A stretch of DNA of 57,439 nucleotides. Source: Gammaproteobacteria bacterium. Its GTDB lineage: Bacteria > Pseudomonadota > Gammaproteobacteria > Thiohalomonadales > Thiohalomonadaceae. The translations under genes and the position numbers were made by a program. Under the pieces are notes generated by a model that was not told where the DNA came from, ran no database searches, and was given only the letters and a program-made list of their open reading frames with translations. Positions 1 through 57,439 of the stretch are shown here, one piece after another (positions within the stretch are counted from its first letter, which is position 1; each line of letters opens with the position of its first letter). The stretch lies in assembly GCA_026196275.1 (NCBI GenBank), contig JAPHTQ010000051.1:1-57439 (forward strand), in the 5' to 3' direction.

Positions 1-289
1 ACTGTATGTCCTTCTCGTCTTAGCCATTTTGTCACCTGATTGTCTTGATGATGATAATATCACCCATAATCAGGTGGCCAAATTAACTATGCCACTACAA
101 GGGAATAAAAAACAAACAGTTGTCAAAAGTTCTGCGAACTGTACAAAAAATATTCCCTCCGTCTCCTTTTCGGCCTGCCGTTATGGTAATTACAGTGCGA
201 TAAAGAGGTCTTGCTATAAATGTGCATAAAAAACGGGATCCCGTTAATATAACTGTTAGGCCTTTATTGCTACCCCGGAGTCATGCGTC
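1..289. other. AT-rich intergenic region with a 14-bp palindrome
   Basis: No convincing gene is visible here. The stretch is AT-rich compared with most of the window. A perfect palindrome, AACGGGATCCCGTT, lies at 232-245, about 45 bp before the diguanylate cyclase start. TATAAA at 215-220 could be a -10 element, but the best -35 candidate (TTACAG, 190-195) gives a long 19-bp spacer. The palindrome is a candidate operator for the next gene; this is inference only. Confidence 0.4.
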
Positions 290-1228
290 ATGCAAGATAT
301 GACTGCACTACATACCTTGGTGTTCAACTCACTGGAAGAACAAATCGTAGTAATTGACCAAGCGGGAACCATTATTGATGTAAATCTTGCGTGGACAAAC
401 TTTGGGGCCGAAAATGGACTTTCTCCCAAACATATTTCCGCAGGCAGTAACTATCTAAAGGTCCTTTCTACCTCTGCCGCCGGCGGCGACAGTCTTGCCG
501 GAGAGGCCGCAGAGGGCATCATGGACGTTATAAGCGGCAACAGTGAGTCTTTCTATTTAGAATATCCGTGCCACAGTCCAAACGAGGAACGCTGGTTTAT
601 GATGCGCGTTAGGCGGATGAAAGATGATTCAAAAATCTTGTTTGTAATCTCCCACCACAATATCACGCAGCGCAGATTGGCCGAGGAACGGGCCGAATAT
701 CTTGCCATGCACGATCCACTTACTGGTTTGGCTAATCGTCGTTATTTCAACCAGTTTCTGAATAAAGAAATGCGAAGGAGTATCCGCAATCAATCGGTGA
801 TCAGTCTAATTATGGTAGATGTCGATTACTTCAAGGAGTACAACGACGAATGGGGGCATCTTGGCGGGGACCAGTGTTTAGTCAATATTGGCCAGGCTCT
901 GTCAGCGTATTGTCACAGGGCAAGCGATCTTGGCGCGCGTCTTGGCGGGGACGAGTTTGCTGTGATCTTGGGGGGCACCGATTTCGCAGAGTCGCAGAAG
1001 GTTGCAGAGGCGATCTTAAAAGCAATCAACGATCTCAAGATGGTTTTTGATGAATCAAGGCAAATAACCGTCAGCATGGGTGTGGCCTCTATAATCCCTA
1101 ACGAGCGGCAGAATGAGGAGTTCTTACTGCAAGAGGCGGACAAAGCGCTGTACAGTGCGAAATTGGCCGGACGAAATCGGGTAGTGTACTCGCAGCCGCC
1201 ACCCCCATCTATGAGACCTAACGAATAG
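290..1228 (+). CDS. PAS-GGDEF diguanylate cyclase
   Basis: Predicted to make cyclic di-GMP from two GTP molecules. Residues about 8-125 look like a PAS sensor domain (VVIDQAGTIIDVN), followed by the usual linker (TQRRLAEERAEYLAMHDPLTGLANRR) and a GGDEF domain from about 137 to 300. The active-site motif GGDEF is intact at residues 219-223. An RxxD inhibitory site (RASD, 210-213) lies five residues before it, so product inhibition is expected. No membrane segment or signal peptide is seen, so the protein should be cytoplasmic. The start is supported by CGGAG nine bases upstream of the ATG. GC content is lower than in most of the window (23 of 60 in bases 781-840), which hints at a different history. 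The PAS ligand cannot be inferred. Confidence 0.9.
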   Translation: MQDMTALHTLVFNSLEEQIVVIDQAGTIIDVNLAWTNFGAENGLSPKHISAGSNYLKVLSTSAAGGDSLAGEAAEGIMDVISGNSESFYLEYPCHSPNEERWFMMRVRRMKDDSKILFVISHHNITQRRLAEERAEYLAMHDPLTGLANRRYFNQFLNKEMRRSIRNQSVISLIMVDVDYFKEYNDEWGHLGGDQCLVNIGQALSAYCHRASDLGARLGGDEFAVILGGTDFAESQKVAEAILKAINDLKMVFDESRQITVSMGVASIIPNERQNEEFLLQEADKALYSAKLAGRNRVVYSQPPPPSMRPNE

Positions 1229-1416
1229 GGTTGGATTGTGAGAGCGTGAACGGGGTCTTGCAATCACGCATTTTGCGCTTCTATCCGTTTAATTGTGGGA
1301 CTTTCCATTGTGATTGCGAGCTCTGAATCTCGCTATTCTGATCTGAAATTTCTGTCGCGAATGGGAGTGGCTGCACGGTTGTTTTGTTGCAGGCAACGAC
1401 TTTCCAGGATGAACGA

Positions 1417-1737
1417 ATGAGCCTTAACAATCTGTTCGAGGGGATGCCTGAGGTTGTCGGTGAAGAGCTCTTTGATGAGATCGTGAACTCCGCTGGCGTC
1501 AGGGTGGAGCGAATACTTTCGCAAGGGCAGACGTCGCCCGCTTCCGGCTGGTATGACCAGGATGAGAATGAGTGGGTGGTGATATTGCAGGGGGCAGGGA
1601 AGATCGCCTTCGAGGATGGCAGTGAGGTGCTGTTGTCGAGAGGGGATTACCTGAATATCCCGAAGCATGTGAAGCACCGGGTGGCGTGGACCGAGCCGGA
1701 TGCGGTGACGGTTTGGTTGGCGGTGTTTTATCTGTAG
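1417..1737 (+). CDS. small cupin-domain protein
   Basis: A 106-residue single cupin domain. Motifs such as WYDQDENEWVVILQGAGKI and LSRGDYLNIPKHVKHRV match the two conserved cupin motifs of a widespread bacterial family of about this length. Metal-binding candidates are the Glu in ENEW and the histidines in PKHVKHR. I place the start at the ATG at 1417 because AGGA sits seven bases before it and relatives begin with a similar MSLNN-type sequence. An in-frame TTG at 1384 would add 11 residues without relatives' support. The substrate is unknown. It stands alone and is followed by a hairpin terminator. Confidence 0.8.
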   Translation: MSLNNLFEGMPEVVGEELFDEIVNSAGVRVERILSQGQTSPASGWYDQDENEWVVILQGAGKIAFEDGSEVLLSRGDYLNIPKHVKHRVAWTEPDAVTVWLAVFYL

Positions 1738-1800
1738 CCCACGTCTGCAAATCACATTTGTGTGATGGGCACGTCGCTCTCGCTCCTTCACCTGTAGGGC

Positions 1801-1830
1801 AAGGATTGTTCCTACAATCCTTTTGCATTT
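1801..1830 (+). terminator. intrinsic terminator after the cupin gene
   Basis: An 8-bp perfect stem (AAGGATTG at 1801-1808, CAATCCTT at 1815-1822) with a 6-base loop runs into TTGCATTT. It lies 63 bases past the cupin stop. The T-run is short, so strength is uncertain. Confidence 0.55.
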
Positions 1831-1930
1831 CCTCCATCCATGGAGGTCAGATGTAGGTGAGGGGCGTGAGCAGGATGCGGAAGCTTTGCCATCCTACAGC
1901 CGTTAATTCGCGGCTGGAAGCCGCTCCTAC
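1831..1930. repeat. cluster of REP-like hairpins
   Basis: Several short palindromes are packed between the convergent cupin and glycosyltransferase genes. CCTCCAT/ATGGAGG (1831-1846) forms one. GCGGCT-GGA-AGCCGC (1910-1924), followed by TCCTAC, forms another. The second resembles the repetitive extragenic palindromes common in pseudomonads and related gammaproteobacteria. A third element, AGGATG...CATCCT, spans about 1871-1895. They may stop transcription from both sides. Confidence 0.5.
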
Positions 1931-2955
1931 CCCACCATCAGATAATCCTTTCCCTCGACATAGCCCATGGCCCGCAGATCTTTGGCAATGAGTTCCCGTG
2001 CGCCGTGGTTGCTGACGTAGCTGAGGACGAAGGGTTTCTCTTCTTGTGCCAGCCACTCCGGCGCCACGACGCGGGTGCCGTCGATGGTGTTGCCGATCTT
2101 GTTGGGGTCGATGTCGATCCAGGCGCTGGAGCGGTGGCCGTGTTGCAGTAGGTGGGCGATGCGTTTTCGTGTCTTTCTGCCGGCCCCCCAGAAGACCAGC
2201 GGACGGCCCTGTTTAAGGCGAGGGTCCTGGGCCAGGTAGTGGGCACGGATGATGTCGAAGGCTTCGCGGCGGTAGCGGCCGTCGGTACGGGTGAGCCGTT
2301 CGCCGCTGTCGCGCCAGTGCAGCAGGGTTTCGGGCAGTTTCGCCATTTGGTGGCCGCGCTGGTGCAGGCGCAGCAGCAGTTCGTAATCCTCGGGGAAGTC
2401 GCCGTCGCGGTAGCCGCCGGCGTCCATGACGACCTTCCGGCGGAACATCACGGAGGGGTGGGCGATGGGTAGCTCGACGTAGATGTTGTGGGCGATCTGT
2501 TCGGGGGTGATGCAACTGTTCTGCCAGCGGATGTATTCGTAAAACCCCTCAAGGATCAACTCCTCGGGAAAGAGGCTGACCCGGCTGCCGACCAGGTCGA
2601 TCTCCGGGTTCTCTTTAAGAAAACCCAACTGTTTTTCCAGCCGCTCGGGCTCCATCAGGTCGTCTGCGTCCATACGCGCGACGGTGGGGCTGCGGCAGTG
2701 GGCGAGGGCGCTGTTCATGGCGCCGACCACCCCCTGGCGGCCCGGCTGCAAGAGCTGGATACGGGGGTCGTGCTGCATGCGCTGGCGGACGATGGTTGCA
2801 GAGTTGTCGTTCGAGCCGTCATCCACGGCGATCAGGGTAAAGTTGCTGAGAGTCTGTCCCTGAATGGTGTCGAGAGTTTCGCCCAGTGTCGACGCCGCAT
2901 TGTAGAACGGCATCAGCACCGCCACCTCGTTAGCCCGGTGTTTGTGTGGTGCCAT
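1927..2955 (-). CDS. family 2 glycosyltransferase
   Basis: A 342-residue GT-A fold glycosyltransferase. The N-terminus has the classic entry VAVLMPFYNAASTLGETLDTI, then VDDGSNDNS and a MDADD metal/nucleotide-sugar motif. A later ED (FPEDYELLLRL) is the probable catalytic-base region. The last ~80 residues (from about VFWGAGRKTRKRI) form an extra nucleotide-binding-like C-terminal segment. The start chosen is the ATG at 2955: it lies two bases after the stop of the upstream membrane-protein gene, so the two are probably translationally coupled. A longer frame inside that gene has an unlikely Arg-rich start. It probably adds sugars to a surface glycan; the acceptor is unknown. Confidence 0.85.
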   Translation of the reverse strand: MAPHKHRANEVAVLMPFYNAASTLGETLDTIQGQTLSNFTLIAVDDGSNDNSATIVRQRMQHDPRIQLLQPGRQGVVGAMNSALAHCRSPTVARMDADDLMEPERLEKQLGFLKENPEIDLVGSRVSLFPEELILEGFYEYIRWQNSCITPEQIAHNIYVELPIAHPSVMFRRKVVMDAGGYRDGDFPEDYELLLRLHQRGHQMAKLPETLLHWRDSGERLTRTDGRYRREAFDIIRAHYLAQDPRLKQGRPLVFWGAGRKTRKRIAHLLQHGHRSSAWIDIDPNKIGNTIDGTRVVAPEWLAQEEKPFVLSYVSNHGARELIAKDLRAMGYVEGKDYLMVG

Positions 2956-2957
2956 TG

Positions 2958-4205
2958 TCAAATCGTAATTAAGGTCGTGATCGCGCCGGCGGCGATGGCG
3001 AGGATAATACTCAGCATCACCTTCCAGGCCATGGCGCGGCCGCAAATCACCGCCACCAGCACCCCTTTTACCAGGGTGTTGACGCTGGCGGCGATAATGA
3101 TCGCCTGGGTCGCTACCCCAGCAGAGAGATCACCGCGCGCCATGCGCGAGATGGAGAGAGTGATGGCGTCCACATCGGTCAGGCCGGAGATCGCGGCGAT
3201 CGCATACAGGCCGGTGTTGCCGAAGCGCTCGAGGAAGAACTCGGCCAGTAGCAGCACCGCTACCAGCAGCAGGCCGAATTTCAGCGCAGGCAACAGCTCG
3301 AAGGGGTTTTGGATGTCGATGTTGCGAACGGCACTGCCGTCTTCACTGGGAAACAGCAGCAGCGGTACGGCAAGGTAGCTGGCCAGCATCATCGACAGCA
3401 GTGGTATGGTCAATGCCGGCAGCAGTTGCGGGTTAATCACCGAGACCTCCAGCAACATGCGCGGGAACATAGTCCCGGCGGCCAGCACTACCCCCGCCGC
3501 GAGCAGCGAGTGGGCATTGCGATTGTGGCGCCCCAGTCGGGCAAAGCTCAGGGTCAGCGCGGTGGAGGAGGCCAGCCCGCCGAACAGGCCGGTGATCACC
3601 AGGCCGCGGCGGCTGCCGGCGATCTTCACTGCAAAGTAGCCGGCGAAGGAGATACCGGCGATGAGCACCACCATCCACCATATTTCGTAGGGGTTGAGCG
3701 CCTGCCAGGGACCGTAGCCCTGATTGGGCAGGATCGGCAGCAACACTACCGAGATCATCAGCATCTTAAAGATGGCGTAGAGCTCGCGCTGTTCCATCTG
3801 TTCAATCCAGCGGTGAAGCAGCGGCTTGAGGCCCAGCAGGGTGGCGGTGACCACTGCCGTCGCCCCGGCCACGGCGGTGTAGCCCAGCGCAGCCAGGGTG
3901 CCCAGGGTGAAGGTGAGCAGCGCCGCCACCGGGGTGGTCATGCCAAAATCACGGTCTTCGCGAGACTCCAGTACATGGGCGGCGATCACCAGCGCGGCGA
4001 AGGCGATGAAGGTGGCGGCCAGCAACAGCTCGCCCAGCTCATCGGCCAGCAGACCACTCACCGCCCCCAGCAGGCCGATAATGCCGAAGGTGCGCAGACC
4101 GGCGATGCGCCGCCCCTCACCGGCCTCACGCTCATGCCAGCCGCGCTCGATTCCGATGAGCAGGCCGATGGCCAGTGCTACAGCGAGTCGTTCAAACAAT
4201 TCCAC
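2958..4205 (-). CDS. MgtC/SapB-family membrane protein with DUF4010
   Basis: A 415-residue polytopic inner-membrane protein. The N-terminal ~140 residues carry the MgtC/SapB signature (ALAIGLLIGIERGWHE, followed by GLRTFGIIGLLGAV). The C-terminal half is a DUF4010 region with several hydrophobic segments and the stretch AISGLTDVDAITLSISRMA. Members of this two-part family are annotated as putative magnesium-related or unknown transport proteins; the function is not established. It is the first gene of a probable two-gene unit with the glycosyltransferase, whose ATG lies two bases past its stop. Upstream it diverges from the ScsD-like gene. Confidence 0.85.
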   Translation of the reverse strand: MELFERLAVALAIGLLIGIERGWHEREAGEGRRIAGLRTFGIIGLLGAVSGLLADELGELLLAATFIAFAALVIAAHVLESREDRDFGMTTPVAALLTFTLGTLAALGYTAVAGATAVVTATLLGLKPLLHRWIEQMEQRELYAIFKMLMISVVLLPILPNQGYGPWQALNPYEIWWMVVLIAGISFAGYFAVKIAGSRRGLVITGLFGGLASSTALTLSFARLGRHNRNAHSLLAAGVVLAAGTMFPRMLLEVSVINPQLLPALTIPLLSMMLASYLAVPLLLFPSEDGSAVRNIDIQNPFELLPALKFGLLLVAVLLLAEFFLERFGNTGLYAIAAISGLTDVDAITLSISRMARGDLSAGVATQAIIIAASVNTLVKGVLVAVICGRAMAWKVMLSIILAIAAGAITTLITI

Positions 4206-4330
4206 AGTGGCGGTCGTTCCAGGCGGTGTGACGGTGTGTGAAAAGAAGCAGTCTCCTGATTTATTGTACTGCTTGGCGGGAGACTCTGCACACGCGGGAG
4301 GCGGCAGCGGAAAAGCGTTACAATGAAAAG

Positions 4331-4846
4331 ATGAGAGAGCGGATAGTTCGAATAGGAAAAAAGCTGCCCAAGTTGTTGCTGGAACTGGGTGTAGTACTGC
4401 TGCTTGTGCTGGCGCTGGAGGCGTGGTTGACGCGCGATGCGGTCAGCGGCAAGGCGCCGCTGTTCAGCGCGCAGACCATCGCGGGTGAGGCCTTCGATCT
4501 ACGGAGCTTGCAGGGCACTCCCGCGCTGGTTCACTTATGGGCTACCTGGTGTCCGGTGTGCGAGCTGGAGCAGGGGAGCATCGACGCCGTCGCCGGTGAC
4601 CACTCCTTTATCAGCGTGGCGATGCAATCGGGTAGTGAGCAGGAGATCCTCGACTACCTCAGAGAGCAGGGGGTGGACTACCCGGTGGTCAGCGACCCGG
4701 AGGGGAGACTCTCGCGCCGGTACGGGGTCAGCGGTGTACCGGCCAGTTTCATCCTTGATGGCGAGGGTGAGGTGCGTTTTGTCACGCGCGGTTATACCAG
4801 CAGCTGGGGGCTGAGGATCCGGCTATGGCTGGCCGGCACGATTTGA
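4331..4846 (+). CDS. membrane-anchored thiol:disulfide oxidoreductase, ScsD/TlpA-like
   Basis: About 171 residues: a short basic N-terminus, one membrane helix (LLLELGVVLLLVLALEAWL), then a periplasmic thioredoxin-fold domain. The redox-active motif is WCPVC in the sequence HLWATWCPVCELE. A cis-proline loop is visible as GVSGVPASFILD. Length and layout match ScsD-type proteins, which handle disulfides in the cell envelope. I choose the ATG at 4331 because it starts just before the basic/TM region; an earlier ATG at 4238 would add 31 residues without hydrophobic or family character. No strong ribosome site is visible. Its partner protein is not encoded nearby. Confidence 0.8.
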   Translation: MRERIVRIGKKLPKLLLELGVVLLLVLALEAWLTRDAVSGKAPLFSAQTIAGEAFDLRSLQGTPALVHLWATWCPVCELEQGSIDAVAGDHSFISVAMQSGSEQEILDYLREQGVDYPVVSDPEGRLSRRYGVSGVPASFILDGEGEVRFVTRGYTSSWGLRIRLWLAGTI

Positions 4847-4913
4847 TCCACAGGGATGGGTCCTGCCGGGCACTCTCTCACGACGAGCCCCGGCTACTCT
4901 GGCGCAGGTTTGG

Positions 4914-5798
4914 CTAGCGCTGCGGAGTATGCAGCGCGGCGATGCGCTCTTCCAGCGGGGGATGGCTGGTGAAAAGACGTTTGATCCCCTCGCCGATGTG
5001 TCCGGAGATGCCGAAGGCGGCCATCTGATCGGGCAGCTCGTTCTGGCCGGCACTGCGCTGCAGTGCCTGTAGCGCGGCGATCATCTTCTCACTGCTGGCG
5101 AGGCGCGCGGCACCGGCGTCGGCACGGAATTCCCGCTGGCGCGAGAACCACATGGTGATCATGCTGGCGAGGATCCCCAGCACCACCTGGGCGAAGATGG
5201 TGGTGATCCAGAAGGCCGGGCCGTGGCCTCTCTCGGTCTTGAACACCGCCCGGTCGACCAGATGGCCGATGATGCGCGAGAGGAAGATAACAAAGGTGTT
5301 CACCACCCCCTGGATCAGCGCCATGGTGACCATGTCGCCGTTGGCCACGTGGCTCACCTCGTGGGCCAGTACCGCCTCGACCTCATCCTGACTCATCGCC
5401 TGCATCAGCCCGGTGCTCACCGCCACCAGCGAGTTGTTGCGGCTCATGCCGGTGGCGAAGGCGTTGGGCTCGGGGGCGTTGTAGATCGCCACCTCCGGCA
5501 TGCCGATCCCCGCCTGCCGGGCCTGGCGGCGCACCGTCTCCACCAGCCAGCGCTCGGTCTGGGTGCGCGGTTCGCTGATCACCTGTGCCCCGGTCATGTG
5601 CTTGGCAGTCCACTTGGACATGGCCAGTGACATGAAGGAGCCGACAAAGCCGACGATGGCCGAGAAGGCCAGCAGGCTGGCAAAATCGATCGCGCCTGAC
5701 TCATCCAGCATGGAACCGACGCCGGTGACGGCAAGGATGATCGACAACACCACCAGAATGGCGATATTGGTGGCAAGGAACAAAGCGATACGCTTCAT
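4914..5798 (-). CDS. htpX: HtpX zinc membrane protease
   Basis: A 294-residue inner-membrane M48 metalloprotease that degrades misfolded membrane proteins; E. coli HtpX has 293 residues. Two N-terminal helices (about 4-26 and 40-60) precede the zinc site HEVSH (146-150), with the third ligand in REFRADAG (Glu223). Two further hydrophobic segments lie between them. GGAGAG about eight bases before the ATG at 5798 supports this start over a longer upstream frame. A heat-shock-type promoter is visible 40-70 bases upstream, in line with known sigma-32 control of htpX. The gene stands alone between the ScsD-like gene (convergent) and the PPK2 gene. Confidence 0.95.
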
Positions 5799-6098
5799 CG
5801 GTTTTACTCTCCGCAAAGTCAGTTCTGAATCGTGCGTATTAGATAGGGTTATGGGACAAAAGTTCAAGAGCCGCAGGAGGGATAATCCCATTGTCTCTTT
5901 AGCATTTATAGCATGCAAAAGGGGCTCACAGGCAAAAATAATTGCCGAATTCAGGTGAATGCGTGAGCAGCCTGTCATCCGCTACGACACATCCCCGTTC
6001 GCCGTCGCGGGTACCGTGCGATAGTCGCACTGTGGCTTGACGATTCGGCCATCGGGGGGCTCTGGCAGGAGCTGTTGCGCTTTGCCGTGAGAGAGTGT
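5799..6098. other. 300-bp intergenic region upstream of htpX
   Basis: Apart from the htpX promoter I see no gene here. Bases 5960-6098 hold several short GC-rich palindromic bits (for example GCGATAGTCGC at 6018-6028) at the 3' end of the PPK2 gene, but no clear terminator with a T-run. Confidence 0.4.
5841..5868 (-). promoter_or_regulatory. sigma-32-like promoter of htpX
   Basis: Read on the minus strand: CTTGAAC (5868-5862), 13 bases, then CCCTATCT (5848-5841). The heat-shock consensus is CTTGAAA and CCCCATNT with a 12-15 base spacer, so each box has one mismatch. The same bases allow a weak sigma-70 reading (TTGAAC-16-TATCTA), so the choice of sigma factor is inferred partly from the gene being htpX. 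Confidence 0.5.
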
Positions 6099-7592
6099 TT
6101 ACTCGATGCTTACCGCCTCCTCCAGCCGTTCGCAGAGGGTTTTTATCGCCTTGATACGGGCAAACCTTTTGTCGTTACCCTCAATCAGGGTCCACGGTGC
6201 ATATTCGGTACTGGTGCGCTCGACCATGTCGTTGACCGCGTGTTCGTAGTCGTCCCACTTCTCGCGGTTATGGTAGTCCTCTTCAGTGATTTTATACTGC
6301 TTGTAGGCGATCTTCTCACGCGCCTTGAAACGACGTAGTTGCTCCTCCTTGTCGATATGCAGCCAGAACTTCAATAGGACTGTGCGGTGTTCGGTGAGTT
6401 GCTCCTCGAAGTCGTTGATCTCGGCGTAGGCGCGCATCCACTCATCGTGGCTGGCGAGGTTTTCCACCCGCTCGACCAGTACGCGACCGTACCAGCTTCT
6501 GTCGTAGATGGTGACCTGGCCTGCGCGTGGGATGTGGCGCCAGAAGCGCCACAGGTAGTGGTGGGCGCGCTCCTCGTCGGTGGGTGCGGCGATGGGGATG
6601 ATCTGGTAGTTGCGGGCGTCTAGCGCGGGGACGATGCGGCGGATAATGCCGCCCTTGCCGGCGGCATCCCAGCCCTCCAGCACGATGACGCTGGAGATCT
6701 TTTTTTCGCGTGCGGTGCGGGCCAGCTCGTTGAGTTTTCCCTGGTACTTCTCCAGCTCTTTTTTATACGTCTCTTTGCTCAGCGACTGGTCCAGGTCGAG
6801 ATGGCCGAGCAGGGTTTGCGGGCGGGTGAGTACCGGCATAACGTCGCTGCTGGTCGGTGGGGCGCTGGGTGTGGTCGGCCGGTGGCGCTGCAGGTGGGTG
6901 CGGATGCGATCGAGGATGTGCTGGCCGACGGTGAAGCCGCGATAGCGCGGGTCGGCACCCTCGACAATGATCCAGGGAGCCTCACCAGTGCTGGTGTCGC
7001 GCAGGGTGCGCTCGGCGATGCTGCGGAATTCGTCGTAGTGTTTGAGGTGTTCTTTGTCCTGTTTGGTGACGCGCCAGGCGGTTTTGGGATCGCGCTGCAG
7101 TTTTTTCAGCCGTCTCTTCTGCGCCTCCTTCGACAGGTGCAGCCAGAATTTGATGATCAGGGCGCCGTCGTCGACCAGCTCCTTTTCAAAGTTGCGGATG
7201 CGCAGCAGGTGACCGTCGAGCTCGGCGTCATTGAAATCGCCGCTGGCGCGCCGGGCGATGGGATGGCTGTACCAGGAACCGACATACAGACCGATGCTGC
7301 CGGTTGCGGGGAGTGAGCGCCAGAAACGCCAGTATTCGGGACGTTCGCGCTCCTCATCGCTCATCTGGCCGAAGGCGAAGGTGCGCACATAGCGCGGATC
7401 GAGCCACTCGTTGAGGAGGTTGATCGTGTCGCCCTTGCCGGCGCCATCAACCCCGGAGACCAGTATTATGACCGGAAAATCGGCCTCTTTGAGCGCCTCC
7501 TGCACCGTCAGCAACTCGGTGCGCAGCTGCGGAACCCGCTCCTTGTACTCCGTTTTACTGAGTTGGTGGCCAAGCTCGGCGACTTCAAACAT
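6099..7592 (-). CDS. pap: two-domain PPK2, polyphosphate:AMP phosphotransferase
   Basis: A 498-residue class II PPK2 made of two fused P-loop kinase domains. It transfers phosphate from polyphosphate to a nucleoside monophosphate, typically AMP to ADP. Walker A motifs are GVDGAGKG (47-54) and GWDAAGKG (307-314). The second domain keeps the lid motif YDRSWYGRVL, while the first has YVGSWYSHPI with Gly in place of the lid Arg. In characterised two-domain members the C-terminal domain carries the activity, which this difference supports. GGGGAAGAGGG just before the ATG at 7592 decides the start; a frame extending to 7637 lacks support. It links polyphosphate stores to the adenylate pool. Confidence 0.9.
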   Translation of the reverse strand: MFEVAELGHQLSKTEYKERVPQLRTELLTVQEALKEADFPVIILVSGVDGAGKGDTINLLNEWLDPRYVRTFAFGQMSDEERERPEYWRFWRSLPATGSIGLYVGSWYSHPIARRASGDFNDAELDGHLLRIRNFEKELVDDGALIIKFWLHLSKEAQKRRLKKLQRDPKTAWRVTKQDKEHLKHYDEFRSIAERTLRDTSTGEAPWIIVEGADPRYRGFTVGQHILDRIRTHLQRHRPTTPSAPPTSSDVMPVLTRPQTLLGHLDLDQSLSKETYKKELEKYQGKLNELARTAREKKISSVIVLEGWDAAGKGGIIRRIVPALDARNYQIIPIAAPTDEERAHHYLWRFWRHIPRAGQVTIYDRSWYGRVLVERVENLASHDEWMRAYAEINDFEEQLTEHRTVLLKFWLHIDKEEQLRRFKAREKIAYKQYKITEEDYHNREKWDDYEHAVNDMVERTSTEYAPWTLIEGNDKRFARIKAIKTLCERLEEAVSIE

Positions 7593-7687
7593 CCCTCTTC
7601 CCCATGTTGACGGCACACCGCTTTTACGGCACCTCACTGCTCAGTATAGCCAGATAGTGAACAGGGAAAACAGGGGAACGGCCGGTC

Positions 7688-8131
7688 TTATTTTCCCCGC
7701 GGTTTGAAGCGGGTAATGCCTTTGACCACCTCGCCGTAGGGGAGCGATTCCACGTCGCTGTAGTCTCTGATGGCCTCTTCGAGCAGATCGTGGATGTCAT
7801 CGACCACTTCGGCCGCGTCTCCCTGCTGCAGCAGGGCCTGCTGCAGGCCGAGCATGCCGCCACACTGTACTTTGAGCTCCTTGCCGTGGGGCAGGACCAT
7901 CTCGGGTTGGGGCAGGTGCAAGGCGAAGATCGCCTTCTCATGCAGCACTGCCAGCACTTCGGCACAACGCTGACGGGCGCCGGGTGATTTGCAGGCGACC
8001 GCCTCGCGTTCGGCGATAAACACTCTCTGCGAGCGTGAGCAGTGGGCACAGCGGCGCAGGATCGCCTTGGCAAAGATGCACGGCGCGCCGTTGAAGTCGC
8101 GGAAGGTTTTTTTGAACTCTTTTTCATCCAT
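7688..8131 (-). CDS. unrecognised cysteine-containing protein, 147 residues
   Basis: I do not recognise this protein. Cysteines at 18, 28, 31, 47, 56 and 89 include a CAHC pair (28-31), so a metal or iron-sulfur site is possible but not shown. No signal peptide or membrane helix is visible. The C-terminal half is acidic and helical (EVVDDIHDLLEEAIRDYSD). The gene has a normal coding look for this genome: it is GC-rich with third-position preference, and it has no longer rival frame. It lies 95 bases upstream of the PPK2 start and 24 bases after the Sel1 gene on the same strand, so it may be cotranscribed with both. Confidence 0.6.
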   Translation of the reverse strand: MDEKEFKKTFRDFNGAPCIFAKAILRRCAHCSRSQRVFIAEREAVACKSPGARQRCAEVLAVLHEKAIFALHLPQPEMVLPHGKELKVQCGGMLGLQQALLQQGDAAEVVDDIHDLLEEAIRDYSDVESLPYGEVVKGITRFKPRGK

Positions 8132-8155
8132 GGCTGCGGTGGACCCGAGGTGAAT

Positions 8156-8788
8156 TTAGTGGGGCAACTGCATCAATGCGAGCATGTTGTCCTTGTATTG
8201 CTGCAGAGTGTCGGGGTCGAGACGTGCGGTGAGCATCGCCAGCTCCCGCTGGGCCGCCTCGCTATCGCTCATGATCGCCAGGGTCAGCCACTGGAAGGCC
8301 GCCTCGTCATTCTGTTGTACCACCTTGCCCTCGGCCAGCAGCTTGCCGAGCAGGTACTGGGCCTTGGGGTGGCCGAGATTGGCGGCCTTTTCGTACCACC
8401 TGAGTGCGGAGGAGATGTTCCGCTCGATACCGGCTTCACCCTCGATGTAGATGTCGGCCAGTGAACACATGGCATCGGTATCGCCCTGTTCGGCAGCCTT
8501 GCTGTACCACTCCAGTGCCTCCCCGATGTTCTTGCTGACGCCGTGACCCCCGGCATAGCACCAGCCGAGCAGGGTTTGTGCGGGAAAACTGCCCTGCTTG
8601 GCCGCCTTGCGCAGCCACTGGGCGGCGGTCTTGCTCTCCTGCTTGACCCCTACGCCGTTGGCATAGAGCGCGCCGAGCTTGAACTGTGCCTCGGCATCGC
8701 CTGCCTCGGCAGCCTTCTCGATCGTGGGGATGGTCGACTTGTCGAATTTGTGCAGGAGTCCATGGAGGTGTTCAGCTGTACTGGTCAT
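8156..8788 (-). CDS. Sel1-like repeat protein
   Basis: A 210-residue alpha-solenoid with about four or five Sel1-like repeats of ~36 residues, each with the AxxLGxxYxxGxGVxxxxxxAxxWxxKAAxxG pattern (for example FKLGALYANGVGVKQESKTA). Such repeats mediate protein-protein contacts in signalling. No signal peptide follows the ATG at 8788, so it is probably cytoplasmic. An in-frame ATG at 8896 would start eight bases after the upstream gene's stop but has no ribosome site and adds 36 low-complexity residues, so I prefer 8788. No partner can be named. Confidence 0.8.
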   Translation of the reverse strand: MTSTAEHLHGLLHKFDKSTIPTIEKAAEAGDAEAQFKLGALYANGVGVKQESKTAAQWLRKAAKQGSFPAQTLLGWCYAGGHGVSKNIGEALEWYSKAAEQGDTDAMCSLADIYIEGEAGIERNISSALRWYEKAANLGHPKAQYLLGKLLAEGKVVQQNDEAAFQWLTLAIMSDSEAAQRELAMLTARLDPDTLQQYKDNMLALMQLPH

Positions 8789-8903
8789 CGCTGTCCGTCT
8801 TTTTGCTCGTGAATGAAATGGCACAGAGCCTTTAATTTGGTTGTGTGAATGAAACTTCAAGCCCTGAGATGCGGCGGCGGTATAGCCATTTGCCATTTTG
8901 GAG

Positions 8904-9545
8904 TTATTGTTGAATGAGCTCCAGCGACTCGGCGGCGATCTCGCGCACCTCTTCGTTGTCGTCTTCCAGGCGTTTGCGCAGCGCCGCCTCCGCCTCCTTG
9001 CTGTGGCTCAGGCCAAGGAAGTGGCAGGCGTCGCTACGCAGTTGGTGATCGCTGTGTTCGCTCATGATGATCAGGCGCGGCACCAGTTTCTGCAACGCCT
9101 CACTCCCCTCCATCCCCTCAATGATGGCACTGACCCCGAGGCGTACTTGGATCTTTGCCTCGGGCTGCTCCAACAGTGACAGCAGCGCCTCCAGGTGTTG
9201 CGGCGCCTTTGCCAGCATCGCCTGTGCCTCGTCCAGTTCGCCGTTGGCCAGCTGGTGCTCCAGGTAATCGACCATGTCGGCGCTGCCGGCGGCCTTTTCA
9301 GCCCACTCGCGCAACTGCTGCGGGGTCTGGGCGCCGGTGAGGACAAATTCGCCCAGCTTCAACCAGGGTACACTGCGCACCCCCATCTCGGCGGCGCGCC
9401 CCTGATCCTCGGCGATACTCACCACCTCGAGTTCGCCGACCACCCCCTCCTGGTGCAGTTTCTCCAGGGCAGCCTTGATCCCGGGACAGTGGGGGCAGCC
9501 GGGGGCGGTGAACAGCAGGGCGTGGGGGGCGTTGGTGTCGGACAT
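8904..9545 (-). CDS. thioredoxin-fold / HEAT-repeat fusion protein
   Basis: A 213-residue protein. The N-terminal ~80 residues form a thioredoxin-like domain with active site CPHC (17-20, in TAPGCPHCPGIKAAL) and a cis-Pro loop (RSVPWLKLG). The C-terminal ~85 residues have HEAT-type repeats (HQLRSDACHFLGLSHSKEAE, EVREIAAESLELI). No signal peptide is present, so the protein is cytoplasmic. GGAGA nine bases before the ATG at 9545 supports the start over one nine residues earlier. The HEAT part probably selects a protein substrate for redox or persulfide chemistry; which one is unknown. It diverges from the small gene at 9668. Confidence 0.8.
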   Translation of the reverse strand: MSDTNAPHALLFTAPGCPHCPGIKAALEKLHQEGVVGELEVVSIAEDQGRAAEMGVRSVPWLKLGEFVLTGAQTPQQLREWAEKAAGSADMVDYLEHQLANGELDEAQAMLAKAPQHLEALLSLLEQPEAKIQVRLGVSAIIEGMEGSEALQKLVPRLIIMSEHSDHQLRSDACHFLGLSHSKEAEAALRKRLEDDNEEVREIAAESLELIQQ

Positions 9546-9667
9546 AGACTTGTCTCCGTGGGAAATGCCCACAGTATATCGTTTTTGGGCCGTCCAGCGG
9601 CTTTGTTGTAAACTCTGCCATCCGATGTCTATTATGTTGGCGGAATCCGGCCCCAGGAGTCAAAGCG

Positions 9668-9955
9668 ATGAGCGACAGCAATTTTTCCAAAGAAGAGAAT
9701 ATCCTTGGCGCGGTCAAGCGTGTGCTGACCGAAGTGATCAAGGATACCGCCACCGAGCCGGGTATGAAGCACCCCCTTTCCGAGGCTACCATCAACGGCA
9801 TGCGTGACTGTTTGGTGCTGATCAGTCAGCGTGAGCAGGAGTTGGCCGCAGAAGCCGGCCGTTCCATGGATAAGCGTCCGCGTTTCACCGACGAGCCGAA
9901 GCCACAGGGTGATGTGGTGGTCTCCATTGACAGCATCGGCAGGAAGAAGGAGTAA
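9668..9955 (+). CDS. small conserved-looking protein, 95 residues, unknown
   Basis: Not recognised. It is a soluble, acidic protein with one cysteine (MRDCLVLISQREQELAAEAG), a helical middle and a charged tail ending KKE. GGAG about ten bases before the ATG gives a good start. It begins 122 bases from the divergent thioredoxin-HEAT gene and ends 20 bases before the HIT gene, so it probably shares a transcript with the HIT gene. Confidence 0.6.
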   Translation: MSDSNFSKEENILGAVKRVLTEVIKDTATEPGMKHPLSEATINGMRDCLVLISQREQELAAEAGRSMDKRPRFTDEPKPQGDVVVSIDSIGRKKE

Positions 9956-9975
9956 CAATTACCTGGGAGATTGGC

Positions 9976-10392
9976 ATGTTCCGACTACACCCACGCCTTG
10001 CCTCTGACGGCATTTTTATCGCCGATCTTCCTGTTTCACGCCTCCTGCTAATGAACGATAGCCGTTATCCATGGTGTATCCTGGTGCCGCGGCGTGAGGA
10101 GCTGATTGAGATCTACGAGCTGGATAGCGCAGGGCAGGCACAGCTGTGGCAGGAGTCGGCGGTGCTGGGCAAGGCGATGATGGAAACCTTCGGTGGCGAC
10201 AAATTGAATATTGCGGCACTGGGTAACCTGGTGCCGCAGCTGCATATCCATCATATCGTGCGTTACCGGGATGATACCGCCTGGCCCGGCCCGGTATGGG
10301 GTGTGGGTGAGTCGGTGGCCTATGGGCCGAGGCAGCTTGATGAGGTGCGGTCGTGGCTCTGCGCAGCGCTGCCCGCGGCCTGGTTCGGCTGA
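9976..10392 (+). CDS. HIT-domain hydrolase
   Basis: A 138-residue histidine-triad protein. The triad region reads PQLHIHHIVRY and is preceded by LNIAALGNLV. The layout and the following WPGPVWG motif match the proteobacterial branch often annotated as diadenosine tetraphosphate hydrolase-like. Members hydrolyse or transfer nucleoside monophosphates through the middle His; the true substrate here is not known. GGGAGA before the ATG supports the start. It lies 20 bases after the small 9668 gene and converges with the patatin-like gene. Confidence 0.88.
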   Translation: MFRLHPRLASDGIFIADLPVSRLLLMNDSRYPWCILVPRREELIEIYELDSAGQAQLWQESAVLGKAMMETFGGDKLNIAALGNLVPQLHIHHIVRYRDDTAWPGPVWGVGESVAYGPRQLDEVRSWLCAALPAAWFG

Positions 10393-10411
10393 ACCGGGCG
10401 AGCTGTTTTCC

Positions 10412-10436
10412 CGCTGAGGCAATTCTGGCCTCGGCG
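10412..10436. terminator. hairpin between convergent genes
   Basis: CGCTGAGGC (10412-10420) pairs with GCCTCGGCG (10428-10436), with one G-U pair and a 7-base loop. It sits between the convergent HIT and patatin genes. There is no T-run, so its role as a terminator is uncertain. Confidence 0.3.
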
Positions 10437-10457
10437 CCACGGCTCGCCCCGCCGTGG

Positions 10458-11378
10458 TTATTGGTCCAGCGCATGTTTCAGTGCGGCCCCCATGCGCCGG
10501 ACGCTTTCGTAGCCCTCGGCAATAGCCTCATCGGCGCGGTCGAACTCCAGCAGCCCCAGCTTGCCCAGTCGGGGCGAGATCAGCACATCCGGCGGATCCC
10601 CGGCCATGCGGCTTTTGGTGATGCGATCCTGCATGATGTTAATCGAGCTGGCCATCACCTCGAAAAGGCCGGGCACCGTCTCACCGTTCTTTTTGTTCTT
10701 GCCCCAGCGCGCCAGTTTTGATTCCAGGATACCGGAGTTGAGCTTGCTCAATAACTGGTTAAACAGGTCACGCTCCTCGTCCTTGATTTCGCGGCTGCGC
10801 TCTTCCTTGGACTTGAGGTGGCGACCCACCAGATCGCTGTTGAGGTTAACCGCGATAATCACATCGGCCCCCATTGCGCGGCATAGTGAGATCGGCACCG
10901 GATTGGTCAGGCCGCCGTCCACCAGCCAGCGATCACCCAGCCGTACCGGTGAGAACAGCCCAGGCAAGGCAATCGAGGCGCGTACCGCATTGCGCAGTGG
11001 CCCCTCTCTCAACCACATCTCCCGCCCACTTCCCAGATCGGTGGCGACAGCGGCGAACGGTGTGGACAGCTCCTCGATGTTGATGTCTCTGAGCTTATCC
11101 TCGAAAGAGGCCATCAGGTTTTCGCCCTCGATCAGTCCGCCCATCATCTTGACATCGAGCAGGCGCACCACATCCCAGAAGCTTAGTGCCCTGACCCACT
11201 TTTCCAACGTATCCAGCTGACCGCCCCGGTAGGCGGCACCCACCAGAGCGCCGATCGAGCAGCCGGCGACAATGTCCGGCTTGATGCCGTTCTCCTCCAG
11301 TGCCCGAATCACGCCGATGTGTGACCAGCCGCGAGCTGAACCGCTGCCCAGGGCAAGACCGACCTTGATATCCGCCAT
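10458..11378 (-). CDS. patatin-like phospholipase, RssA type
   Basis: A 306-residue patatin-family serine hydrolase. The nucleophile elbow is GCSIG (39-43), the catalytic Asp lies in DGG (154-156, LVDGGLTNPVP) and the oxyanion region is GSGSARGWSHIG near residue 11. E. coli RssA has about 300 residues and the same layout. No signal peptide is seen, so the enzyme should be cytoplasmic. The physiological lipid substrate is not known for this family. GGAGAAAACAG before the ATG at 11378 fixes the start. The gene diverges from the tandem-thioredoxin gene. Confidence 0.85.
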   Translation of the reverse strand: MADIKVGLALGSGSARGWSHIGVIRALEENGIKPDIVAGCSIGALVGAAYRGGQLDTLEKWVRALSFWDVVRLLDVKMMGGLIEGENLMASFEDKLRDINIEELSTPFAAVATDLGSGREMWLREGPLRNAVRASIALPGLFSPVRLGDRWLVDGGLTNPVPISLCRAMGADVIIAVNLNSDLVGRHLKSKEERSREIKDEERDLFNQLLSKLNSGILESKLARWGKNKKNGETVPGLFEVMASSINIMQDRITKSRMAGDPPDVLISPRLGKLGLLEFDRADEAIAEGYESVRRMGAALKHALDQ

Positions 11379-11468
11379 CTCTGTTTTCTCCACTCTCCAT
11401 GCCCGTACTCCACAGGGCGCAGTTAAGAGGTTACACATAGTGTGAGTGATTGGGTACTATCTGGTTCT

Positions 11469-12479
11469 ATGAAGCGACAACTTTCACTCTCCCTGCTGCT
11501 CTTGCTGGTTCTACCCCTTGCACTCAATGCCCAGACCGGGGAGGAGTGGGATGAGCTCTACTTTGATGATACCCAACTGGAGAACAGCGCACGCTATCCC
11601 GACTGGTTTCTGCTCTCCTTTCTTAACCTGCAGGAAGAGCTGCAAACGGCTGTGGCCGAAGAGAAGCGCGGCCTGATTGTCTATTTGGGTCAGGAGTATT
11701 GCCCCTACTGCAAGGCGTTGCTGGAGGGCAATTTCGGCAGACCGGATATCGAACGCTATACCCGCCGCCACTTCGAGGTGGTGCCGGTGGATATTCATGG
11801 TCAAAAGATCGTGACCGACCTGCAGGGGCGGGCCATGACGGAGCGTGACTATGCCTCCAGGGAGCGGGTGAATTTTACACCTACGCTGATTTTCTATGAC
11901 GCCGACGGTGAGGAGGCGCTGCGATTGCAGGGTTACCACCCACCCTATCAATTTCTCGCTGCGCTTGAGTATGTCGCCGATGGGCACTACCGGGAGGAGG
12001 CGTTGGCAGACTATCTGCGGCGGGCCAGTCCGCTGCTCGCCTTCGAGATGGGTGGCCTGAATGGCGAGGATTTTTTCCTGCCGCCGCCCCATGCCCTGGA
12101 CCGTTCGCGGTTTGCGGCGCAGCAGCCACTGGTGGTCTTTTTCGAACAGGGTGACTGTCACGCCTGCGATGTCCTGCACAGCGCACCGCTACAGGGTGCG
12201 CAGCTGCGCGCATTGCTGGAGCAGTTTGAGGCGGTCCAGCTGGATATCAACAGTGAGACCCCGGTGCTTACCCCGCGCGGCCGGCGTTTGACCAGTCGGC
12301 AGTGGGCCGGAGAGCTGGGACTGTTCTACGCACCGACACTGATGTTCTTCGATCGGCAGGGGCATGAGATCCTGCGCGTCGACTCGGTGGCCGGTTTTTA
12401 CCGGCTGCGCAAGGTGCTGGAGTATGTGCTGGCGGGTGCCTACCGTGAGGGGATCACCCTGCCACGGTTCAAGCGTTAG
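11469..12479 (+). CDS. periplasmic protein with two thioredoxin-fold domains
   Basis: About 336 residues. A signal peptide (MKRQLSLSLLLLLVLPLALNA) is followed by two thioredoxin-like domains. The first has CPYC (78-81), with a later FTPTLIF loop. The second has CHAC (230-233) with YAPTLMF. The duplication is internally visible: both halves end in a similar YxFLxxLEYVxxGxYRE / YRLRKVLEYVLAGAYRE segment. The fold and motifs resemble the SoxW/DsbD-gamma class of periplasmic thiol carriers used by sulfur oxidisers and cytochrome assembly. A GTG at 11442 in the same frame would add nine residues; I choose the ATG because the signal peptide begins there. It is 20 bases upstream of mazG. Confidence 0.8.
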   Translation: MKRQLSLSLLLLLVLPLALNAQTGEEWDELYFDDTQLENSARYPDWFLLSFLNLQEELQTAVAEEKRGLIVYLGQEYCPYCKALLEGNFGRPDIERYTRRHFEVVPVDIHGQKIVTDLQGRAMTERDYASRERVNFTPTLIFYDADGEEALRLQGYHPPYQFLAALEYVADGHYREEALADYLRRASPLLAFEMGGLNGEDFFLPPPHALDRSRFAAQQPLVVFFEQGDCHACDVLHSAPLQGAQLRALLEQFEAVQLDINSETPVLTPRGRRLTSRQWAGELGLFYAPTLMFFDRQGHEILRVDSVAGFYRLRKVLEYVLAGAYREGITLPRFKR

Positions 12480-12499
12480 GAGTAAGGGGAGTGGAGGTG

Positions 12500-13279
12500 A
12501 TGAGTATCGACAAACTGCTGGCGCTGATGGCTGCGTTGCGTGATCCGGAGCGTGGCTGTCCGTGGGACAGGGAGCAGAATTTTTCCACGGTTGCTCCGTA
12601 TACGATCGAGGAGGCCTATGAGGTGGCCGATGCCATTGCCCGCGATGATATGGTGGAGCTTCGCGATGAGCTGGGGGATCTGCTGTTTCAGGTAGTGTTT
12701 CATGCGCGCATGGCTGAAGAGGCGGGAGAGTTTGACTTCGACGATGTGATCGCCGCCATTGTGGAGAAAATGATTCGGCGCCACCCACATGTGTTTGCGG
12801 ATGAGGTGGTGGCCGATGCCGAGGAGCAGACCCGTGCCTGGGAGGAACACAAGGCTCGTGAGCGTCGGAACACGGGGGTGCATCACAGTCTGCTTGATGG
12901 GGTGACGCTCGGCTTGCCCGCGCTGAGCCGTGCCGCAAAGCTGCAAAAGCGTGCGGCACGTGCCGGCTTCGACTGGCCTGCTGTTGAGGGCGTGATGGAC
13001 AAAATCGAGGAGGAGCTGAACGAGGTTCGCGCCGAGCTTGAAGCGAAGGATACTGATGCACTGCAGGGTGAGATCGGTGACCTGTTGTTTGCCTGCGTCA
13101 ATCTGGCAAGGCATGCGGGAGTTGATGCCGAGGAGGCGTTGCGTACGGCCAACCACAAATTCGAGCGCCGCTTTCGTTACATGGAGAGCTCTCTTCAGCA
13201 GGCCGGGGGTGAGCTGGAGCAGTGTTCGCTGGAGGAGATGGACCGGCAGTGGGAGCTGGCCAAACGCGAGCTGGGTTAG
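12500..13279 (+). CDS. mazG: MazG nucleoside triphosphate pyrophosphohydrolase
   Basis: About 259 residues in two MazG domains, like E. coli MazG (263). It hydrolyses nucleoside triphosphates to monophosphate and pyrophosphate, limiting (p)ppGpp-related and damaged nucleotides. The first domain shows CPWDREQNFSTVAPYTIEEAYEV and the metal-binding ExxxE/ExxD set in RDELGDLLFQVVFHARMAEE. The second repeats this as EEELNEVRAE and QGEIGDLLFACVNLAR. GGAGGT just before the ATG at 12500 decides the start against an in-frame GTG at 12491. Confidence 0.95.
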   Translation: MSIDKLLALMAALRDPERGCPWDREQNFSTVAPYTIEEAYEVADAIARDDMVELRDELGDLLFQVVFHARMAEEAGEFDFDDVIAAIVEKMIRRHPHVFADEVVADAEEQTRAWEEHKARERRNTGVHHSLLDGVTLGLPALSRAAKLQKRAARAGFDWPAVEGVMDKIEEELNEVRAELEAKDTDALQGEIGDLLFACVNLARHAGVDAEEALRTANHKFERRFRYMESSLQQAGGELEQCSLEEMDRQWELAKRELG

Positions 13280-13305
13280 CAGCCTGCCAGGGATCAGTTA
13301 GTACG

Positions 13306-13343
13306 AAAAAGGCCGCGCAATTTCCACCGCGCGGCCTTTTTTT
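13306..13343. terminator. bidirectional intrinsic terminator
   Basis: AAAAAGGCCGCGC (13306-13318), a 10-base loop, then GCGCGGCC followed by seven T (13329-13343). The A-run on one side and T-run on the other let it stop both mazG and the convergent propeller gene. Confidence 0.9.
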
Positions 13344-13359
13344 GTCGGCAGGTTTCCGG

Positions 13360-14439
13360 TTACTGAATGGCGTAGACCGCGCCGTCGGTGCTGCCAATGT
13401 AGATCCTGCCGCCATCAAGCTCCGGTGAGGTGAGGACGGCCCCCTGTGTGGTGAACGACCAGGTCTCCTTGCCGTTTTTAGCGTTGACCGCGTAGAGCTT
13501 GTTGTTATAGCTGCCGAAGTAGGCCTGGCCATCCGCCAGGGCCACTCCGCTACTGACCCAGTCGTGTACCTTGAACTTCCATTTGGGGCGCTGGCTGTCC
13601 AGGTTCAGGGCGTAGAGGTAGCCGTCGTTGGCACCGAAGATAAGGGTGTTGCCCTCGACTGCCGCCGCACCGTTGATCACGCTTTCTGCGCGATAACGCC
13701 ATACCTGCTGCCCTGTCTTGATGTCGATGGCATAGAGGGTGGCGTCCTGGCTACCGATATAGACGGTGTCGTGGTGGAACATCGGGTCGGCGTGGATCTT
13801 GCCGCCGGTGCTGAAGCGCCAACGTTCGTTGCCACTGGCGATATCCAGCGCGAACAGCTGCCCGTTGTCATTGCCGAACAAGGCCAGCCCGTTGGCCACT
13901 GCCGGCGAGGAGTAGATGGCCGCGCCGCTGGCGAAACGCCAGATCTCCCGTCCGCCGGCGGCCTCCACCGCATAGAAATCACCGGCGACGTTGCCGAAGT
14001 AGAGGGTGCCGTCCAGCAGGGTGGGCGAGGTGGTGATCGAGCCGCTGCTGCCGAATTTCCACCGCGGCTCCCCCGTGCCGCTATCAAGCGCGTAGAGAGT
14101 GCCATCCTGGCTGCCGATATAGACGACACCGGCGGAGATCGCCGGGGCGCCACCCATCGGGCCATCGGTCCTGTAGCGCCACTTTTCGCTGCCATCCTCG
14201 GTATTGAGGGCGAAGACAGTCCCTGCGCTGTTGCCGAAGTAGGCCGTGCCGTCACTGACCACGATGGCGGTTTTGATCGGGCTGCCGCTGTTATATTTCC
14301 ACTTGAGCTTGTGCAGGGTGCGCACCCCCTCGCTGAACTGGCCGCTGTTGTGCGCATCCGCCCGGTACATGTCTACCTTGACGCCGCCGCAGCCGCTGAG
14401 CGCCAGGGCGCTGATGAAGAACAACGCAATATTCCGCAT
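13360..14439 (-). CDS. PQQ-type beta-propeller lipoprotein
   Basis: A 359-residue lipoprotein: signal peptide with lipobox LSGC (Cys17) followed by Gly-Gly. The rest is a very regular series of about eight ~40-residue blades of the type YFGNSAGTVFALNTEDG...W, each with the tryptophan-docking motif. The N-terminal KWKY strand probably closes the last blade. The fold resembles BamB and PQQ dehydrogenases, but the quinone-site residues of true dehydrogenases are not obvious and the gene is not in the usual bamB context (hisS/der). A scaffold or outer-membrane assembly role is possible; none is proven. It converges on mazG with a shared terminator and diverges from padR. Confidence 0.8.
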   Translation of the reverse strand: MRNIALFFISALALSGCGGVKVDMYRADAHNSGQFSEGVRTLHKLKWKYNSGSPIKTAIVVSDGTAYFGNSAGTVFALNTEDGSEKWRYRTDGPMGGAPAISAGVVYIGSQDGTLYALDSGTGEPRWKFGSSGSITTSPTLLDGTLYFGNVAGDFYAVEAAGGREIWRFASGAAIYSSPAVANGLALFGNDNGQLFALDIASGNERWRFSTGGKIHADPMFHHDTVYIGSQDATLYAIDIKTGQQVWRYRAESVINGAAAVEGNTLIFGANDGYLYALNLDSQRPKWKFKVHDWVSSGVALADGQAYFGSYNNKLYAVNAKNGKETWSFTTQGAVLTSPELDGGRIYIGSTDGAVYAIQ

Positions 14440-14543
14440 TAAACCTTCTCCTTAGATTCAGGCGGTGGCAGCCGGGGAGAGCGGCTGCAGGTTTTTACCG
14501 CACAACTATGCCACATCCCCGGGGAGGTGACTATTGGTCGATA

Positions 14544-14576
14544 ATATATCAATTCGATATATATCTTGACGATATA
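14544..14576. promoter_or_regulatory. tandem inverted-repeat operator upstream of padR
   Basis: ATATATC-N5-GATATAT (14544-14562) overlaps a second copy ATATATC-N5-GATATA (14559-14576). The two dyads share the central bases. The array lies 24-56 bases upstream of the PadR start, overlapping the likely promoter. PadR repressors usually bind such AT-rich dyads in front of their own gene, so autoregulation of the padR-efflux operon is inferred. Confidence 0.6.
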
Positions 14577-14599
14577 AAGCCCTGATTTATAGTTGTCCT

Positions 14600-15130
14600 A
14601 TGGATGTGAAAACTCTCTGTCTCGGTGTACTCAGTATGGGCGATGCCAGCGGCTATGAAATCAAGAAGGTTTTTGAAGACTCCTTCAGCCATTTCTATGT
14701 CGCCGGCTTCGGCTCGATCTACCCGGCGCTGGCTGAGCTGACCCGGCTGGGACATGTCACCTGCAGCAACATCGAGCAGGAGAAGCGTCCGGCCAAGAAG
14801 GTCTACCATCTGACCGATGCCGGCCTGCAGGCCTTTCGACAGACACTCTCCGGCACTCATCCCCACCACCGGGTCCGCTCCGATTTCATGGTGCTGGTGG
14901 TATTTGCTCACCTGCTGCCCCCGCAAAGGGTTGAGCAGATTCTGGCTACCCGCCTTGAGGACATTGAGCGGCAACTCAAGCTGATCGACCACTGCGTCAG
15001 TGAAAACGGGCAGTCGGCTCCAGGTACTGCCTTCGCCGCCGGTTTCGCCCGCACTGTGTTGCTGGCAGGCAGGGATTATATCGAGGCGCAACGGGGTGAA
15101 TTGCTCAAGGCGCTGCGGGAGAAATCGTGA
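14600..15130 (+). CDS. PadR-family transcriptional repressor
   Basis: A 176-residue winged-helix regulator. The N-terminal ~85 residues have the PadR pattern LCLGVLSMGDASGYEIKKVFED, then SIYPALAELTRLGHV and the wing KKVYHLTDAGLQAF. The remaining helical C-terminus is the dimerisation/ligand part (Vir_Act_Alpha_C-like). It lies 29 bases upstream of an RND efflux operon on the same strand and is preceded by a tandem operator, so it probably represses itself and the pump until a toxic ligand binds. The inducer is unknown. Confidence 0.9.
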   Translation: MDVKTLCLGVLSMGDASGYEIKKVFEDSFSHFYVAGFGSIYPALAELTRLGHVTCSNIEQEKRPAKKVYHLTDAGLQAFRQTLSGTHPHHRVRSDFMVLVVFAHLLPPQRVEQILATRLEDIERQLKLIDHCVSENGQSAPGTAFAAGFARTVLLAGRDYIEAQRGELLKALREKS

Positions 15131-15159
15131 ATAACCTTACAAACTAAGAGAAGAACCTT

Positions 15160-16227
15160 GTGAAACGATCCTATTTTATCGCCGCCGGCATCGTCGTTGT
15201 TGTCACGTTGTGGATGTTGAGTGGCTTGCTGGTCGGGGGTGGGGCGACACCCGACAGGGCGGATGGCAAGGACAGACCGCTGTTGACGCGTGTCGAGGTC
15301 CGCGCTTTTTCGGCACAACCGATGCTGCGTGAAATCGTGATGCAGGGGCAGACCCTGCCCAGACGCAACGCCACGCTCAAAGCGGAGATCCTGGGTGAGG
15401 TTGCCGAGGTGCTGGTCGAAAAAGGACGGACGGTGAGGCGGGGGGAGGTCCTGTTGCGTCTGGCGGCGAATGAGCTTCCGCAGCAACTGGAGCAGGCCCG
15501 GGCTCTGGTAAAACAGCGTGAGCTGGAGTACGAGGCGTCCCGCTCGCTCAAGGACAAGGGTTTGCAGGCGGAACGCCAGTTGGCCGAAGCGTTAAGCCTG
15601 TTGCAGGTGGCGCGGGCCCAGCTCAAGAGCGCCGAGCTGAATCTGGCGCGTGTAACCATTCGTGCCCCGTTCGCCTCCATTGTCCACCAGCGCTACGCAG
15701 AGCTGGGCGACTACCTGCAGCCGGGCGATCCGATCTACAGCCTGGTGGTTCTCGATCCGCTGCGGGTTCGGGGGGATGTCTCAGAGAACGAGGTCGGTGA
15801 GCTGGAAGTGGGCATGGAGGCCGTTGCGGAGCTGAGTAATGGCGCCAGACTTGCCGGTACCATCACCTACATCGCCCCGCTCGCCGAGAGCAGTACCCGC
15901 ACCTTTGCCGTGGAGATCGAGGCGGCGAACCCCGCGCCGTCGCAGCCGGGTGGCATGAGCGCCACACTGCGTATTCCGCTGGAGGCGGTGCCCGCACACC
16001 GTGTCTCCCCCGCCTTGTTGTCCCTTAACGATGAAGGGGTCGTGGGGGTCAAAAGCGTGGATGAGCAGGGTGTGGTGCAGTTCCACCCGGCGGAGATCCT
16101 CAAGTCCGGGCGCGAGGGGGTGTGGCTGGGCGGTTTGCCCGAGGAGGTGGAGGTGATCACCGTCGGCCAGGGCTTTGTCCGTGAGGGGGATCGAGTAGAG
16201 GCGGTGAGAGGTGAAACGGGACGATGA
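15160..16227 (+). CDS. RND efflux periplasmic adaptor (membrane fusion protein)
   Basis: 355 residues starting at a GTG preceded by AAGAGAAG. One N-terminal membrane anchor (about 5-27) is followed by a lipoyl-like half (LPRRNATLKAEILGEVAEVL), a coiled-coil hairpin (about 100-160), the second lipoyl half (VTIRAPFASIVHQRYAELGDYL) and beta-barrel regions. It links the inner-membrane pump to an outer-membrane channel. The channel gene is not in this window, so a shared TolC-like protein is presumably used. It overlaps the pump gene by four bases (ATGA). Confidence 0.92.
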   Translation: MKRSYFIAAGIVVVVTLWMLSGLLVGGGATPDRADGKDRPLLTRVEVRAFSAQPMLREIVMQGQTLPRRNATLKAEILGEVAEVLVEKGRTVRRGEVLLRLAANELPQQLEQARALVKQRELEYEASRSLKDKGLQAERQLAEALSLLQVARAQLKSAELNLARVTIRAPFASIVHQRYAELGDYLQPGDPIYSLVVLDPLRVRGDVSENEVGELEVGMEAVAELSNGARLAGTITYIAPLAESSTRTFAVEIEAANPAPSQPGGMSATLRIPLEAVPAHRVSPALLSLNDEGVVGVKSVDEQGVVQFHPAEILKSGREGVWLGGLPEEVEVITVGQGFVREGDRVEAVRGETGR

Positions 16228-19200
16228 GTAGTCTCATCAACATCTTCTTCGACCGCTCCCGTACCGTGCTTTCTCTGCTGGCACTGATTCTTATCAGCGG
16301 GACTATCGCCTATGTGACCATCCCCAAGGAGGCAGAGCCGGATGTGGCGATCCCCATTATCTACGTCTCCATGCACCATGAGGGGATCTCCCCCGAGGAC
16401 GCCGAGCGGCTGCTGGTGCGGCCGATGGAGAAGGAGCTGCAGACTATTGAGGGGGTCAAGGAGATGCAGTCCAGTGCCGAGGAGAGTCACGCCTCGGTGC
16501 TGCTCGAGTTCGATGCCGGTTTTGATAGCGACAAGGCGCTGCAGGATGTCCGCGAGAAGGTGGATATGGCCAAAACCGAGCTGCCGGCCGATACCGACGA
16601 GCCCAGCGTCAACGAGGTCAATGTGGCACTGTTTCCGGTGCTGGTGGTGACCCTGGCCGGTGAGGTGCCGGAGCGAACCCTGCTGAGTCTGGCGCGTGGA
16701 CTGAAAGACAAGATAGAGGGCTTGCGTGCGGTGTTGGAGGCGGATATTGCCGGCGACCGCGAGGAGGTGGTTGAGATAGTCGTCGAGCCGCGGGTGCTCG
16801 ACAGTTACGGCATCTCCTATGAGGAACTGACCAACTTTGTCTGGCGTAACAACAAACTGGTGGCCGCCGGCGCGCTGGATACCGGACAGGGGCGTTTCGC
16901 GCTCAAGGTTCCCGGCCTGCTGGAGGGGGCGGAGGATGTGCTCTCGTTGCCGGTCAAGGTGGTGGGGGACCGGGTGGTGACCTTTGCCGACGTGGCCACG
17001 GTGAGGCGCACCTTCAAGGATCCGACCAGCTTCGCCCGCGTGGGTGGCCGCCCGGCGATCAGTCTGGAGATCTCCAAAAGGGTGGGGGAGAACATTATCG
17101 AGACCATCGACCAGGTGCGAGCCATTGTCGAGGAGGAGCGTGCGACCTGGCCGGAGGGGGTGACGGTGAGTTACTCCCAGGATAAGTCCAAGTATGTAAA
17201 GACCATGCTCTCCGACCTGCAGAACAATGTGATCAGCGCAGTGTTGCTGGTGATGGTGGTGATCGTCGCCGCCCTGGGGTTACGCACCGCCGGGCTGGTG
17301 GGATTGGCGATCCCCGGCTCCTTTCTTACCGGTATCCTGATCATCTATATCATGGGCCTGACGATCAATATCGTGGTGCTGTTTTCGCTAATCATGGCGG
17401 TGGGGATGCTTATCGACGGGGCTATCGTGGTGACCGAGCTGGCCGATCGCAAGATGGCCGAGGGTTTATCCCGGCGTGAGGCCTATGCCTTTGCCGCCCA
17501 GCGCATGGCCTGGCCCATCATCGCCTCTACCGCCACCACCCTGGCGGCCTTTATGCCACTGCTGTTCTGGCCCGGCGTGGTGGGCGAGTTCATGAAATTC
17601 CTGCCGATCACTCTGCTGGCCACGCTTACCGCTTCGCTGGCGATGGCACTGATCTTTGTCCCCACCCTGGGACAGCTGGTCGGCAGGGTCAGTCCGCTTG
17701 GCGAGGATTCGCTGCGCAGCCTGGCGGCCTCGGAAAAAGGCGAATTGCACGAGATCCGCGGCCTGACCGGACTCTACCTCCGTCTGCTGGAGCGCCTGCT
17801 GGCCCATCCGCTGAAGATCCTGATGCTTGCCATGCTCCTGCTGGTGGTGGTTTACAGTGCCTATGCCATCTATGGCAAAGGCGTGGAGTTTTTCCCCTCG
17901 GTGGAGCCGGAGCAGGCGATCATCAATGTGCGTGCCCGTGGCAATCTTTCGGTCTATGAGCAGGATGCGATGGTACGCCGGGTGGAGAAGCGTGTGCTCC
18001 AGATGCCCGAGATTGAGAGCGTCTACAGCCGCAGCGGCATCGACCTGCGCGGCCAGGAGTTGCCGGCGGATACGGTTGGGGTGATCCAGATGGAGTTTGT
18101 GAACTGGCAGCAGCGCCGACCCGCCTCGGCGATTTTGGCCGAGATCCGCGAGCGGACTGCCGATATTGCCGGCATCATCATCGAGCTGCGCAAGCAGGAG
18201 GGGGGGCCGCCGGTGGGCAAACCGGTGCAGTTACAACTGGGTTCCCGTTATCCGCAGCTGTTGGCGCCGGCGGTAGTGAAGGTGCGCGAACTGCTGGACG
18301 AGGTGGGTGGTTTTGTCGATGTGGTGGATGACCGGCCGCTGCCGGGCATCGAGTGGCAACTGAGCGTGGACCGCACCCAGGCGGCCCGTTTCGGTGCCGA
18401 CATCACGGTGGTGGGTAACGCGGTACAGATGGTTACCAACGGGATCAAGGTCAGCGATTACCGCCCCGACGATGCGGATGATGAGGTGGATATCATCGTG
18501 CGTCTGCCCGAGGAAGCGCGCAAACTCGACCAGTTGGAACGGTTGCGGGTGCAGACAAACTATGGCCTGGTGCCGATCAGCAATTTCGTCAGTCGTGCCC
18601 CGGCACCCAAGCTGGGTACCATCAAGCGCGTTGATGGCCAGCGGGTGATGACCGTCAAGGCCGATGTCGAGGAGGGGTTGCTGCCAGCCAACAAGGTCAG
18701 CGAGATCCAGCAGTGGCTGGATGAGAATGTGCAACTCGATCCACGCCTCACCCTGACCTTCAAGGGCGAGGATGAAGAGCAGCGTGAGTCGAGGACCTTC
18801 CTTAGCAAGGCCTTCGGAATGGCGCTGTTTATCATGGCGATTATCCTGGTGACCCAGTTCAACAGCTTCTACCAGGCCTTTCTCATCCTCACCGCGGTGA
18901 TCTTCTCCACCGTAGGGGTCATGCTGGGACTACTCACCACCGGTCAGCCGTTTGGTATTGTGATGAGCGGTGTGGGGGTCATTGCCCTGGCCGGCATTGT
19001 GGTGAACAACAACATCGTGCTCATCGACACCTACAACATCCTGCGCAAGGGAGGCATGGAGGCGACCGAGGCGGTGCTGCGCACCGCCGCCCAGCGTCTG
19101 CGCCCGGTGCTGCTGACCACCCTGACAACGATCCTCGGCCTGATGCCGATGGTACTGATGCTCAACATCGACCTGGTGAACCGCGAGCTGAGCAGCGGCG

Positions 19201-19349
19201 CACCCTCCACCCAGTGGTGGGTACAGCTCTCCACCGGCATCGCCGGCGGCCTGACCTTCGCCACGTTGCTGACCCTGGTGCTGACCCCCTGTCTGCTGAT
19301 GCTGGGCGAGACGATGGGGCAGCGCTGGAGGAGAGGTGAAAGGGGGTGA
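16224..19349 (+). CDS. RND family efflux permease
   Basis: A 1041-residue proton-driven transporter of the AcrB superfamily. It has TM1 near residue 12, a large periplasmic loop, TM clusters at about 330-480 and 870-1020, and a second loop. Family motifs include PKEAEPDVAIPIIYVS near the N-terminus and the TM4 stretch GMLIDGAIVVTELADRK; its acidic residue plausibly carries protons. Sequence details (EAEPDV, DRPLPGIEWQL) fit the family often found in sulfur oxidisers with a PadR or TetR partner; the substrate cannot be read from sequence. Its start overlaps the adaptor gene by four bases, indicating coupled translation. Confidence 0.92.
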   Translation: MSSLINIFFDRSRTVLSLLALILISGTIAYVTIPKEAEPDVAIPIIYVSMHHEGISPEDAERLLVRPMEKELQTIEGVKEMQSSAEESHASVLLEFDAGFDSDKALQDVREKVDMAKTELPADTDEPSVNEVNVALFPVLVVTLAGEVPERTLLSLARGLKDKIEGLRAVLEADIAGDREEVVEIVVEPRVLDSYGISYEELTNFVWRNNKLVAAGALDTGQGRFALKVPGLLEGAEDVLSLPVKVVGDRVVTFADVATVRRTFKDPTSFARVGGRPAISLEISKRVGENIIETIDQVRAIVEEERATWPEGVTVSYSQDKSKYVKTMLSDLQNNVISAVLLVMVVIVAALGLRTAGLVGLAIPGSFLTGILIIYIMGLTINIVVLFSLIMAVGMLIDGAIVVTELADRKMAEGLSRREAYAFAAQRMAWPIIASTATTLAAFMPLLFWPGVVGEFMKFLPITLLATLTASLAMALIFVPTLGQLVGRVSPLGEDSLRSLAASEKGELHEIRGLTGLYLRLLERLLAHPLKILMLAMLLLVVVYSAYAIYGKGVEFFPSVEPEQAIINVRARGNLSVYEQDAMVRRVEKRVLQMPEIESVYSRSGIDLRGQELPADTVGVIQMEFVNWQQRRPASAILAEIRERTADIAGIIIELRKQEGGPPVGKPVQLQLGSRYPQLLAPAVVKVRELLDEVGGFVDVVDDRPLPGIEWQLSVDRTQAARFGADITVVGNAVQMVTNGIKVSDYRPDDADDEVDIIVRLPEEARKLDQLERLRVQTNYGLVPISNFVSRAPAPKLGTIKRVDGQRVMTVKADVEEGLLPANKVSEIQQWLDENVQLDPRLTLTFKGEDEEQRESRTFLSKAFGMALFIMAIILVTQFNSFYQAFLILTAVIFSTVGVMLGLLTTGQPFGIVMSGVGVIALAGIVVNNNIVLIDTYNILRKGGMEATEAVLRTAAQRLRPVLLTTLTTILGLMPMVLMLNIDLVNRELSSGAPSTQWWVQLSTGIAGGLTFATLLTLVLTPCLLMLGETMGQRWRRGERG

Positions 19350-19407
19350 CCTTGCGAATTTTTAACTTTGAGATTTTCGCTGCAAGCTCCGTGAGGGAGA
19401 GGTGGAT

Positions 19408-19827
19408 ATGAGCGGTTGTTGTTCCCCACCGGGTGGCGAGAGCGGGCATCCGAAGAGACGGCGGTGCCCCGGGAATGGGATGGAGTGTGCTGAGGTTTCA
19501 CTGCGTACCATCCTCCATCAAATCAAAGCGCCATGGAGCTGGACGTCGTCTGCTGAGCGTTACTACTTTTGCGATGACCCCGGGTGCGACGTCGCCTACT
19601 TTGGGAGTGACAACTCGACGATTTCCCGATCCCGGTTGAGGCGTCGTAGCGAGGATGACGGGGGGGATTTGATCTGCTACTGCTTTGGTGTCAGCAAAAG
19701 TGATTTTGCCCGCGAGCCGCAGAGCAGGGATTTCGTTATTGCCCAGACTCGGGATGGACAGTGCTCCTGTGAAACCAGCAACCCGTCGGGACGCTGTTGT
19801 TTGAAGGATTTTCCCAAGGCCCCGTAA
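19408..19827 (+). CDS. CopZ-like zinc / [2Fe-2S] metallochaperone domain protein
   Basis: A 139-residue protein with 12 cysteines at 4, 5, 20, 27, 55, 60, 90, 92, 119, 121, 130 and 131. The order of motifs (CC...C...C, YYFCDDPGCDVAYF, ICYCFGVSKSDF, CSCETSNPSGRCC) matches the N-terminal CopZ-type domain, in which one set of cysteines binds zinc and a BFD-like set binds [2Fe-2S]. Unlike Archaeoglobus CopZ it has no C-terminal heavy-metal-associated domain. GAGAGGTGG six bases before the ATG at 19408 fixes the start. It follows the RND pump by 58 bases and may be read through from it, which suggests metal stress as a common theme. Metal specificity is unknown. Confidence 0.75.
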   Translation: MSGCCSPPGGESGHPKRRRCPGNGMECAEVSLRTILHQIKAPWSWTSSAERYYFCDDPGCDVAYFGSDNSTISRSRLRRRSEDDGGDLICYCFGVSKSDFAREPQSRDFVIAQTRDGQCSCETSNPSGRCCLKDFPKAP

Positions 19828-19869
19828 TTCATGGGGCCGAGGTTTCAGAATGGAGAGGCGCGAGGAGTA

Positions 19870-20970
19870 ATGAAACGCTCAAGACTGTTTTGCTTGCCGT
19901 TGTTGCTGCTCGTTTCGCTGGCGGTTTCCGCCGGACAAGCATCGGCGTTTAAGTTGGAGCGCGTGGCTGTGGGGCTCGGCGTGCCCTGGGCAATGGTCTT
20001 TGTCGATGCCGATACCCTGCTCTTTACCGAGCGGGGCGGACGTCTGGGGCGGCTCGAACTCGGCAGCGGTGAGGTGGAGTATCTGGCCGGCGTGCCCGAG
20101 GTTTTCGCCGAGGGGCAGGGTGGGCTGCTGGATGTGGTGCTTGCGCCCGACTTTTCCCGTTCTGCAAAACTCTACTTCACCTACAGCAAGAGCGTAGGCG
20201 GCAAGGGCGCCACCACCCTGGCGAGTGCCAGGCTTGAGGGGAGCCGGTTGCTCGATTGGCAGGACCTCATCGTTACCCGCTCCCGCAGTAACACCACGCG
20301 CCACTTCGGCAGCCGCATCGCTTTCGACGATAAAGGACATGTCTATTTCGGGATTGGCGATCGTGGTGTGCGTGACAACGGCCAGGATCTGCGAACCCAT
20401 GCAGGCAGTGTGCTGCGACTGCACCTTGACGGTTCCGTACCACAAGATAACCCCTTTGTCGGCCATGACGATGTGCTGCCGGAGATCTGGAGCTACGGCC
20501 ACCGCAATCCGCAGGGGCTGGTCTACGACAGGGGCACGCAGCGGTTGTGGCTCATCGAGCACGGCCCGCGCGGCGGTGACGAGATCAACCTCGTTCTGCC
20601 GGGGCGCAACTACGGCTGGCCGGTCGTTTCACACGGCAAGGAGTACTGGGGGCCGGTCGCTGTCGGCGAGGCCACCTCGAAACCGGGCATGGAAGACCCG
20701 CTCAAGGTCTACATCCCCTCCATCGCCCCGGGCAGTCTGCTGCGCTACTCCGGCAAGGCCTTCCCCGAGTGGCAGGGTGATCTCTTTGCCGGCGCCCTGG
20801 TGCTGCGGCACCTCAACCGGGTGGTGCTGAATGGCGATGGCAAGGTGGTAGGGGAGGAGCGTCTGCTCGAAGATCTGAATGAGCGCATCCGCGCCCTGAG
20901 TGAAAGTCCCGAAGGGTGGCTTTACCTCTCCACCGATAGCGGCAAGATCTACCGCCTGCGTCCTGGTTGA
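19870..20970 (+). CDS. periplasmic PQQ-dependent sugar dehydrogenase, YliI/Asd-like
   Basis: 366 residues with a signal peptide (MKRSRLFCLPLLLLVSLAVSAGQASA) and a six-bladed propeller of the soluble glucose/sorbosone dehydrogenase family. Recognisable motifs are GVPWAMVF, EGQGGLLDVVLAPDF, HFGSRIAFDDKGHVYFGIGDR, GHRNPQGLVYD and EHGPRGGDEINLV. His/Arg residues in the HFGSR and GHRNPQG segments correspond to PQQ-site positions in this family. GAGGAG just before the ATG at 19870 sets the start; an upstream ATG at 19831 lacks a signal-peptide fit. It would oxidise aldoses with PQQ and pass electrons to the respiratory chain. No PQQ synthesis genes lie nearby. Confidence 0.88.
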   Translation: MKRSRLFCLPLLLLVSLAVSAGQASAFKLERVAVGLGVPWAMVFVDADTLLFTERGGRLGRLELGSGEVEYLAGVPEVFAEGQGGLLDVVLAPDFSRSAKLYFTYSKSVGGKGATTLASARLEGSRLLDWQDLIVTRSRSNTTRHFGSRIAFDDKGHVYFGIGDRGVRDNGQDLRTHAGSVLRLHLDGSVPQDNPFVGHDDVLPEIWSYGHRNPQGLVYDRGTQRLWLIEHGPRGGDEINLVLPGRNYGWPVVSHGKEYWGPVAVGEATSKPGMEDPLKVYIPSIAPGSLLRYSGKAFPEWQGDLFAGALVLRHLNRVVLNGDGKVVGEERLLEDLNERIRALSESPEGWLYLSTDSGKIYRLRPG

Positions 20971-20975
20971 TGATC

Positions 20976-21045
20976 GCCACAGAGCACACAGCGATCACAG
21001 AGTAAAATCGTTGCAGCCCTCAGTGTCCTCTGTGTTCTCTGTGGC
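20976..21045. repeat. intergenic inverted repeat, CACAGAG type
   Basis: The left arm (20976-21002) begins GCCACAGAGCACACAG. The right arm (21019-21045), read in reverse complement, begins GCCACAGAGAACACAG. They match over most of 27 bases with a 16-base spacer. It lies just past the sugar dehydrogenase stop. The architecture is like the CGCAAAGG-type repeats elsewhere in the window, but the sequence is different. Confidence 0.75.
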
Positions 21046-21241
21046 AATAGAATCTTTGCAGCATCTCCCTTTTGGTGCGCCGCGCCGCCTCTCATCGGTG
21101 CGTTGTAGTACATCGATGCACAAAAATGGTGCGTAATTCCTGTTTCTTTTTTGTCTAAGTGGTTGTTTTCCTGTCGGGCACACTGTTGGTGCGGTTATTG
21201 CACTGGTTTGCGCCAACTTCGGTGTAACTATGGGGAAAACA

Positions 21242-22435
21242 ATGGAACAGACCAGCGGTATCGATACGCTTTTTGTCCTGCTGGGCGCCATTATGGTGCT
21301 GGCGATGCACGCCGGCTTCGCCTTTCTTGAGGTGGGTACGGTGCGCAAGAAGAACCAGGTCAACGCCCTGGTGAAGATCATCACCGACTTTGCCGCCTCG
21401 ACCATCGCCTATTTCTTTATCGGCTATGCGCTGGCCTACGGCGTCGGCTTCTTCGACAGTGCCGAGGTGCTGAGCATCAATAACGGCTACGAGCTGGTGA
21501 AGTTCTTCTTTCTGCTCACCTTCGCCGCGGCGATCCCGGCGATCATCTCCGGCGGTATCGCCGAGCGGGCCAGGTTCTATCCCCAGCTGACCGCCACCTT
21601 CATCCTGGTAGCGCTGATCTACCCGCTGTTCGAGGGGATCACCTGGAACGGCAACTTCGGTGTGCAGTCCTGGCTGGCGGAGACCTTCGGTGCCGAGTTC
21701 CACGACTTTGCCGGTTCCGTGGTGGTGCATGCCGTGGGTGGCTGGATCGCTCTGGCGGCGGTGCTGCTGTTGGGGCACCGCAAGGGGCGCTACGGCAAGA
21801 ACGGTGAGGTCTTCGCCCACCCGCCCTCGAGCATCCCCTTTCTCGCCCTGGGTGCCTGGATCCTCACCGTCGGCTGGTTCGGCTTTAACGTTATGTCGGC
21901 CCAGGAGGTGGGGGGGATCTCCGGCCTGGTGGCGGTTAATTCGCTGATGGCGATGGTCGGCGGCATCCTGATGGCGCTGCTGGCGGGCAGGAACGACCCG
22001 GGCTTCGTGCACAATGGCCCGCTCGCCGGCCTGGTGGCGATCTGCGCCGGCTCCGACCTGATGCATCCGCTGGGTGCGTTGATCACCGGTGGTGTGGCGG
22101 GCGGCCTGTTCGTCTGGACCTTCACCCTGGTGCAGAACAAGTGGAAGATCGACGATGTATTAGGTGTCTGGCCGCTGCATGGCCTGTGCGGTGCCTGGGG
22201 TGGTATCGCCGCTGGCATCTTCGGCCTCGAGGCGCTGGGCGGTATGGGGGGCGTGACCTTCCTGTCGCAGCTCAGCGGCACCGTACTCGGGCTGATTATT
22301 GCCTCGGTCGGTGGGTTTATCGTCTACGGTACGCTCAAGGCCGTGATGGGATTGCGTCTGAGCGAGGAGGATGAGTTCCAGGGCGCGGACCTGGCGATCC
22401 ACAAGATCGCCGCCGAGCCGAGCTATGACCGGTAG
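21242..22435 (+). CDS. amt: ammonium transporter
   Basis: About 397 residues with the 11-helix Amt/Rh fold in the inner membrane; it carries ammonium into the cell. Typical stretches are MHAGFAFLEVGTVR, ERARFYPQLTA, HDFAGSVVVHAVGG (with the conserved Asp and first pore His) and GVWPLHGLCGAWGG (second pore His). GGGGA five bases before the ATG at 21242 makes this start likelier than the ATG at 21230. There is no glnB/glnK gene next to it in the window, unlike many amt operons. A terminator follows directly. Confidence 0.95.
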   Translation: MEQTSGIDTLFVLLGAIMVLAMHAGFAFLEVGTVRKKNQVNALVKIITDFAASTIAYFFIGYALAYGVGFFDSAEVLSINNGYELVKFFFLLTFAAAIPAIISGGIAERARFYPQLTATFILVALIYPLFEGITWNGNFGVQSWLAETFGAEFHDFAGSVVVHAVGGWIALAAVLLLGHRKGRYGKNGEVFAHPPSSIPFLALGAWILTVGWFGFNVMSAQEVGGISGLVAVNSLMAMVGGILMALLAGRNDPGFVHNGPLAGLVAICAGSDLMHPLGALITGGVAGGLFVWTFTLVQNKWKIDDVLGVWPLHGLCGAWGGIAAGIFGLEALGGMGGVTFLSQLSGTVLGLIIASVGGFIVYGTLKAVMGLRLSEEDEFQGADLAIHKIAAEPSYDR

Positions 22436-22454
22436 GCGAGCGCTGTCGGTCCAG

Positions 22455-22487
22455 AAAACAGCCGCCTTCGGGCGGCTGTTTCGTTTA
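22455..22487 (+). terminator. intrinsic terminator after amt
   Basis: AACAGCCGCC (22457-22466), TTCG tetraloop, GGCGGCTGTT (22471-22480), then TCGTTT. The ten-base-pair perfect stem with a stable UUCG loop sits 21 bases past the amt stop. Confidence 0.85.
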
Positions 22488-22662
22488 CGCATATTTTTTC
22501 AGGGAATTAGCTGTCATTCAGTCTGTAGTGGGGGCTGGGCGTGATGGGATTCCGAGGTAATGAGCTTGCTGGCACCGGTCAGGTAAGTAACGTAAAATGG
22601 TCGGTTCCTTTCGGGCCCGGCCGAACCCTATGCCATCCGGGCGGTGAGATAGTCAGAGAAAC

Positions 22663-24027
22663 ATGCGTTCAGTCTATATCAAAACCTTCGGCTGCCAGAT
22701 GAACGAGTACGACTCGGCCCGCCTTGCCGATGCGCTCGGGGTGACCTGCGGTCTGGAGACCGTCGATAGTGCTGAGCAGGCCGATGTGCTGCTGCTCAAT
22801 ACCTGCTCCGTGCGCGAGAAGGCCCAGGAGAAGGTCTTCTCCTTGCTGGGCAAGTGGAAACCGCTGAAGCAGAAGAACCCCGATCTCATCATCGGCGTTG
22901 GCGGCTGTGTTGCCAGCCAGGAGGGAGAGGCGATCCGCACCCGGGCGCCGTTTGTCGACATCGTCTTCGGCCCGCAGACCCTGCACCGCCTGCCGGAGAT
23001 GCTCGGCGAGGTGGTGGCCCATCGCCGTGCCGTGGTGGATGTCAGCTTCCCCGAGATCGAGAAGTTCGACCGCCTGCCCGAACCGAAGGCCGAGGGGCCG
23101 ACCGCCTTCGTCTCCATCATGGAGGGGTGCTCCAAATACTGCACCTTCTGTGTGGTGCCCTACACCCGCGGCGAAGAGGTGAGCCGCCCCTTCGACGATG
23201 TCATCGCCGAGGTGGCGGGCTTGGCCTCCAAAGGCGTGCGCGAGGTTAATCTGCTGGGGCAGAACGTCAACGCCTATCGCGGGACGATGCACGACGGCGG
23301 CGCCGCCATGGATGGCGGTGCTCACAGCGAGTCGGGAACGGAGCTAGAGGCCGACCTGGCGCTGCTGATCCACTATGTAGCCGCCATCGACGGTATCGAC
23401 CGCATCCGCTACACCACCTCCCATCCGGTGGAGCTCTCCGACAGCCTGATCGAGGTCTATGCCGAGGTGCCGGAGCTGGTCAGCTTCCTGCATCTGCCGG
23501 TGCAGGCCGGCTCCGACCGTATCCTGGCGTTGATGAAGCGCGGCCATACCGCGCTGGAGTACAAGTCGAAGATCCGTCGCCTGCGCGAGGTGCGCCCGGA
23601 TATCTGTCTCTCCTCCGATTTTATCGTCGGCTTCCCCGGTGAGACCGAGGCCGACTTCGAGGCGACGATGCAATTGATCGAGGAGGTCGGCTTTGATCAG
23701 AGCTTCAGTTTCATCTACAGCCCGCGCCCCGGTACCCCGGCGGCGGAGCTGCCCGATGACGTGCCTCTGGAGGTGAAAAAGGCACGTCTTGCTCGACTGC
23801 AGGCGAAGATTAATGAACAGGCCCGCGCCATCAGCGAAGCGATGGTCGGCACCGTGCAGAAAGTGCTGGTGGAGGGGGTTTCGCGCAAGAACGATGCCGA
23901 GATCGCCGGCCGCACCGAGAACAATCGGGTGGTCAATTTTCCCGGCGACAAATCCCTCACCGGCCAGTTTGTCGAGGTGCGCATCACCGAGGCCTTGCCC
24001 AACTCCCTGCGCGGTGAACTGCTTTAA
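22663..24027 (+). CDS. miaB: MiaB tRNA methylthiotransferase
   Basis: 454 residues. It adds the methylthio group to isopentenyl-A37 of tRNAs reading UNN codons, using two iron-sulfur clusters. The N-terminal UPF0004 domain has cysteines in [20 protein letters not shown] and GGCVASQEG. The radical-SAM motif is C156/C160/C163 (CSKYCTFC). A C-terminal TRAM domain follows (from about [10 protein letters not shown]). Compared with E. coli the loop after QNVNAYRG holds about a dozen extra Gly/Ala-rich residues ([16 protein letters not shown]). It starts the conserved miaB-phoH-ybeY-corC-lnt unit. An inverted repeat lies between it and phoH. Confidence 0.96.
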
Positions 24028-24030
24028 ATG

Positions 24031-24165
24031 CACCGCAAAGGCGCAAAGAGCGCAAAGGTGTATGATGCGTCATATGTTGGATCTCTGTGAGATGATACGT
24101 GCTGAGACGAAAGTGAAGCTTTGCCTAGCGGATGTTTTCTTCGCGTACTTTGCGCCTTTGCGGTG
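24031..24165. repeat. intergenic inverted repeat, CGCAAAGG type (miaB-phoH)
   Basis: The left arm 24031-24057 begins CACCGCAAAGGCGCAAAG. The right arm 24139-24165, reverse complemented, begins with the same 18 bases. The ~80-base centre has no similarity to the other copies that I can see. The element fills most of the gap between miaB and phoH inside a conserved operon. Confidence 0.8.
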
Positions 24166-24185
24166 AATAATTCTGGAAGTTTGTT

Positions 24186-25163
24186 TTGAACGATACTGCT
24201 GAAAGTCTGGATATCTCTCTTGAGCCCGCCGATAACGTGCGGCTGGCCAATCTCTGCGGTCAGCTGGATGAACACCTGCGCCAGATTGAGCGCCGCCTCG
24301 GGGTGGAGATCAACAACCGCGGCAGCGATTTTCGCATCATCGGCGATGGTGAGTCGGTGCGCGCCACCACCGAGGTGTTGAAGGATCTCTACCGCCTTTC
24401 CGCCGGCGAGACGCTCAACCCCCGACGGATCCACCTCTACCTGCAGGAGTCGGGTATCGAGGAGCTGCTGGAAGAGGAGGTGGATGTCGAGGAGGTAGTG
24501 ATCCGCACCAAGCGCGGTGTGGTCAAGGGGCGCGGCCCCAACCAGAAGAGATATCTGCACAACATCGTTACCCACGACATTAACTTCGGCATCGGCCCGG
24601 CCGGCACCGGCAAGACCTATCTCGCCGTGGCCTGTGCGGTGGAGGCGCTGGAGCGGGACGAGGCGCGCCGGGTGATCCTCACCCGTCCCGCCGTGGAGGC
24701 GGGCGAGCGACTCGGCTTCCTGCCCGGGGACCTGGCGCAGAAGGTCGACCCCTACCTGCGCCCGCTCTACGATGCGCTCTACGAGATGATGGGTTTCGAG
24801 CGGGTGGCCAAGCTCATCGAGCGCAACGTCATTGAGGTGGCACCGTTGGCCTACATGCGCGGGCGTACCCTCAACGAGGCCTTTATCATTCTTGATGAGG
24901 CACAGAACACCACCCCCGAGCAGATGAAGATGTTTCTCACCCGTATCGGCTTCGGCTCCACCGCGGTGATCACCGGCGATGTCACCCAGATCGACCTGCC
25001 GCGCGGGACCAAGTCGGGGCTGCGCCAGGTGGTGGAGGTCCTCAAGGACGTCGACGGGATTAGTTTCACCTTCTTCCTCGCCAAGGACGTGGTGCGCCAC
25101 CCGCTGGTGCAACGCATCGTCGGCGCCTACGACCGGTTTGATCGGGAAAACCCAAATGATTAA
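24186..25163 (+). CDS. phoH: PhoH-like ATPase (YbeZ)
   Basis: 325 residues beginning at a TTG with GGAAGT six bases upstream. An N-terminal RNA-binding-like region precedes a P-loop ATPase with Walker A GPAGTGKT (137-144) and a Walker B-like ILDEAQNTTPEQMKMFLTRIG. YbeZ-type PhoH proteins bind YbeY and are linked to ribosome maturation and RNA handling. The next gene is ybeY, as in E. coli. The TAA stop is the first three bases of the next inverted repeat. Confidence 0.93.
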   Translation: MNDTAESLDISLEPADNVRLANLCGQLDEHLRQIERRLGVEINNRGSDFRIIGDGESVRATTEVLKDLYRLSAGETLNPRRIHLYLQESGIEELLEEEVDVEEVVIRTKRGVVKGRGPNQKRYLHNIVTHDINFGIGPAGTGKTYLAVACAVEALERDEARRVILTRPAVEAGERLGFLPGDLAQKVDPYLRPLYDALYEMMGFERVAKLIERNVIEVAPLAYMRGRTLNEAFIILDEAQNTTPEQMKMFLTRIGFGSTAVITGDVTQIDLPRGTKSGLRQVVEVLKDVDGISFTFFLAKDVVRHPLVQRIVGAYDRFDRENPND

Positions 25164-25320
25164 CGCAAAGGACGCAGAGGCGCAGAGGGCGCAAGGAGAT
25201 TTAATTAAGATGTGGTATGGGAGAACTCGGGTATCATTGCTCGCGCTCTGGCGTACAAGGAAAACCTGACCACAGTAATGTTAACTTTGTGTCCTCTGCG
25301 CCTTTGCGAACTTTGCGTTA
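25161..25320. repeat. intergenic inverted repeat, CGCAAAGG type (phoH-ybeY)
   Basis: The left arm 25161-25195 begins TAACGCAAAGGACGCAGAG; its first three bases are the phoH stop codon. The right arm 25286-25320 in reverse complement begins TAACGCAAAGTTCGCAAAG. The arms diverge partly and enclose ~90 unrelated bases. It lies inside the operon, 13 bases before ybeY. Confidence 0.78.
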
Positions 25321-25333
25321 AAGGTTTTTCCCG

Positions 25334-25780
25334 ATGATCGACCTCGATCTGCAGGTTGTTACCGATGCCGCTGATATCCCCGATGAAACGGTGATCCTCC
25401 GTTGGGTGGCGGCGGTGCTGGCCGGGCGGCGCGATGCGGCGCAGCTGACCGTGCGCATCACCGATGAGGCGGAGATCACCGAGCTCAATCGCAGCTATCG
25501 CGGCAAGGACACACCGACCAATGTACTCTCCTTTCCCTTCGAGGCCCCGCCGGGTGTGGAGCTGCCGCTGCTGGGTGATATCATCATCTGCGCAGAGGTG
25601 GTGGCGCGGGAGGCAGCGGAGCAGGGTAAGTCTCTTGAGGCCCACTGGGCGCATATGGTGATCCACGGGACCTTGCATCTGCTGGGTTATGACCATATTG
25701 AAGAGGCCGAGGCTGAACTGATGGAAGGGCTTGAAATCAGGCTCCTCACTGGCCTAGGCTATGCAAATCCGTATGAATGA
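25334..25780 (+). CDS. ybeY: YbeY, 16S rRNA maturation endoribonuclease
   Basis: 148 residues. A zinc-dependent endoribonuclease involved in 16S rRNA 3'-end processing and 70S quality control. The zinc motif [11 protein letters not shown] puts ligands at His111, His115 and His121. The RNA-binding Arg region is [15 protein letters not shown]. The start ATG is 13 bases after the inverted repeat. It lies upstream of corC by 12 bases in the conserved unit. Confidence 0.96.
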
Positions 25781-25792
25781 GATATCCCACGC

Positions 25793-26704
25793 ATGAGTGA
25801 AGACCGAACTAGCGGCGCTGCCCAGGAAGGGCGGCCCCGTAACTGGCTCGAACGCATTGGACAGTTCCTCCAGTCCGAGCCGAAGGACAAGGAAGACCTC
25901 CTCCAGTTTCTCAACGACGCCCAGCAACGTGCGTTACTCGATCGCGATGCGGTGAGCATGATCGAGGGGGTAATGGAGGTCTCCGAGATGCAGGTGCGGG
26001 ATATCATGATCCCGCGTTCGCAGATGGAGGTGATCGAACGGGAAGCCAAACTGGTCGATTTCCTTCCCGTGATCATCGACTCCTCACACTCCCGTTTCCC
26101 GGTCATCGGTGAGAACCGCGATGAGGTGGTGGGTATTATCCTGGCCAAGGATCTGCTGCCCTTCGTCGCCCAGAGCGAGAGCAGTGAATTTAATATCCGC
26201 GAAATCTTGCGCCCGGCGATGCTCGTGCCCGAGAGCAAACGACTCAACGTGCTGCTGCGGGAGTTTCAGACCAGCCGTAACCACATGGCCATCGTGGTGG
26301 ACGAGTACGGTGGCGTGGCCGGACTGGTGACCATCGAAGATGTGCTGGAGCAGATCGTCGGTGAGATCGAGGATGAGCACGATGTGGATGACGACGAGAA
26401 CAATATTCTGCCCGCCGGCGAAGGCCGTTTTACCGTCCGTGCCCTGACTACCATTGAGGATTTCAACGACCACTTCGGCAGCCGCTTCAGCGACGAGGAG
26501 TTCGATACCGTTGCCGGTCTGGTGATGGGTGCCTTCGGCCACATGCCCAAGCGCGGTGAGGAGATCGAGCTGGAAGGTTTGCGTTTCACGGTGCAGCGCG
26601 CGGACAACCGTCGCATCTATCTGCTGGAGGTTGTCTCGACATCACAGGATGAGGGCGATGATGCGGAGGCTGACAACGGTGACATCCTGCCTCCCGCGGG
26701 GTGA
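25793..26704 (+). CDS. corC: CorC/HlyC-family CBS protein (YbeX)
   Basis: 303 residues: an N-terminal acidic helical region, two CBS domains ([11 protein letters not shown]... and [20 protein letters not shown]...) and a C-terminal CorC/HlyC domain ([27 protein letters not shown]). No membrane helix, so this is the soluble YbeX type. It has been tied to Mg/Co efflux and to ribosome metabolism; the exact role is unsettled. Its last 40 or so bases overlap the start of lnt. Confidence 0.92.
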
Positions 26705-28193
26705 ATACGCCCGCTACCTGCTTGCGTTGATCGCCGGGGCTGTTCAGCCCCTGGCCTTTGCCCCCTTCGCTCTTTACCCGCTGGCACTGCTGGCGCTGTT
26801 GCCGCTGTTCGCCCTGTGGTTGCAGGCCACTCCGCGTCAGGCGGCGTGGTACGGCCTGCTGTTCGGCTTGGGGATGTTCGGTGCCGGGGTCTCCTGGGTC
26901 TATGTGGCGATCCACGTCTTCGGCCACACTGTCGCGCCGCTGGCGGCGCTGCTCACCCTGCTGTTTGTCTTTGTGCTGGCGCTGACCATTGCGCTGGCCG
27001 GTTATCTGAGTTGCTACGTGGCGGCCCGTGCGGGGCTCTCGGAAACCATCCGCTTGCTGTTATGGTTCCCGTCGGTCTGGACGCTGGTGGAGTGGTTCCG
27101 CGGCTGGTTCCTCACCGGTTTTCCCTGGCTCAGTCTCGGCTACAGTCAGATCGACTCGCCCCTGCGTGGCTACGCGCCGCTGCTCGGTATCTATGGTCTC
27201 AGCCTGCTTTGTGCGTTCAGTGCCGGCGTCCTGTTGTGGATGTGGCGCGAGCGGGGCAGGACTATGGCTTGGGGTGTGCCGTTGCTGCTGCTGATATGGC
27301 TCGGTGGCTGGGGGCTCTCGCGCATCGACTGGACGTCGTCCGCCGGCGAGCCGCTGCGGGTCACATTGATTCAGGGCAACGTGCCACAAAGTACCAAGTG
27401 GGATCCTGCGGCGATACGCCTGCGTCTGACGCGCTATGCCGAGTTGACCCGTGAACATCTCGGTGACAGCGATCTCATCATCTGGCCGGAGAACGCGATT
27501 ACCGTTTTCTACCATCAGCTTGCCGAGAGCTATTTTCAGGAGTTGTCAAAGGAGCTGCGGCAGAGTGGTACCGATCTGATCCTGGGCGTGCCGCTGCTCG
27601 ATGATGACGGTGATCGCTATTACACTACCTTGATGAGTCTCGGCACGGAGAACGGTTTTTACCGCAAGCGTCACTTGGTCCCCTTTGGTGAGTTTCTGCC
27701 GCTGGAGGGGCTGTTGCGCGGCCTGATCAACTTCTTCGAGATGCCTATGTCGAGCTTCTCGCCGGGAACGGCAGACCAGCCGCTGCTACAGGCCGCGGGC
27801 CAGCCGATCGCCGCCTCGGTCTGCTACGAGGATGCCTTTCCTGCCGAGATGCGCGATTTCCTGCCGGAGGCCACCCTGCTGGTCAACGGCAGCAACAACG
27901 CCTGGTATGGCGATTCACTGGCACCGCATCAGCACCTGCAGATCTCCCGTATGCGCGCCCTGGAGTTCGGTCGTCCCATGCTGCGCGCTACCACCAACGG
28001 GATTTCAGCGATCATTGCTGCCGACGGCAGCCTGATGGAGACCAGCCCCCAGTTCGAAACCGCCATCGTCCAGGCAAGGGTGCAACCGATGGCAGGGGCG
28101 ACTCCCTACACCCGCTTCGGTAACTATCCTCTGTTACTGCTGTTGGCCTGTGTCATTGGCGTCACCCTGCTGCCGGGTCGCCGGCGCCGCTGA
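26661..28193 (+). CDS. lnt: apolipoprotein N-acyltransferase
   Basis: About 510 residues. It adds the third acyl chain to the N-terminal cysteine of lipoproteins, in the inner membrane. Several N-terminal helices are followed by a periplasmic nitrilase-fold domain. The catalytic Glu is in WPENA (Glu277), the Lys in FYRKRHLVPFGEF (near 336) and the Cys in SVCYEDAFP (Cys388), close to E. coli E267/K335/C387. The start is uncertain: ATG at 26661 (GAGGG five bases upstream) or GTG at 26679 (GGAGG nine bases upstream). Both overlap corC. A longer frame within corC is not credible. Confidence 0.94.
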   Translation: MRRLTTVTSCLPRGEYARYLLALIAGAVQPLAFAPFALYPLALLALLPLFALWLQATPRQAAWYGLLFGLGMFGAGVSWVYVAIHVFGHTVAPLAALLTLLFVFVLALTIALAGYLSCYVAARAGLSETIRLLLWFPSVWTLVEWFRGWFLTGFPWLSLGYSQIDSPLRGYAPLLGIYGLSLLCAFSAGVLLWMWRERGRTMAWGVPLLLLIWLGGWGLSRIDWTSSAGEPLRVTLIQGNVPQSTKWDPAAIRLRLTRYAELTREHLGDSDLIIWPENAITVFYHQLAESYFQELSKELRQSGTDLILGVPLLDDDGDRYYTTLMSLGTENGFYRKRHLVPFGEFLPLEGLLRGLINFFEMPMSSFSPGTADQPLLQAAGQPIAASVCYEDAFPAEMRDFLPEATLLVNGSNNAWYGDSLAPHQHLQISRMRALEFGRPMLRATTNGISAIIAADGSLMETSPQFETAIVQARVQPMAGATPYTRFGNYPLLLLLACVIGVTLLPGRRRR

Positions 28194-28282
28194 GAGGACA
28201 CGCGAGTTAGCACCCCGTATTTCAGCGCAAGACGCAAAGGGCATGAGGAGCGAGGGCGGGACGCGGAAAGTCTTGTGGTAAG

Positions 28283-28801
28283 TTACCCCTCTTCGCTGCT
28301 GAGACGGCGGAATTTGGTGCCGTGGCACTTTGGGCAGGGTGGGATGTGCCCGGTCTGGTGGAAGTGCAGCAGTTCACCGCAGCCCTTGCACTGAAGGGTG
28401 CCTATGCCGGTGATCTCGCCGGTGTGCCATTCGCCGACGGCGTTGGCACGGCGTTGCAGCTCATCCAGCGCGACGCGGGTGTGATCCACCATCTGGCTGA
28501 AGAGCCGCAGCAGTGCATCTTCCACTACCTCCAGATCGAAGCGCAGCCAATCACGCAGCTCGTTGCCCGAGTTGCCGATAAACTCGGCGGCATCCTCCAG
28601 GTCACGCATGACGTAGATGCTGATCAGCTCAGCCTCCTCGCGGGTCAGCTCGCCCAGCTCGGTGGCGCGCTCCATGGCAGTCTCGACGGCATCATGCAGG
28701 CCCTTGTCCGCCTTGTCCATGGACTCACGGCTGCGTTCCAGCATGAGATCATAGGCCTGCACCAGTTTTTCGGCCATGCCTTCGGGTAGTGGTTTTTTCA
28801 T
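28283..28801 (-). CDS. ybeL: zinc-ribbon protein, YbeL / DUF1451 family
   Basis: 172 residues: a long helical N-terminal region (ELGELTREEAELISIYVMRDL) and a C-terminal zinc ribbon with cysteine pairs CKGCG and CPKCH. Size, fold order and position next to leuS match E. coli YbeL. The function is unknown. It converges with lnt and is followed upstream by the sigma-54 activator gene on the same strand (109-base gap). Confidence 0.85.
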   Translation of the reverse strand: MKKPLPEGMAEKLVQAYDLMLERSRESMDKADKGLHDAVETAMERATELGELTREEAELISIYVMRDLEDAAEFIGNSGNELRDWLRFDLEVVEDALLRLFSQMVDHTRVALDELQRRANAVGEWHTGEITGIGTLQCKGCGELLHFHQTGHIPPCPKCHGTKFRRLSSEEG

Positions 28802-28910
28802 GTCCTCTCCTCCGTTGTTATTGATTGCCCGTATCTGCCATGAGTGTGCTACATGCGAGAGGATATGCCAAGTTTGTTGGCGAGAGTGGCAGATAAGAAC
28901 ATAGCCAATG

Positions 28911-30233
28911 CTATCTGTTACCCGTTACCTGCTCAATTTTTCGGTAGAGCGTGCGCTCACTGATCCCCAGCTCTTTTGCCAGCCACTGTTTGTTATCCGG
29001 ATAGGTGGAGAGCGCCCAGTCGAGGTAGCGCTGCTCCAGATCCTTAAGCGGCAGCAGACCGTTGAATTGTGGGGCGTCGCTCTGTTCGTGTTCTTCAGTA
29101 TGACAGGCAGCGGGAAAGTGACGGGGCTCCAGCAGCTCGCCGTCGGCCAGCAGTAGCGCCCGCTCCAGCAGATTGCGTAGTTCACGGATATTACCCGGGA
29201 AGGGGTAGTTTTGCAGACAGTGTAATCCCGCATCACTGAGATGCAGGTGCCGTCCCGGAGCAAGGCGTCTGAGCAGAGAGTCGATCAACGGCGGGAGGTC
29301 TTCCCTGCGTTCGCGCAGCGGTGGCAGGGTGATGGGGAAAACGCTGATGCGAAAATAGAGGTCTTGGCGGAACTGGCCGTCGGCCACCATCTGTTCCAGA
29401 TCGCGATGGGTGGCACAGACCAGACGGAACTCTGCCTGCAGCGGTTCCACCCCGCCGACCCGCCGATAGGTCCCGGTTTCCAGCAGGCGCAGCAGCTTGA
29501 CCTGCAGGTTGAGCGGTACATCGCCGATCTCATCCAGAAACAGGGTGCCGCCGCGGGCCGACTCCACCAGCCCCTGTTTCTGATTGTGGGCGCCGGTGAA
29601 GGCCCCCTTTTCATGTCCAAACAGTTCACTTTCGAACAGGCTTTCGCTCAAGCCTGAACACTCCACCGGCACGAAGGGTCCCCCGGCGCGCGTGCTCGCC
29701 CGGTGTACCGCCAGCGCCGCCAGCTCCTTGCCGGTACCCGATTCGCCGTGCAGCATTACGGTGGCATCGCTGGGGGCAACACGGCCTATCAGCTCCATCG
29801 CCCGGGTAAAGGAGGGAGAGCGTCCGATAAGCTGTTGTCTGCCCCCGTCATCCCGGGCGCTTTTGAGTGGGTGCATCACCTCAACAAAGGCACATGGTAT
29901 GCCATGCTCATCATGGATGGGGCAAAGCTCCACATCCACATGCTCCTCACCCTCAGGTGTGTGGTGCAGATGCAGTACCCGTTGTGGCCGGCCGGACTCA
30001 AGACTCTCTTGCATCGGGCACAACTCACCCTTTTCGTGACAAGGCCTGTCGTAGTGGTGAGAGACCTCATAGCAGTGTCGTCCCGTCAGCCCGGACCTGA
30101 CATCGTGTGGTCGGTAGTGGCGGTTACTGGCGAGGATCCGGTAGTCGGGGCTGAGCAGCACGGCGGGTGACTGATAGCTCTCCAGCAGGCTGCCGATGGC
30201 GCTGATGCACTCTGTGCTGAGGGTCGGTTTCAT
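28911..30233 (-). CDS. sigma-54-dependent activator with cysteine-cluster PAS domain
   Basis: About 440 residues: PAS domain (residues ~8-115), AAA+ domain and Fis-type helix-turn-helix ([19 protein letters not shown]). The AAA+ part has Walker A GESGTGKE (163-170), the sigma-54 contact loop GAFTGA (210-215) and Walker B GTLFLDE (229-235), so it should drive open-complex formation with RpoN. The PAS domain holds Cys54, Cys65, Cys72 and Cys104 in HCY...[10 protein letters not shown]...ELCP, which suggests a redox, metal or cofactor signal. I start at the ATG at 30233; upstream non-ATG codons are possible. There is no receiver domain, so it is a one-component sensor. Two matching dyads and a sigma-54 promoter lie immediately upstream in the divergent direction. 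Confidence 0.9.
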
Positions 30234-30240
30234 GGTGTGT

Positions 30241-30256
30241 TTGTCATTTATGGCAA
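30241..30256. promoter_or_regulatory. upstream activator dyad 1
   Basis: TTGTCA-TTTA-TGGCAA, a 6-4-6 inverted repeat with one mismatch, eight bases from the activator's own ATG. With dyad 2 it gives the consensus TTGYCA-N4-TGRCAA. It is the probable binding site of the activator and could also let it repress itself. Confidence 0.6.
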
Positions 30257-30272
30257 TATTGGTAGGTATTCT

Positions 30273-30288
30273 TTGCCAAATTTGACAA
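30273..30288. promoter_or_regulatory. upstream activator dyad 2
   Basis: TTGCCA-AATT-TGACAA, again 6-4-6, inside the 18-base near-palindrome TTTGCCAAATTTGACAAA (30272-30289). Its centre is 32 bp from dyad 1, about three helical turns, so both sites face the same side. A third half site TTGCCA follows at 30291. The distance to the -24 GG is about 140 bp, usual for sigma-54 enhancers. Confidence 0.6.
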
Positions 30289-30375
30289 AGTTGCCACACT
30301 TTTTCTTGATATTTCGACCATACTCTCTCACTAAGGGTAGTTTTTTATTCCCGGGTGAAATCTTTTTTTTATGAA

Positions 30376-30388
30376 AATCAGTATGTAA
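30376..30388. promoter_or_regulatory. possible IHF site
   Basis: AATCAGTATGTAA fits WATCAR-N4-TTR with one mismatch and sits in an AT-rich stretch between the activator dyads and the sigma-54 promoter, where IHF often bends DNA. Short degenerate motifs occur by chance, so this is tentative. Confidence 0.3.
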
Positions 30389-30417
30389 AGAGATTTCGTG
30401 GAGAGGAGGGGAGGAAA

Positions 30418-30435
30418 TTGGCAAGCCACTTGCTA
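30418..30435 (+). promoter_or_regulatory. sigma-54 (-24/-12) promoter
   Basis: TTGGCAAGCCACTTGCTA matches YTGGCACG-N4-TTGCW with one mismatch. The invariant GG (30420-30421) and GC (30432-30433) are separated by exactly ten bases. It points toward leuS and away from the activator gene. Transcription should start near 30444-30446. There is a caveat: GCAAG-CCA-CTTGC within it is also a small palindrome. Confidence 0.7.
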
Positions 30436-30444
30436 TATCTCAGG

Positions 30445-30666
30445 GCAGAGAGGGCTGGTGCCGATCACGCATCAGGGTTGTCCGGATGATGACCGTACCC
30501 GATGATTTTTTGCTGTGGTAGTAAGTGTGGTGCTTGCGGTTCAGTGACCCGGTTACCGGCTTTGCCGGTGCGGTGAGCGGTCGCAGCTGAAGCGGCAGGA
30601 AAGGTCAGACTCCTCCTACTTATCCTGCTTTTTATATGGTGGACGCCCCCCGTCCACCTTTTTTTT
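30445..30666 (+). ncRNA. putative sigma-54-dependent small RNA
   Basis: About 220 nt between the sigma-54 promoter and a strong terminator. I find no convincing ORF: the best candidates are 11-15 codons without a good ribosome site. A perfect hairpin ACCGGC-TTT-GCCGGT lies at 30555-30569. An anti-Shine-Dalgarno-like CTCCTCC (30610-30616) is preceded by AGGAAAGG, and a GGA occurs at CCGGATG and in the terminator stem. It does not match 6S, 4.5S, tmRNA or RNase P RNA features that I know. Its position recalls regulators such as CrcZ or GlmY, which use sigma-54 activators, but no sequence similarity is claimed. An unusually long leader of leuS is the alternative, but the terminator ends before leuS. 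Confidence 0.5.
30638..30666 (+). terminator. strong intrinsic terminator of the putative small RNA
   Basis: GGTGGACG (30638-30645), CCCCC loop, CGTCCACC (30651-30658), then eight T. It lacks an A-run on the left side, so it works for plus-strand transcription only. It lies 100 bases before leuS, with no other plus-strand gene upstream since lnt at 28193. Confidence 0.9.
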
Positions 30667-30699
30667 GCCTGTTCTCCCCGCCAGGCCCTATCCCTGTTA

Positions 30700-30729
30700 T
30701 TGTGACTTGTCCCCAAGCTACGGTATCCT
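30700..30729 (+). promoter_or_regulatory. possible leuS promoter
   Basis: TTGTGA (30700-30705), 18 bases, TATCCT (30724-30729). Each box matches four of six consensus bases. It lies after the terminator, where leuS needs its own promoter. Confidence 0.35.
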
Positions 30730-30767
30730 ATCCGGCTTGTTTTTCAGGCAATTACAGGCGTTTTTAG

Positions 30768-33239
30768 ATGGCGTTCGATGAGCAGTACCGATCCGATCAA
30801 ATAGAGCAGTCCGCCCAGCACTACTGGGAGGAGCGGCACTCCTTCAAGGCCCACGATGATAGCTCGCGCGAGAAGTACTACTGTCTCTCGATGTTTCCCT
30901 ATCCGAGCGGTCGCCTGCACATGGGGCATGTGCGCAACTACACCATCGGCGATGTGATCAGCCGCTACCAGCGCATGCTGGGCAAGAACGTGCTGCAGCC
31001 GATGGGCTGGGACGCCTTCGGCCTGCCGGCGGAGAACGCGGCGATCAAGAACAATGTGCCGCCGGCCAAGTGGACCTACGAGAATATCGATTACATGCGG
31101 GGCCAGCTCAAGCGCCTCGGCTTTGGCTATGACTGGGAGCGGGAGATCGCCACCTGCCATCCCGGCTACTACCGCTGGGAGCAGTGGCTCTTCACCAGAC
31201 TGTTCGAGAAGGGGCTGGTCTACAAGAAGACTGCTCCGGTCAACTGGTGTCCCAACGATATGACGGTGCTGGCCAATGAGCAGGTGATCGATGGCTGTTG
31301 CTGGCGTTGTGATACCCCGGTGGAGCGCAAGGAGATCCCGCAGTACTTCATGAAGATCACTGCCTATGCCGATGAGCTGCTGGCGGGGCTGGATAAACTG
31401 CCCGGCTGGCCCGAGCAGGTGCGCACCATGCAGAAGAACTGGATCGGCCGCTCCGAGGGGGTTGAGCTGGTCTTTGAGGTGGAGGGCGAGCCGCTAAAGG
31501 TCTTTACCACCCGTCCCGATACATTGATGGGGGTGAGCTACGTGGCGGTGGCGCCGGAACATCCGCTGGCGCTGCACGCGGCCGGCAAAAATCCTAACCT
31601 GGTAGCCTTCATCGACAAATGCAAGAAGATGGAGACCTCCGAAGCGGCGATGGAGACGATGGAGAAGGAGGGGGTTGATACCGGCCTCAAGGCGCGCCAT
31701 CCCCTCAGCGGCGAGGAGGTGCCGGTGTTCGCCGCCAACTTCGTACTGATGAGCTACGGCGAGGGGGCGGTGATGGCAGTGCCGGCCCATGATCAGCGTG
31801 ACTGGGAGTTTGCCAAAAAGTACCGGTTGCCGATCAAGCAGGTGATCTCGCCGCTCGATACCGATATCGAGGTGGAGCTCGCCGAGGGGGCATGGACCGA
31901 AAAGGGCATTCTGATCGAGTCGGGTGAGTTTAACGGACTCTCCTCGCAGCAGGCCTTCGATGCCATCGCGGAGAAGCTGCAGGAGCTTGGCAAGGGGGGC
32001 AAAACCATCAACTACCGCCTGCGCGACTGGGGCGTCTCGCGCCAACGCTACTGGGGCTGCCCCATCCCGATCATCAACTGCGGCAACTGCGGCGAGGTGC
32101 CGGTACCGGAGGAGCAGCTGCCGGTGGTGCTGCCGGAGGAGGTGGCCTTCGATGGGGTCGGTTCACCGATCAAGAAGATGCCGGAGTTCTACCAGACCAC
32201 CTGCCCCAGGTGCGGTGCCGAGGCGGAGCGCGAGACCGATACCTTCGATACCTTCATGGAATCCTCCTGGTACTATGCCCGTTATACCTGCCGTGACAAT
32301 GACGGGGCGATGCTGGACAAGCGCGCCGACTACTGGCTGCCGGTCGATCAGTACATCGGCGGCATCGAGCACGCGATCCTGCACCTGCTCTATGCGCGTT
32401 TCTATCACAAATTGCTGCGGGATGAAGGGCTGCTCGGTTCCGATGAGCCGTTCGAGAACCTGCTGACCCAGGGGATGGTGCTCAAGGACGGGGCAAAGAT
32501 GTCCAAGTCCAAGGGTAACACCGTCGACCCGCAGGAGCTGATCGACAAGTACGGCGCCGACACCGTGCGTCTCTTCACTATGTTCGCCGCGCCGCCGGAG
32601 CAGTCGCTGGAGTGGAACGACTCCGGCGTGGAGGGGGCACACCGATTCCTCAAGCGTGTATGGAATTTTGCGTTTGAGTACTTGCCAGAGAATGCCCCTG
32701 ACTTTGCTAAAGAGACAAATTGGGCGGATCTGCCAGAACATTTGAAAACGTTTAGGCGAGAAATTCATGAAAATTTACAACAAGCATTGTCTGACTTTGG
32801 TAGATATCAATTTAATACCGTCGCAGCTGCATGCATGAAAATCATGAATGTTTTGGGGATGTGTGGGAAATCTACCAACCCAGATGACTGGTTAAAGAAA
32901 GTAGAGTCCGAGGGATATTCCATCCTGTTGCGCCTGCTCTCACCGATCGCCCCCCATGCCACCCACACCCTGTGGCGTGAGCTGGGTTATGGCGACGACA
33001 TCCTCACCGCCCCCTGGCCCGAGGTGGATGAGGCGGCGTTGGTGAAGGACAGCATCGACCTGGTGGTGCAGGTCAACGGCAAGGTGCGCAGCCAGATCAG
33101 CGTGCCGGCGGGTGCCGATAATGCCACCATTGAGGAGCTCGCCCTGGCCGATGCCAAGGTGCAGAACTTTGTCGAGGGCAAGACCCTGCGCAAGATTATC
33201 GTGGTCCCCGGTCGCCTGGTGAATGTGGTGGCCAACTAG
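30768..33239 (+). CDS. leuS: leucyl-tRNA synthetase
   Basis: 823 residues. It charges tRNA-Leu with leucine. Class I signatures are HMGH (51-54) and KMSKS (577-581), with the CP1 editing domain between them and zinc-type cysteines in NCGNCG and CPRCG. From about residue 628 to 720 (bases 32650-32925) the DNA turns AT-rich with different codon choice, while the reading frame and the anticodon-binding domain stay intact. The gene heads a likely operon with lptE and holA (gaps of 12 and -4 bases). Confidence 0.98.
32650..32925 (+). other. low-GC patch inside leuS
   Basis: I counted 70 G+C in bases 32701-32880 (39%), with one 60-base line at 28%. Flanking lines 32521-32580 and 32941-33000 have 63% and 67%. 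Codons such as AAA, TTA and TTT, rare in the flanks, dominate. The frame is unbroken. The encoded anticodon-binding helices (for example [24 protein letters not shown]) look normal. This suggests a recombined segment from a lower-GC relative. Confidence 0.8.
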
Positions 33240-33251
33240 GAGAGTTGAACG

Positions 33252-33794
33252 GTGAAAAGTGAAAGGAGAACACATATCTGCGCTAACTTGTCGAGCTCTC
33301 TCCTTGCTTTGGCCTGTGTCTTGCTGTTGAGCGGTTGCGGTTTTCATCTGCGCGGTGCGTTGCCGCTGCCCGAGGTGATGGAGCGGACCTATGTGGCTGG
33401 CGGTGATGGCAGCGAGCTCTATTACGAAATGGAGAACGCCCTGCTCAATGCCGGTGCCGAAGTGGTGGCCTCGGCGGAGGAGGCCAGCGCGGTTCTGACA
33501 CTGCACAGCCAGCGTCTGGCGCGCCGGGTGCTCAGTGTCGATACCGAGGGGCGTGCGGCGGAGTACGAGCTGGCAATGCTGGTGGTATTCAGCTTGCGAG
33601 AACAGGCCGGTCGGGTGCTTGCCGACAGGCAACGGGTCAGCGTGGTGCGCGACTTCAGTTTCGACCCTGATAACGTGCTGGCCAAAGGCGATGAGGAGGC
33701 GGCGCTGCGCCGGGAGATGGTCCGCTTTGCCGTGGCGCAGATGATGCGTCAGGCGCAGAGCCTGAGCCGGGATCCTGAGCCGGCCAAGGAATGA
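33252..33794 (+). CDS. lptE: LptE, LPS-assembly lipoprotein
   Basis: 180 residues starting at GTG. A signal peptide ends in the lipobox LSGC (Cys29), followed at once by the family hallmark GFHLRG. LptE plugs the LptD barrel that places LPS in the outer membrane. Its position between leuS and holA is the usual one in gammaproteobacteria. It overlaps holA by four bases. Together with lptC, lptA and lptB at the other end of the window, much of the Lpt machine is encoded here. Confidence 0.95.
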   Translation: MKSERRTHICANLSSSLLALACVLLLSGCGFHLRGALPLPEVMERTYVAGGDGSELYYEMENALLNAGAEVVASAEEASAVLTLHSQRLARRVLSVDTEGRAAEYELAMLVVFSLREQAGRVLADRQRVSVVRDFSFDPDNVLAKGDEEAALRREMVRFAVAQMMRQAQSLSRDPEPAKE

Positions 33795-34804
33795 AGCTCT
33801 ATTACGATAAACTGAGCTCCCATCTGCAGCAGGGACTGCAGCCACTCTACCTGTTGAGCGGTGACGAACCTTTACAGCTGATGGAGGCGGGCGATGCGAT
33901 CCGCCGGCGTGCCCGTGAGCTGGGCTTTGGCGAACGCGAGGTGCTGCAGGTGGAGCCCGGTTTCGACTGGGGCAGCCTGCTGGCCGCTACCGACACCCTG
34001 TCGCTGTTTGCCGAACAACGGTTGATCGAACTGCGGATGCCAAGCGGCAAGCCGGGCAAGGAGGGCAGCAAGGCCCTCAGTGACTATGCCGCCAATCCCC
34101 CACCGGATACGCTGTTGCTGATCACCAGCAGCAAACTCGATCGCAGTGCGCAGAACAGCAAATGGTATAAGGCGCTGGAGAGGGTCGGGGTGACCCTGGC
34201 GCTCTGGCCGGTTGAGCCCCAGGCCCTGCCCGGCTGGGTGACGCAACGCATGCGCGCGCGCGGCATGCAACCGACAGCCGAGGCGACCCAGTTGCTGGCC
34301 GAGCGGGTGGAGGGCAATATGCTCGCCGCGGCACAGGAGGTAGAGAAGCTGTTGCTGCTTTACGGTGAAACCGCCATCGACGCCGGTCAGGTGGAGGAGG
34401 GGGTGGCCGACAGTGCCCGCTACGACATCTTCGAGCTGGTGGATACCGCCCTGCTCGGCGATGTGCCCAGGACCAGCCGGGTGATACAGGGGCTGCGTGG
34501 CGAAGGGGTGGAGCCGATCCTGCTACTGTGGGCGCTGCTGCGCGAGTTGCGCGCGCTGGTGCGGATGGCCGATGCCCTCGAACGCGGTGCGGGGATTGAG
34601 CCGCTGCTGGAAGAGCACAGGGTGTGGAACAAGCGCAAGGGGCCCGTACGGGCGGGCCTGCAGCGTCATAATCTCAGGCGCTGGCAACTGCTGCTGCGCC
34701 GCGCCGGACGTATCGACCGCATGATCAAGGGCATTGAGCCGGGCAACCCCTGGGATGAGTTGTTACAATTAGCGTTATTGATGGCCGGGGTTAGGACGGT
34801 TTAA
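33791..34804 (+). CDS. holA: DNA polymerase III delta subunit
   Basis: 337 residues, like E. coli HolA (343). The delta subunit opens the beta clamp within the clamp loader. The N-terminus [26 protein letters not shown] and the helical C-terminal collar region ([15 protein letters not shown]) are typical. Its ATG overlaps the lptE stop (ATGA). An inverted repeat of a different sequence class follows before proA. Confidence 0.95.
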
Positions 34805-34806
34805 GG

Positions 34807-34883
34807 CAGTTCAAAGTCGCAAGTTCAAAGTTCAAAGCCGAATCCGCCGACTCTTTAAACTTTGAACTTTCATCTTGGAACTC
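34807..34883. repeat. intergenic inverted repeat, TTCAAAG type (holA-proA)
   Basis: The left arm 34807-34837 contains AAGTTCAAAGTTCAAAG. The right arm 34853-34883 in reverse complement reads GAGTTCCAAGATGAAAG followed by TTCAAAGTTTAAAG. The 31-base arms enclose 15 bases. The layout is like the CGCAAAGG copies but built from TTCAAAG units. Confidence 0.75.
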
Positions 34884-34899
34884 AGTTAAGGGGTTTGAC

Positions 34900-36156
34900 G
34901 TGGATATCAAACAGTACATGCAACAGGTCGGTCAGCAGGCACGCGCCGCTTCACGTGCAATAGCCCGCGCCGACAGTAATGCCAAGAACACCGCTCTGCT
35001 GGCGATCGCCGCCGAGCTGGAGTGGAACGCTGAGCGAATTATCGAGGCCAATAGCAATGACCTGGCTGCCGGACGTGAGCGTGGTCTGGACGAGGCGCTG
35101 CTGGATCGGCTGGAACTCAACCGCGAACGCATCGCCGCCATGGCACAGGGGCTGCATCAGATTGCCGCGTTGCCCGATCCGGTGGGCGAGATCGCGGAGA
35201 TGACCTATCGCCCCTCGGGCATTCAGGTGGGTAAGATGCGGGTTCCTCTGGGGGTGATCGGCATCATCTATGAGTCGCGTCCCAACGTCACCGCGGATGC
35301 GGCGGCACTGTGCCTGAAATCGGGCAATGCGGCGATCCTGCGCGGCGGCTCGGAGGCGGCGTACTCCAATCAGGCCATCGCCGCCTGTATCCGGGCCGGC
35401 CTGGAGAAGGCCGGGCTGCCGACCACCGCGGTACAGGTGCTGGAGACCACTGACCGCGCCGCGGTGGGTGAGCTGGTCACCATGACCGAATATGTCGACG
35501 TCATCGTGCCGCGCGGTGGCAAGGGACTGATCGAGCGCATCAGTGCCGAGGCCCGCGTGCCGGTGATCAAGCACCTCAACGGGGTTTGCCACGTCTACAT
35601 CGATGCCGAGGCGGACCTGGAGAAGGCCACGCAGATCGCCTTTAACGCGAAGACCCATCGCTACGGCGTCTGCAATGCGATGGAGAGCCTGCTGGTCTCC
35701 GAAGAGGTGGCCGAGGCGGTACTGCCCGAGCTGGGCAGGATGTACCAGGAGGTGGGTGTGGAGCTGCGCGGTTGTGAGACTACCCAACGACTGATCGCCG
35801 GGTCGATTGCCGCCACTGAAGAGGACTGGGATACCGAGTATCTGGCGCCGATCCTCTCCATTCGCGTGGTCAAGGGGCTGGATGAGGCGATTGAACACAT
35901 CCAGCGGCACAGCTCGGGTCACACCGAGGCCATCGTTACCGAGAACATTACCCACGCCCGGCGTTTTCTCGCCGAGGTTGACTCCAGTTCGGTGATGGTC
36001 AATGCCTCGACCCGGTTTGCCGACGGTTTTGAGTACGGCCTGGGAGCGGAGATTGGTATCTCTACCGACAAGATCCATGCCCGTGGTCCGGTGGGACTGG
36101 AGGGGCTGACCTCGCAGAAATACATCGTCTTCGGCGATGGCCATATCCGCCAGTAA
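34900..36156 (+). CDS. proA: gamma-glutamyl phosphate reductase
   Basis: 418 residues from a GTG. It reduces gamma-glutamyl phosphate to glutamate semialdehyde in proline synthesis (aldehyde dehydrogenase fold). The catalytic cysteine is Cys230 in [11 protein letters not shown]. Other motifs are [14 protein letters not shown] and [12 protein letters not shown]. proB is not in this window. Unlike E. coli, proA stands between holA and nadD here. Confidence 0.97.
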
Positions 36157-36199
36157 GTGATGGGGCGCGGGGAGCGAAACAGCAGTAGCGGCGGTCATC

Positions 36200-37234
36200 A
36201 TGGTGTGGCGTAGCAGACGATATTCTTCAATTGCGGTGCCGTTCATACTGCTGCTGTTGTCTCTGGCGTCTCCAGTCGAGGCGTTGACCCTCGGGGATCT
36301 GGTACTCAGGAGTGCGCCGGGTGAGCCGCTGCAGGCGAACATCGCTGTGCGCCTTGAACCGGAGGAGTCACTGGGCGTACTGCGGGTCGATGTGGCCTCT
36401 CCTGAGCGCTATGCCCTGCAGCAACTGGAGCGGCCCGGATTGTTGCAAGGGTTGCAGATCGCGCTGCTGGCCAAGGGGGAGGGGCACGGACAGATCCAGC
36501 TGTTCGGCGAACAGCCCTGGCGGGGTGAGGAGGCGATCGTGCTGCTCCACATTCGCTGGCCCCAGGGAGAGATGGAGCGGCGTTTCCGCATCGCATCGCA
36601 GAGTTCGGGTGAAACAGACAGCACTCCCCTGTATGTCGAGGTGGCCGAGAATGAATCGCTCGATAGTATTGCCGTCCGCTTGAGCAAGGAGAGTAACCGC
36701 AGCTATATGCACATGATGGTTGCCCTCTACCGCGCCAACCCCTCAGCGTTCTACCGGGATAATATCAATAATCTCAAGAGCGGTGTGCGACTGCGGGTAC
36801 CGAGTGAGGAGGAGCTCTATCAGTTGAGCGATGCGGAGGTGTTTTCCACGGTGCGCGAGCACGAGGCGCGCAGAACAGCGACTCGGAGAGCCGTGCAGCG
36901 AGAGCAGTCGGAACAGCGGGTGTTGGAACAGCAGCTGCGGCAACTGGCGCAGGAGAATAGCGAGATTGAACAGCGCAATCGCCAGCTGAAGGAGCGGCTG
37001 GCCCGTCTGGAGCAGCAGATGAGTAGTATGTCGCGTAAGGTTCTCGACTATCAAGCCCCGGATCAACCGAAGTCGGCGCCTACTCAATCGGTGCCGCCCT
37101 CAATCGTTGAGGGTGCGAAAGCACGCGGTGGGGAGGGGCTTTCGGTGGGATGGCTGCTGCTGTTGATGGCAGTAGTGGTGGCCGTGGTGGCGGCGATCTG
37201 GCGCTTTGCCCCGCGACAGGGCGCTGGTGAGTGA
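36200..37234 (+). CDS. short FimV-like membrane protein
   Basis: 344 residues. A signal peptide (ends near ASPVEA) is followed by the FimV N-terminal domain (LTLGDLVLRSAPGEPLQANIAV), a LysM-like stretch (about 150-200, ESLDSIAVRLS...GVRLRVP), a coiled coil (about 215-275, EQRVLEQQLRQLAQENSEIEQRNRQL), a Pro/Ser-rich linker and one C-terminal membrane helix (GWLLLLMAVVVAVVAAIW). Pseudomonas FimV is about 900 residues with a large cytoplasmic TPR tail, which is absent here. It may bind peptidoglycan and organise polar or envelope proteins. It overlaps nadD by one base. Confidence 0.75.
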   Translation: MVWRSRRYSSIAVPFILLLLSLASPVEALTLGDLVLRSAPGEPLQANIAVRLEPEESLGVLRVDVASPERYALQQLERPGLLQGLQIALLAKGEGHGQIQLFGEQPWRGEEAIVLLHIRWPQGEMERRFRIASQSSGETDSTPLYVEVAENESLDSIAVRLSKESNRSYMHMMVALYRANPSAFYRDNINNLKSGVRLRVPSEEELYQLSDAEVFSTVREHEARRTATRRAVQREQSEQRVLEQQLRQLAQENSEIEQRNRQLKERLARLEQQMSSMSRKVLDYQAPDQPKSAPTQSVPPSIVEGAKARGGEGLSVGWLLLLMAVVVAVVAAIWRFAPRQGAGE

Positions 37235-37890
37235 TGGCACAAACGTTGCCGGCACCGGTCGGAATTTTCGGCGGCACCTTCGATCCGGTTCATTTCGGTC
37301 ACCTGCGCCCTGCTCTGGAGCTTTACGAGCAGCTGTCACTGCAACAGATGCGGTTGGTGCCCTGTTCGGTGCCGCCGCATCGGCCCCAGCCGCTGGCCAG
37401 TGTCGGGCAACGGCTGGCGATGTTGCGCCTGGCGGTGTCCACTGAGCCGGCGCTCGAGATCGATGAACGTGAACTCAACCGCAGTGGCCCCTCCTACATG
37501 GTCGATACCCTGAGTTCACTGCGTAAAGAGCTGGGAGACACGCCGTTATGCCTCTGTCTCGGTGTGGATGCCTTCCTCGGCCTACCCGGTTGGCAGCGCT
37601 GGCGGGAGTTGCTGTCACTGGCGCATATCGTGGTTGCCCACCGGCCAGGCTGGCAACTGGACAAGAGAAGCGTGCGTAGTGAGCTTGGTACGCTTATGGC
37701 GCAGCACCGGCAACAGGATGTGGCGGCGCTGCGTGCCGGCCCGGCAGGCACTGTCCTGCTGCAGCCGGTGACTCAGCTGGCCATCTCTGCCACCGTGGTG
37801 CGCGAGCGTATCGGCGCGGGTCGCAGTGCCCGTTATCTGTTGCCGGACGATGTCTGGCACTATATTCAGCAACAGAAGCTTTACTTTTAA
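37234..37890 (+). CDS. nadD: nicotinate-nucleotide adenylyltransferase
   Basis: 218 residues. It makes nicotinate adenine dinucleotide from nicotinate mononucleotide and ATP. The nucleotidyltransferase signature is GGTFDPVHFGH near the N-terminus, and the C-terminal motif is ISATVVRERI. The ATG at 37234 overlaps the previous stop (TGATG). It is followed by rsfS and rlmH as in E. coli. Confidence 0.95.
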   Translation: MAQTLPAPVGIFGGTFDPVHFGHLRPALELYEQLSLQQMRLVPCSVPPHRPQPLASVGQRLAMLRLAVSTEPALEIDERELNRSGPSYMVDTLSSLRKELGDTPLCLCLGVDAFLGLPGWQRWRELLSLAHIVVAHRPGWQLDKRSVRSELGTLMAQHRQQDVAALRAGPAGTVLLQPVTQLAISATVVRERIGAGRSARYLLPDDVWHYIQQQKLYF

Positions 37891-37903
37891 CCGAAGGGTT
37901 TAG

Positions 37904-38254
37904 ATGAACACAGAACAATTGAAAGAGCTGGTGGTGGATGCCCTGGAGGATCGCAAGGGTGTTGATATCAAAATTCTGGACGTACGCGACAAATCCAGCG
38001 TGACCGACATTCTGGTGATCGTCGGCGGCAACTCCAGCCGACAGGTCAAGGCGCTGGCCGACAGCGTGGTGGAGAAGGCCAAGGCCAGTGGCGTGCAGCC
38101 GTTGGGAATGGAGGGGCAGCAGGAGAGCAGCTGGGTACTGGTGGATTTGGGGGATGTGGTAGTGCATGTGATGCTGCCTGAGACCCGCGATTTCTATAAT
38201 CTGGAGAAGCTCTGGGGTGAGGATGCCCCGGGCGGGGCGTCGGGCAACGATTGA
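37904..38254 (+). CDS. rsfS: ribosomal silencing factor RsfS
   Basis: 116 residues. It binds ribosomal protein L14 and blocks subunit joining in starvation. Family signatures are [44 protein letters not shown] and FYNLEKLWG. Its stop is directly followed by the ATG of rlmH. Confidence 0.95.
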
Positions 38255-38722
38255 ATGCAGATCCAGCTGATTGCCGTCGGCAGCCGCATGCCGGACTGGG
38301 TCGAGCAGGGTTATGCGGAATATGCCAAGCGACTGCCGCAGGAGTGTTCGCTGGTGTTACAGGAGGTCGCCGCCGGCAAACGTGGCAAGAACGCCGACCT
38401 CGCCCGCCTGATGCGCCAGGAGGGGAAGAAGATGGCCGCGGCGATCCCAAAGGGAGCGCGTGTAGTGGCACTGGAGGTCAAGGGCAGGGCCTGGACCACT
38501 GAGCAGCTGGCCAAAAGACTGGAGGCATGGATGGGTGAGGGGCGTGATGTGGCGCTACTGGTGGGCGGGCCCGAAGGGATCGAACCCTCCCTCAGTGGGC
38601 AGGCCGAGGAGCGTTGGTCGCTCTCGCCGCTGACCCTGCCGCACCCGCTGGTGCGCATCGTCGTCGCCGAACAACTCTACCGCGCCTGGAGTATCATCAA
38701 GGGACATCCGTACCATCGATAG
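38255..38722 (+). CDS. rlmH: 23S rRNA pseudouridine-1915 methyltransferase
   Basis: 155 residues, the same length as E. coli RlmH. A SPOUT-fold enzyme that methylates pseudouridine 1915 in 23S rRNA. The SAM-binding loop LVGGPEGI and the C-terminal [14 protein letters not shown] are diagnostic. It starts one base after the rsfS stop. A long inverted repeat follows. Confidence 0.96.
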
Positions 38723-38734
38723 AAAAACCAATTC

Positions 38735-38947
38735 AACGCAAAGGCGCAAAGACGCAAAGGGCGCGAAGAAAGATAAAAATTAATTGACGGAGTGAGAATG
38801 TTTTTACAGCGTATTCGCTTTCAGAGACAGGCAGTGGGTTTTCTGGGTGAGTAGTATTTCAGATTGGTTGTTTTGCATCGCAATTTCGCAAATCGTCTGA
38901 ACGGCTTTAAAAATTTTGCGCCCTTTGCGTCTTCGCGCCTTTGCGTT
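38735..38947. repeat. intergenic inverted repeat with 153-base centre (rlmH-maf)
   Basis: The left arm 38735-38764 begins AACGCAAAGGCGCAAAGACG. The right arm 38918-38947 in reverse complement matches it in 29 of 30 bases by my alignment. This is the best-preserved copy in the window. The 153-base centre is AT-rich, without an ORF or similarity to the other copies. It fills most of the rlmH-maf gap. Confidence 0.85.
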
Positions 38948-38962
38948 AAAAGGTTTTGGATT

Positions 38963-39559
38963 ATGAATAAATCATTCGACATCTATCTCGCTTCGCAGTC
39001 GCCGCGGCGTCGGGAGTTGCTGGAGCAGCTCGGGATTCGCTATGAGCTGTTGTCGGCAGAGGTACCGGAGCATCCACTTGATGGCGAGGTGCCCGAGGTG
39101 TATGTGCTGCGGCTGGCGCTGGAGAAGGCGCGTGCGGGTGTTGTACAGCTGTCTGCTGACGATAGCCGACCGGTACTGGGCGCCGATACTACGGTAGTGT
39201 TTCAGGGCGCGATCATGGGCAAGCCGAAGGATGAGGAGGAGGCGCTTGCCATGCTGATCCAGCTGGCGGGCGAGCGCCATCAGGTAATGAGCGGCGTGGC
39301 GATGGTCGGGCATGATGGCGAGGAGCAGACCCGGCTGAGCGTCAGCACGGTGCAGTTTCGCGCCATTAGCCTGGATGAGGCGCGTGCCTACTGGGCCAGC
39401 GGCGAGCCTGCCGACAAGGCCGGTGGCTATGCCATCCAGGGCAAGGGCGCCGCTTTTGTTGAACGGCTCGAGGGGAGTTATTCAGGGGTGATGGGGTTGC
39501 CGCTTTTCGAGACGGCAGAGCTGATGAGTCAATTTGGTATCTCTGTGATTAAGGGATGA
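38963..39559 (+). CDS. maf: Maf nucleotide pyrophosphatase (YhdE type)
   Basis: 199 residues. It hydrolyses dTTP/UTP and modified nucleotides, keeping them out of nucleic acids. Motifs are ASQSPRRRELL, GADTTVVFQG, KPKDEEEALAML and DKAGGYAIQGKGA. The ATG at 38963 is chosen because the family starts just before YLASQSPRR; a longer frame runs back into the inverted repeat. The following rng and yhdP genes match the E. coli yhdE-rng-yhdP order. Confidence 0.93.
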   Translation: MNKSFDIYLASQSPRRRELLEQLGIRYELLSAEVPEHPLDGEVPEVYVLRLALEKARAGVVQLSADDSRPVLGADTTVVFQGAIMGKPKDEEEALAMLIQLAGERHQVMSGVAMVGHDGEEQTRLSVSTVQFRAISLDEARAYWASGEPADKAGGYAIQGKGAAFVERLEGSYSGVMGLPLFETAELMSQFGISVIKG

Positions 39560-39611
39560 TGAGTTTCTAATAATCGTTTTGGGCGATGGGGAAGAGGAAA
39601 AAGGTTTCCGA

Positions 39612-41081
39612 ATGAGTGAAGAGCTGTTAATCAATATCACGCCGCAGGAGACCCGTGTCGCCTTTGTCGAGAACGGGATGCTGCAGGAGGTGCACATTGA
39701 GCGTGCACGCCGGCGCGGACTGGTCGGTAATATCTACCGCGGCAAGGTGTGCCGTGTGTTGCCCGGGATGCAGGCGGCCTTTGTCGATGTGGGGCTGGAG
39801 CGTACCGCCTTTTTACATGCCTCGGATGTTCATTGTGAACAGGATAACGGCGATAGTAGTGAGCGCTGCGTTGAGCAGATTAATACCCTGTTGCGTGAGG
39901 GGCAGGAGATCGTAGTGCAGGTGGTCAAGGATCCACTGGGCACCAAGGGTGCAAGGCTGACTACCCATATCTCCATCCCTTCACGTTTTCTGGTTTTTAT
40001 GCCGGGAAGCAAACATATCGGTGTCTCCCAGCGTATTGAGGCGGAAGAGGAGCGTGAACGGCTCAAGGAGATCATCCGGGGCTGCGCCGAGGGACTTGGT
40101 GAGAGCGGCTTTATCCTGCGAACCGCGGCGGAGGGCGCCAGTCGTGAGGCGCTGGAGAAGGATGTGGTCTTCCTCAACAAGCTATGGCTTGAAATCCAGG
40201 AGCGGGTGAAGAGTAGCGAGGGTGAGATGCGCCTGATCCACGAGGATATGCCGCTGGTGATGCGTACCATGCGTGACCTGGCCGATGCCGATATTGAGAA
40301 GATCCGGATCGACTCGCGCGAGACCTTTACCAAGGTGCACCGCTTTGCCAGTAAATTTATTCCAGCTCTGGCCGGGCGCATCGAACACTATTCCGGCGAG
40401 CGACCGATCTTTGATCTCTACGGCGTGGATGATGAGATCCAGAAAGCGCTGGAACGGAAAGTACAGCTCAAGTCAGGGGGCTACCTGATTATCGATCAGA
40501 CCGAGGCGATGACCACTATCGATGTCAACACCGGCGCCTTTGTCGGTCACCGCAATCTGGAAGAGACCATTTTCAAGACCAACCTGGAGGCGGCGCAGGC
40601 CATTGCCAGGCAACTGCGGTTGCGCAACCTGGGCGGCATCATCATTATCGACTTTATCGATATGGAGGATGAGGAGCACAAGCGCCAGGTGCTGCGGGCA
40701 CTGGAGAAGGCGCTGGAGCGGGATCATGCCAAGCCGCATATCAGTGAGGTCTCCTCGCTAGGGCTGGTGCAGATGACGCGCAAGCGCAACCGTGAGAGTC
40801 TGGAGCATGTGTTGTGTGAGTGCTGTCCTACCTGTAACGGGCGTGGCACACTGAAAACACCGGAGACCGTCTGTTACGAAATCTACCGGGAGATCATGCG
40901 CGAGGCGCGCCAGTATGATGCGCAGCAGCTGCTGGTACTGGCTTCACAGGAGGTGGTGGATCTGTTGCTGGATGAGGAGTCCACCAGTGTTGCGGAACTG
41001 GAGGAGTTCATCGGCCGTCCAATCAACTTCCAGGTCGAGACGCTCTATACCCAGGAACAGTTCGATGTGGTTTTGATGTAA
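39612..41081 (+). CDS. rng: ribonuclease G
   Basis: 489 residues, the same length as E. coli RNase G. It processes the 5' end of 16S rRNA and some mRNAs. An S1-type domain (GNIYRGKVCRVLPGMQAAFVDVG) is followed by the DNase I-like catalytic core with the Mg-binding Asp residues in TTIDVNTGAF and IIDFIDM, and a zinc-link CPTCNGRG. The ATG at 39612 is preferred over one 11 codons earlier since relatives begin MSEELLINITPQETRVA. Confidence 0.96.
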   Translation: MSEELLINITPQETRVAFVENGMLQEVHIERARRRGLVGNIYRGKVCRVLPGMQAAFVDVGLERTAFLHASDVHCEQDNGDSSERCVEQINTLLREGQEIVVQVVKDPLGTKGARLTTHISIPSRFLVFMPGSKHIGVSQRIEAEEERERLKEIIRGCAEGLGESGFILRTAAEGASREALEKDVVFLNKLWLEIQERVKSSEGEMRLIHEDMPLVMRTMRDLADADIEKIRIDSRETFTKVHRFASKFIPALAGRIEHYSGERPIFDLYGVDDEIQKALERKVQLKSGGYLIIDQTEAMTTIDVNTGAFVGHRNLEETIFKTNLEAAQAIARQLRLRNLGGIIIIDFIDMEDEEHKRQVLRALEKALERDHAKPHISEVSSLGLVQMTRKRNRESLEHVLCECCPTCNGRGTLKTPETVCYEIYREIMREARQYDAQQLLVLASQEVVDLLLDEESTSVAELEEFIGRPINFQVETLYTQEQFDVVLM

Positions 41082-41171
41082 GTCACAGCCGCGCCTTGGC
41101 GGTTAGCTTTCGGGGGTGAGTGGTTACCCGTGTTTAATGAATGACAACGGATCAACTTTGACCAGGTTCCC

Positions 41172-44100
41172 ATGCGCCACGTCTCACGACTGAAAAGCTT
41201 TATCTGGTACAGCACAGTCGGGCTGCTGGTGACCCTGGCCGTCGTGGTGACGGTGGCGCGGCTGAGCATCAGTGCGGTGAGTGAATACCGGGAGCGGTTT
41301 GAACAGCTCGCCGGTGACTATCTTGGGCAGCCGGTGACCATCGCCAGCATGGATGCACAGCTGGTGGGTTTCAAACCCAGCATCCTGCTGCATGACGTCT
41401 CGCTGCGCGAGGAGAGCAGCCGGGAGCCGCTCGCCCACTTCTCGCAAATTGCCATCGCCCTCAATCCCCTCGCCTCACTGCGACAGTTGTCGCCGATCAT
41501 CGATTTGACGGTCAGCGACGCCAACATCGTGGTGATCCAGCAACCCGATGACAGCTTTGTGATCCAGGGTATGGCCGCCTCGCAGCAGGCGGGCAACGGG
41601 CAAGCCGGTGGTGCCCTGGGTGCCTGGTTCCTGAGCCAGTCCAGGCTGGCGCTGGAAGGGAGCCGTGTTATCTGGCAAAACCGTAAAACCGGGCGCGATA
41701 TTCTTTTCGAAGGGGTTAACCTGGAGCTGCAGAACCTGGGCAGTCGCCATCGGCTTAATGCCTCGATGACACTCCCCGAAGAACTGGGTGAAGAGTTGCG
41801 CCTTGCGCTGGATATTCAGGGCAACCTGTTGGATCGCCGGGACTGGGTCGGTGAGATGTACCTGAAGACCGCGAAACTGAAGCCGGCCCCGTGGCTCAGG
41901 GAGATCGACATCCAGGGCTTCAGTTTTCAGCAAGGAAGTATCGATCTGCAGCTGTGGAGTTACTGGCAAGAAGGAGCGCTGGAGCAGGCGGAGGGAGAAC
42001 TCGATCTTGCTGATCTGACTGTGGCGGACCGCAGTGGGGCGGCGTTGCCCATTAAGCGGTTGGCTGGCCAGTTTCAACTGCAAAAGGGCGCCGGGAGTTG
42101 GCAGCTGCAACTGCAAAAGGCGCTGCTGCAGGAGAGAGGGAAAGAGGCTGAGCCGTTCCGCTTGCAGCTGCAGCAACAGGATGGCGGCGCTAGCGTGCGG
42201 GCTATCAATCTAGAGATCGAGCCGCTGGTGGCCTTTGCCGCCCAGTGGTCTGGACTGGATGCGGTACAGCGTGAGCAGCTGCTGACCATGAACCCTTCAG
42301 GCCGACTTGAGACCCTGCGCCTGGAGTTGCGTCAGGGGGCGGTGGCGCAACTGCTCGCCTCGGTTCGCGGTGTCAGCTTGGCCGCCACCGGCAGGCTGCC
42401 CGGATTCGAAGGGCTGAATGGACGGCTGCGGTTCGATGGCGCTCACGCGCTTGTGGATGTCGACACCACCGGACTCGCTGTCGATCTGCCGTCACTCTTC
42501 GCCAAGCCCCTTCGACTGGAAAATACCAGTGGACGTGTACAGGTGAGTCGGCGCGGCGAGGGCTGGCGAGTACTGACAGAGCGCTTTGCGGTGATTAATG
42601 ACGATCTCAGCCTGAGCCTGGATATGTCGTTGCAGCTGCAGCCTGGCGAGGAGCCGCTGATTGCGTTGGCCGGACGCTTCGGTGAGGGGCGTGCACCGGC
42701 GGTTCCCGACTACCTGCCGGTGAAAATCATGCCTGATGCGACGGTGAGATGGCTAAACCGGGCGTTTCTCAGTGGCAGGGTGGAGAGTGGCTCGCTGTTG
42801 TTGCATGGCCGGCTGGATAAATCACTGTTGCATAATGAAACAGGGCGTCTTGAGGTGCGTTTCGATACCCGGGATGTGGCACTGGATTACATGGCCGGCT
42901 GGCCTCGGCTTGAGGCAATCAGTGCCGAGGTGGGATTCACCGGCCTGGGGATGGAGATCGCTGCCCGCTCGGCCCGTATTTACCGCTCTGCTGTCGGTCC
43001 CACCCGCGTCAGGATCCGCCGTTTCCGTCACCCCGTGTTGGAGCTGGAGGGGGAGGTGGACGCCTCTGCCGGCGACGCCTTGCGTTTTCTCCGGGAGTCG
43101 CCGCTGGCAGAGACCGCGAGCGATGTTCTGGACCGGATGGCGGGTGAGGGGAGCACTCCGGTTCGGTTGGCGCTGTCGATCCCACTCTCTTCGCGAGTCA
43201 AGGCCGAGTCACCACTGAAGGTTGAGGGGCAGGTTGAGTTCAGGAATAACCGCTTGGAGGTTTTCGACGGACTCGAACTGAAGGAGGTAAACGGCCTTCT
43301 GCAGTTCAGCGAGCGGCACTTCAACGCCACGAATATCGTTACAAGGATCTATGGACATCCGGCCAGCGTCACGGTCTTTACCGATGTCGCCGAACAGCGT
43401 GCCATGGGAGCCACTGTCGTGGCACTGCAGGGTCACGTCTCTGCCAGTGCACTGCGTGAAGCGTTCAAATCCCCGCTGCTGGAAAGGATTGAGGGAGAGA
43501 GCGACTGGCAGGCACGGTTGACCCTGACACCGGGGGAGCAGGGCGGCGCTGAACTGGATATCTACTCCAGTCTTGAGGGGATGGCGGTTAATCTGCCGGC
43601 ACCGATGAACAAAGAGGCGGATGTGGTTCGCCCCCTGTCGTTTTCCCTTGGTTTGGCCGGAGAAGGGGCGGGGCATGGCTCGGTTGGCTACGGTAGTGTC
43701 TTGCAATGGGTTTCGCAGCAGGATGGGGTGATGGGGCGACTGCAGCGTTTGGCAGTGCGCTTTGGTGATGGGCGTGCGCCGCAGCTCCCTGAACAGGAAG
43801 CCATCCATATCAGCGGTTCGATTGATCTGTTTGAATCGGCGCAATGGGAGGAGCTGTTTCAGCACTTCACCTCTGGCGCTGACAGCACGCGCGCACTCCC
43901 GTTTCAGGTAAGGATGCAGCGCCTGCATATCCGGTCTCCGGATACTGGTAGAGGCAAGGGGAATGGTCTGCAGAGCCTCCCCCGAGTCGATCTGCATATC
44001 AGGGATTTTGCCTATCAGGGGATGCCCTTTGGCGAGGTATCCCTGCGGGTGGAACCGGAGCAGCGGGGTGCCCGTTTTGAGGATATTTCGGTGACAGCCC

Positions 44101-44792
44101 CCCATTTTACGCTCACGGGGGAGGGGCGCTGGAGTTATGGGGGGCAGACCCATATGAGCCTTGAACTGGTCAGTGGCAATCTTGGCAATATGCTTGGTGA
44201 TCTGGGCATTGCCTCGGTCATCCGGGACGGTGAAACCCGTGCCAGTGTAAAGGCGAAGTGGCCCGGGTCACCGCTGGACTTTTCCCTGCAGGACCTCGAA
44301 GCGAAAGGTCCGGTAGTGATTGAAGATGGAACCATCGTGGAGGTCAAGTCGGGGGCGGGTAAACTGCTTGGGCTGCTCAGCCTGGAGGCATTGCCTCGGC
44401 GTCTGTTCCTCGATTTCAGTGATCTGTCCGGTAAGGGGCTCCAGTTTACCTCGATCAAGGGGGATATCGATATCCGTCAAGGCAGTGTCTATACCAACAA
44501 TATGTTACTGAAGTCCACACCGGCGGATATGCTGGTGACCGGTAGGACCGGATTGATCGTGCGTGATTTTGAACAACTGGTGATGGTGGTGCCCAATGTC
44601 AGTGGTACAGTCTCGGTGGCCGGTGCCCTGGCCTGGGGCCCCCAGGTGGCTGCGGCGTTGCTGTTACTGCAGAAGGTGTTCAAGAGTGATATCGAGGAGG
44701 CGACGATGACCCGCTATAGAATCACGGGGAGCTGGGACAAGCCGGAGATCAAGCGGCTCGCACCTCTGAGATTGCAGGACGGGGGCGAGTAA
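41172..44792 (+). CDS. yhdP: YhdP, AsmA-like phospholipid-transport protein
   Basis: 1206 residues (E. coli YhdP 1266). One N-terminal membrane helix (about 9-30) is followed by a very long periplasmic beta-rich region of the DUF3971/AsmA type, which forms a bridge for phospholipids from inner to outer membrane. The C-terminal AsmA-like segment (SVYTNNMLLKSTPADMLVTGRTGL) is well conserved. It follows rng by 90 bases. Its stop overlaps the next small gene (TAATG). Confidence 0.9.
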   Translation: MRHVSRLKSFIWYSTVGLLVTLAVVVTVARLSISAVSEYRERFEQLAGDYLGQPVTIASMDAQLVGFKPSILLHDVSLREESSREPLAHFSQIAIALNPLASLRQLSPIIDLTVSDANIVVIQQPDDSFVIQGMAASQQAGNGQAGGALGAWFLSQSRLALEGSRVIWQNRKTGRDILFEGVNLELQNLGSRHRLNASMTLPEELGEELRLALDIQGNLLDRRDWVGEMYLKTAKLKPAPWLREIDIQGFSFQQGSIDLQLWSYWQEGALEQAEGELDLADLTVADRSGAALPIKRLAGQFQLQKGAGSWQLQLQKALLQERGKEAEPFRLQLQQQDGGASVRAINLEIEPLVAFAAQWSGLDAVQREQLLTMNPSGRLETLRLELRQGAVAQLLASVRGVSLAATGRLPGFEGLNGRLRFDGAHALVDVDTTGLAVDLPSLFAKPLRLENTSGRVQVSRRGEGWRVLTERFAVINDDLSLSLDMSLQLQPGEEPLIALAGRFGEGRAPAVPDYLPVKIMPDATVRWLNRAFLSGRVESGSLLLHGRLDKSLLHNETGRLEVRFDTRDVALDYMAGWPRLEAISAEVGFTGLGMEIAARSARIYRSAVGPTRVRIRRFRHPVLELEGEVDASAGDALRFLRESPLAETASDVLDRMAGEGSTPVRLALSIPLSSRVKAESPLKVEGQVEFRNNRLEVFDGLELKEVNGLLQFSERHFNATNIVTRIYGHPASVTVFTDVAEQRAMGATVVALQGHVSASALREAFKSPLLERIEGESDWQARLTLTPGEQGGAELDIYSSLEGMAVNLPAPMNKEADVVRPLSFSLGLAGEGAGHGSVGYGSVLQWVSQQDGVMGRLQRLAVRFGDGRAPQLPEQEAIHISGSIDLFESAQWEELFQHFTSGADSTRALPFQVRMQRLHIRSPDTGRGKGNGLQSLPRVDLHIRDFAYQGMPFGEVSLRVEPEQRGARFEDISVTAPHFTLTGEGRWSYGGQTHMSLELVSGNLGNMLGDLGIASVIRDGETRASVKAKWPGSPLDFSLQDLEAKGPVVIEDGTIVEVKSGAGKLLGLLSLEALPRRLFLDFSDLSGKGLQFTSIKGDIDIRQGSVYTNNMLLKSTPADMLVTGRTGLIVRDFEQLVMVVPNVSGTVSVAGALAWGPQVAAALLLLQKVFKSDIEEATMTRYRITGSWDKPEIKRLAPLRLQDGGE

Positions 44793-45166
44793 TGATGCTG
44801 CCATGCTGCGTCAAAAATGGTATTATGCCGGTCGATATGTTGAAGCGAATTTGTGTCCTCTTGCTGATGTTGAGCCCTGCCTTTCAGGCTCTCGGGGAGA
44901 GTTGGGAGATCTCGGCATCGGAGTGGTCACGGCCCCGCCACGGTGACTGGCTGGTGCGCCAGCCTGCACTGGTTGCCGCCATCGAGCAACTCCAGCGTGT
45001 TCCCACAACCCGTCTTCAGATCCGCTATCCCGGAGGAGACGAAGGGGTGTTGTGGGCTGAGGAGTTGCAGTCCTGGCTAGTGGCGCTGGGGCTGGAATCG
45101 GATCGAATCGAAAGGGTCCCGGGTAGCGGGACGGCCGATCATATCCAGATCCGGGTCGCAGAATAA
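44792..45166 (+). CDS. small secreted protein, unknown
   Basis: Up to 124 residues. A signal peptide (MLKRICVLLLMLSPAFQALG) starts at an internal ATG (44837). The outermost ATG (44792) overlaps the yhdP stop and would add 15 residues; 44825 is a third option. The mature part is about 88 residues without cysteine, with LQIRYPGGDEGVLWAEELQSWLVALGL and a C-terminal IQIRV strand, which gives an alpha/beta look. I do not recognise the family. It sits between yhdP and the nitrilase gene and is probably cotranscribed with them. Confidence 0.65.
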   Translation: MMLPCCVKNGIMPVDMLKRICVLLLMLSPAFQALGESWEISASEWSRPRHGDWLVRQPALVAAIEQLQRVPTTRLQIRYPGGDEGVLWAEELQSWLVALGLESDRIERVPGSGTADHIQIRVAE

Positions 45167-45194
45167 TCAAACCCAGACCCATAGGAGAAGACTT

Positions 45195-46022
45195 GTGAGT
45201 CGTGTTGCCGCCGTCCAGATGGCCTCAGGCCCGAATGTGAATGCCAATCTGTTGGAGGCTGCCCGTTTGATCAAACAGGCAGCCGAGGGTGGGGCAAAGC
45301 TGGTGGTGCTGCCGGAAAACTTTGCCATCATGGGTATGACCGAGTATGACAAGGTAAAGATCCGTGAGGCCGATGGCAGTGGCCCGATACAGGATTTCCT
45401 TGCCGAACAGGCCGCCAGGTACGATATCTGGCTGGTGGGCGGGACCATTCCATTGTCGGCACATGATCCTGACCGGATCAACGCTGCTTGTCTGGTCTTC
45501 GATGACAAGGGTAACAGGGTTGCCCGTTACGACAAGATCCATCTTTTCGACGTCCAAATCACCGAAAGCAACGAACGTTATAATGAGTCGGAGACCATCG
45601 AGCCGGGTAACCGTATCGCGGTGCTGGACACCCCGTTCGGCAAGCTTGGCCTGGCGGTCTGTTATGACCTGCGTTTCCCCGGCCTGTTCCGCCGTATGAG
45701 CGAGGAGGGGGCTGAACTGTTTGCCCTGCCCGCGGCCTTTACCGCGATTACCGGCAAGGCGCACTGGGATACCCTGGTGCGGGCCCGTGCCATTGAAAAT
45801 ATGTGCTATATGATTGCGGCGGCGCAGGGCGGCTACCATGCCAATGGCAGGGAGACCTACGGCCACAGCATGATTGTCGACCCGTGGGGAGTGGCGCTGG
45901 ACAGCTTATCACGGGGTTCCGGTGTGGTGGTCGCCGATATCGACCTTGGCCGCCTGCACGACATGCGCCGCAGCTTCCCGGTGCTGGAGCACCGCAAGAT
46001 CGCCTGCGGCCTGCCGCAGTAG
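45195..46022 (+). CDS. nitrilase-family amidase, deaminated-glutathione type
   Basis: 275 residues starting at GTG with AGGAGA upstream. A carbon-nitrogen hydrolase with the triad Glu41 (LPENF), Lys114 (YDKIHLFD) and Cys156 (AVCYDLRFP). The stretch HLFDVQI and the size fit the NIT1 branch, which repairs deaminated glutathione; this substrate is inferred from family only. In many gammaproteobacteria it sits between yhdP and tldD. Here a hairpin repeat and the convergent yjgA follow instead. Confidence 0.88.
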   Translation: MSRVAAVQMASGPNVNANLLEAARLIKQAAEGGAKLVVLPENFAIMGMTEYDKVKIREADGSGPIQDFLAEQAARYDIWLVGGTIPLSAHDPDRINAACLVFDDKGNRVARYDKIHLFDVQITESNERYNESETIEPGNRIAVLDTPFGKLGLAVCYDLRFPGLFRRMSEEGAELFALPAAFTAITGKAHWDTLVRARAIENMCYMIAAAQGGYHANGRETYGHSMIVDPWGVALDSLSRGSGVVVADIDLGRLHDMRRSFPVLEHRKIACGLPQ

Positions 46023-46026
46023 CTGT

Positions 46027-46075
46027 TTCACCGCAAAGGCGCGTTTTCTCTTTGTCTTCGCGCCTTTGCGGTGAA
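46027..46075. repeat. hairpin copy of the CGCAAAGG repeat
   Basis: TTCACCGCAAAGGCGCG (46027-46043) pairs perfectly with CGCGCCTTTGCGGTGAA (46059-46075) around a 15-base loop. Its right end abuts the yjgA stop. Lying between convergent genes, it could act as a terminator on both sides. Confidence 0.85.
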
Positions 46076-46588
46076 TTACTCTAATTCACGCAGGTAGCGA
46101 AACAGTTCGCGGGCCGACTTGGGCGGTTTGCTCTGCTTGGACTCGCGCTGTGCATTGCGCATCAACTGGCGCAGGTGTTGCCGGTCGGCACCGGGGAACG
46201 CCTGCAGTAATTCGGCCAGCGCCTCATCCCCTTCACTCACCAACCGGTCGCGCCACTGTTCAAGCTTGTGCAGTCGGGCAGTCTCCCGGGCCGAGTTAAC
46301 CTTGAGCCCCTCCAGGGCCTGCTGAACAGGCGCAGGGTCGATTTTGCGCATTACCTTGCCGATGTATTGCAACTGGCGTTTGCGCCCGCCCCTTGCCTTG
46401 ATCTTGCGTGCCAGGGCAACGGCATCGGCAAGCTCCTCGGGCATGGGAATTTTTGCCAGTTTTGCGGCAGGCAGTTCAACCAGCTCTTCGCCCAGCGTCT
46501 GCAGGGCGTGACTCTCCCGTTTCAACTGGCTTTTACTGGCGAGGATGATCTCCTCGTCCTCCTCTTTATCGTGTTGGTCGTTGGACAT
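46076..46588 (-). CDS. yjgA: YjgA/DarP ribosome-associated protein
   Basis: About 170 residues, DUF615 family. It binds late 50S precursors in E. coli. Typical stretches are SKSQLKRESHALQTLGEELVEL, GGRKRQLQYIGKVMR and ELFRYLREL. The ATG at 46588 is four bases after the mgtE stop; an earlier in-frame ATG lies inside mgtE. In many relatives it stands beside tldD/pmbA, which are not here. Confidence 0.92.
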   Translation of the reverse strand: MSNDQHDKEEDEEIILASKSQLKRESHALQTLGEELVELPAAKLAKIPMPEELADAVALARKIKARGGRKRQLQYIGKVMRKIDPAPVQQALEGLKVNSARETARLHKLEQWRDRLVSEGDEALAELLQAFPGADRQHLRQLMRNAQRESKQSKPPKSARELFRYLRELE

Positions 46589-46592
46589 TCGC

Positions 46593-47951
46593 TTATACCA
46601 GGAACAGGGCGGCCAGGCCGAGGAAGGCAAAAAAACCGATCACATCGGTGACGGTGGTGAGTACCACGCTGCCGGCCAGGGCCGGATCGGCTCCCACCTT
46701 GCGTAGCATCAGCGGTATGGTGGCACCGCTGAGTGCAGCGATAAAGAGGTTGATTACGATCGCTGCACCGATGACCAGCGCCAGCGCGGCGTTGTTGAAC
46801 CAGAAGCCAGCCACCAGTGCGAGGACTACCGCCCAGATTATGCCGTTGAGCAGGCCGACAGTCAGTTCCTTGTTAAGCAAACGTCGTGCATTGCTGCTGC
46901 TGACCTGACCCAGCGCCATGGCACGGATCACCAGAGTCAGGGTCTGGCTGCCGGCGATGCCGCCCATGCTGGCAACTACCGGCATCAGAACTGCCAGCGC
47001 CACCAACTGTTGGATGGTGGCCTCAAAAAGGCCGATCACCCAGGAGGCGAGCAGAGCGGTGAGCAGATTGATGCCCAGCCACACTGCACGGCGCCGGCTG
47101 CTGGTGATCACCGGGGCGAAGATGTCCTCCTCTTCGGTCAAACCAGCCATACCCATAAAGTCGTGATCGGCCTTGTCGCGGATAACATCGACCACATCAT
47201 CGATGGTGATGCGGCCTAGCAGTTTTCCACTCTCGTCCACCACCGGTGCGGTAACCAGATCGCGGTGTTCGAACAGGGTAGCCACTTCCTGTGTCGGGGT
47301 ATCGGCACCGATGCCGTCGATGTCGCGATTCATGACCTTGCCGACGCTCGCCGCAGGGTTTTCTGTCAGCAATGTGGTCAGTGGTAACAGGCCGAGATAT
47401 TTCCCTTCACGGTCAACTACCATCAGACTGTCGGTGGTCTCCGGCAGCGTGCCGATGAAACGCAGATAGCGCATCACCACCTCCAGACTGATATCAGCCC
47501 GGATGGTGATGGTATCGACGTTCATCAGACCGCCGGCTGTATCCTCTGGATAGGGGAGTACCGCCTCGAGCCGCTCACGGTGTTGCTCATCCAGGTTTTG
47601 CAGGATCTGCTGGATGACATCCTCAGGCATCTCCGGCAACAGGTCGGCCAAGTCGTCGGGGGCGAGGCTTTCGGCGGCGGCGACCAGTTCGTGCGACTCC
47701 ATGTCGCGAATGAGACTGGCACGCAGGTTGTCGTTGACGTAGAGGAGTATGTCACCGTCGAAGGCGGGGTCGACTTGATCCCAGACGATGGTGCGCTGTT
47801 CATGCGGCAGGGATTCGAGCAGCAGGGCGATTTCTGCAGGATGCAGCTCGTGAAGTATCAGGCGGACCTGGGCTATATCATCCTGCTGCAGCGCAAGTTG
47901 CAGATTATTAAGCCGATCGTGCGCGGTATCTTTTTCTGCTGCGTCAGCCAT
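46593..47951 (-). CDS. mgtE: MgtE magnesium channel
   Basis: 452 residues: a cytosolic helical N-domain (about 15-130), paired CBS domains (about 130-255) that sense Mg, a plug helix and five C-terminal membrane helices. The pore signature is VVASMGGIAGSQTLTLVIRAMALG. It is a Mg2+-gated Mg2+ channel. It is followed by yjgA and preceded by ptsI on the same strand. Confidence 0.95.
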   Translation of the reverse strand: MADAAEKDTAHDRLNNLQLALQQDDIAQVRLILHELHPAEIALLLESLPHEQRTIVWDQVDPAFDGDILLYVNDNLRASLIRDMESHELVAAAESLAPDDLADLLPEMPEDVIQQILQNLDEQHRERLEAVLPYPEDTAGGLMNVDTITIRADISLEVVMRYLRFIGTLPETTDSLMVVDREGKYLGLLPLTTLLTENPAASVGKVMNRDIDGIGADTPTQEVATLFEHRDLVTAPVVDESGKLLGRITIDDVVDVIRDKADHDFMGMAGLTEEEDIFAPVITSSRRRAVWLGINLLTALLASWVIGLFEATIQQLVALAVLMPVVASMGGIAGSQTLTLVIRAMALGQVSSSNARRLLNKELTVGLLNGIIWAVVLALVAGFWFNNAALALVIGAAIVINLFIAALSGATIPLMLRKVGADPALAGSVVLTTVTDVIGFFAFLGLAALFLV

Positions 47952-48016
47952 GGTCGCCCCTTTATCACATCTTTAGAGTGTAACAAGCGGATAGGGGCGT
48001 GGGAATAAGGCGGCCT

Positions 48017-49768
48017 TTAATCGAAGATGAAATTTTTATGATTGTGATTAAGTTCGGCGAGTTTGCGCTCCAGCCGGTCGCCGTCATGGCTGGCAAGCAA
48101 GTCCCCGAATTCACGCTGCAGCTGGCCGATGTCACTGTTTCGGATAATGTGTTTGACCTCCAGCAGCGTGGAGGGTGGGGCACTGAACTCCCTGAGTCCC
48201 AGTGCCAGCAGAAGGCGGGTCAGCGAGGGATCACCGGCCATCTCCCCGCACATGGCAACGGGAATCCCGGCTTCGTGCCCCATTCTGATCACACCTTCGA
48301 TCAGCCGCAGCACGCCGGGATTCAGGGGATCGAACAGGTGGCTCACCGTCTCATCAATCCGGTCTGTGGCCAGGGTATACTGCATCAGATCGTTGGTGCC
48401 TATGGAGAAGAAATCCAGTTTTCGTGCAAACATGTCGGCGCAGATAGCTGCCGCGGGGACCTCGATCATGCCGCCCAAGGGGATCTGGGTATCGAAACGT
48501 TTTTTCTCGCGGGTTAACTCTCTCTTCAGCTCATCGACCAGTTCCAGTACTTGGCGCAGTTCGCCGAGATTGGTCAGCATGGGAATTAGCAGGCGGACCG
48601 GACCGTAGGCAGAAGCGCGCAGAATCGCGCGGAGCTGGGGGCGAAACAGCTCAGGCTCCTTCAGACACAGACGTACCGCCCTTAACCCCAGTGCGGAGTT
48701 GCTACAGCTGATGCTATCGTTGCTGACCCCTTTGTCGGCACCCAGGTCCAGGGTGCGTATGGTGAGCGGGGCACCTTGCAACCGCCTGATGGTGCTACGA
48801 TAGACACGCAGCTGCTCCTCTTCATCGGGGGGAGTCGCACGATTCATGTAGAGAAATTCGGTGCGGTAGAGGCCAACGCCGTGGGCACCGGCGCGACGCA
48901 TGGCCGCAATGTCCTCGTACAATTCGATGTTGGCATGCAGGGTGATCTCGGTGCCGTCCAGGGTGCATGAGGCTTCGTCTCTGAGCTTGCCAAGTTCGCG
49001 TCTGGCCTTACGCTCACTGCGCCGGGCGCGCGTGAACTGTGCAATATCCTTTTGCTCGAGACCGCAGAGCAAGGCACCGTTATTGGCATCAACGACCACC
49101 GGCTCACCATCGCGAATGTACTGGTGAACATGATGCACGCCAACGATAGCCGGGATGCCGAGACTGCGCGCCATAATCGCCATATGGGAGAGTGGCCCGC
49201 CGCGTTCGGTGACAATGGCCGCGACATTGTGCTGCTGTAGCAACACCATATCGCTGGGGGAGAGATCGACAGCCACCACTACCCTGGCCTCCTCGCCGTC
49301 GATCTCCACCGCCCCGGGCTGCTGCTCGGCATGCTGCAGGATCCGCTGGATGCGTTGTACCACATGCTCGACATCGTCGCGGCGGGTTCTGAGGTAGGGA
49401 TCATCCATGGCATCGAATGCCTGGACCAGGGCATCCTGTTGCAGTTTGAGGGCCCACTCGGCATTGCAACGGTGCTGGCGAATCAGCTCGGCCGGTATGC
49501 TGGAGAGCATACTGTCATCGAGCATCAGCAAGTGGGTATCGATAAATGCGGCGATATCCTGCGGGGTATCTGCAGGGATTTTGGCGCGGAGGGTTTCAAG
49601 CTGGCGTCGTGCGGCGGCTACGGCCTGTTCGAAGCGACGCACTTCATCATCAATATGTGCCAGTGGCAGCACATATTCGACGATGTCCATTTGTCCATGC
49701 TGCTGTAGCCGGGCCCTGCCGATGGCAATGCCTCTGGAAACAGCGATGCCTGATAGTGAAAGTGGCAC
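48017..49768 (-). CDS. ptsI: PTS enzyme I
   Basis: 583 residues. It takes phosphate from phosphoenolpyruvate and passes it to HPr. The phospho-His is His195 in TERGGPLSHMAIMARSLGIPAIVG. PEP-site signatures are DFFSIGTNDLMQYTLATDR and VAMCGEMAGDP. There is no N-terminal GAF domain, so this is the plain EI type and not PtsP. It starts at a GTG with an excellent AGGAGGT six bases upstream (49775-49781), suggesting strong translation. It is the last gene of the rpoN-PTS cluster and serves HPr, EIIA and PtsN encoded beside it. Confidence 0.95.
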   Translation of the reverse strand: MPLSLSGIAVSRGIAIGRARLQQHGQMDIVEYVLPLAHIDDEVRRFEQAVAAARRQLETLRAKIPADTPQDIAAFIDTHLLMLDDSMLSSIPAELIRQHRCNAEWALKLQQDALVQAFDAMDDPYLRTRRDDVEHVVQRIQRILQHAEQQPGAVEIDGEEARVVVAVDLSPSDMVLLQQHNVAAIVTERGGPLSHMAIMARSLGIPAIVGVHHVHQYIRDGEPVVVDANNGALLCGLEQKDIAQFTRARRSERKARRELGKLRDEASCTLDGTEITLHANIELYEDIAAMRRAGAHGVGLYRTEFLYMNRATPPDEEEQLRVYRSTIRRLQGAPLTIRTLDLGADKGVSNDSISCSNSALGLRAVRLCLKEPELFRPQLRAILRASAYGPVRLLIPMLTNLGELRQVLELVDELKRELTREKKRFDTQIPLGGMIEVPAAAICADMFARKLDFFSIGTNDLMQYTLATDRIDETVSHLFDPLNPGVLRLIEGVIRMGHEAGIPVAMCGEMAGDPSLTRLLLALGLREFSAPPSTLLEVKHIIRNSDIGQLQREFGDLLASHDGDRLERKLAELNHNHKNFIFD

Positions 49769-49839
49769 CTATCCACCTCCTGTCGCCTACGGGTGTCGGG
49801 GTGGTTCTGTCGGGGCACCGACGGTCCTGCTATTGCCCC

Positions 49840-50109
49840 TTACGCTTCTTCACCGAAACGGTCTTCTATCAGCTGCTCAAGTTGCCGCAGCGCTTCCTGC
49901 TCATCCTTGCCGGAGACTGACAGTTTGATCGCCGAACCACAGCTTGCGGCAAGCATCATTACACCCATAATGCTTTTGCCGTTAACGGTGCGCCCATTGC
50001 GGCTGATATTGATTTCGCTCTCAAAACCTGAGGCCAGATTGACAAATTTGGCCGCGGCGCGGGCGTGCAGGCCCAGCTTGTTGACGATGGTGATCTCCTT
50101 GTCAAGCAT
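49840..50109 (-). CDS. ptsH: HPr phosphocarrier protein
   Basis: 89 residues with canonical numbering: His15 in KLGLHARAAAKF is phosphorylated by enzyme I, and Ser46 in NGKSIMGVM is the target of HprK. The ATG at 50109 overlaps the EIIA stop by eight bases, so the two are coupled. An upstream extension of 19 residues has no support. It probably carries phosphate to regulatory EIIA proteins and not to sugar transport. Confidence 0.95.
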   Translation of the reverse strand: MLDKEITIVNKLGLHARAAAKFVNLASGFESEINISRNGRTVNGKSIMGVMMLAASCGSAIKLSVSGKDEQEALRQLEQLIEDRFGEEA

Positions 50110-50521
50110 GGCGGTATTGATCCGTAGGGCAAAGTGGATCGTGCAGCATAATCCCATCATGACCACCGCTTACCGCCTTTTCCGTTAACCCGTCAAGATC
50201 CAGTTGAGCGTAGTTCATGACCCTGAACAGCATGGGCAGGTTGATGCCGGTGACGATACGGACGTTCTCTTTTTCCAGCAAGGCGCAGGCGATATTGCTG
50301 GGAGTCGAGCCATAGATGTCGGTGAGCACCAGCACGCCGTCCCCCTCATCGAGTTCCTCGACCAGACGCTGTGCCTGAATTTTGGAAATATCAGGCTCGG
50401 TGTCCCTGACGATATCCAGCACTTCGGCCTTGATAGGGTTCTGTCCCAGTGTATTGAGTGCGACATCGAGAACCGCCCGGCCCAGCGGTGCGTGCGCGAT
50501 AATAAGCAGGGATACGCTCAT
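50102..50521 (-). CDS. PTS EIIA, mannose-type
   Basis: 139 residues of the EIIA-Man fold. The phospho-accepting His10 lies in LLIIAHAPLG. Another mark is VLTDIYGSTPSNIA. No EIIB, EIIC or EIID is encoded nearby, so it is likely regulatory, as in other proteobacterial hprK-linked PTS clusters. It overlaps rapZ by four bases and ptsH by eight. Confidence 0.9.
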   Translation of the reverse strand: MSVSLLIIAHAPLGRAVLDVALNTLGQNPIKAEVLDIVRDTEPDISKIQAQRLVEELDEGDGVLVLTDIYGSTPSNIACALLEKENVRIVTGINLPMLFRVMNYAQLDLDGLTEKAVSGGHDGIMLHDPLCPTDQYRHA

Positions 50522-51375
50522 GTGAGTTCCCGGTGCCGGGTCAAGACCCGGTATTGAAGGGTTTGAAAATGTTTCGACAGTCGTTCGACGAAATAGACTG
50601 AACGGTGCTGTCCTCCGGTGCAGCCGATAGCGATGGTGAGATAGCTGCGGTTATCGGCAGCAAATCGCGGTAACCATGATTCGATAAAGTTTTTGATTTC
50701 ATCGAACATGCGATTGACCTCGAAATGGTTCTCCAGAAAATGTGCTACCTCCCTGTCACATCCCGTCATGGCCCGAAGGTAGGGTTCCCAATGCGGGTTG
50801 GGCAGGCAGCGTACATCAAAAACGAAGTCCGCCTCAACCGGTATTCCATGTTTGAAGCCGAAGGACTCGAACAACACCGACATGCCCGAGCTACGTCGGC
50901 CGCCAATACGTTTCTGTACCAGATCACGCAGCTGGTGCACATTGGTACGGGTGGTATCGATTTGCATGTCGGCTTGGCTGATCAGCGGTTGCAGCATCCC
51001 CCGTTCCTGCAGGATGGCCTCCTCCAGAGGGACCTCGTCGCCGGTCAGCGGATGGCGGCGACGGGTTTCGCTGAAACGCTTGATCAGGGTCTCATCACTG
51101 GCATCGACAAAAACGACTTCATGGGCGATACCTGTGCGGCCGATGTCTTTGAGTAAGGCCGGGAAGGTGGCAAAATCATTGTTCAGATTGCGCACATCGA
51201 TGCCGACGGCCACGCTGTCATATTCATGCTTGCGGGCCTCTGTAAGCTCCCTGGCTACAGCGGGAAGCAGTGCCATGGGCAGGTTGTCGATACAGTAGCA
51301 GCCGACGTCCTCCAGCGCATGGAGTACCACGCTTTTGCCTGCGCCGGAGGTGCCGCTGATGATCAGTAATCTCAT
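50518..51375 (-). CDS. rapZ: RapZ nucleotide-binding / RNA adaptor protein
   Basis: 285 residues. N-terminal Walker A GTSGAGKS (8-15), middle FVDASDETLIKRFSETRRRHPL and the C-terminal IGCTGGQHRSVYFVERLS. In enterobacteria RapZ guides RNase E to the sRNA GlmZ. In clusters like this one it is linked to PTS and cell-wall precursor control. Its start overlaps hprK and its end overlaps the EIIA gene, so translation of the cluster is tightly coupled. Confidence 0.95.
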   Translation of the reverse strand: MRLLIISGTSGAGKSVVLHALEDVGCYCIDNLPMALLPAVARELTEARKHEYDSVAVGIDVRNLNNDFATFPALLKDIGRTGIAHEVVFVDASDETLIKRFSETRRRHPLTGDEVPLEEAILQERGMLQPLISQADMQIDTTRTNVHQLRDLVQKRIGGRRSSGMSVLFESFGFKHGIPVEADFVFDVRCLPNPHWEPYLRAMTGCDREVAHFLENHFEVNRMFDEIKNFIESWLPRFAADNRSYLTIAIGCTGGQHRSVYFVERLSKHFQTLQYRVLTRHRELT

Positions 51376-52322
51376 GTCGAATCACCGTGCATCAGCTCTT
51401 GTTGTTTGCCGACGAAATCCTGTGCCGCGTCGTAACCATTGGTGTGCAGGATGTGGTTACGCGCCGCAGCCTCGACCAGCACCGCCAGGTTGCGTCCGGG
51501 GGCAACCGGCAGCTCCACCTCATCGACCTCAACCTCGAGCAACAACCGTTTGCGCCGGGTACCCTTGAGGCGGTCCAGCTGTTGCAGATGCTCCAGCTTG
51601 ACCGGAGCAAGGTGGACGATAAGGTGCAGTTCCATCTGTTGCTTGACTGCCACATCACCGAACATGGCGCGGATATTCAGTACCCCCAGGCCGCGTACCT
51701 CAAGGAAGTTCTGCAGCATCTCGGGGCAGTGTCCGGAGAGAACGCCTGGGGCGGAGCGGACAAAGACCGGGGCGTCGTCGGCGATAAGGCGGTGCCCACG
51801 GGTGACCAGCTCCAGCGCCAGCTCGCTTTTACCGATGGCACTCTCGCCGGTCAGCAGCACTCCGATACCGAGTACGTCCATGAACACACCGTGCACGACC
51901 TGGGTGTCTGCAACCAAACTGCGCAGGTAGAAGCTGATATCGCTGATCAGGCGGTTGCTGTTCAGTGTGGAGCGTAGCAGGGGGATCCCCTGCTTGCGCG
52001 CACGTTGCTGCATGCTTTCCGCTGCACTGAGCCCGTCAGCGAGAATGACCATCGCTGTCCTTGCTGAAAAGAGCTGTCGGATGACATCGTTGTGGGAGTT
52101 TTTCCCCAGCCCCTTGAGATAGGCCATTTCCGAGGCGCCGATCACCTGAATACGGTGAGGGTGAATAAAGTTGAGGTGACCGATGAGGGAGCGGTTATCC
52201 TGGCCCGTTGGCAAAGGGACGATGGGCGCCGGTTCCCCCGTGGGATGGTAGACCCAGTCGAGTTCCAGACGCCGGTGGCAGGCATCATAGAGTTGCTGTG
52301 GGGTGATTCTCTCTTCCATCAC
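51372..52322 (-). CDS. hprK: HPr(Ser) kinase/phosphorylase
   Basis: 316 residues. It phosphorylates or dephosphorylates HPr at Ser46. The N-terminal domain is followed by the P-loop GESAIGKS (159-166), His144 in VVHGVFMDVLGIG, and a C-terminal K/P loop region. It overlaps ptsN (ATGA) and rapZ. The presence of Ser46 in the neighbouring HPr agrees with a working pair. Confidence 0.95.
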   Translation of the reverse strand: MMEERITPQQLYDACHRRLELDWVYHPTGEPAPIVPLPTGQDNRSLIGHLNFIHPHRIQVIGASEMAYLKGLGKNSHNDVIRQLFSARTAMVILADGLSAAESMQQRARKQGIPLLRSTLNSNRLISDISFYLRSLVADTQVVHGVFMDVLGIGVLLTGESAIGKSELALELVTRGHRLIADDAPVFVRSAPGVLSGHCPEMLQNFLEVRGLGVLNIRAMFGDVAVKQQMELHLIVHLAPVKLEHLQQLDRLKGTRRKRLLLEVEVDEVELPVAPGRNLAVLVEAAARNHILHTNGYDAAQDFVGKQQELMHGDST

Positions 52323-52783
52323 TCCTCATCAGGCTGCCATGCCTGGAGGGTCTCCAGCAATGTTTGCTCATCGGTCGAGGCACGCAGTTTCGCCACAAAG
52401 GTGCTATCGCTGAACATTTGCGCCAGCTGTGCCAGGATCTGCAGATGCTCTTCGGTTGAGTTTTCCGGAACCAGCAGTGCAAAGAATAGGTCCACCGGGG
52501 CATTGTCCACCGCATCGTAGTCGATGCCTTGCTGGAGTTTGACGACGGCGGCAACGGTTTTGTCGTTGTTCTTGACCCGGCCATGGGGGATGGCTACCCC
52601 ATGGCCGAGACCCGTGCTACCCAGACGTTCCCTGGAAATCAGGCTATCGAACACCTGGATTTGCGACAGCTCCGGCTGGCTCTCGGCAATCAGCTGGCTG
52701 AGTTGCTCCAGTACACGTTTTTTACTCGCTGCAGGGTTATTGCAGCTGATACGGTCGGTGTCGAGTAGTTCAGAAACCTGCAT
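52319..52783 (-). CDS. ptsN: PtsN, nitrogen-regulatory EIIA
   Basis: About 154 residues. The phospho-His is His67 in HGVAIPHGR. It controls potassium uptake and other targets according to its phosphorylation. The ATG at 52783 is used; a TTG at 52804 overlapping hpf would add seven residues. Its position between hpf and hprK is typical of non-enteric gammaproteobacteria and betaproteobacteria. Confidence 0.94.
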   Translation of the reverse strand: MQVSELLDTDRISCNNPAASKKRVLEQLSQLIAESQPELSQIQVFDSLISRERLGSTGLGHGVAIPHGRVKNNDKTVAAVVKLQQGIDYDAVDNAPVDLFFALLVPENSTEEHLQILAQLAQMFSDSTFVAKLRASTDEQTLLETLQAWQPDEE

Positions 52784-52800
52784 GATTAACGTCTTAAAGA

Positions 52801-53127
52801 TCAATCGAAGGGCTGGTCTTTGAGACCGCCTTCGGTGCGGTGGTGATCGGTCATCTTCTCCTTATGCTTGCGCACCTGACGATCGAGTTTGTCGATCAAC
52901 GCATCGATCGCGGCATACATGTTCTCGTCCTCGCAATCGGCGAAGATGTTGTTGCCCTTCATGTTGATGGTTGCTTCGGCTTTCTGACGCAGCTTCTCAA
53001 CACTGAGAATGACGTGGACGTTTGTCACCTGGTCGAAGTGGCGCTCAAGGCGTTCAAGTTTGCTGGTGACATAGTCGCGCAGCGCATCGGTAATTTCGAC
53101 ATGGTGGCCGGTCAGATTCAGTTGCAT
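52801..53127 (-). CDS. hpf: ribosome hibernation promoting factor
   Basis: 108 residues, short-form HPF. It binds the 30S decoding centre and helps form 100S ribosomes in stationary phase. Family marks are LTGHHVEITDALRDYVTSKLERL and DMYAAID-like NMYAAIDALIDKLDRQVRKHKEK. It follows rpoN by 29 bases, the usual partner. Confidence 0.95.
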   Translation of the reverse strand: MQLNLTGHHVEITDALRDYVTSKLERLERHFDQVTNVHVILSVEKLRQKAEATINMKGNNIFADCEDENMYAAIDALIDKLDRQVRKHKEKMTDHHRTEGGLKDQPFD

Positions 53128-53156
53128 GGTTAGCTCCTTGTTGGTGTCAGCCTGTT

Positions 53157-54644
53157 TCAGGCCAGGCGTTTTCTTTCGTTAGAGGGCGCAATAGCCATTG
53201 CTTCACGGTATTTGGCTACCGTGCGGCGTGCGATATTAATGCCCTGTTCGGAAAGGGTATTGGCAATCTTGCTGTCGCTCAAGGGTTTTGCGGGTGACTC
53301 CTCCGCGATCAACTCCTTGATCATGGCACGTATTGCGGTGGATGAGCACTCCCCGCCGCCAGCGGTGCCCACATGACTGGAGAAGAAATACTTCAGCTCG
53401 AAAATACCGCGAGGGGTATGCATATACTTGCGGGTGGTGGTGCGTGAAATGGTGGACTCATGCATGCCCAGTTCTTCGGCGATGTCGTGCAATACCATCG
53501 GTTTCATAGCCACTTCACCCTCCTCAAGAAAGGCGCGCTGGTGCTCGACAATACTGCTGGCAACGCGCAACAGGGTCTCATTCCTGCTCTGGAGGCTTTT
53601 GATGAACCAGCGGGCTTCCTGCATGTGGCCTTTCAAGGTGGCCGAGTCTGTGCTGTTCATCTGCTTGATAAGACTGGCGTAGTGGTGGTTAATACGCAGA
53701 CGTGGTGCGGCATCGGAATTGAGCTCCACCCTCCAGCTGCCTTTGGTTTTGCGCACGATGACATCGGGCACGATATATTCCGGCTGACTGTTGCTGAGAT
53801 GTCCACCCGGTCGCGGATTCAGACTCTGGATCAGCTGGGTAATACGGGTCAGCTCTTCTTCACTGACTTTCATTACCCTCTTGAGTTGAGTGTAGTCGCG
53901 CCGGGCCAGCAGTTCAAAGTGTTTCGCCAGCAGGGTCTGTGCCTGAGGCAGCCATTTGGTCTCCTGGGGCAGCATTTGCAGCTGCAGCATCAGGCTTTCC
54001 CGCAGATCGCGCGCAGCGACACCGGGCGGATCGAGGTGCTGTATGACATGAAGCACCGCCTCGACCTCGTCCAGTTCCAGTTCCGGATCCCGCTGCTGCA
54101 GGCCTGAGAGCAGCTCTTCGAGGCTGCTGCTGAGAAAGCCATTGTCATCGACCGAATCGATGATCGCCTCGCCGATGGTGATATCGGTTTCGGACAGCGG
54201 GGTCATGTGCAGCTGCCAGAGCAGGTGCTGGCGCAGGTCTTCGCTACTGGTGTCGCCATACTCAAGGTCGCGCTCGCCACTGTCGGCAGGGGCGGAGCTG
54301 GCTGCAGGCGCAGATTCGTAGATATCTTCCCAGACACTGTCAACCGGCAGCTCATCGGGGATGGAGTCGCTCTCCATGGGGCGCTCGGGCTCGTTGTACT
54401 CCTGCCCGTTCTCCTCGGCGGCCTGCGCTTCGGCCTGCTCCTGCTGCAGCGACTCGACTTCCTTTTCGTACTCACCGGGCTCATCGGTGTCGTCGACCAC
54501 CTCCAGCATGAGATTGGAGTCGAGAGCCTGCTGGACCTCCATCTGCAGCTCGAGCGTCGACAACTGCAACATGCGGATCGCCTGCTGCAGTTGCGGCGTC
54601 ATGGTCAGTTGTTGGCCAATGCGTAGCTGTAGTGATTGCTTCAT
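53157..54644 (-). CDS. rpoN: RNA polymerase sigma-54 factor
   Basis: 495 residues. N-terminal Q-rich region I (LRIGQQLTMTPQLQQAIRMLQLS) contacts activators. An acidic region II follows, then the core-binding domain and C-terminal DNA-binding HTH with the RpoN box ARRTVAKYRE. It is the sigma factor needed by the activator at 28911-30233 and its predicted -24/-12 promoter. It lies between lptB and hpf as usual. Confidence 0.97.
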   Translation of the reverse strand: MKQSLQLRIGQQLTMTPQLQQAIRMLQLSTLELQMEVQQALDSNLMLEVVDDTDEPGEYEKEVESLQQEQAEAQAAEENGQEYNEPERPMESDSIPDELPVDSVWEDIYESAPAASSAPADSGERDLEYGDTSSEDLRQHLLWQLHMTPLSETDITIGEAIIDSVDDNGFLSSSLEELLSGLQQRDPELELDEVEAVLHVIQHLDPPGVAARDLRESLMLQLQMLPQETKWLPQAQTLLAKHFELLARRDYTQLKRVMKVSEEELTRITQLIQSLNPRPGGHLSNSQPEYIVPDVIVRKTKGSWRVELNSDAAPRLRINHHYASLIKQMNSTDSATLKGHMQEARWFIKSLQSRNETLLRVASSIVEHQRAFLEEGEVAMKPMVLHDIAEELGMHESTISRTTTRKYMHTPRGIFELKYFFSSHVGTAGGGECSSTAIRAMIKELIAEESPAKPLSDSKIANTLSEQGINIARRTVAKYREAMAIAPSNERKRLA

Positions 54645-54738
54645 GAATACGAATGGTGATACCGCTGGGGGATGATAACGAAGATTTTAACCGATCTGCT
54701 CTGGAATGGCACAGATTTTGAATACCTGAGCGGCGCGC

Positions 54739-55467
54739 TCAGAGGCGAAAGTGGTGACCGAGGTAGACATCCCGTACACGTTGGTCACTCAGCAGATGTT
54801 CGGGACTCCCTGCGGCGATCACCTCTCCTTCACCGATGATGTAGCCGCGATCGCAGATGCCCAGCGTTTCCCGCACATTGTGGTCGGTGATGAGCACGCC
54901 GATGCCGCGTGATTTGAGGTGCTGGATGATGCCCTGGATATCGACCACTGAGATCGGATCGACACCGGCGAAGGGTTCGTCCAGCAGAATAAAGCGTGGG
55001 TCGGTGGCCAGGGCGCGGGCGATCTCGACCCGGCGCCGCTCCCCGCCCGACAGGCTCATCCCCAGGCTGTCCCTGATGTGGGTGATGTGGAACTCTTCCA
55101 GTAGTGACTCCAGTATTTCACCCCGCTGTCCGGCGTTCAACTCCTTACGCACCTCAAGGATCGCCATGATGTTCTCGGCGGTGGTGAGCTTGCGGAAAAC
55201 CGAGGCCTCCTGCGGCAGGTAGCCGATACCCTGTCGGGCCCGTTCGTCCATCGGCTGTCGTGTCAGCTCGTGTGAACCGAGCAGGATGCGCCCCTGATCG
55301 CAGGGGATGAGGCCGACAATCATGTAAAAACAGGTGGTTTTGCCGGCACCGTTCGGGCCCAGCAAGCCGACAATCTCGCCGCTGTTGACCTCCATGGAGA
55401 CATCCTTGACCACGCGACGTTTTTTGTAGCTCTTGGCCAGATTGCTGGCAGCCAGACGGTCACTCAC
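54739..55467 (-). CDS. lptB: LptB, LPS export ATPase
   Basis: 242 residues. ABC ATPase of the LptB2FGC exporter that extracts LPS from the inner membrane. Walker A GPNGAGKT, signature [14 protein letters not shown], Walker [14 protein letters not shown] and the H-loop [10 protein letters not shown] are all present. It overlaps lptA by eight bases. Confidence 0.97.
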
Positions 55468-55972
55468 TGCTGCTCTCCTTTTGCGGTTGCAGGATGACTT
55501 TCACCCGACCATCGCCCTCCTGCTGTTTATCGCCAAAGGCGCGAACCACCTGCTGGTCACTTTCGTAGATGAGGTGCTTGCCGCTGAACTCGTCACCGGC
55601 GTGCCACAGGTAGGCATCGTCCTTGAGCTCCAGCAGTCCATCGCTAAACCGGTACTCTATCCTCAGGGCCCGCGCCCGGGTCACTTTGCCGGTCTGCGGA
55701 TCCTCGTGCTCGAGTTCTGCCGGAGAACCGTCGGCATAGGCATATATTACCTGGCCCTGGTCACTGTGCAGCTCAAGTCGTTCGGCCAGCAATAGCATGG
55801 TCTGCTGCTGCATGCGCACATTACCCTGGTAGATACTGACACCGCTTTGCTGGTTGAGCTCAAGCTGGTCGGCCTCGATCGTGACCGGGCCAGCTCCCTG
55901 CTCAGCGGCACAGAGCGTGTTGCCCAGGCCCAAGCCCAGGAGCAGTGCAGCCAGTACACTAATCAATTTCAT
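55460..55972 (-). CDS. lptA: LptA, periplasmic LPS bridge
   Basis: About 170 residues with a signal peptide ([22 protein letters not shown]) and an OstA/LptA beta-jellyroll ([24 protein letters not shown]). It forms part of the protein bridge for LPS. GGGGGTATT before the ATG at 55972 sets the start, which overlaps lptC by 14 bases. Confidence 0.95.
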
Positions 55973-56513
55973 AATACCCCCGCACGGCTGAGAGGAGTTG
56001 CAGTCGTTGTTCCTTGCCATAGGCCTGCATGCCGATACCCTCTACCCGGGCGGCGGGACTGGTGAGTAACACCGCGGCATCGGTTTCGGCATAGTGGCGG
56101 TTGATGTCGATATGCAGCCATTCGGTGTGCAGATCCAGGCGCTGTTCCCCGTGCTGATTCAGCCGGACATCGCCTTGTAGCAGGATTTGCTCGCCTTCCC
56201 CTTGCAGCGTGCCCTGTTCGGCGCGCGCTTGCCAGTGGTTGTTATTTCCACCAAACACGGTGATGTCGGGCTGTTCAAGCTCGGTGACGTTCTTCTGCGG
56301 GTAGTGGAACAGCGAATCGGCGAGCAAGCGGTGGCTGGGTTTTCCCTGCCTATCGGTGACGGTGGCGCTGAGGCCATGCAGGAAGTAGTCGGGTTGCTGC
56401 TGCGCCGTTTCGCCCTGTTGCGGCGAAGGGGCCTTGCTGCGACCGGAGAGCCAGCTGGTGAGTGCGGCCAGCACGGCGGTGAGGGTAAGCAGCAGGAGCA
56501 TCCGGCGGTTCAT
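55959..56513 (-). CDS. lptC: LptC, LPS export anchor
   Basis: 184 residues: one N-terminal membrane helix (MLLLLTLTAVLAALTSWL) and a periplasmic jellyroll domain (LHGLSATVTDRQGKPSHRLLADSLFHYP). It links LptB2FG to LptA. It overlaps kdsC by four bases and lptA by 14. Confidence 0.93.
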   Translation of the reverse strand: MNRRMLLLLTLTAVLAALTSWLSGRSKAPSPQQGETAQQQPDYFLHGLSATVTDRQGKPSHRLLADSLFHYPQKNVTELEQPDITVFGGNNNHWQARAEQGTLQGEGEQILLQGDVRLNQHGEQRLDLHTEWLHIDINRHYAETDAAVLLTSPAARVEGIGMQAYGKEQRLQLLSAVRGYYEID

Positions 56514-57034
56514 TGCAGGTAGCTGTTGAGCTGACGCTCAAGGGTGCCCTGTGCCTGCATGATCAGTTCGCAGACATCGCGTGCCGCCGCCCGCCCGCCG
56601 CGGCTGGGGGTGGTCCAGTGGCTGTGCTGTTTGACCAGCGGGTGGGCATCCTGCACAGCGATGGCCAGTCCGGCGCGGATCAGGATCGGCAGATCCACCA
56701 CATCATCACCGACATAGGCGACCTGTTCGGGCGAGAGGGAGAGGGTGCGCAGCAACTCCTGGAAGGCCGGCAGTTTTTCCTGCTGGCCCTGGTAGAGGTG
56801 CCTGATACCCAGGCTGTCCATGCGGAGCTTTACCACCTGAGAGGTTCGCCCGGTGATGATGCCGATCTCCACCCCGCTGGCCTGCAGCATTTTCATGCCG
56901 TGGCCGTCGCGGGAGTTGAACGCCTTGTACTCCTGGCCGTCGTCCCCCAGGAACAGACTGCCGTCGGTCAGTACCCCGTCCACATCGAAGATCACCAGCC
57001 GGGTATCGGCCGCCCTTTGCATAATGTCCTGCAT
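56510..57034 (-). CDS. kdsC: KDO-8-phosphate phosphatase
   Basis: 174 residues, HAD family. It removes phosphate from KDO-8-P in LPS core synthesis. The nucleophile motif is FDVDGVLTDG; further motifs are SRDGHGMKML, IITGR and VGDDVVDLPIL. It is followed by lptC with a four-base overlap and preceded by kdsD 57 bases upstream. Confidence 0.96.
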   Translation of the reverse strand: MQDIMQRAADTRLVIFDVDGVLTDGSLFLGDDGQEYKAFNSRDGHGMKMLQASGVEIGIITGRTSQVVKLRMDSLGIRHLYQGQQEKLPAFQELLRTLSLSPEQVAYVGDDVVDLPILIRAGLAIAVQDAHPLVKQHSHWTTPSRGGRAAARDVCELIMQAQGTLERQLNSYLQ

Positions 57035-57091
57035 GGTTACACTGTCTCTTTATCGCCGGGTTTTCGTAGTAGGGTAATGCACCGCGGGGAT

Positions 57092-57439
57092 TCAGACCAC
57101 ACCGGCGCGCAGTAGGTCGTGCATATTGAGGGCGCCGGTGAGATGCCCCTCACTGTCGACCACCGGCAGTGCATTGATGCGCTTTTCATCCATAATTTGC
57201 AGCGCCTCGGCGGCCAGTTGCTGGCTGTTGACGGTGATGCAGTTGCGGTGCATGACCTCGCCGACCTTAATAGTGTGAATGGATATCTCGCCGTGATCGA
57301 GCAGGCGACGCAGATCGCCGTCGGTGAAGATCCCGACCAGCCGGTTGCCCTGTTCGACCACGGTGGTCATGCCCAGCCCCTTGCGACTCATCTCCAGCAG
57401 CGCCTCACTCAGGCTGGCCGTGGCCTCCACCATCGGCAC
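57092..57439 (-). CDS. kdsD: D-arabinose 5-phosphate isomerase, C-terminal part (cut by window edge)
   Basis: The frame is open to the end of the window, so only the last ~115 residues are seen; the start and the SIS sugar-isomerase domain lie outside. What is visible is the paired CBS region (GIFTDGDLRRLLDHG, VGEVMHRNCITV, INALPVVDSEGHLTGALNMHDLLRAGVV), which is typical of KdsD/KpsF. Its place before kdsC fits the KDO pathway. Confidence 0.92.
   Translation of the reverse strand: MPMVEATASLSEALLEMSRKGLGMTTVVEQGNRLVGIFTDGDLRRLLDHGEISIHTIKVGEVMHRNCITVNSQQLAAEALQIMDEKRINALPVVDSEGHLTGALNMHDLLRAGVV

Follow-up and report, generated by a model that had tools for sequence, protein, structure and literature searches.

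Two inverted repeats of the form TTGYCA-N4-TGRCAA, located beside the start of a gene for a FisR-like sigma-54 activator, are best explained as a whole as the paired upstream activator site of this divergently transcribed activator, a reading that we hold with high confidence. They were analysed within a window of 57,439 nucleotides, meaning the whole stretch of DNA studied. Sequence comparison gives good support for an operator function of the dyads, which almost certainly represent the place where the activator would bind to switch on the neighbouring sigma-54 promoter; that the cognate activator itself is the bound protein we infer from co-conservation alone.

Features of the activator locus, with positions numbered from the first letter of the window
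Feature	Position	Strand	Description
FisR-like sigma-54 activator, 440 residues	28911..30233	-	PAS_4 with C54-x10-C65-x6-C72, AAA+ domain, Fis-type HTH
Dyad 1, TTGTCA-TTTA-TGGCAA	30241..30256	.	Predicted distal activator-binding site
Dyad 2, TTGCCA-AATT-TGACAA	30273..30288	.	Predicted proximal activator-binding site
Third half site TTGCCA, single	30291..30296	+	Without partner arm, weak; sequence only
Sigma-54 promoter TTGGCAAGCCACTTGCT, -24/-12	30418..30434	+	Transcription start expected near 30445
Predicted transcript, about 225 nt	30445..30667	+	No substantial ORF; extent deduced from promoter and terminator
Ten-codon ORF MTVPDDFLLW	30489..30521	+	Resembles the start of small membrane ORFs (L084/L092); possibly a relic
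Intrinsic terminator GGTGGACG-CCCCC-CGTCCACC, then T8	30638..30667	+	Strong

The earlier note had described twin dyads followed by a third half site, placed 140–170 bp before the -24 element and adjoining the start of the activator. Both dyads are indeed present and lie far above chance expectation. Their centres fall at 30248.5 and 30280.5, giving a separation of 32 bp, and precede the -24 GG by 171.5 and 139.5 bp, respectively, with dyad 1 only 7 bases from the activator ATG (30233, minus strand). The dyads are therefore in helical phase and within the approximately 100–200 bp ahead of the -24 element that mark a sigma-54 upstream activator site. The third half site also exists; it is a single 6-mer and, taken alone, is not significant.

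Within the whole genome of 2,544,934 bases, the exact pattern TTGYCA-N4-TGRCAA was found at 2 sites, both at 30241–30288, and the backward pattern used as a control gave 0 matches. The shorter core TGYCA-N4-TGRCA occurs at 12 sites genome-wide (6 for the backward control), among which the twin dyads form the only pair. The remaining ten, eight within long ORFs and two (L128 and L131) intergenic, are unpaired, and the whole-genome search placed no sigma-54 consensus match within 400 bp of any of them; on these grounds they were rejected as further targets. Thus the search for paired dyads near sigma-54 promoters that the earlier note had proposed returned a single pair, the one described here. 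A stricter pattern, TRTGYCA-N4-TGRCA, gave scattered unpaired matches besides the activator loci in six relatives and was uninformative.

Homologs of the activator were gathered by a homology search across genomes and from related loci, three of them by tblastn of plasmid records; homologs that match almost the full length of the protein with 57–61% identity occur in fourteen genomes. For 20 homologous activator genes, the 160 bp surrounding the 5′ end were searched, and the core TGYCA-N4-TGRCA was present exactly in 9 and with at most one mismatch in 16, against means of 0.03 and 0.5 for order-1 shuffles, a comparison that overstates independence because the homologs are mutually related, yet the proteins are only 43–61% identical. 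The outer base of each arm varies, leaving TGYCA-N4-TGRCA as the conserved core, and the spacer of 4 is specific, since spacers of 0–3 and 5–8 gave at most 1 exact and at most 3 near matches in the same 20 homologs. Furthermore, 8 of the 22 stretches compared have a second site 30–33 bp from the first, where the null gives 0.22 on average and never more than 2, and in two more distant marine relatives (L005 and L183) the dyads are spaced by 20–22 bp, equivalent to two turns. Sigma-54 consensus elements are located 94–179 bp beyond the dyads in most loci (76 bp in L003), and the sequence flanking the dyads diverges freely between loci. No near-exact dyad was found in L096 or L184, none was found at the activator 5′ end in L095, and in L004 and L182, homologs of the Cupriavidus type, the arrangement deviates. 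The conserved sequence, spacer and phased pairs fit the prediction of a conserved phased enhancer for this activator family. Hence the dyads are conserved upstream of orthologous activators, and the proposal that they constitute the recognition sequence of the activator is supported at the level of sequence.

The dyads could instead bind another regulator, for example a Crp/FNR-type protein controlling the activator gene. Perfect N4-spaced dyads are typical of Crp/FNR-type sites, FNR boxes having a 4-base spacer, and the dyads have the same spacing and sit just ahead of the activator start codon. However, their core is TGYCA and not TTGAT, many sites would be expected for a global regulator whereas the sole pair in the genome is here, and across genomes the dyads track the activator family and its cyd promoters, which leaves a Crp/FNR-type occupant unlikely.

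All four Pfam domains of the activator (PAS_4, Sigma54_activat, AAA_lid_14 and HTH_8) scored above their cut-offs, and among NCBIfam equivalogs the protein fell far below every listed cut-off. An alignment of 12 homologs, betaproteobacterial relatives included, preserves C-x10-C-x6-C (C54, C65 and C72) without exception. A homolog from C. metallidurans, 52% identical and with the same cysteine spacing, is divergent from a gene for a PDO-like protein of the metallo-beta-lactamase fold, followed by an SQR-like flavoprotein gene, both of which were checked against Pfam. The activator is FisR-like, and by homology it likely responds to a sulfane-sulfur signal. As in FisR-type regulators, a regulatory domain is combined with an AAA+ domain and a Fis-type HTH, three cysteines are present and a sigma-54 promoter lies divergently; adjacent pdo/sqr sulfide oxidation genes are absent, the short transcript alone following, and we therefore name the protein FisR-like and not FisR.

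The genome contains rpoN, whose gene (Sigma54_DBD domain, 53166–53636, minus strand) is on the same contig as the dyads, about 23 kb away. A second activator of the same type (G000:C50:34862-36175, minus strand) shows 48% identity over residues 20–435, and activators resembling it also occur in many relatives. Near it (C50:32991), a perfect sigma-54 consensus promoter precedes small repeated secreted-protein genes, and relatives at its level of identity (L098–L100) show TGACATGACA-like arrangements upstream.

In other genomes the activator mostly adjoins cytochrome bd or sulfide-oxidation-type genes. The neighbour is cydP-cydA in L087, L089, L090, L093, L101 and L183, cydA in L184, PDO-like in L003, L004 and L086 (with cydA next in L086) and an SQR-like flavoprotein in L097, PDO-like or SQR-like genes following in L003, L004, L086, L097 and L182; in L096 it is a hemerythrin. 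These product names were read from the sequence by eye, except for the annotated L183, the Pfam-tested hemerythrin and the Cupriavidus pair. In L088 and L094, which belong to one genus, a gene for a TonB-dependent receptor, likewise named by eye, takes the place of cytochrome bd next to the activator, and no match to cytochrome bd was found in either genome. Cytochrome bd subunit I is likewise absent from the source genome by profile search. Sulfide raises CydAB in A. baumannii, and cytochrome bd has been described as refractory to sulfide (PMC7315123), making the pairing of such an activator with cytochrome bd physiologically sensible. A link between FisR and cytochrome bd is apparently unreported, as none was found in the open-access literature searched.

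At the present locus, the promoter TTGGCAAGCCACTTGCT has one mismatch to TGGCAYRNNNNTTGCW, its TGGCA box beginning at 30419, and leuS starts at 30768, beyond the terminator. The ten-codon ORF within the predicted transcript was likened to the N-termini MPLDNFTLW and MIIDNLTIF of ORFs in L084 and L092, where a single-helix ORF of 41–43 codons occupies the same position and is followed by a terminator-like hairpin and a T run; 0.24% of the ATGs in the window score equally well, and the comparison covered three candidate ATGs. The L084 and L092 ORFs are orphan membrane ORFs with a conserved SRRP[IV] close to the C-terminus; each has a sigma-54 promoter on one side, a terminator on the other and no companion ORF in between, beside a FisR-like gene. 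A Pfam search gave no convincing match for them. A search for the small-ORF family was clear in its own source genome alone, weak in G002 (E = 0.06) and without a match in the genome of the window.

Nothing in Rfam supported a known RNA family for the transcript, the matches being sub-threshold and due to chance (ar14, 21 bits versus a gathering score of 58.8). A DNA search in 56 relatives gave short chance matches alone, and folding of the transcript (z = -1.6) indicated no strong structure. The transcript may be what is left of a gene for a small membrane protein; candidate explanations are a broken small gene, an indel in the assembly, a micropeptide and a genuine small RNA. We put forward only tentatively, as the less probable outcome, that the sole target of the activator here is a sigma-54-dependent, sulfane-sulfur-responsive short RNA of ∼225 nt or micropeptide replacing an ancestral cytochrome bd operon.

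Promoter and terminator might alternatively form an attenuated leader of leuS and not a separate transcript, a proposal that concerns the target, not the dyads, and is compatible with a paired activator site. With leuS starting about 100 bp past the terminator and two Leu codons in the ten-codon ORF the arrangement has some resemblance to a leader, but the Leu codons number only two, the analogous transcript in L084 and L092 is not followed by leuS, and the terminator is a strong one for which no alternative pairing is evident, so that attenuation of leuS appears very unlikely.

The placement of dyads in relatives bears on whether the paired site acts on the sigma-54 promoter, on the activator gene or on both. 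In G001 (L085), where activator and cyd operon are co-oriented, one dyad is beside the activator start, and further dyads occupy the region that separates the activator from the cyd operon, ahead of a sigma-54-type element. In G006 (L095), a small conserved gene and cydA lie downstream of a sigma-54-like element TGGCCCCACCGTTGCA, which in turn has the dyad TGCCATATATGGCA upstream of it, and no dyad was found at the activator start, the dyad being kept only at the target promoter. Paired dyads adjoin the activator in G010 (L091) with no adjoining sigma-54 promoter, and the activator start of L085 likewise has a dyad though no sigma-54 promoter follows. Dyads at cyd promoters and, separately, at activator 5′ ends support a combination of activation and autoregulation for most members, though not for all. 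The autoregulation suggested in the earlier note is thus plausible from the sequences, favoured by L085 and L091, and is not borne out in G006. That the dyads only autoregulate the activator, the sigma-54 promoter being driven via other sites, would suit their persistence in L085 and L091 but is highly improbable given the G006 dyad, absent at the activator start and present before the cyd promoter, the G001 dyads at both activator start and cyd side, and distances to the -24 elements that suit an enhancer.

With the dyads taken as a paired activator site, each would bind one activator dimer via the Fis-type helix-turn-helix, and a pair of dimers on the same DNA face, separated by three helical turns, would seed an AAA+ hexamer. 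This hexamer would loop over about 140–170 bp and open the sigma-54 promoter. Reactive sulfane sulfur is probably the signal, perceived via the three cysteines in the PAS domain. Since the 60 bp ahead of the activator start codon are taken up by the sites, binding probably also limits expression of the activator itself. The short terminated transcript is probably a remnant, or a replacement, after loss of the usual cytochrome bd target.

The activator itself is of the known FisR-like kind; what is added here is a predicted operator rule, the link to cytochrome bd and the odd short transcript. Under this rule, pairs of TGYCA-N4-TGRCA, 30–33 bp apart and upstream of a sigma-54 promoter, would make FisR-like regulons readable from genomes. 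Moreover, the dyads point to a connection between a sulfane-sulfur-type sensor and a sulfide-resistant cytochrome bd oxidase, and the short transcript is a candidate RNA regulator.

Enhancers of NorR and NtrC comprise at least two dyads in helical phase, 100–200 bp before a sigma-54 promoter and often adjoining the activator gene. The present sites share the phased dyads ahead of a sigma-54 promoter and near the activator gene, but differ in the recognition sequence, TGYCA-N4-TGRCA, and in the sensor domain of the activator. The cysteines of FisR from Cupriavidus pinatubonensis, which we take to be C53, C64 and C71, have a spacing equal to that of C54/C65/C72. That activator of pdo-sqr also has the N-terminal regulatory domain, AAA+ domain and Fis-type HTH, and is divergent from its target; the target here, in contrast, is a short transcript in which no gene is clear, relatives mostly have cytochrome bd as the target, and at Cupriavidus-type loci the operator looks altered. 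In C. pinatubonensis, three conserved cysteines let FisR sense reactive sulfur, and FisR activates genes for sulfide oxidation that depend on sigma-54 (PMC9774590). FisR of A. baumannii is similarly a divergent sigma-54 activator of PDO-SQR genes, in an organism where sulfide raises CydAB, but is without the Cupriavidus cysteines, which the protein in the window has in invariant form (PMC7315123).
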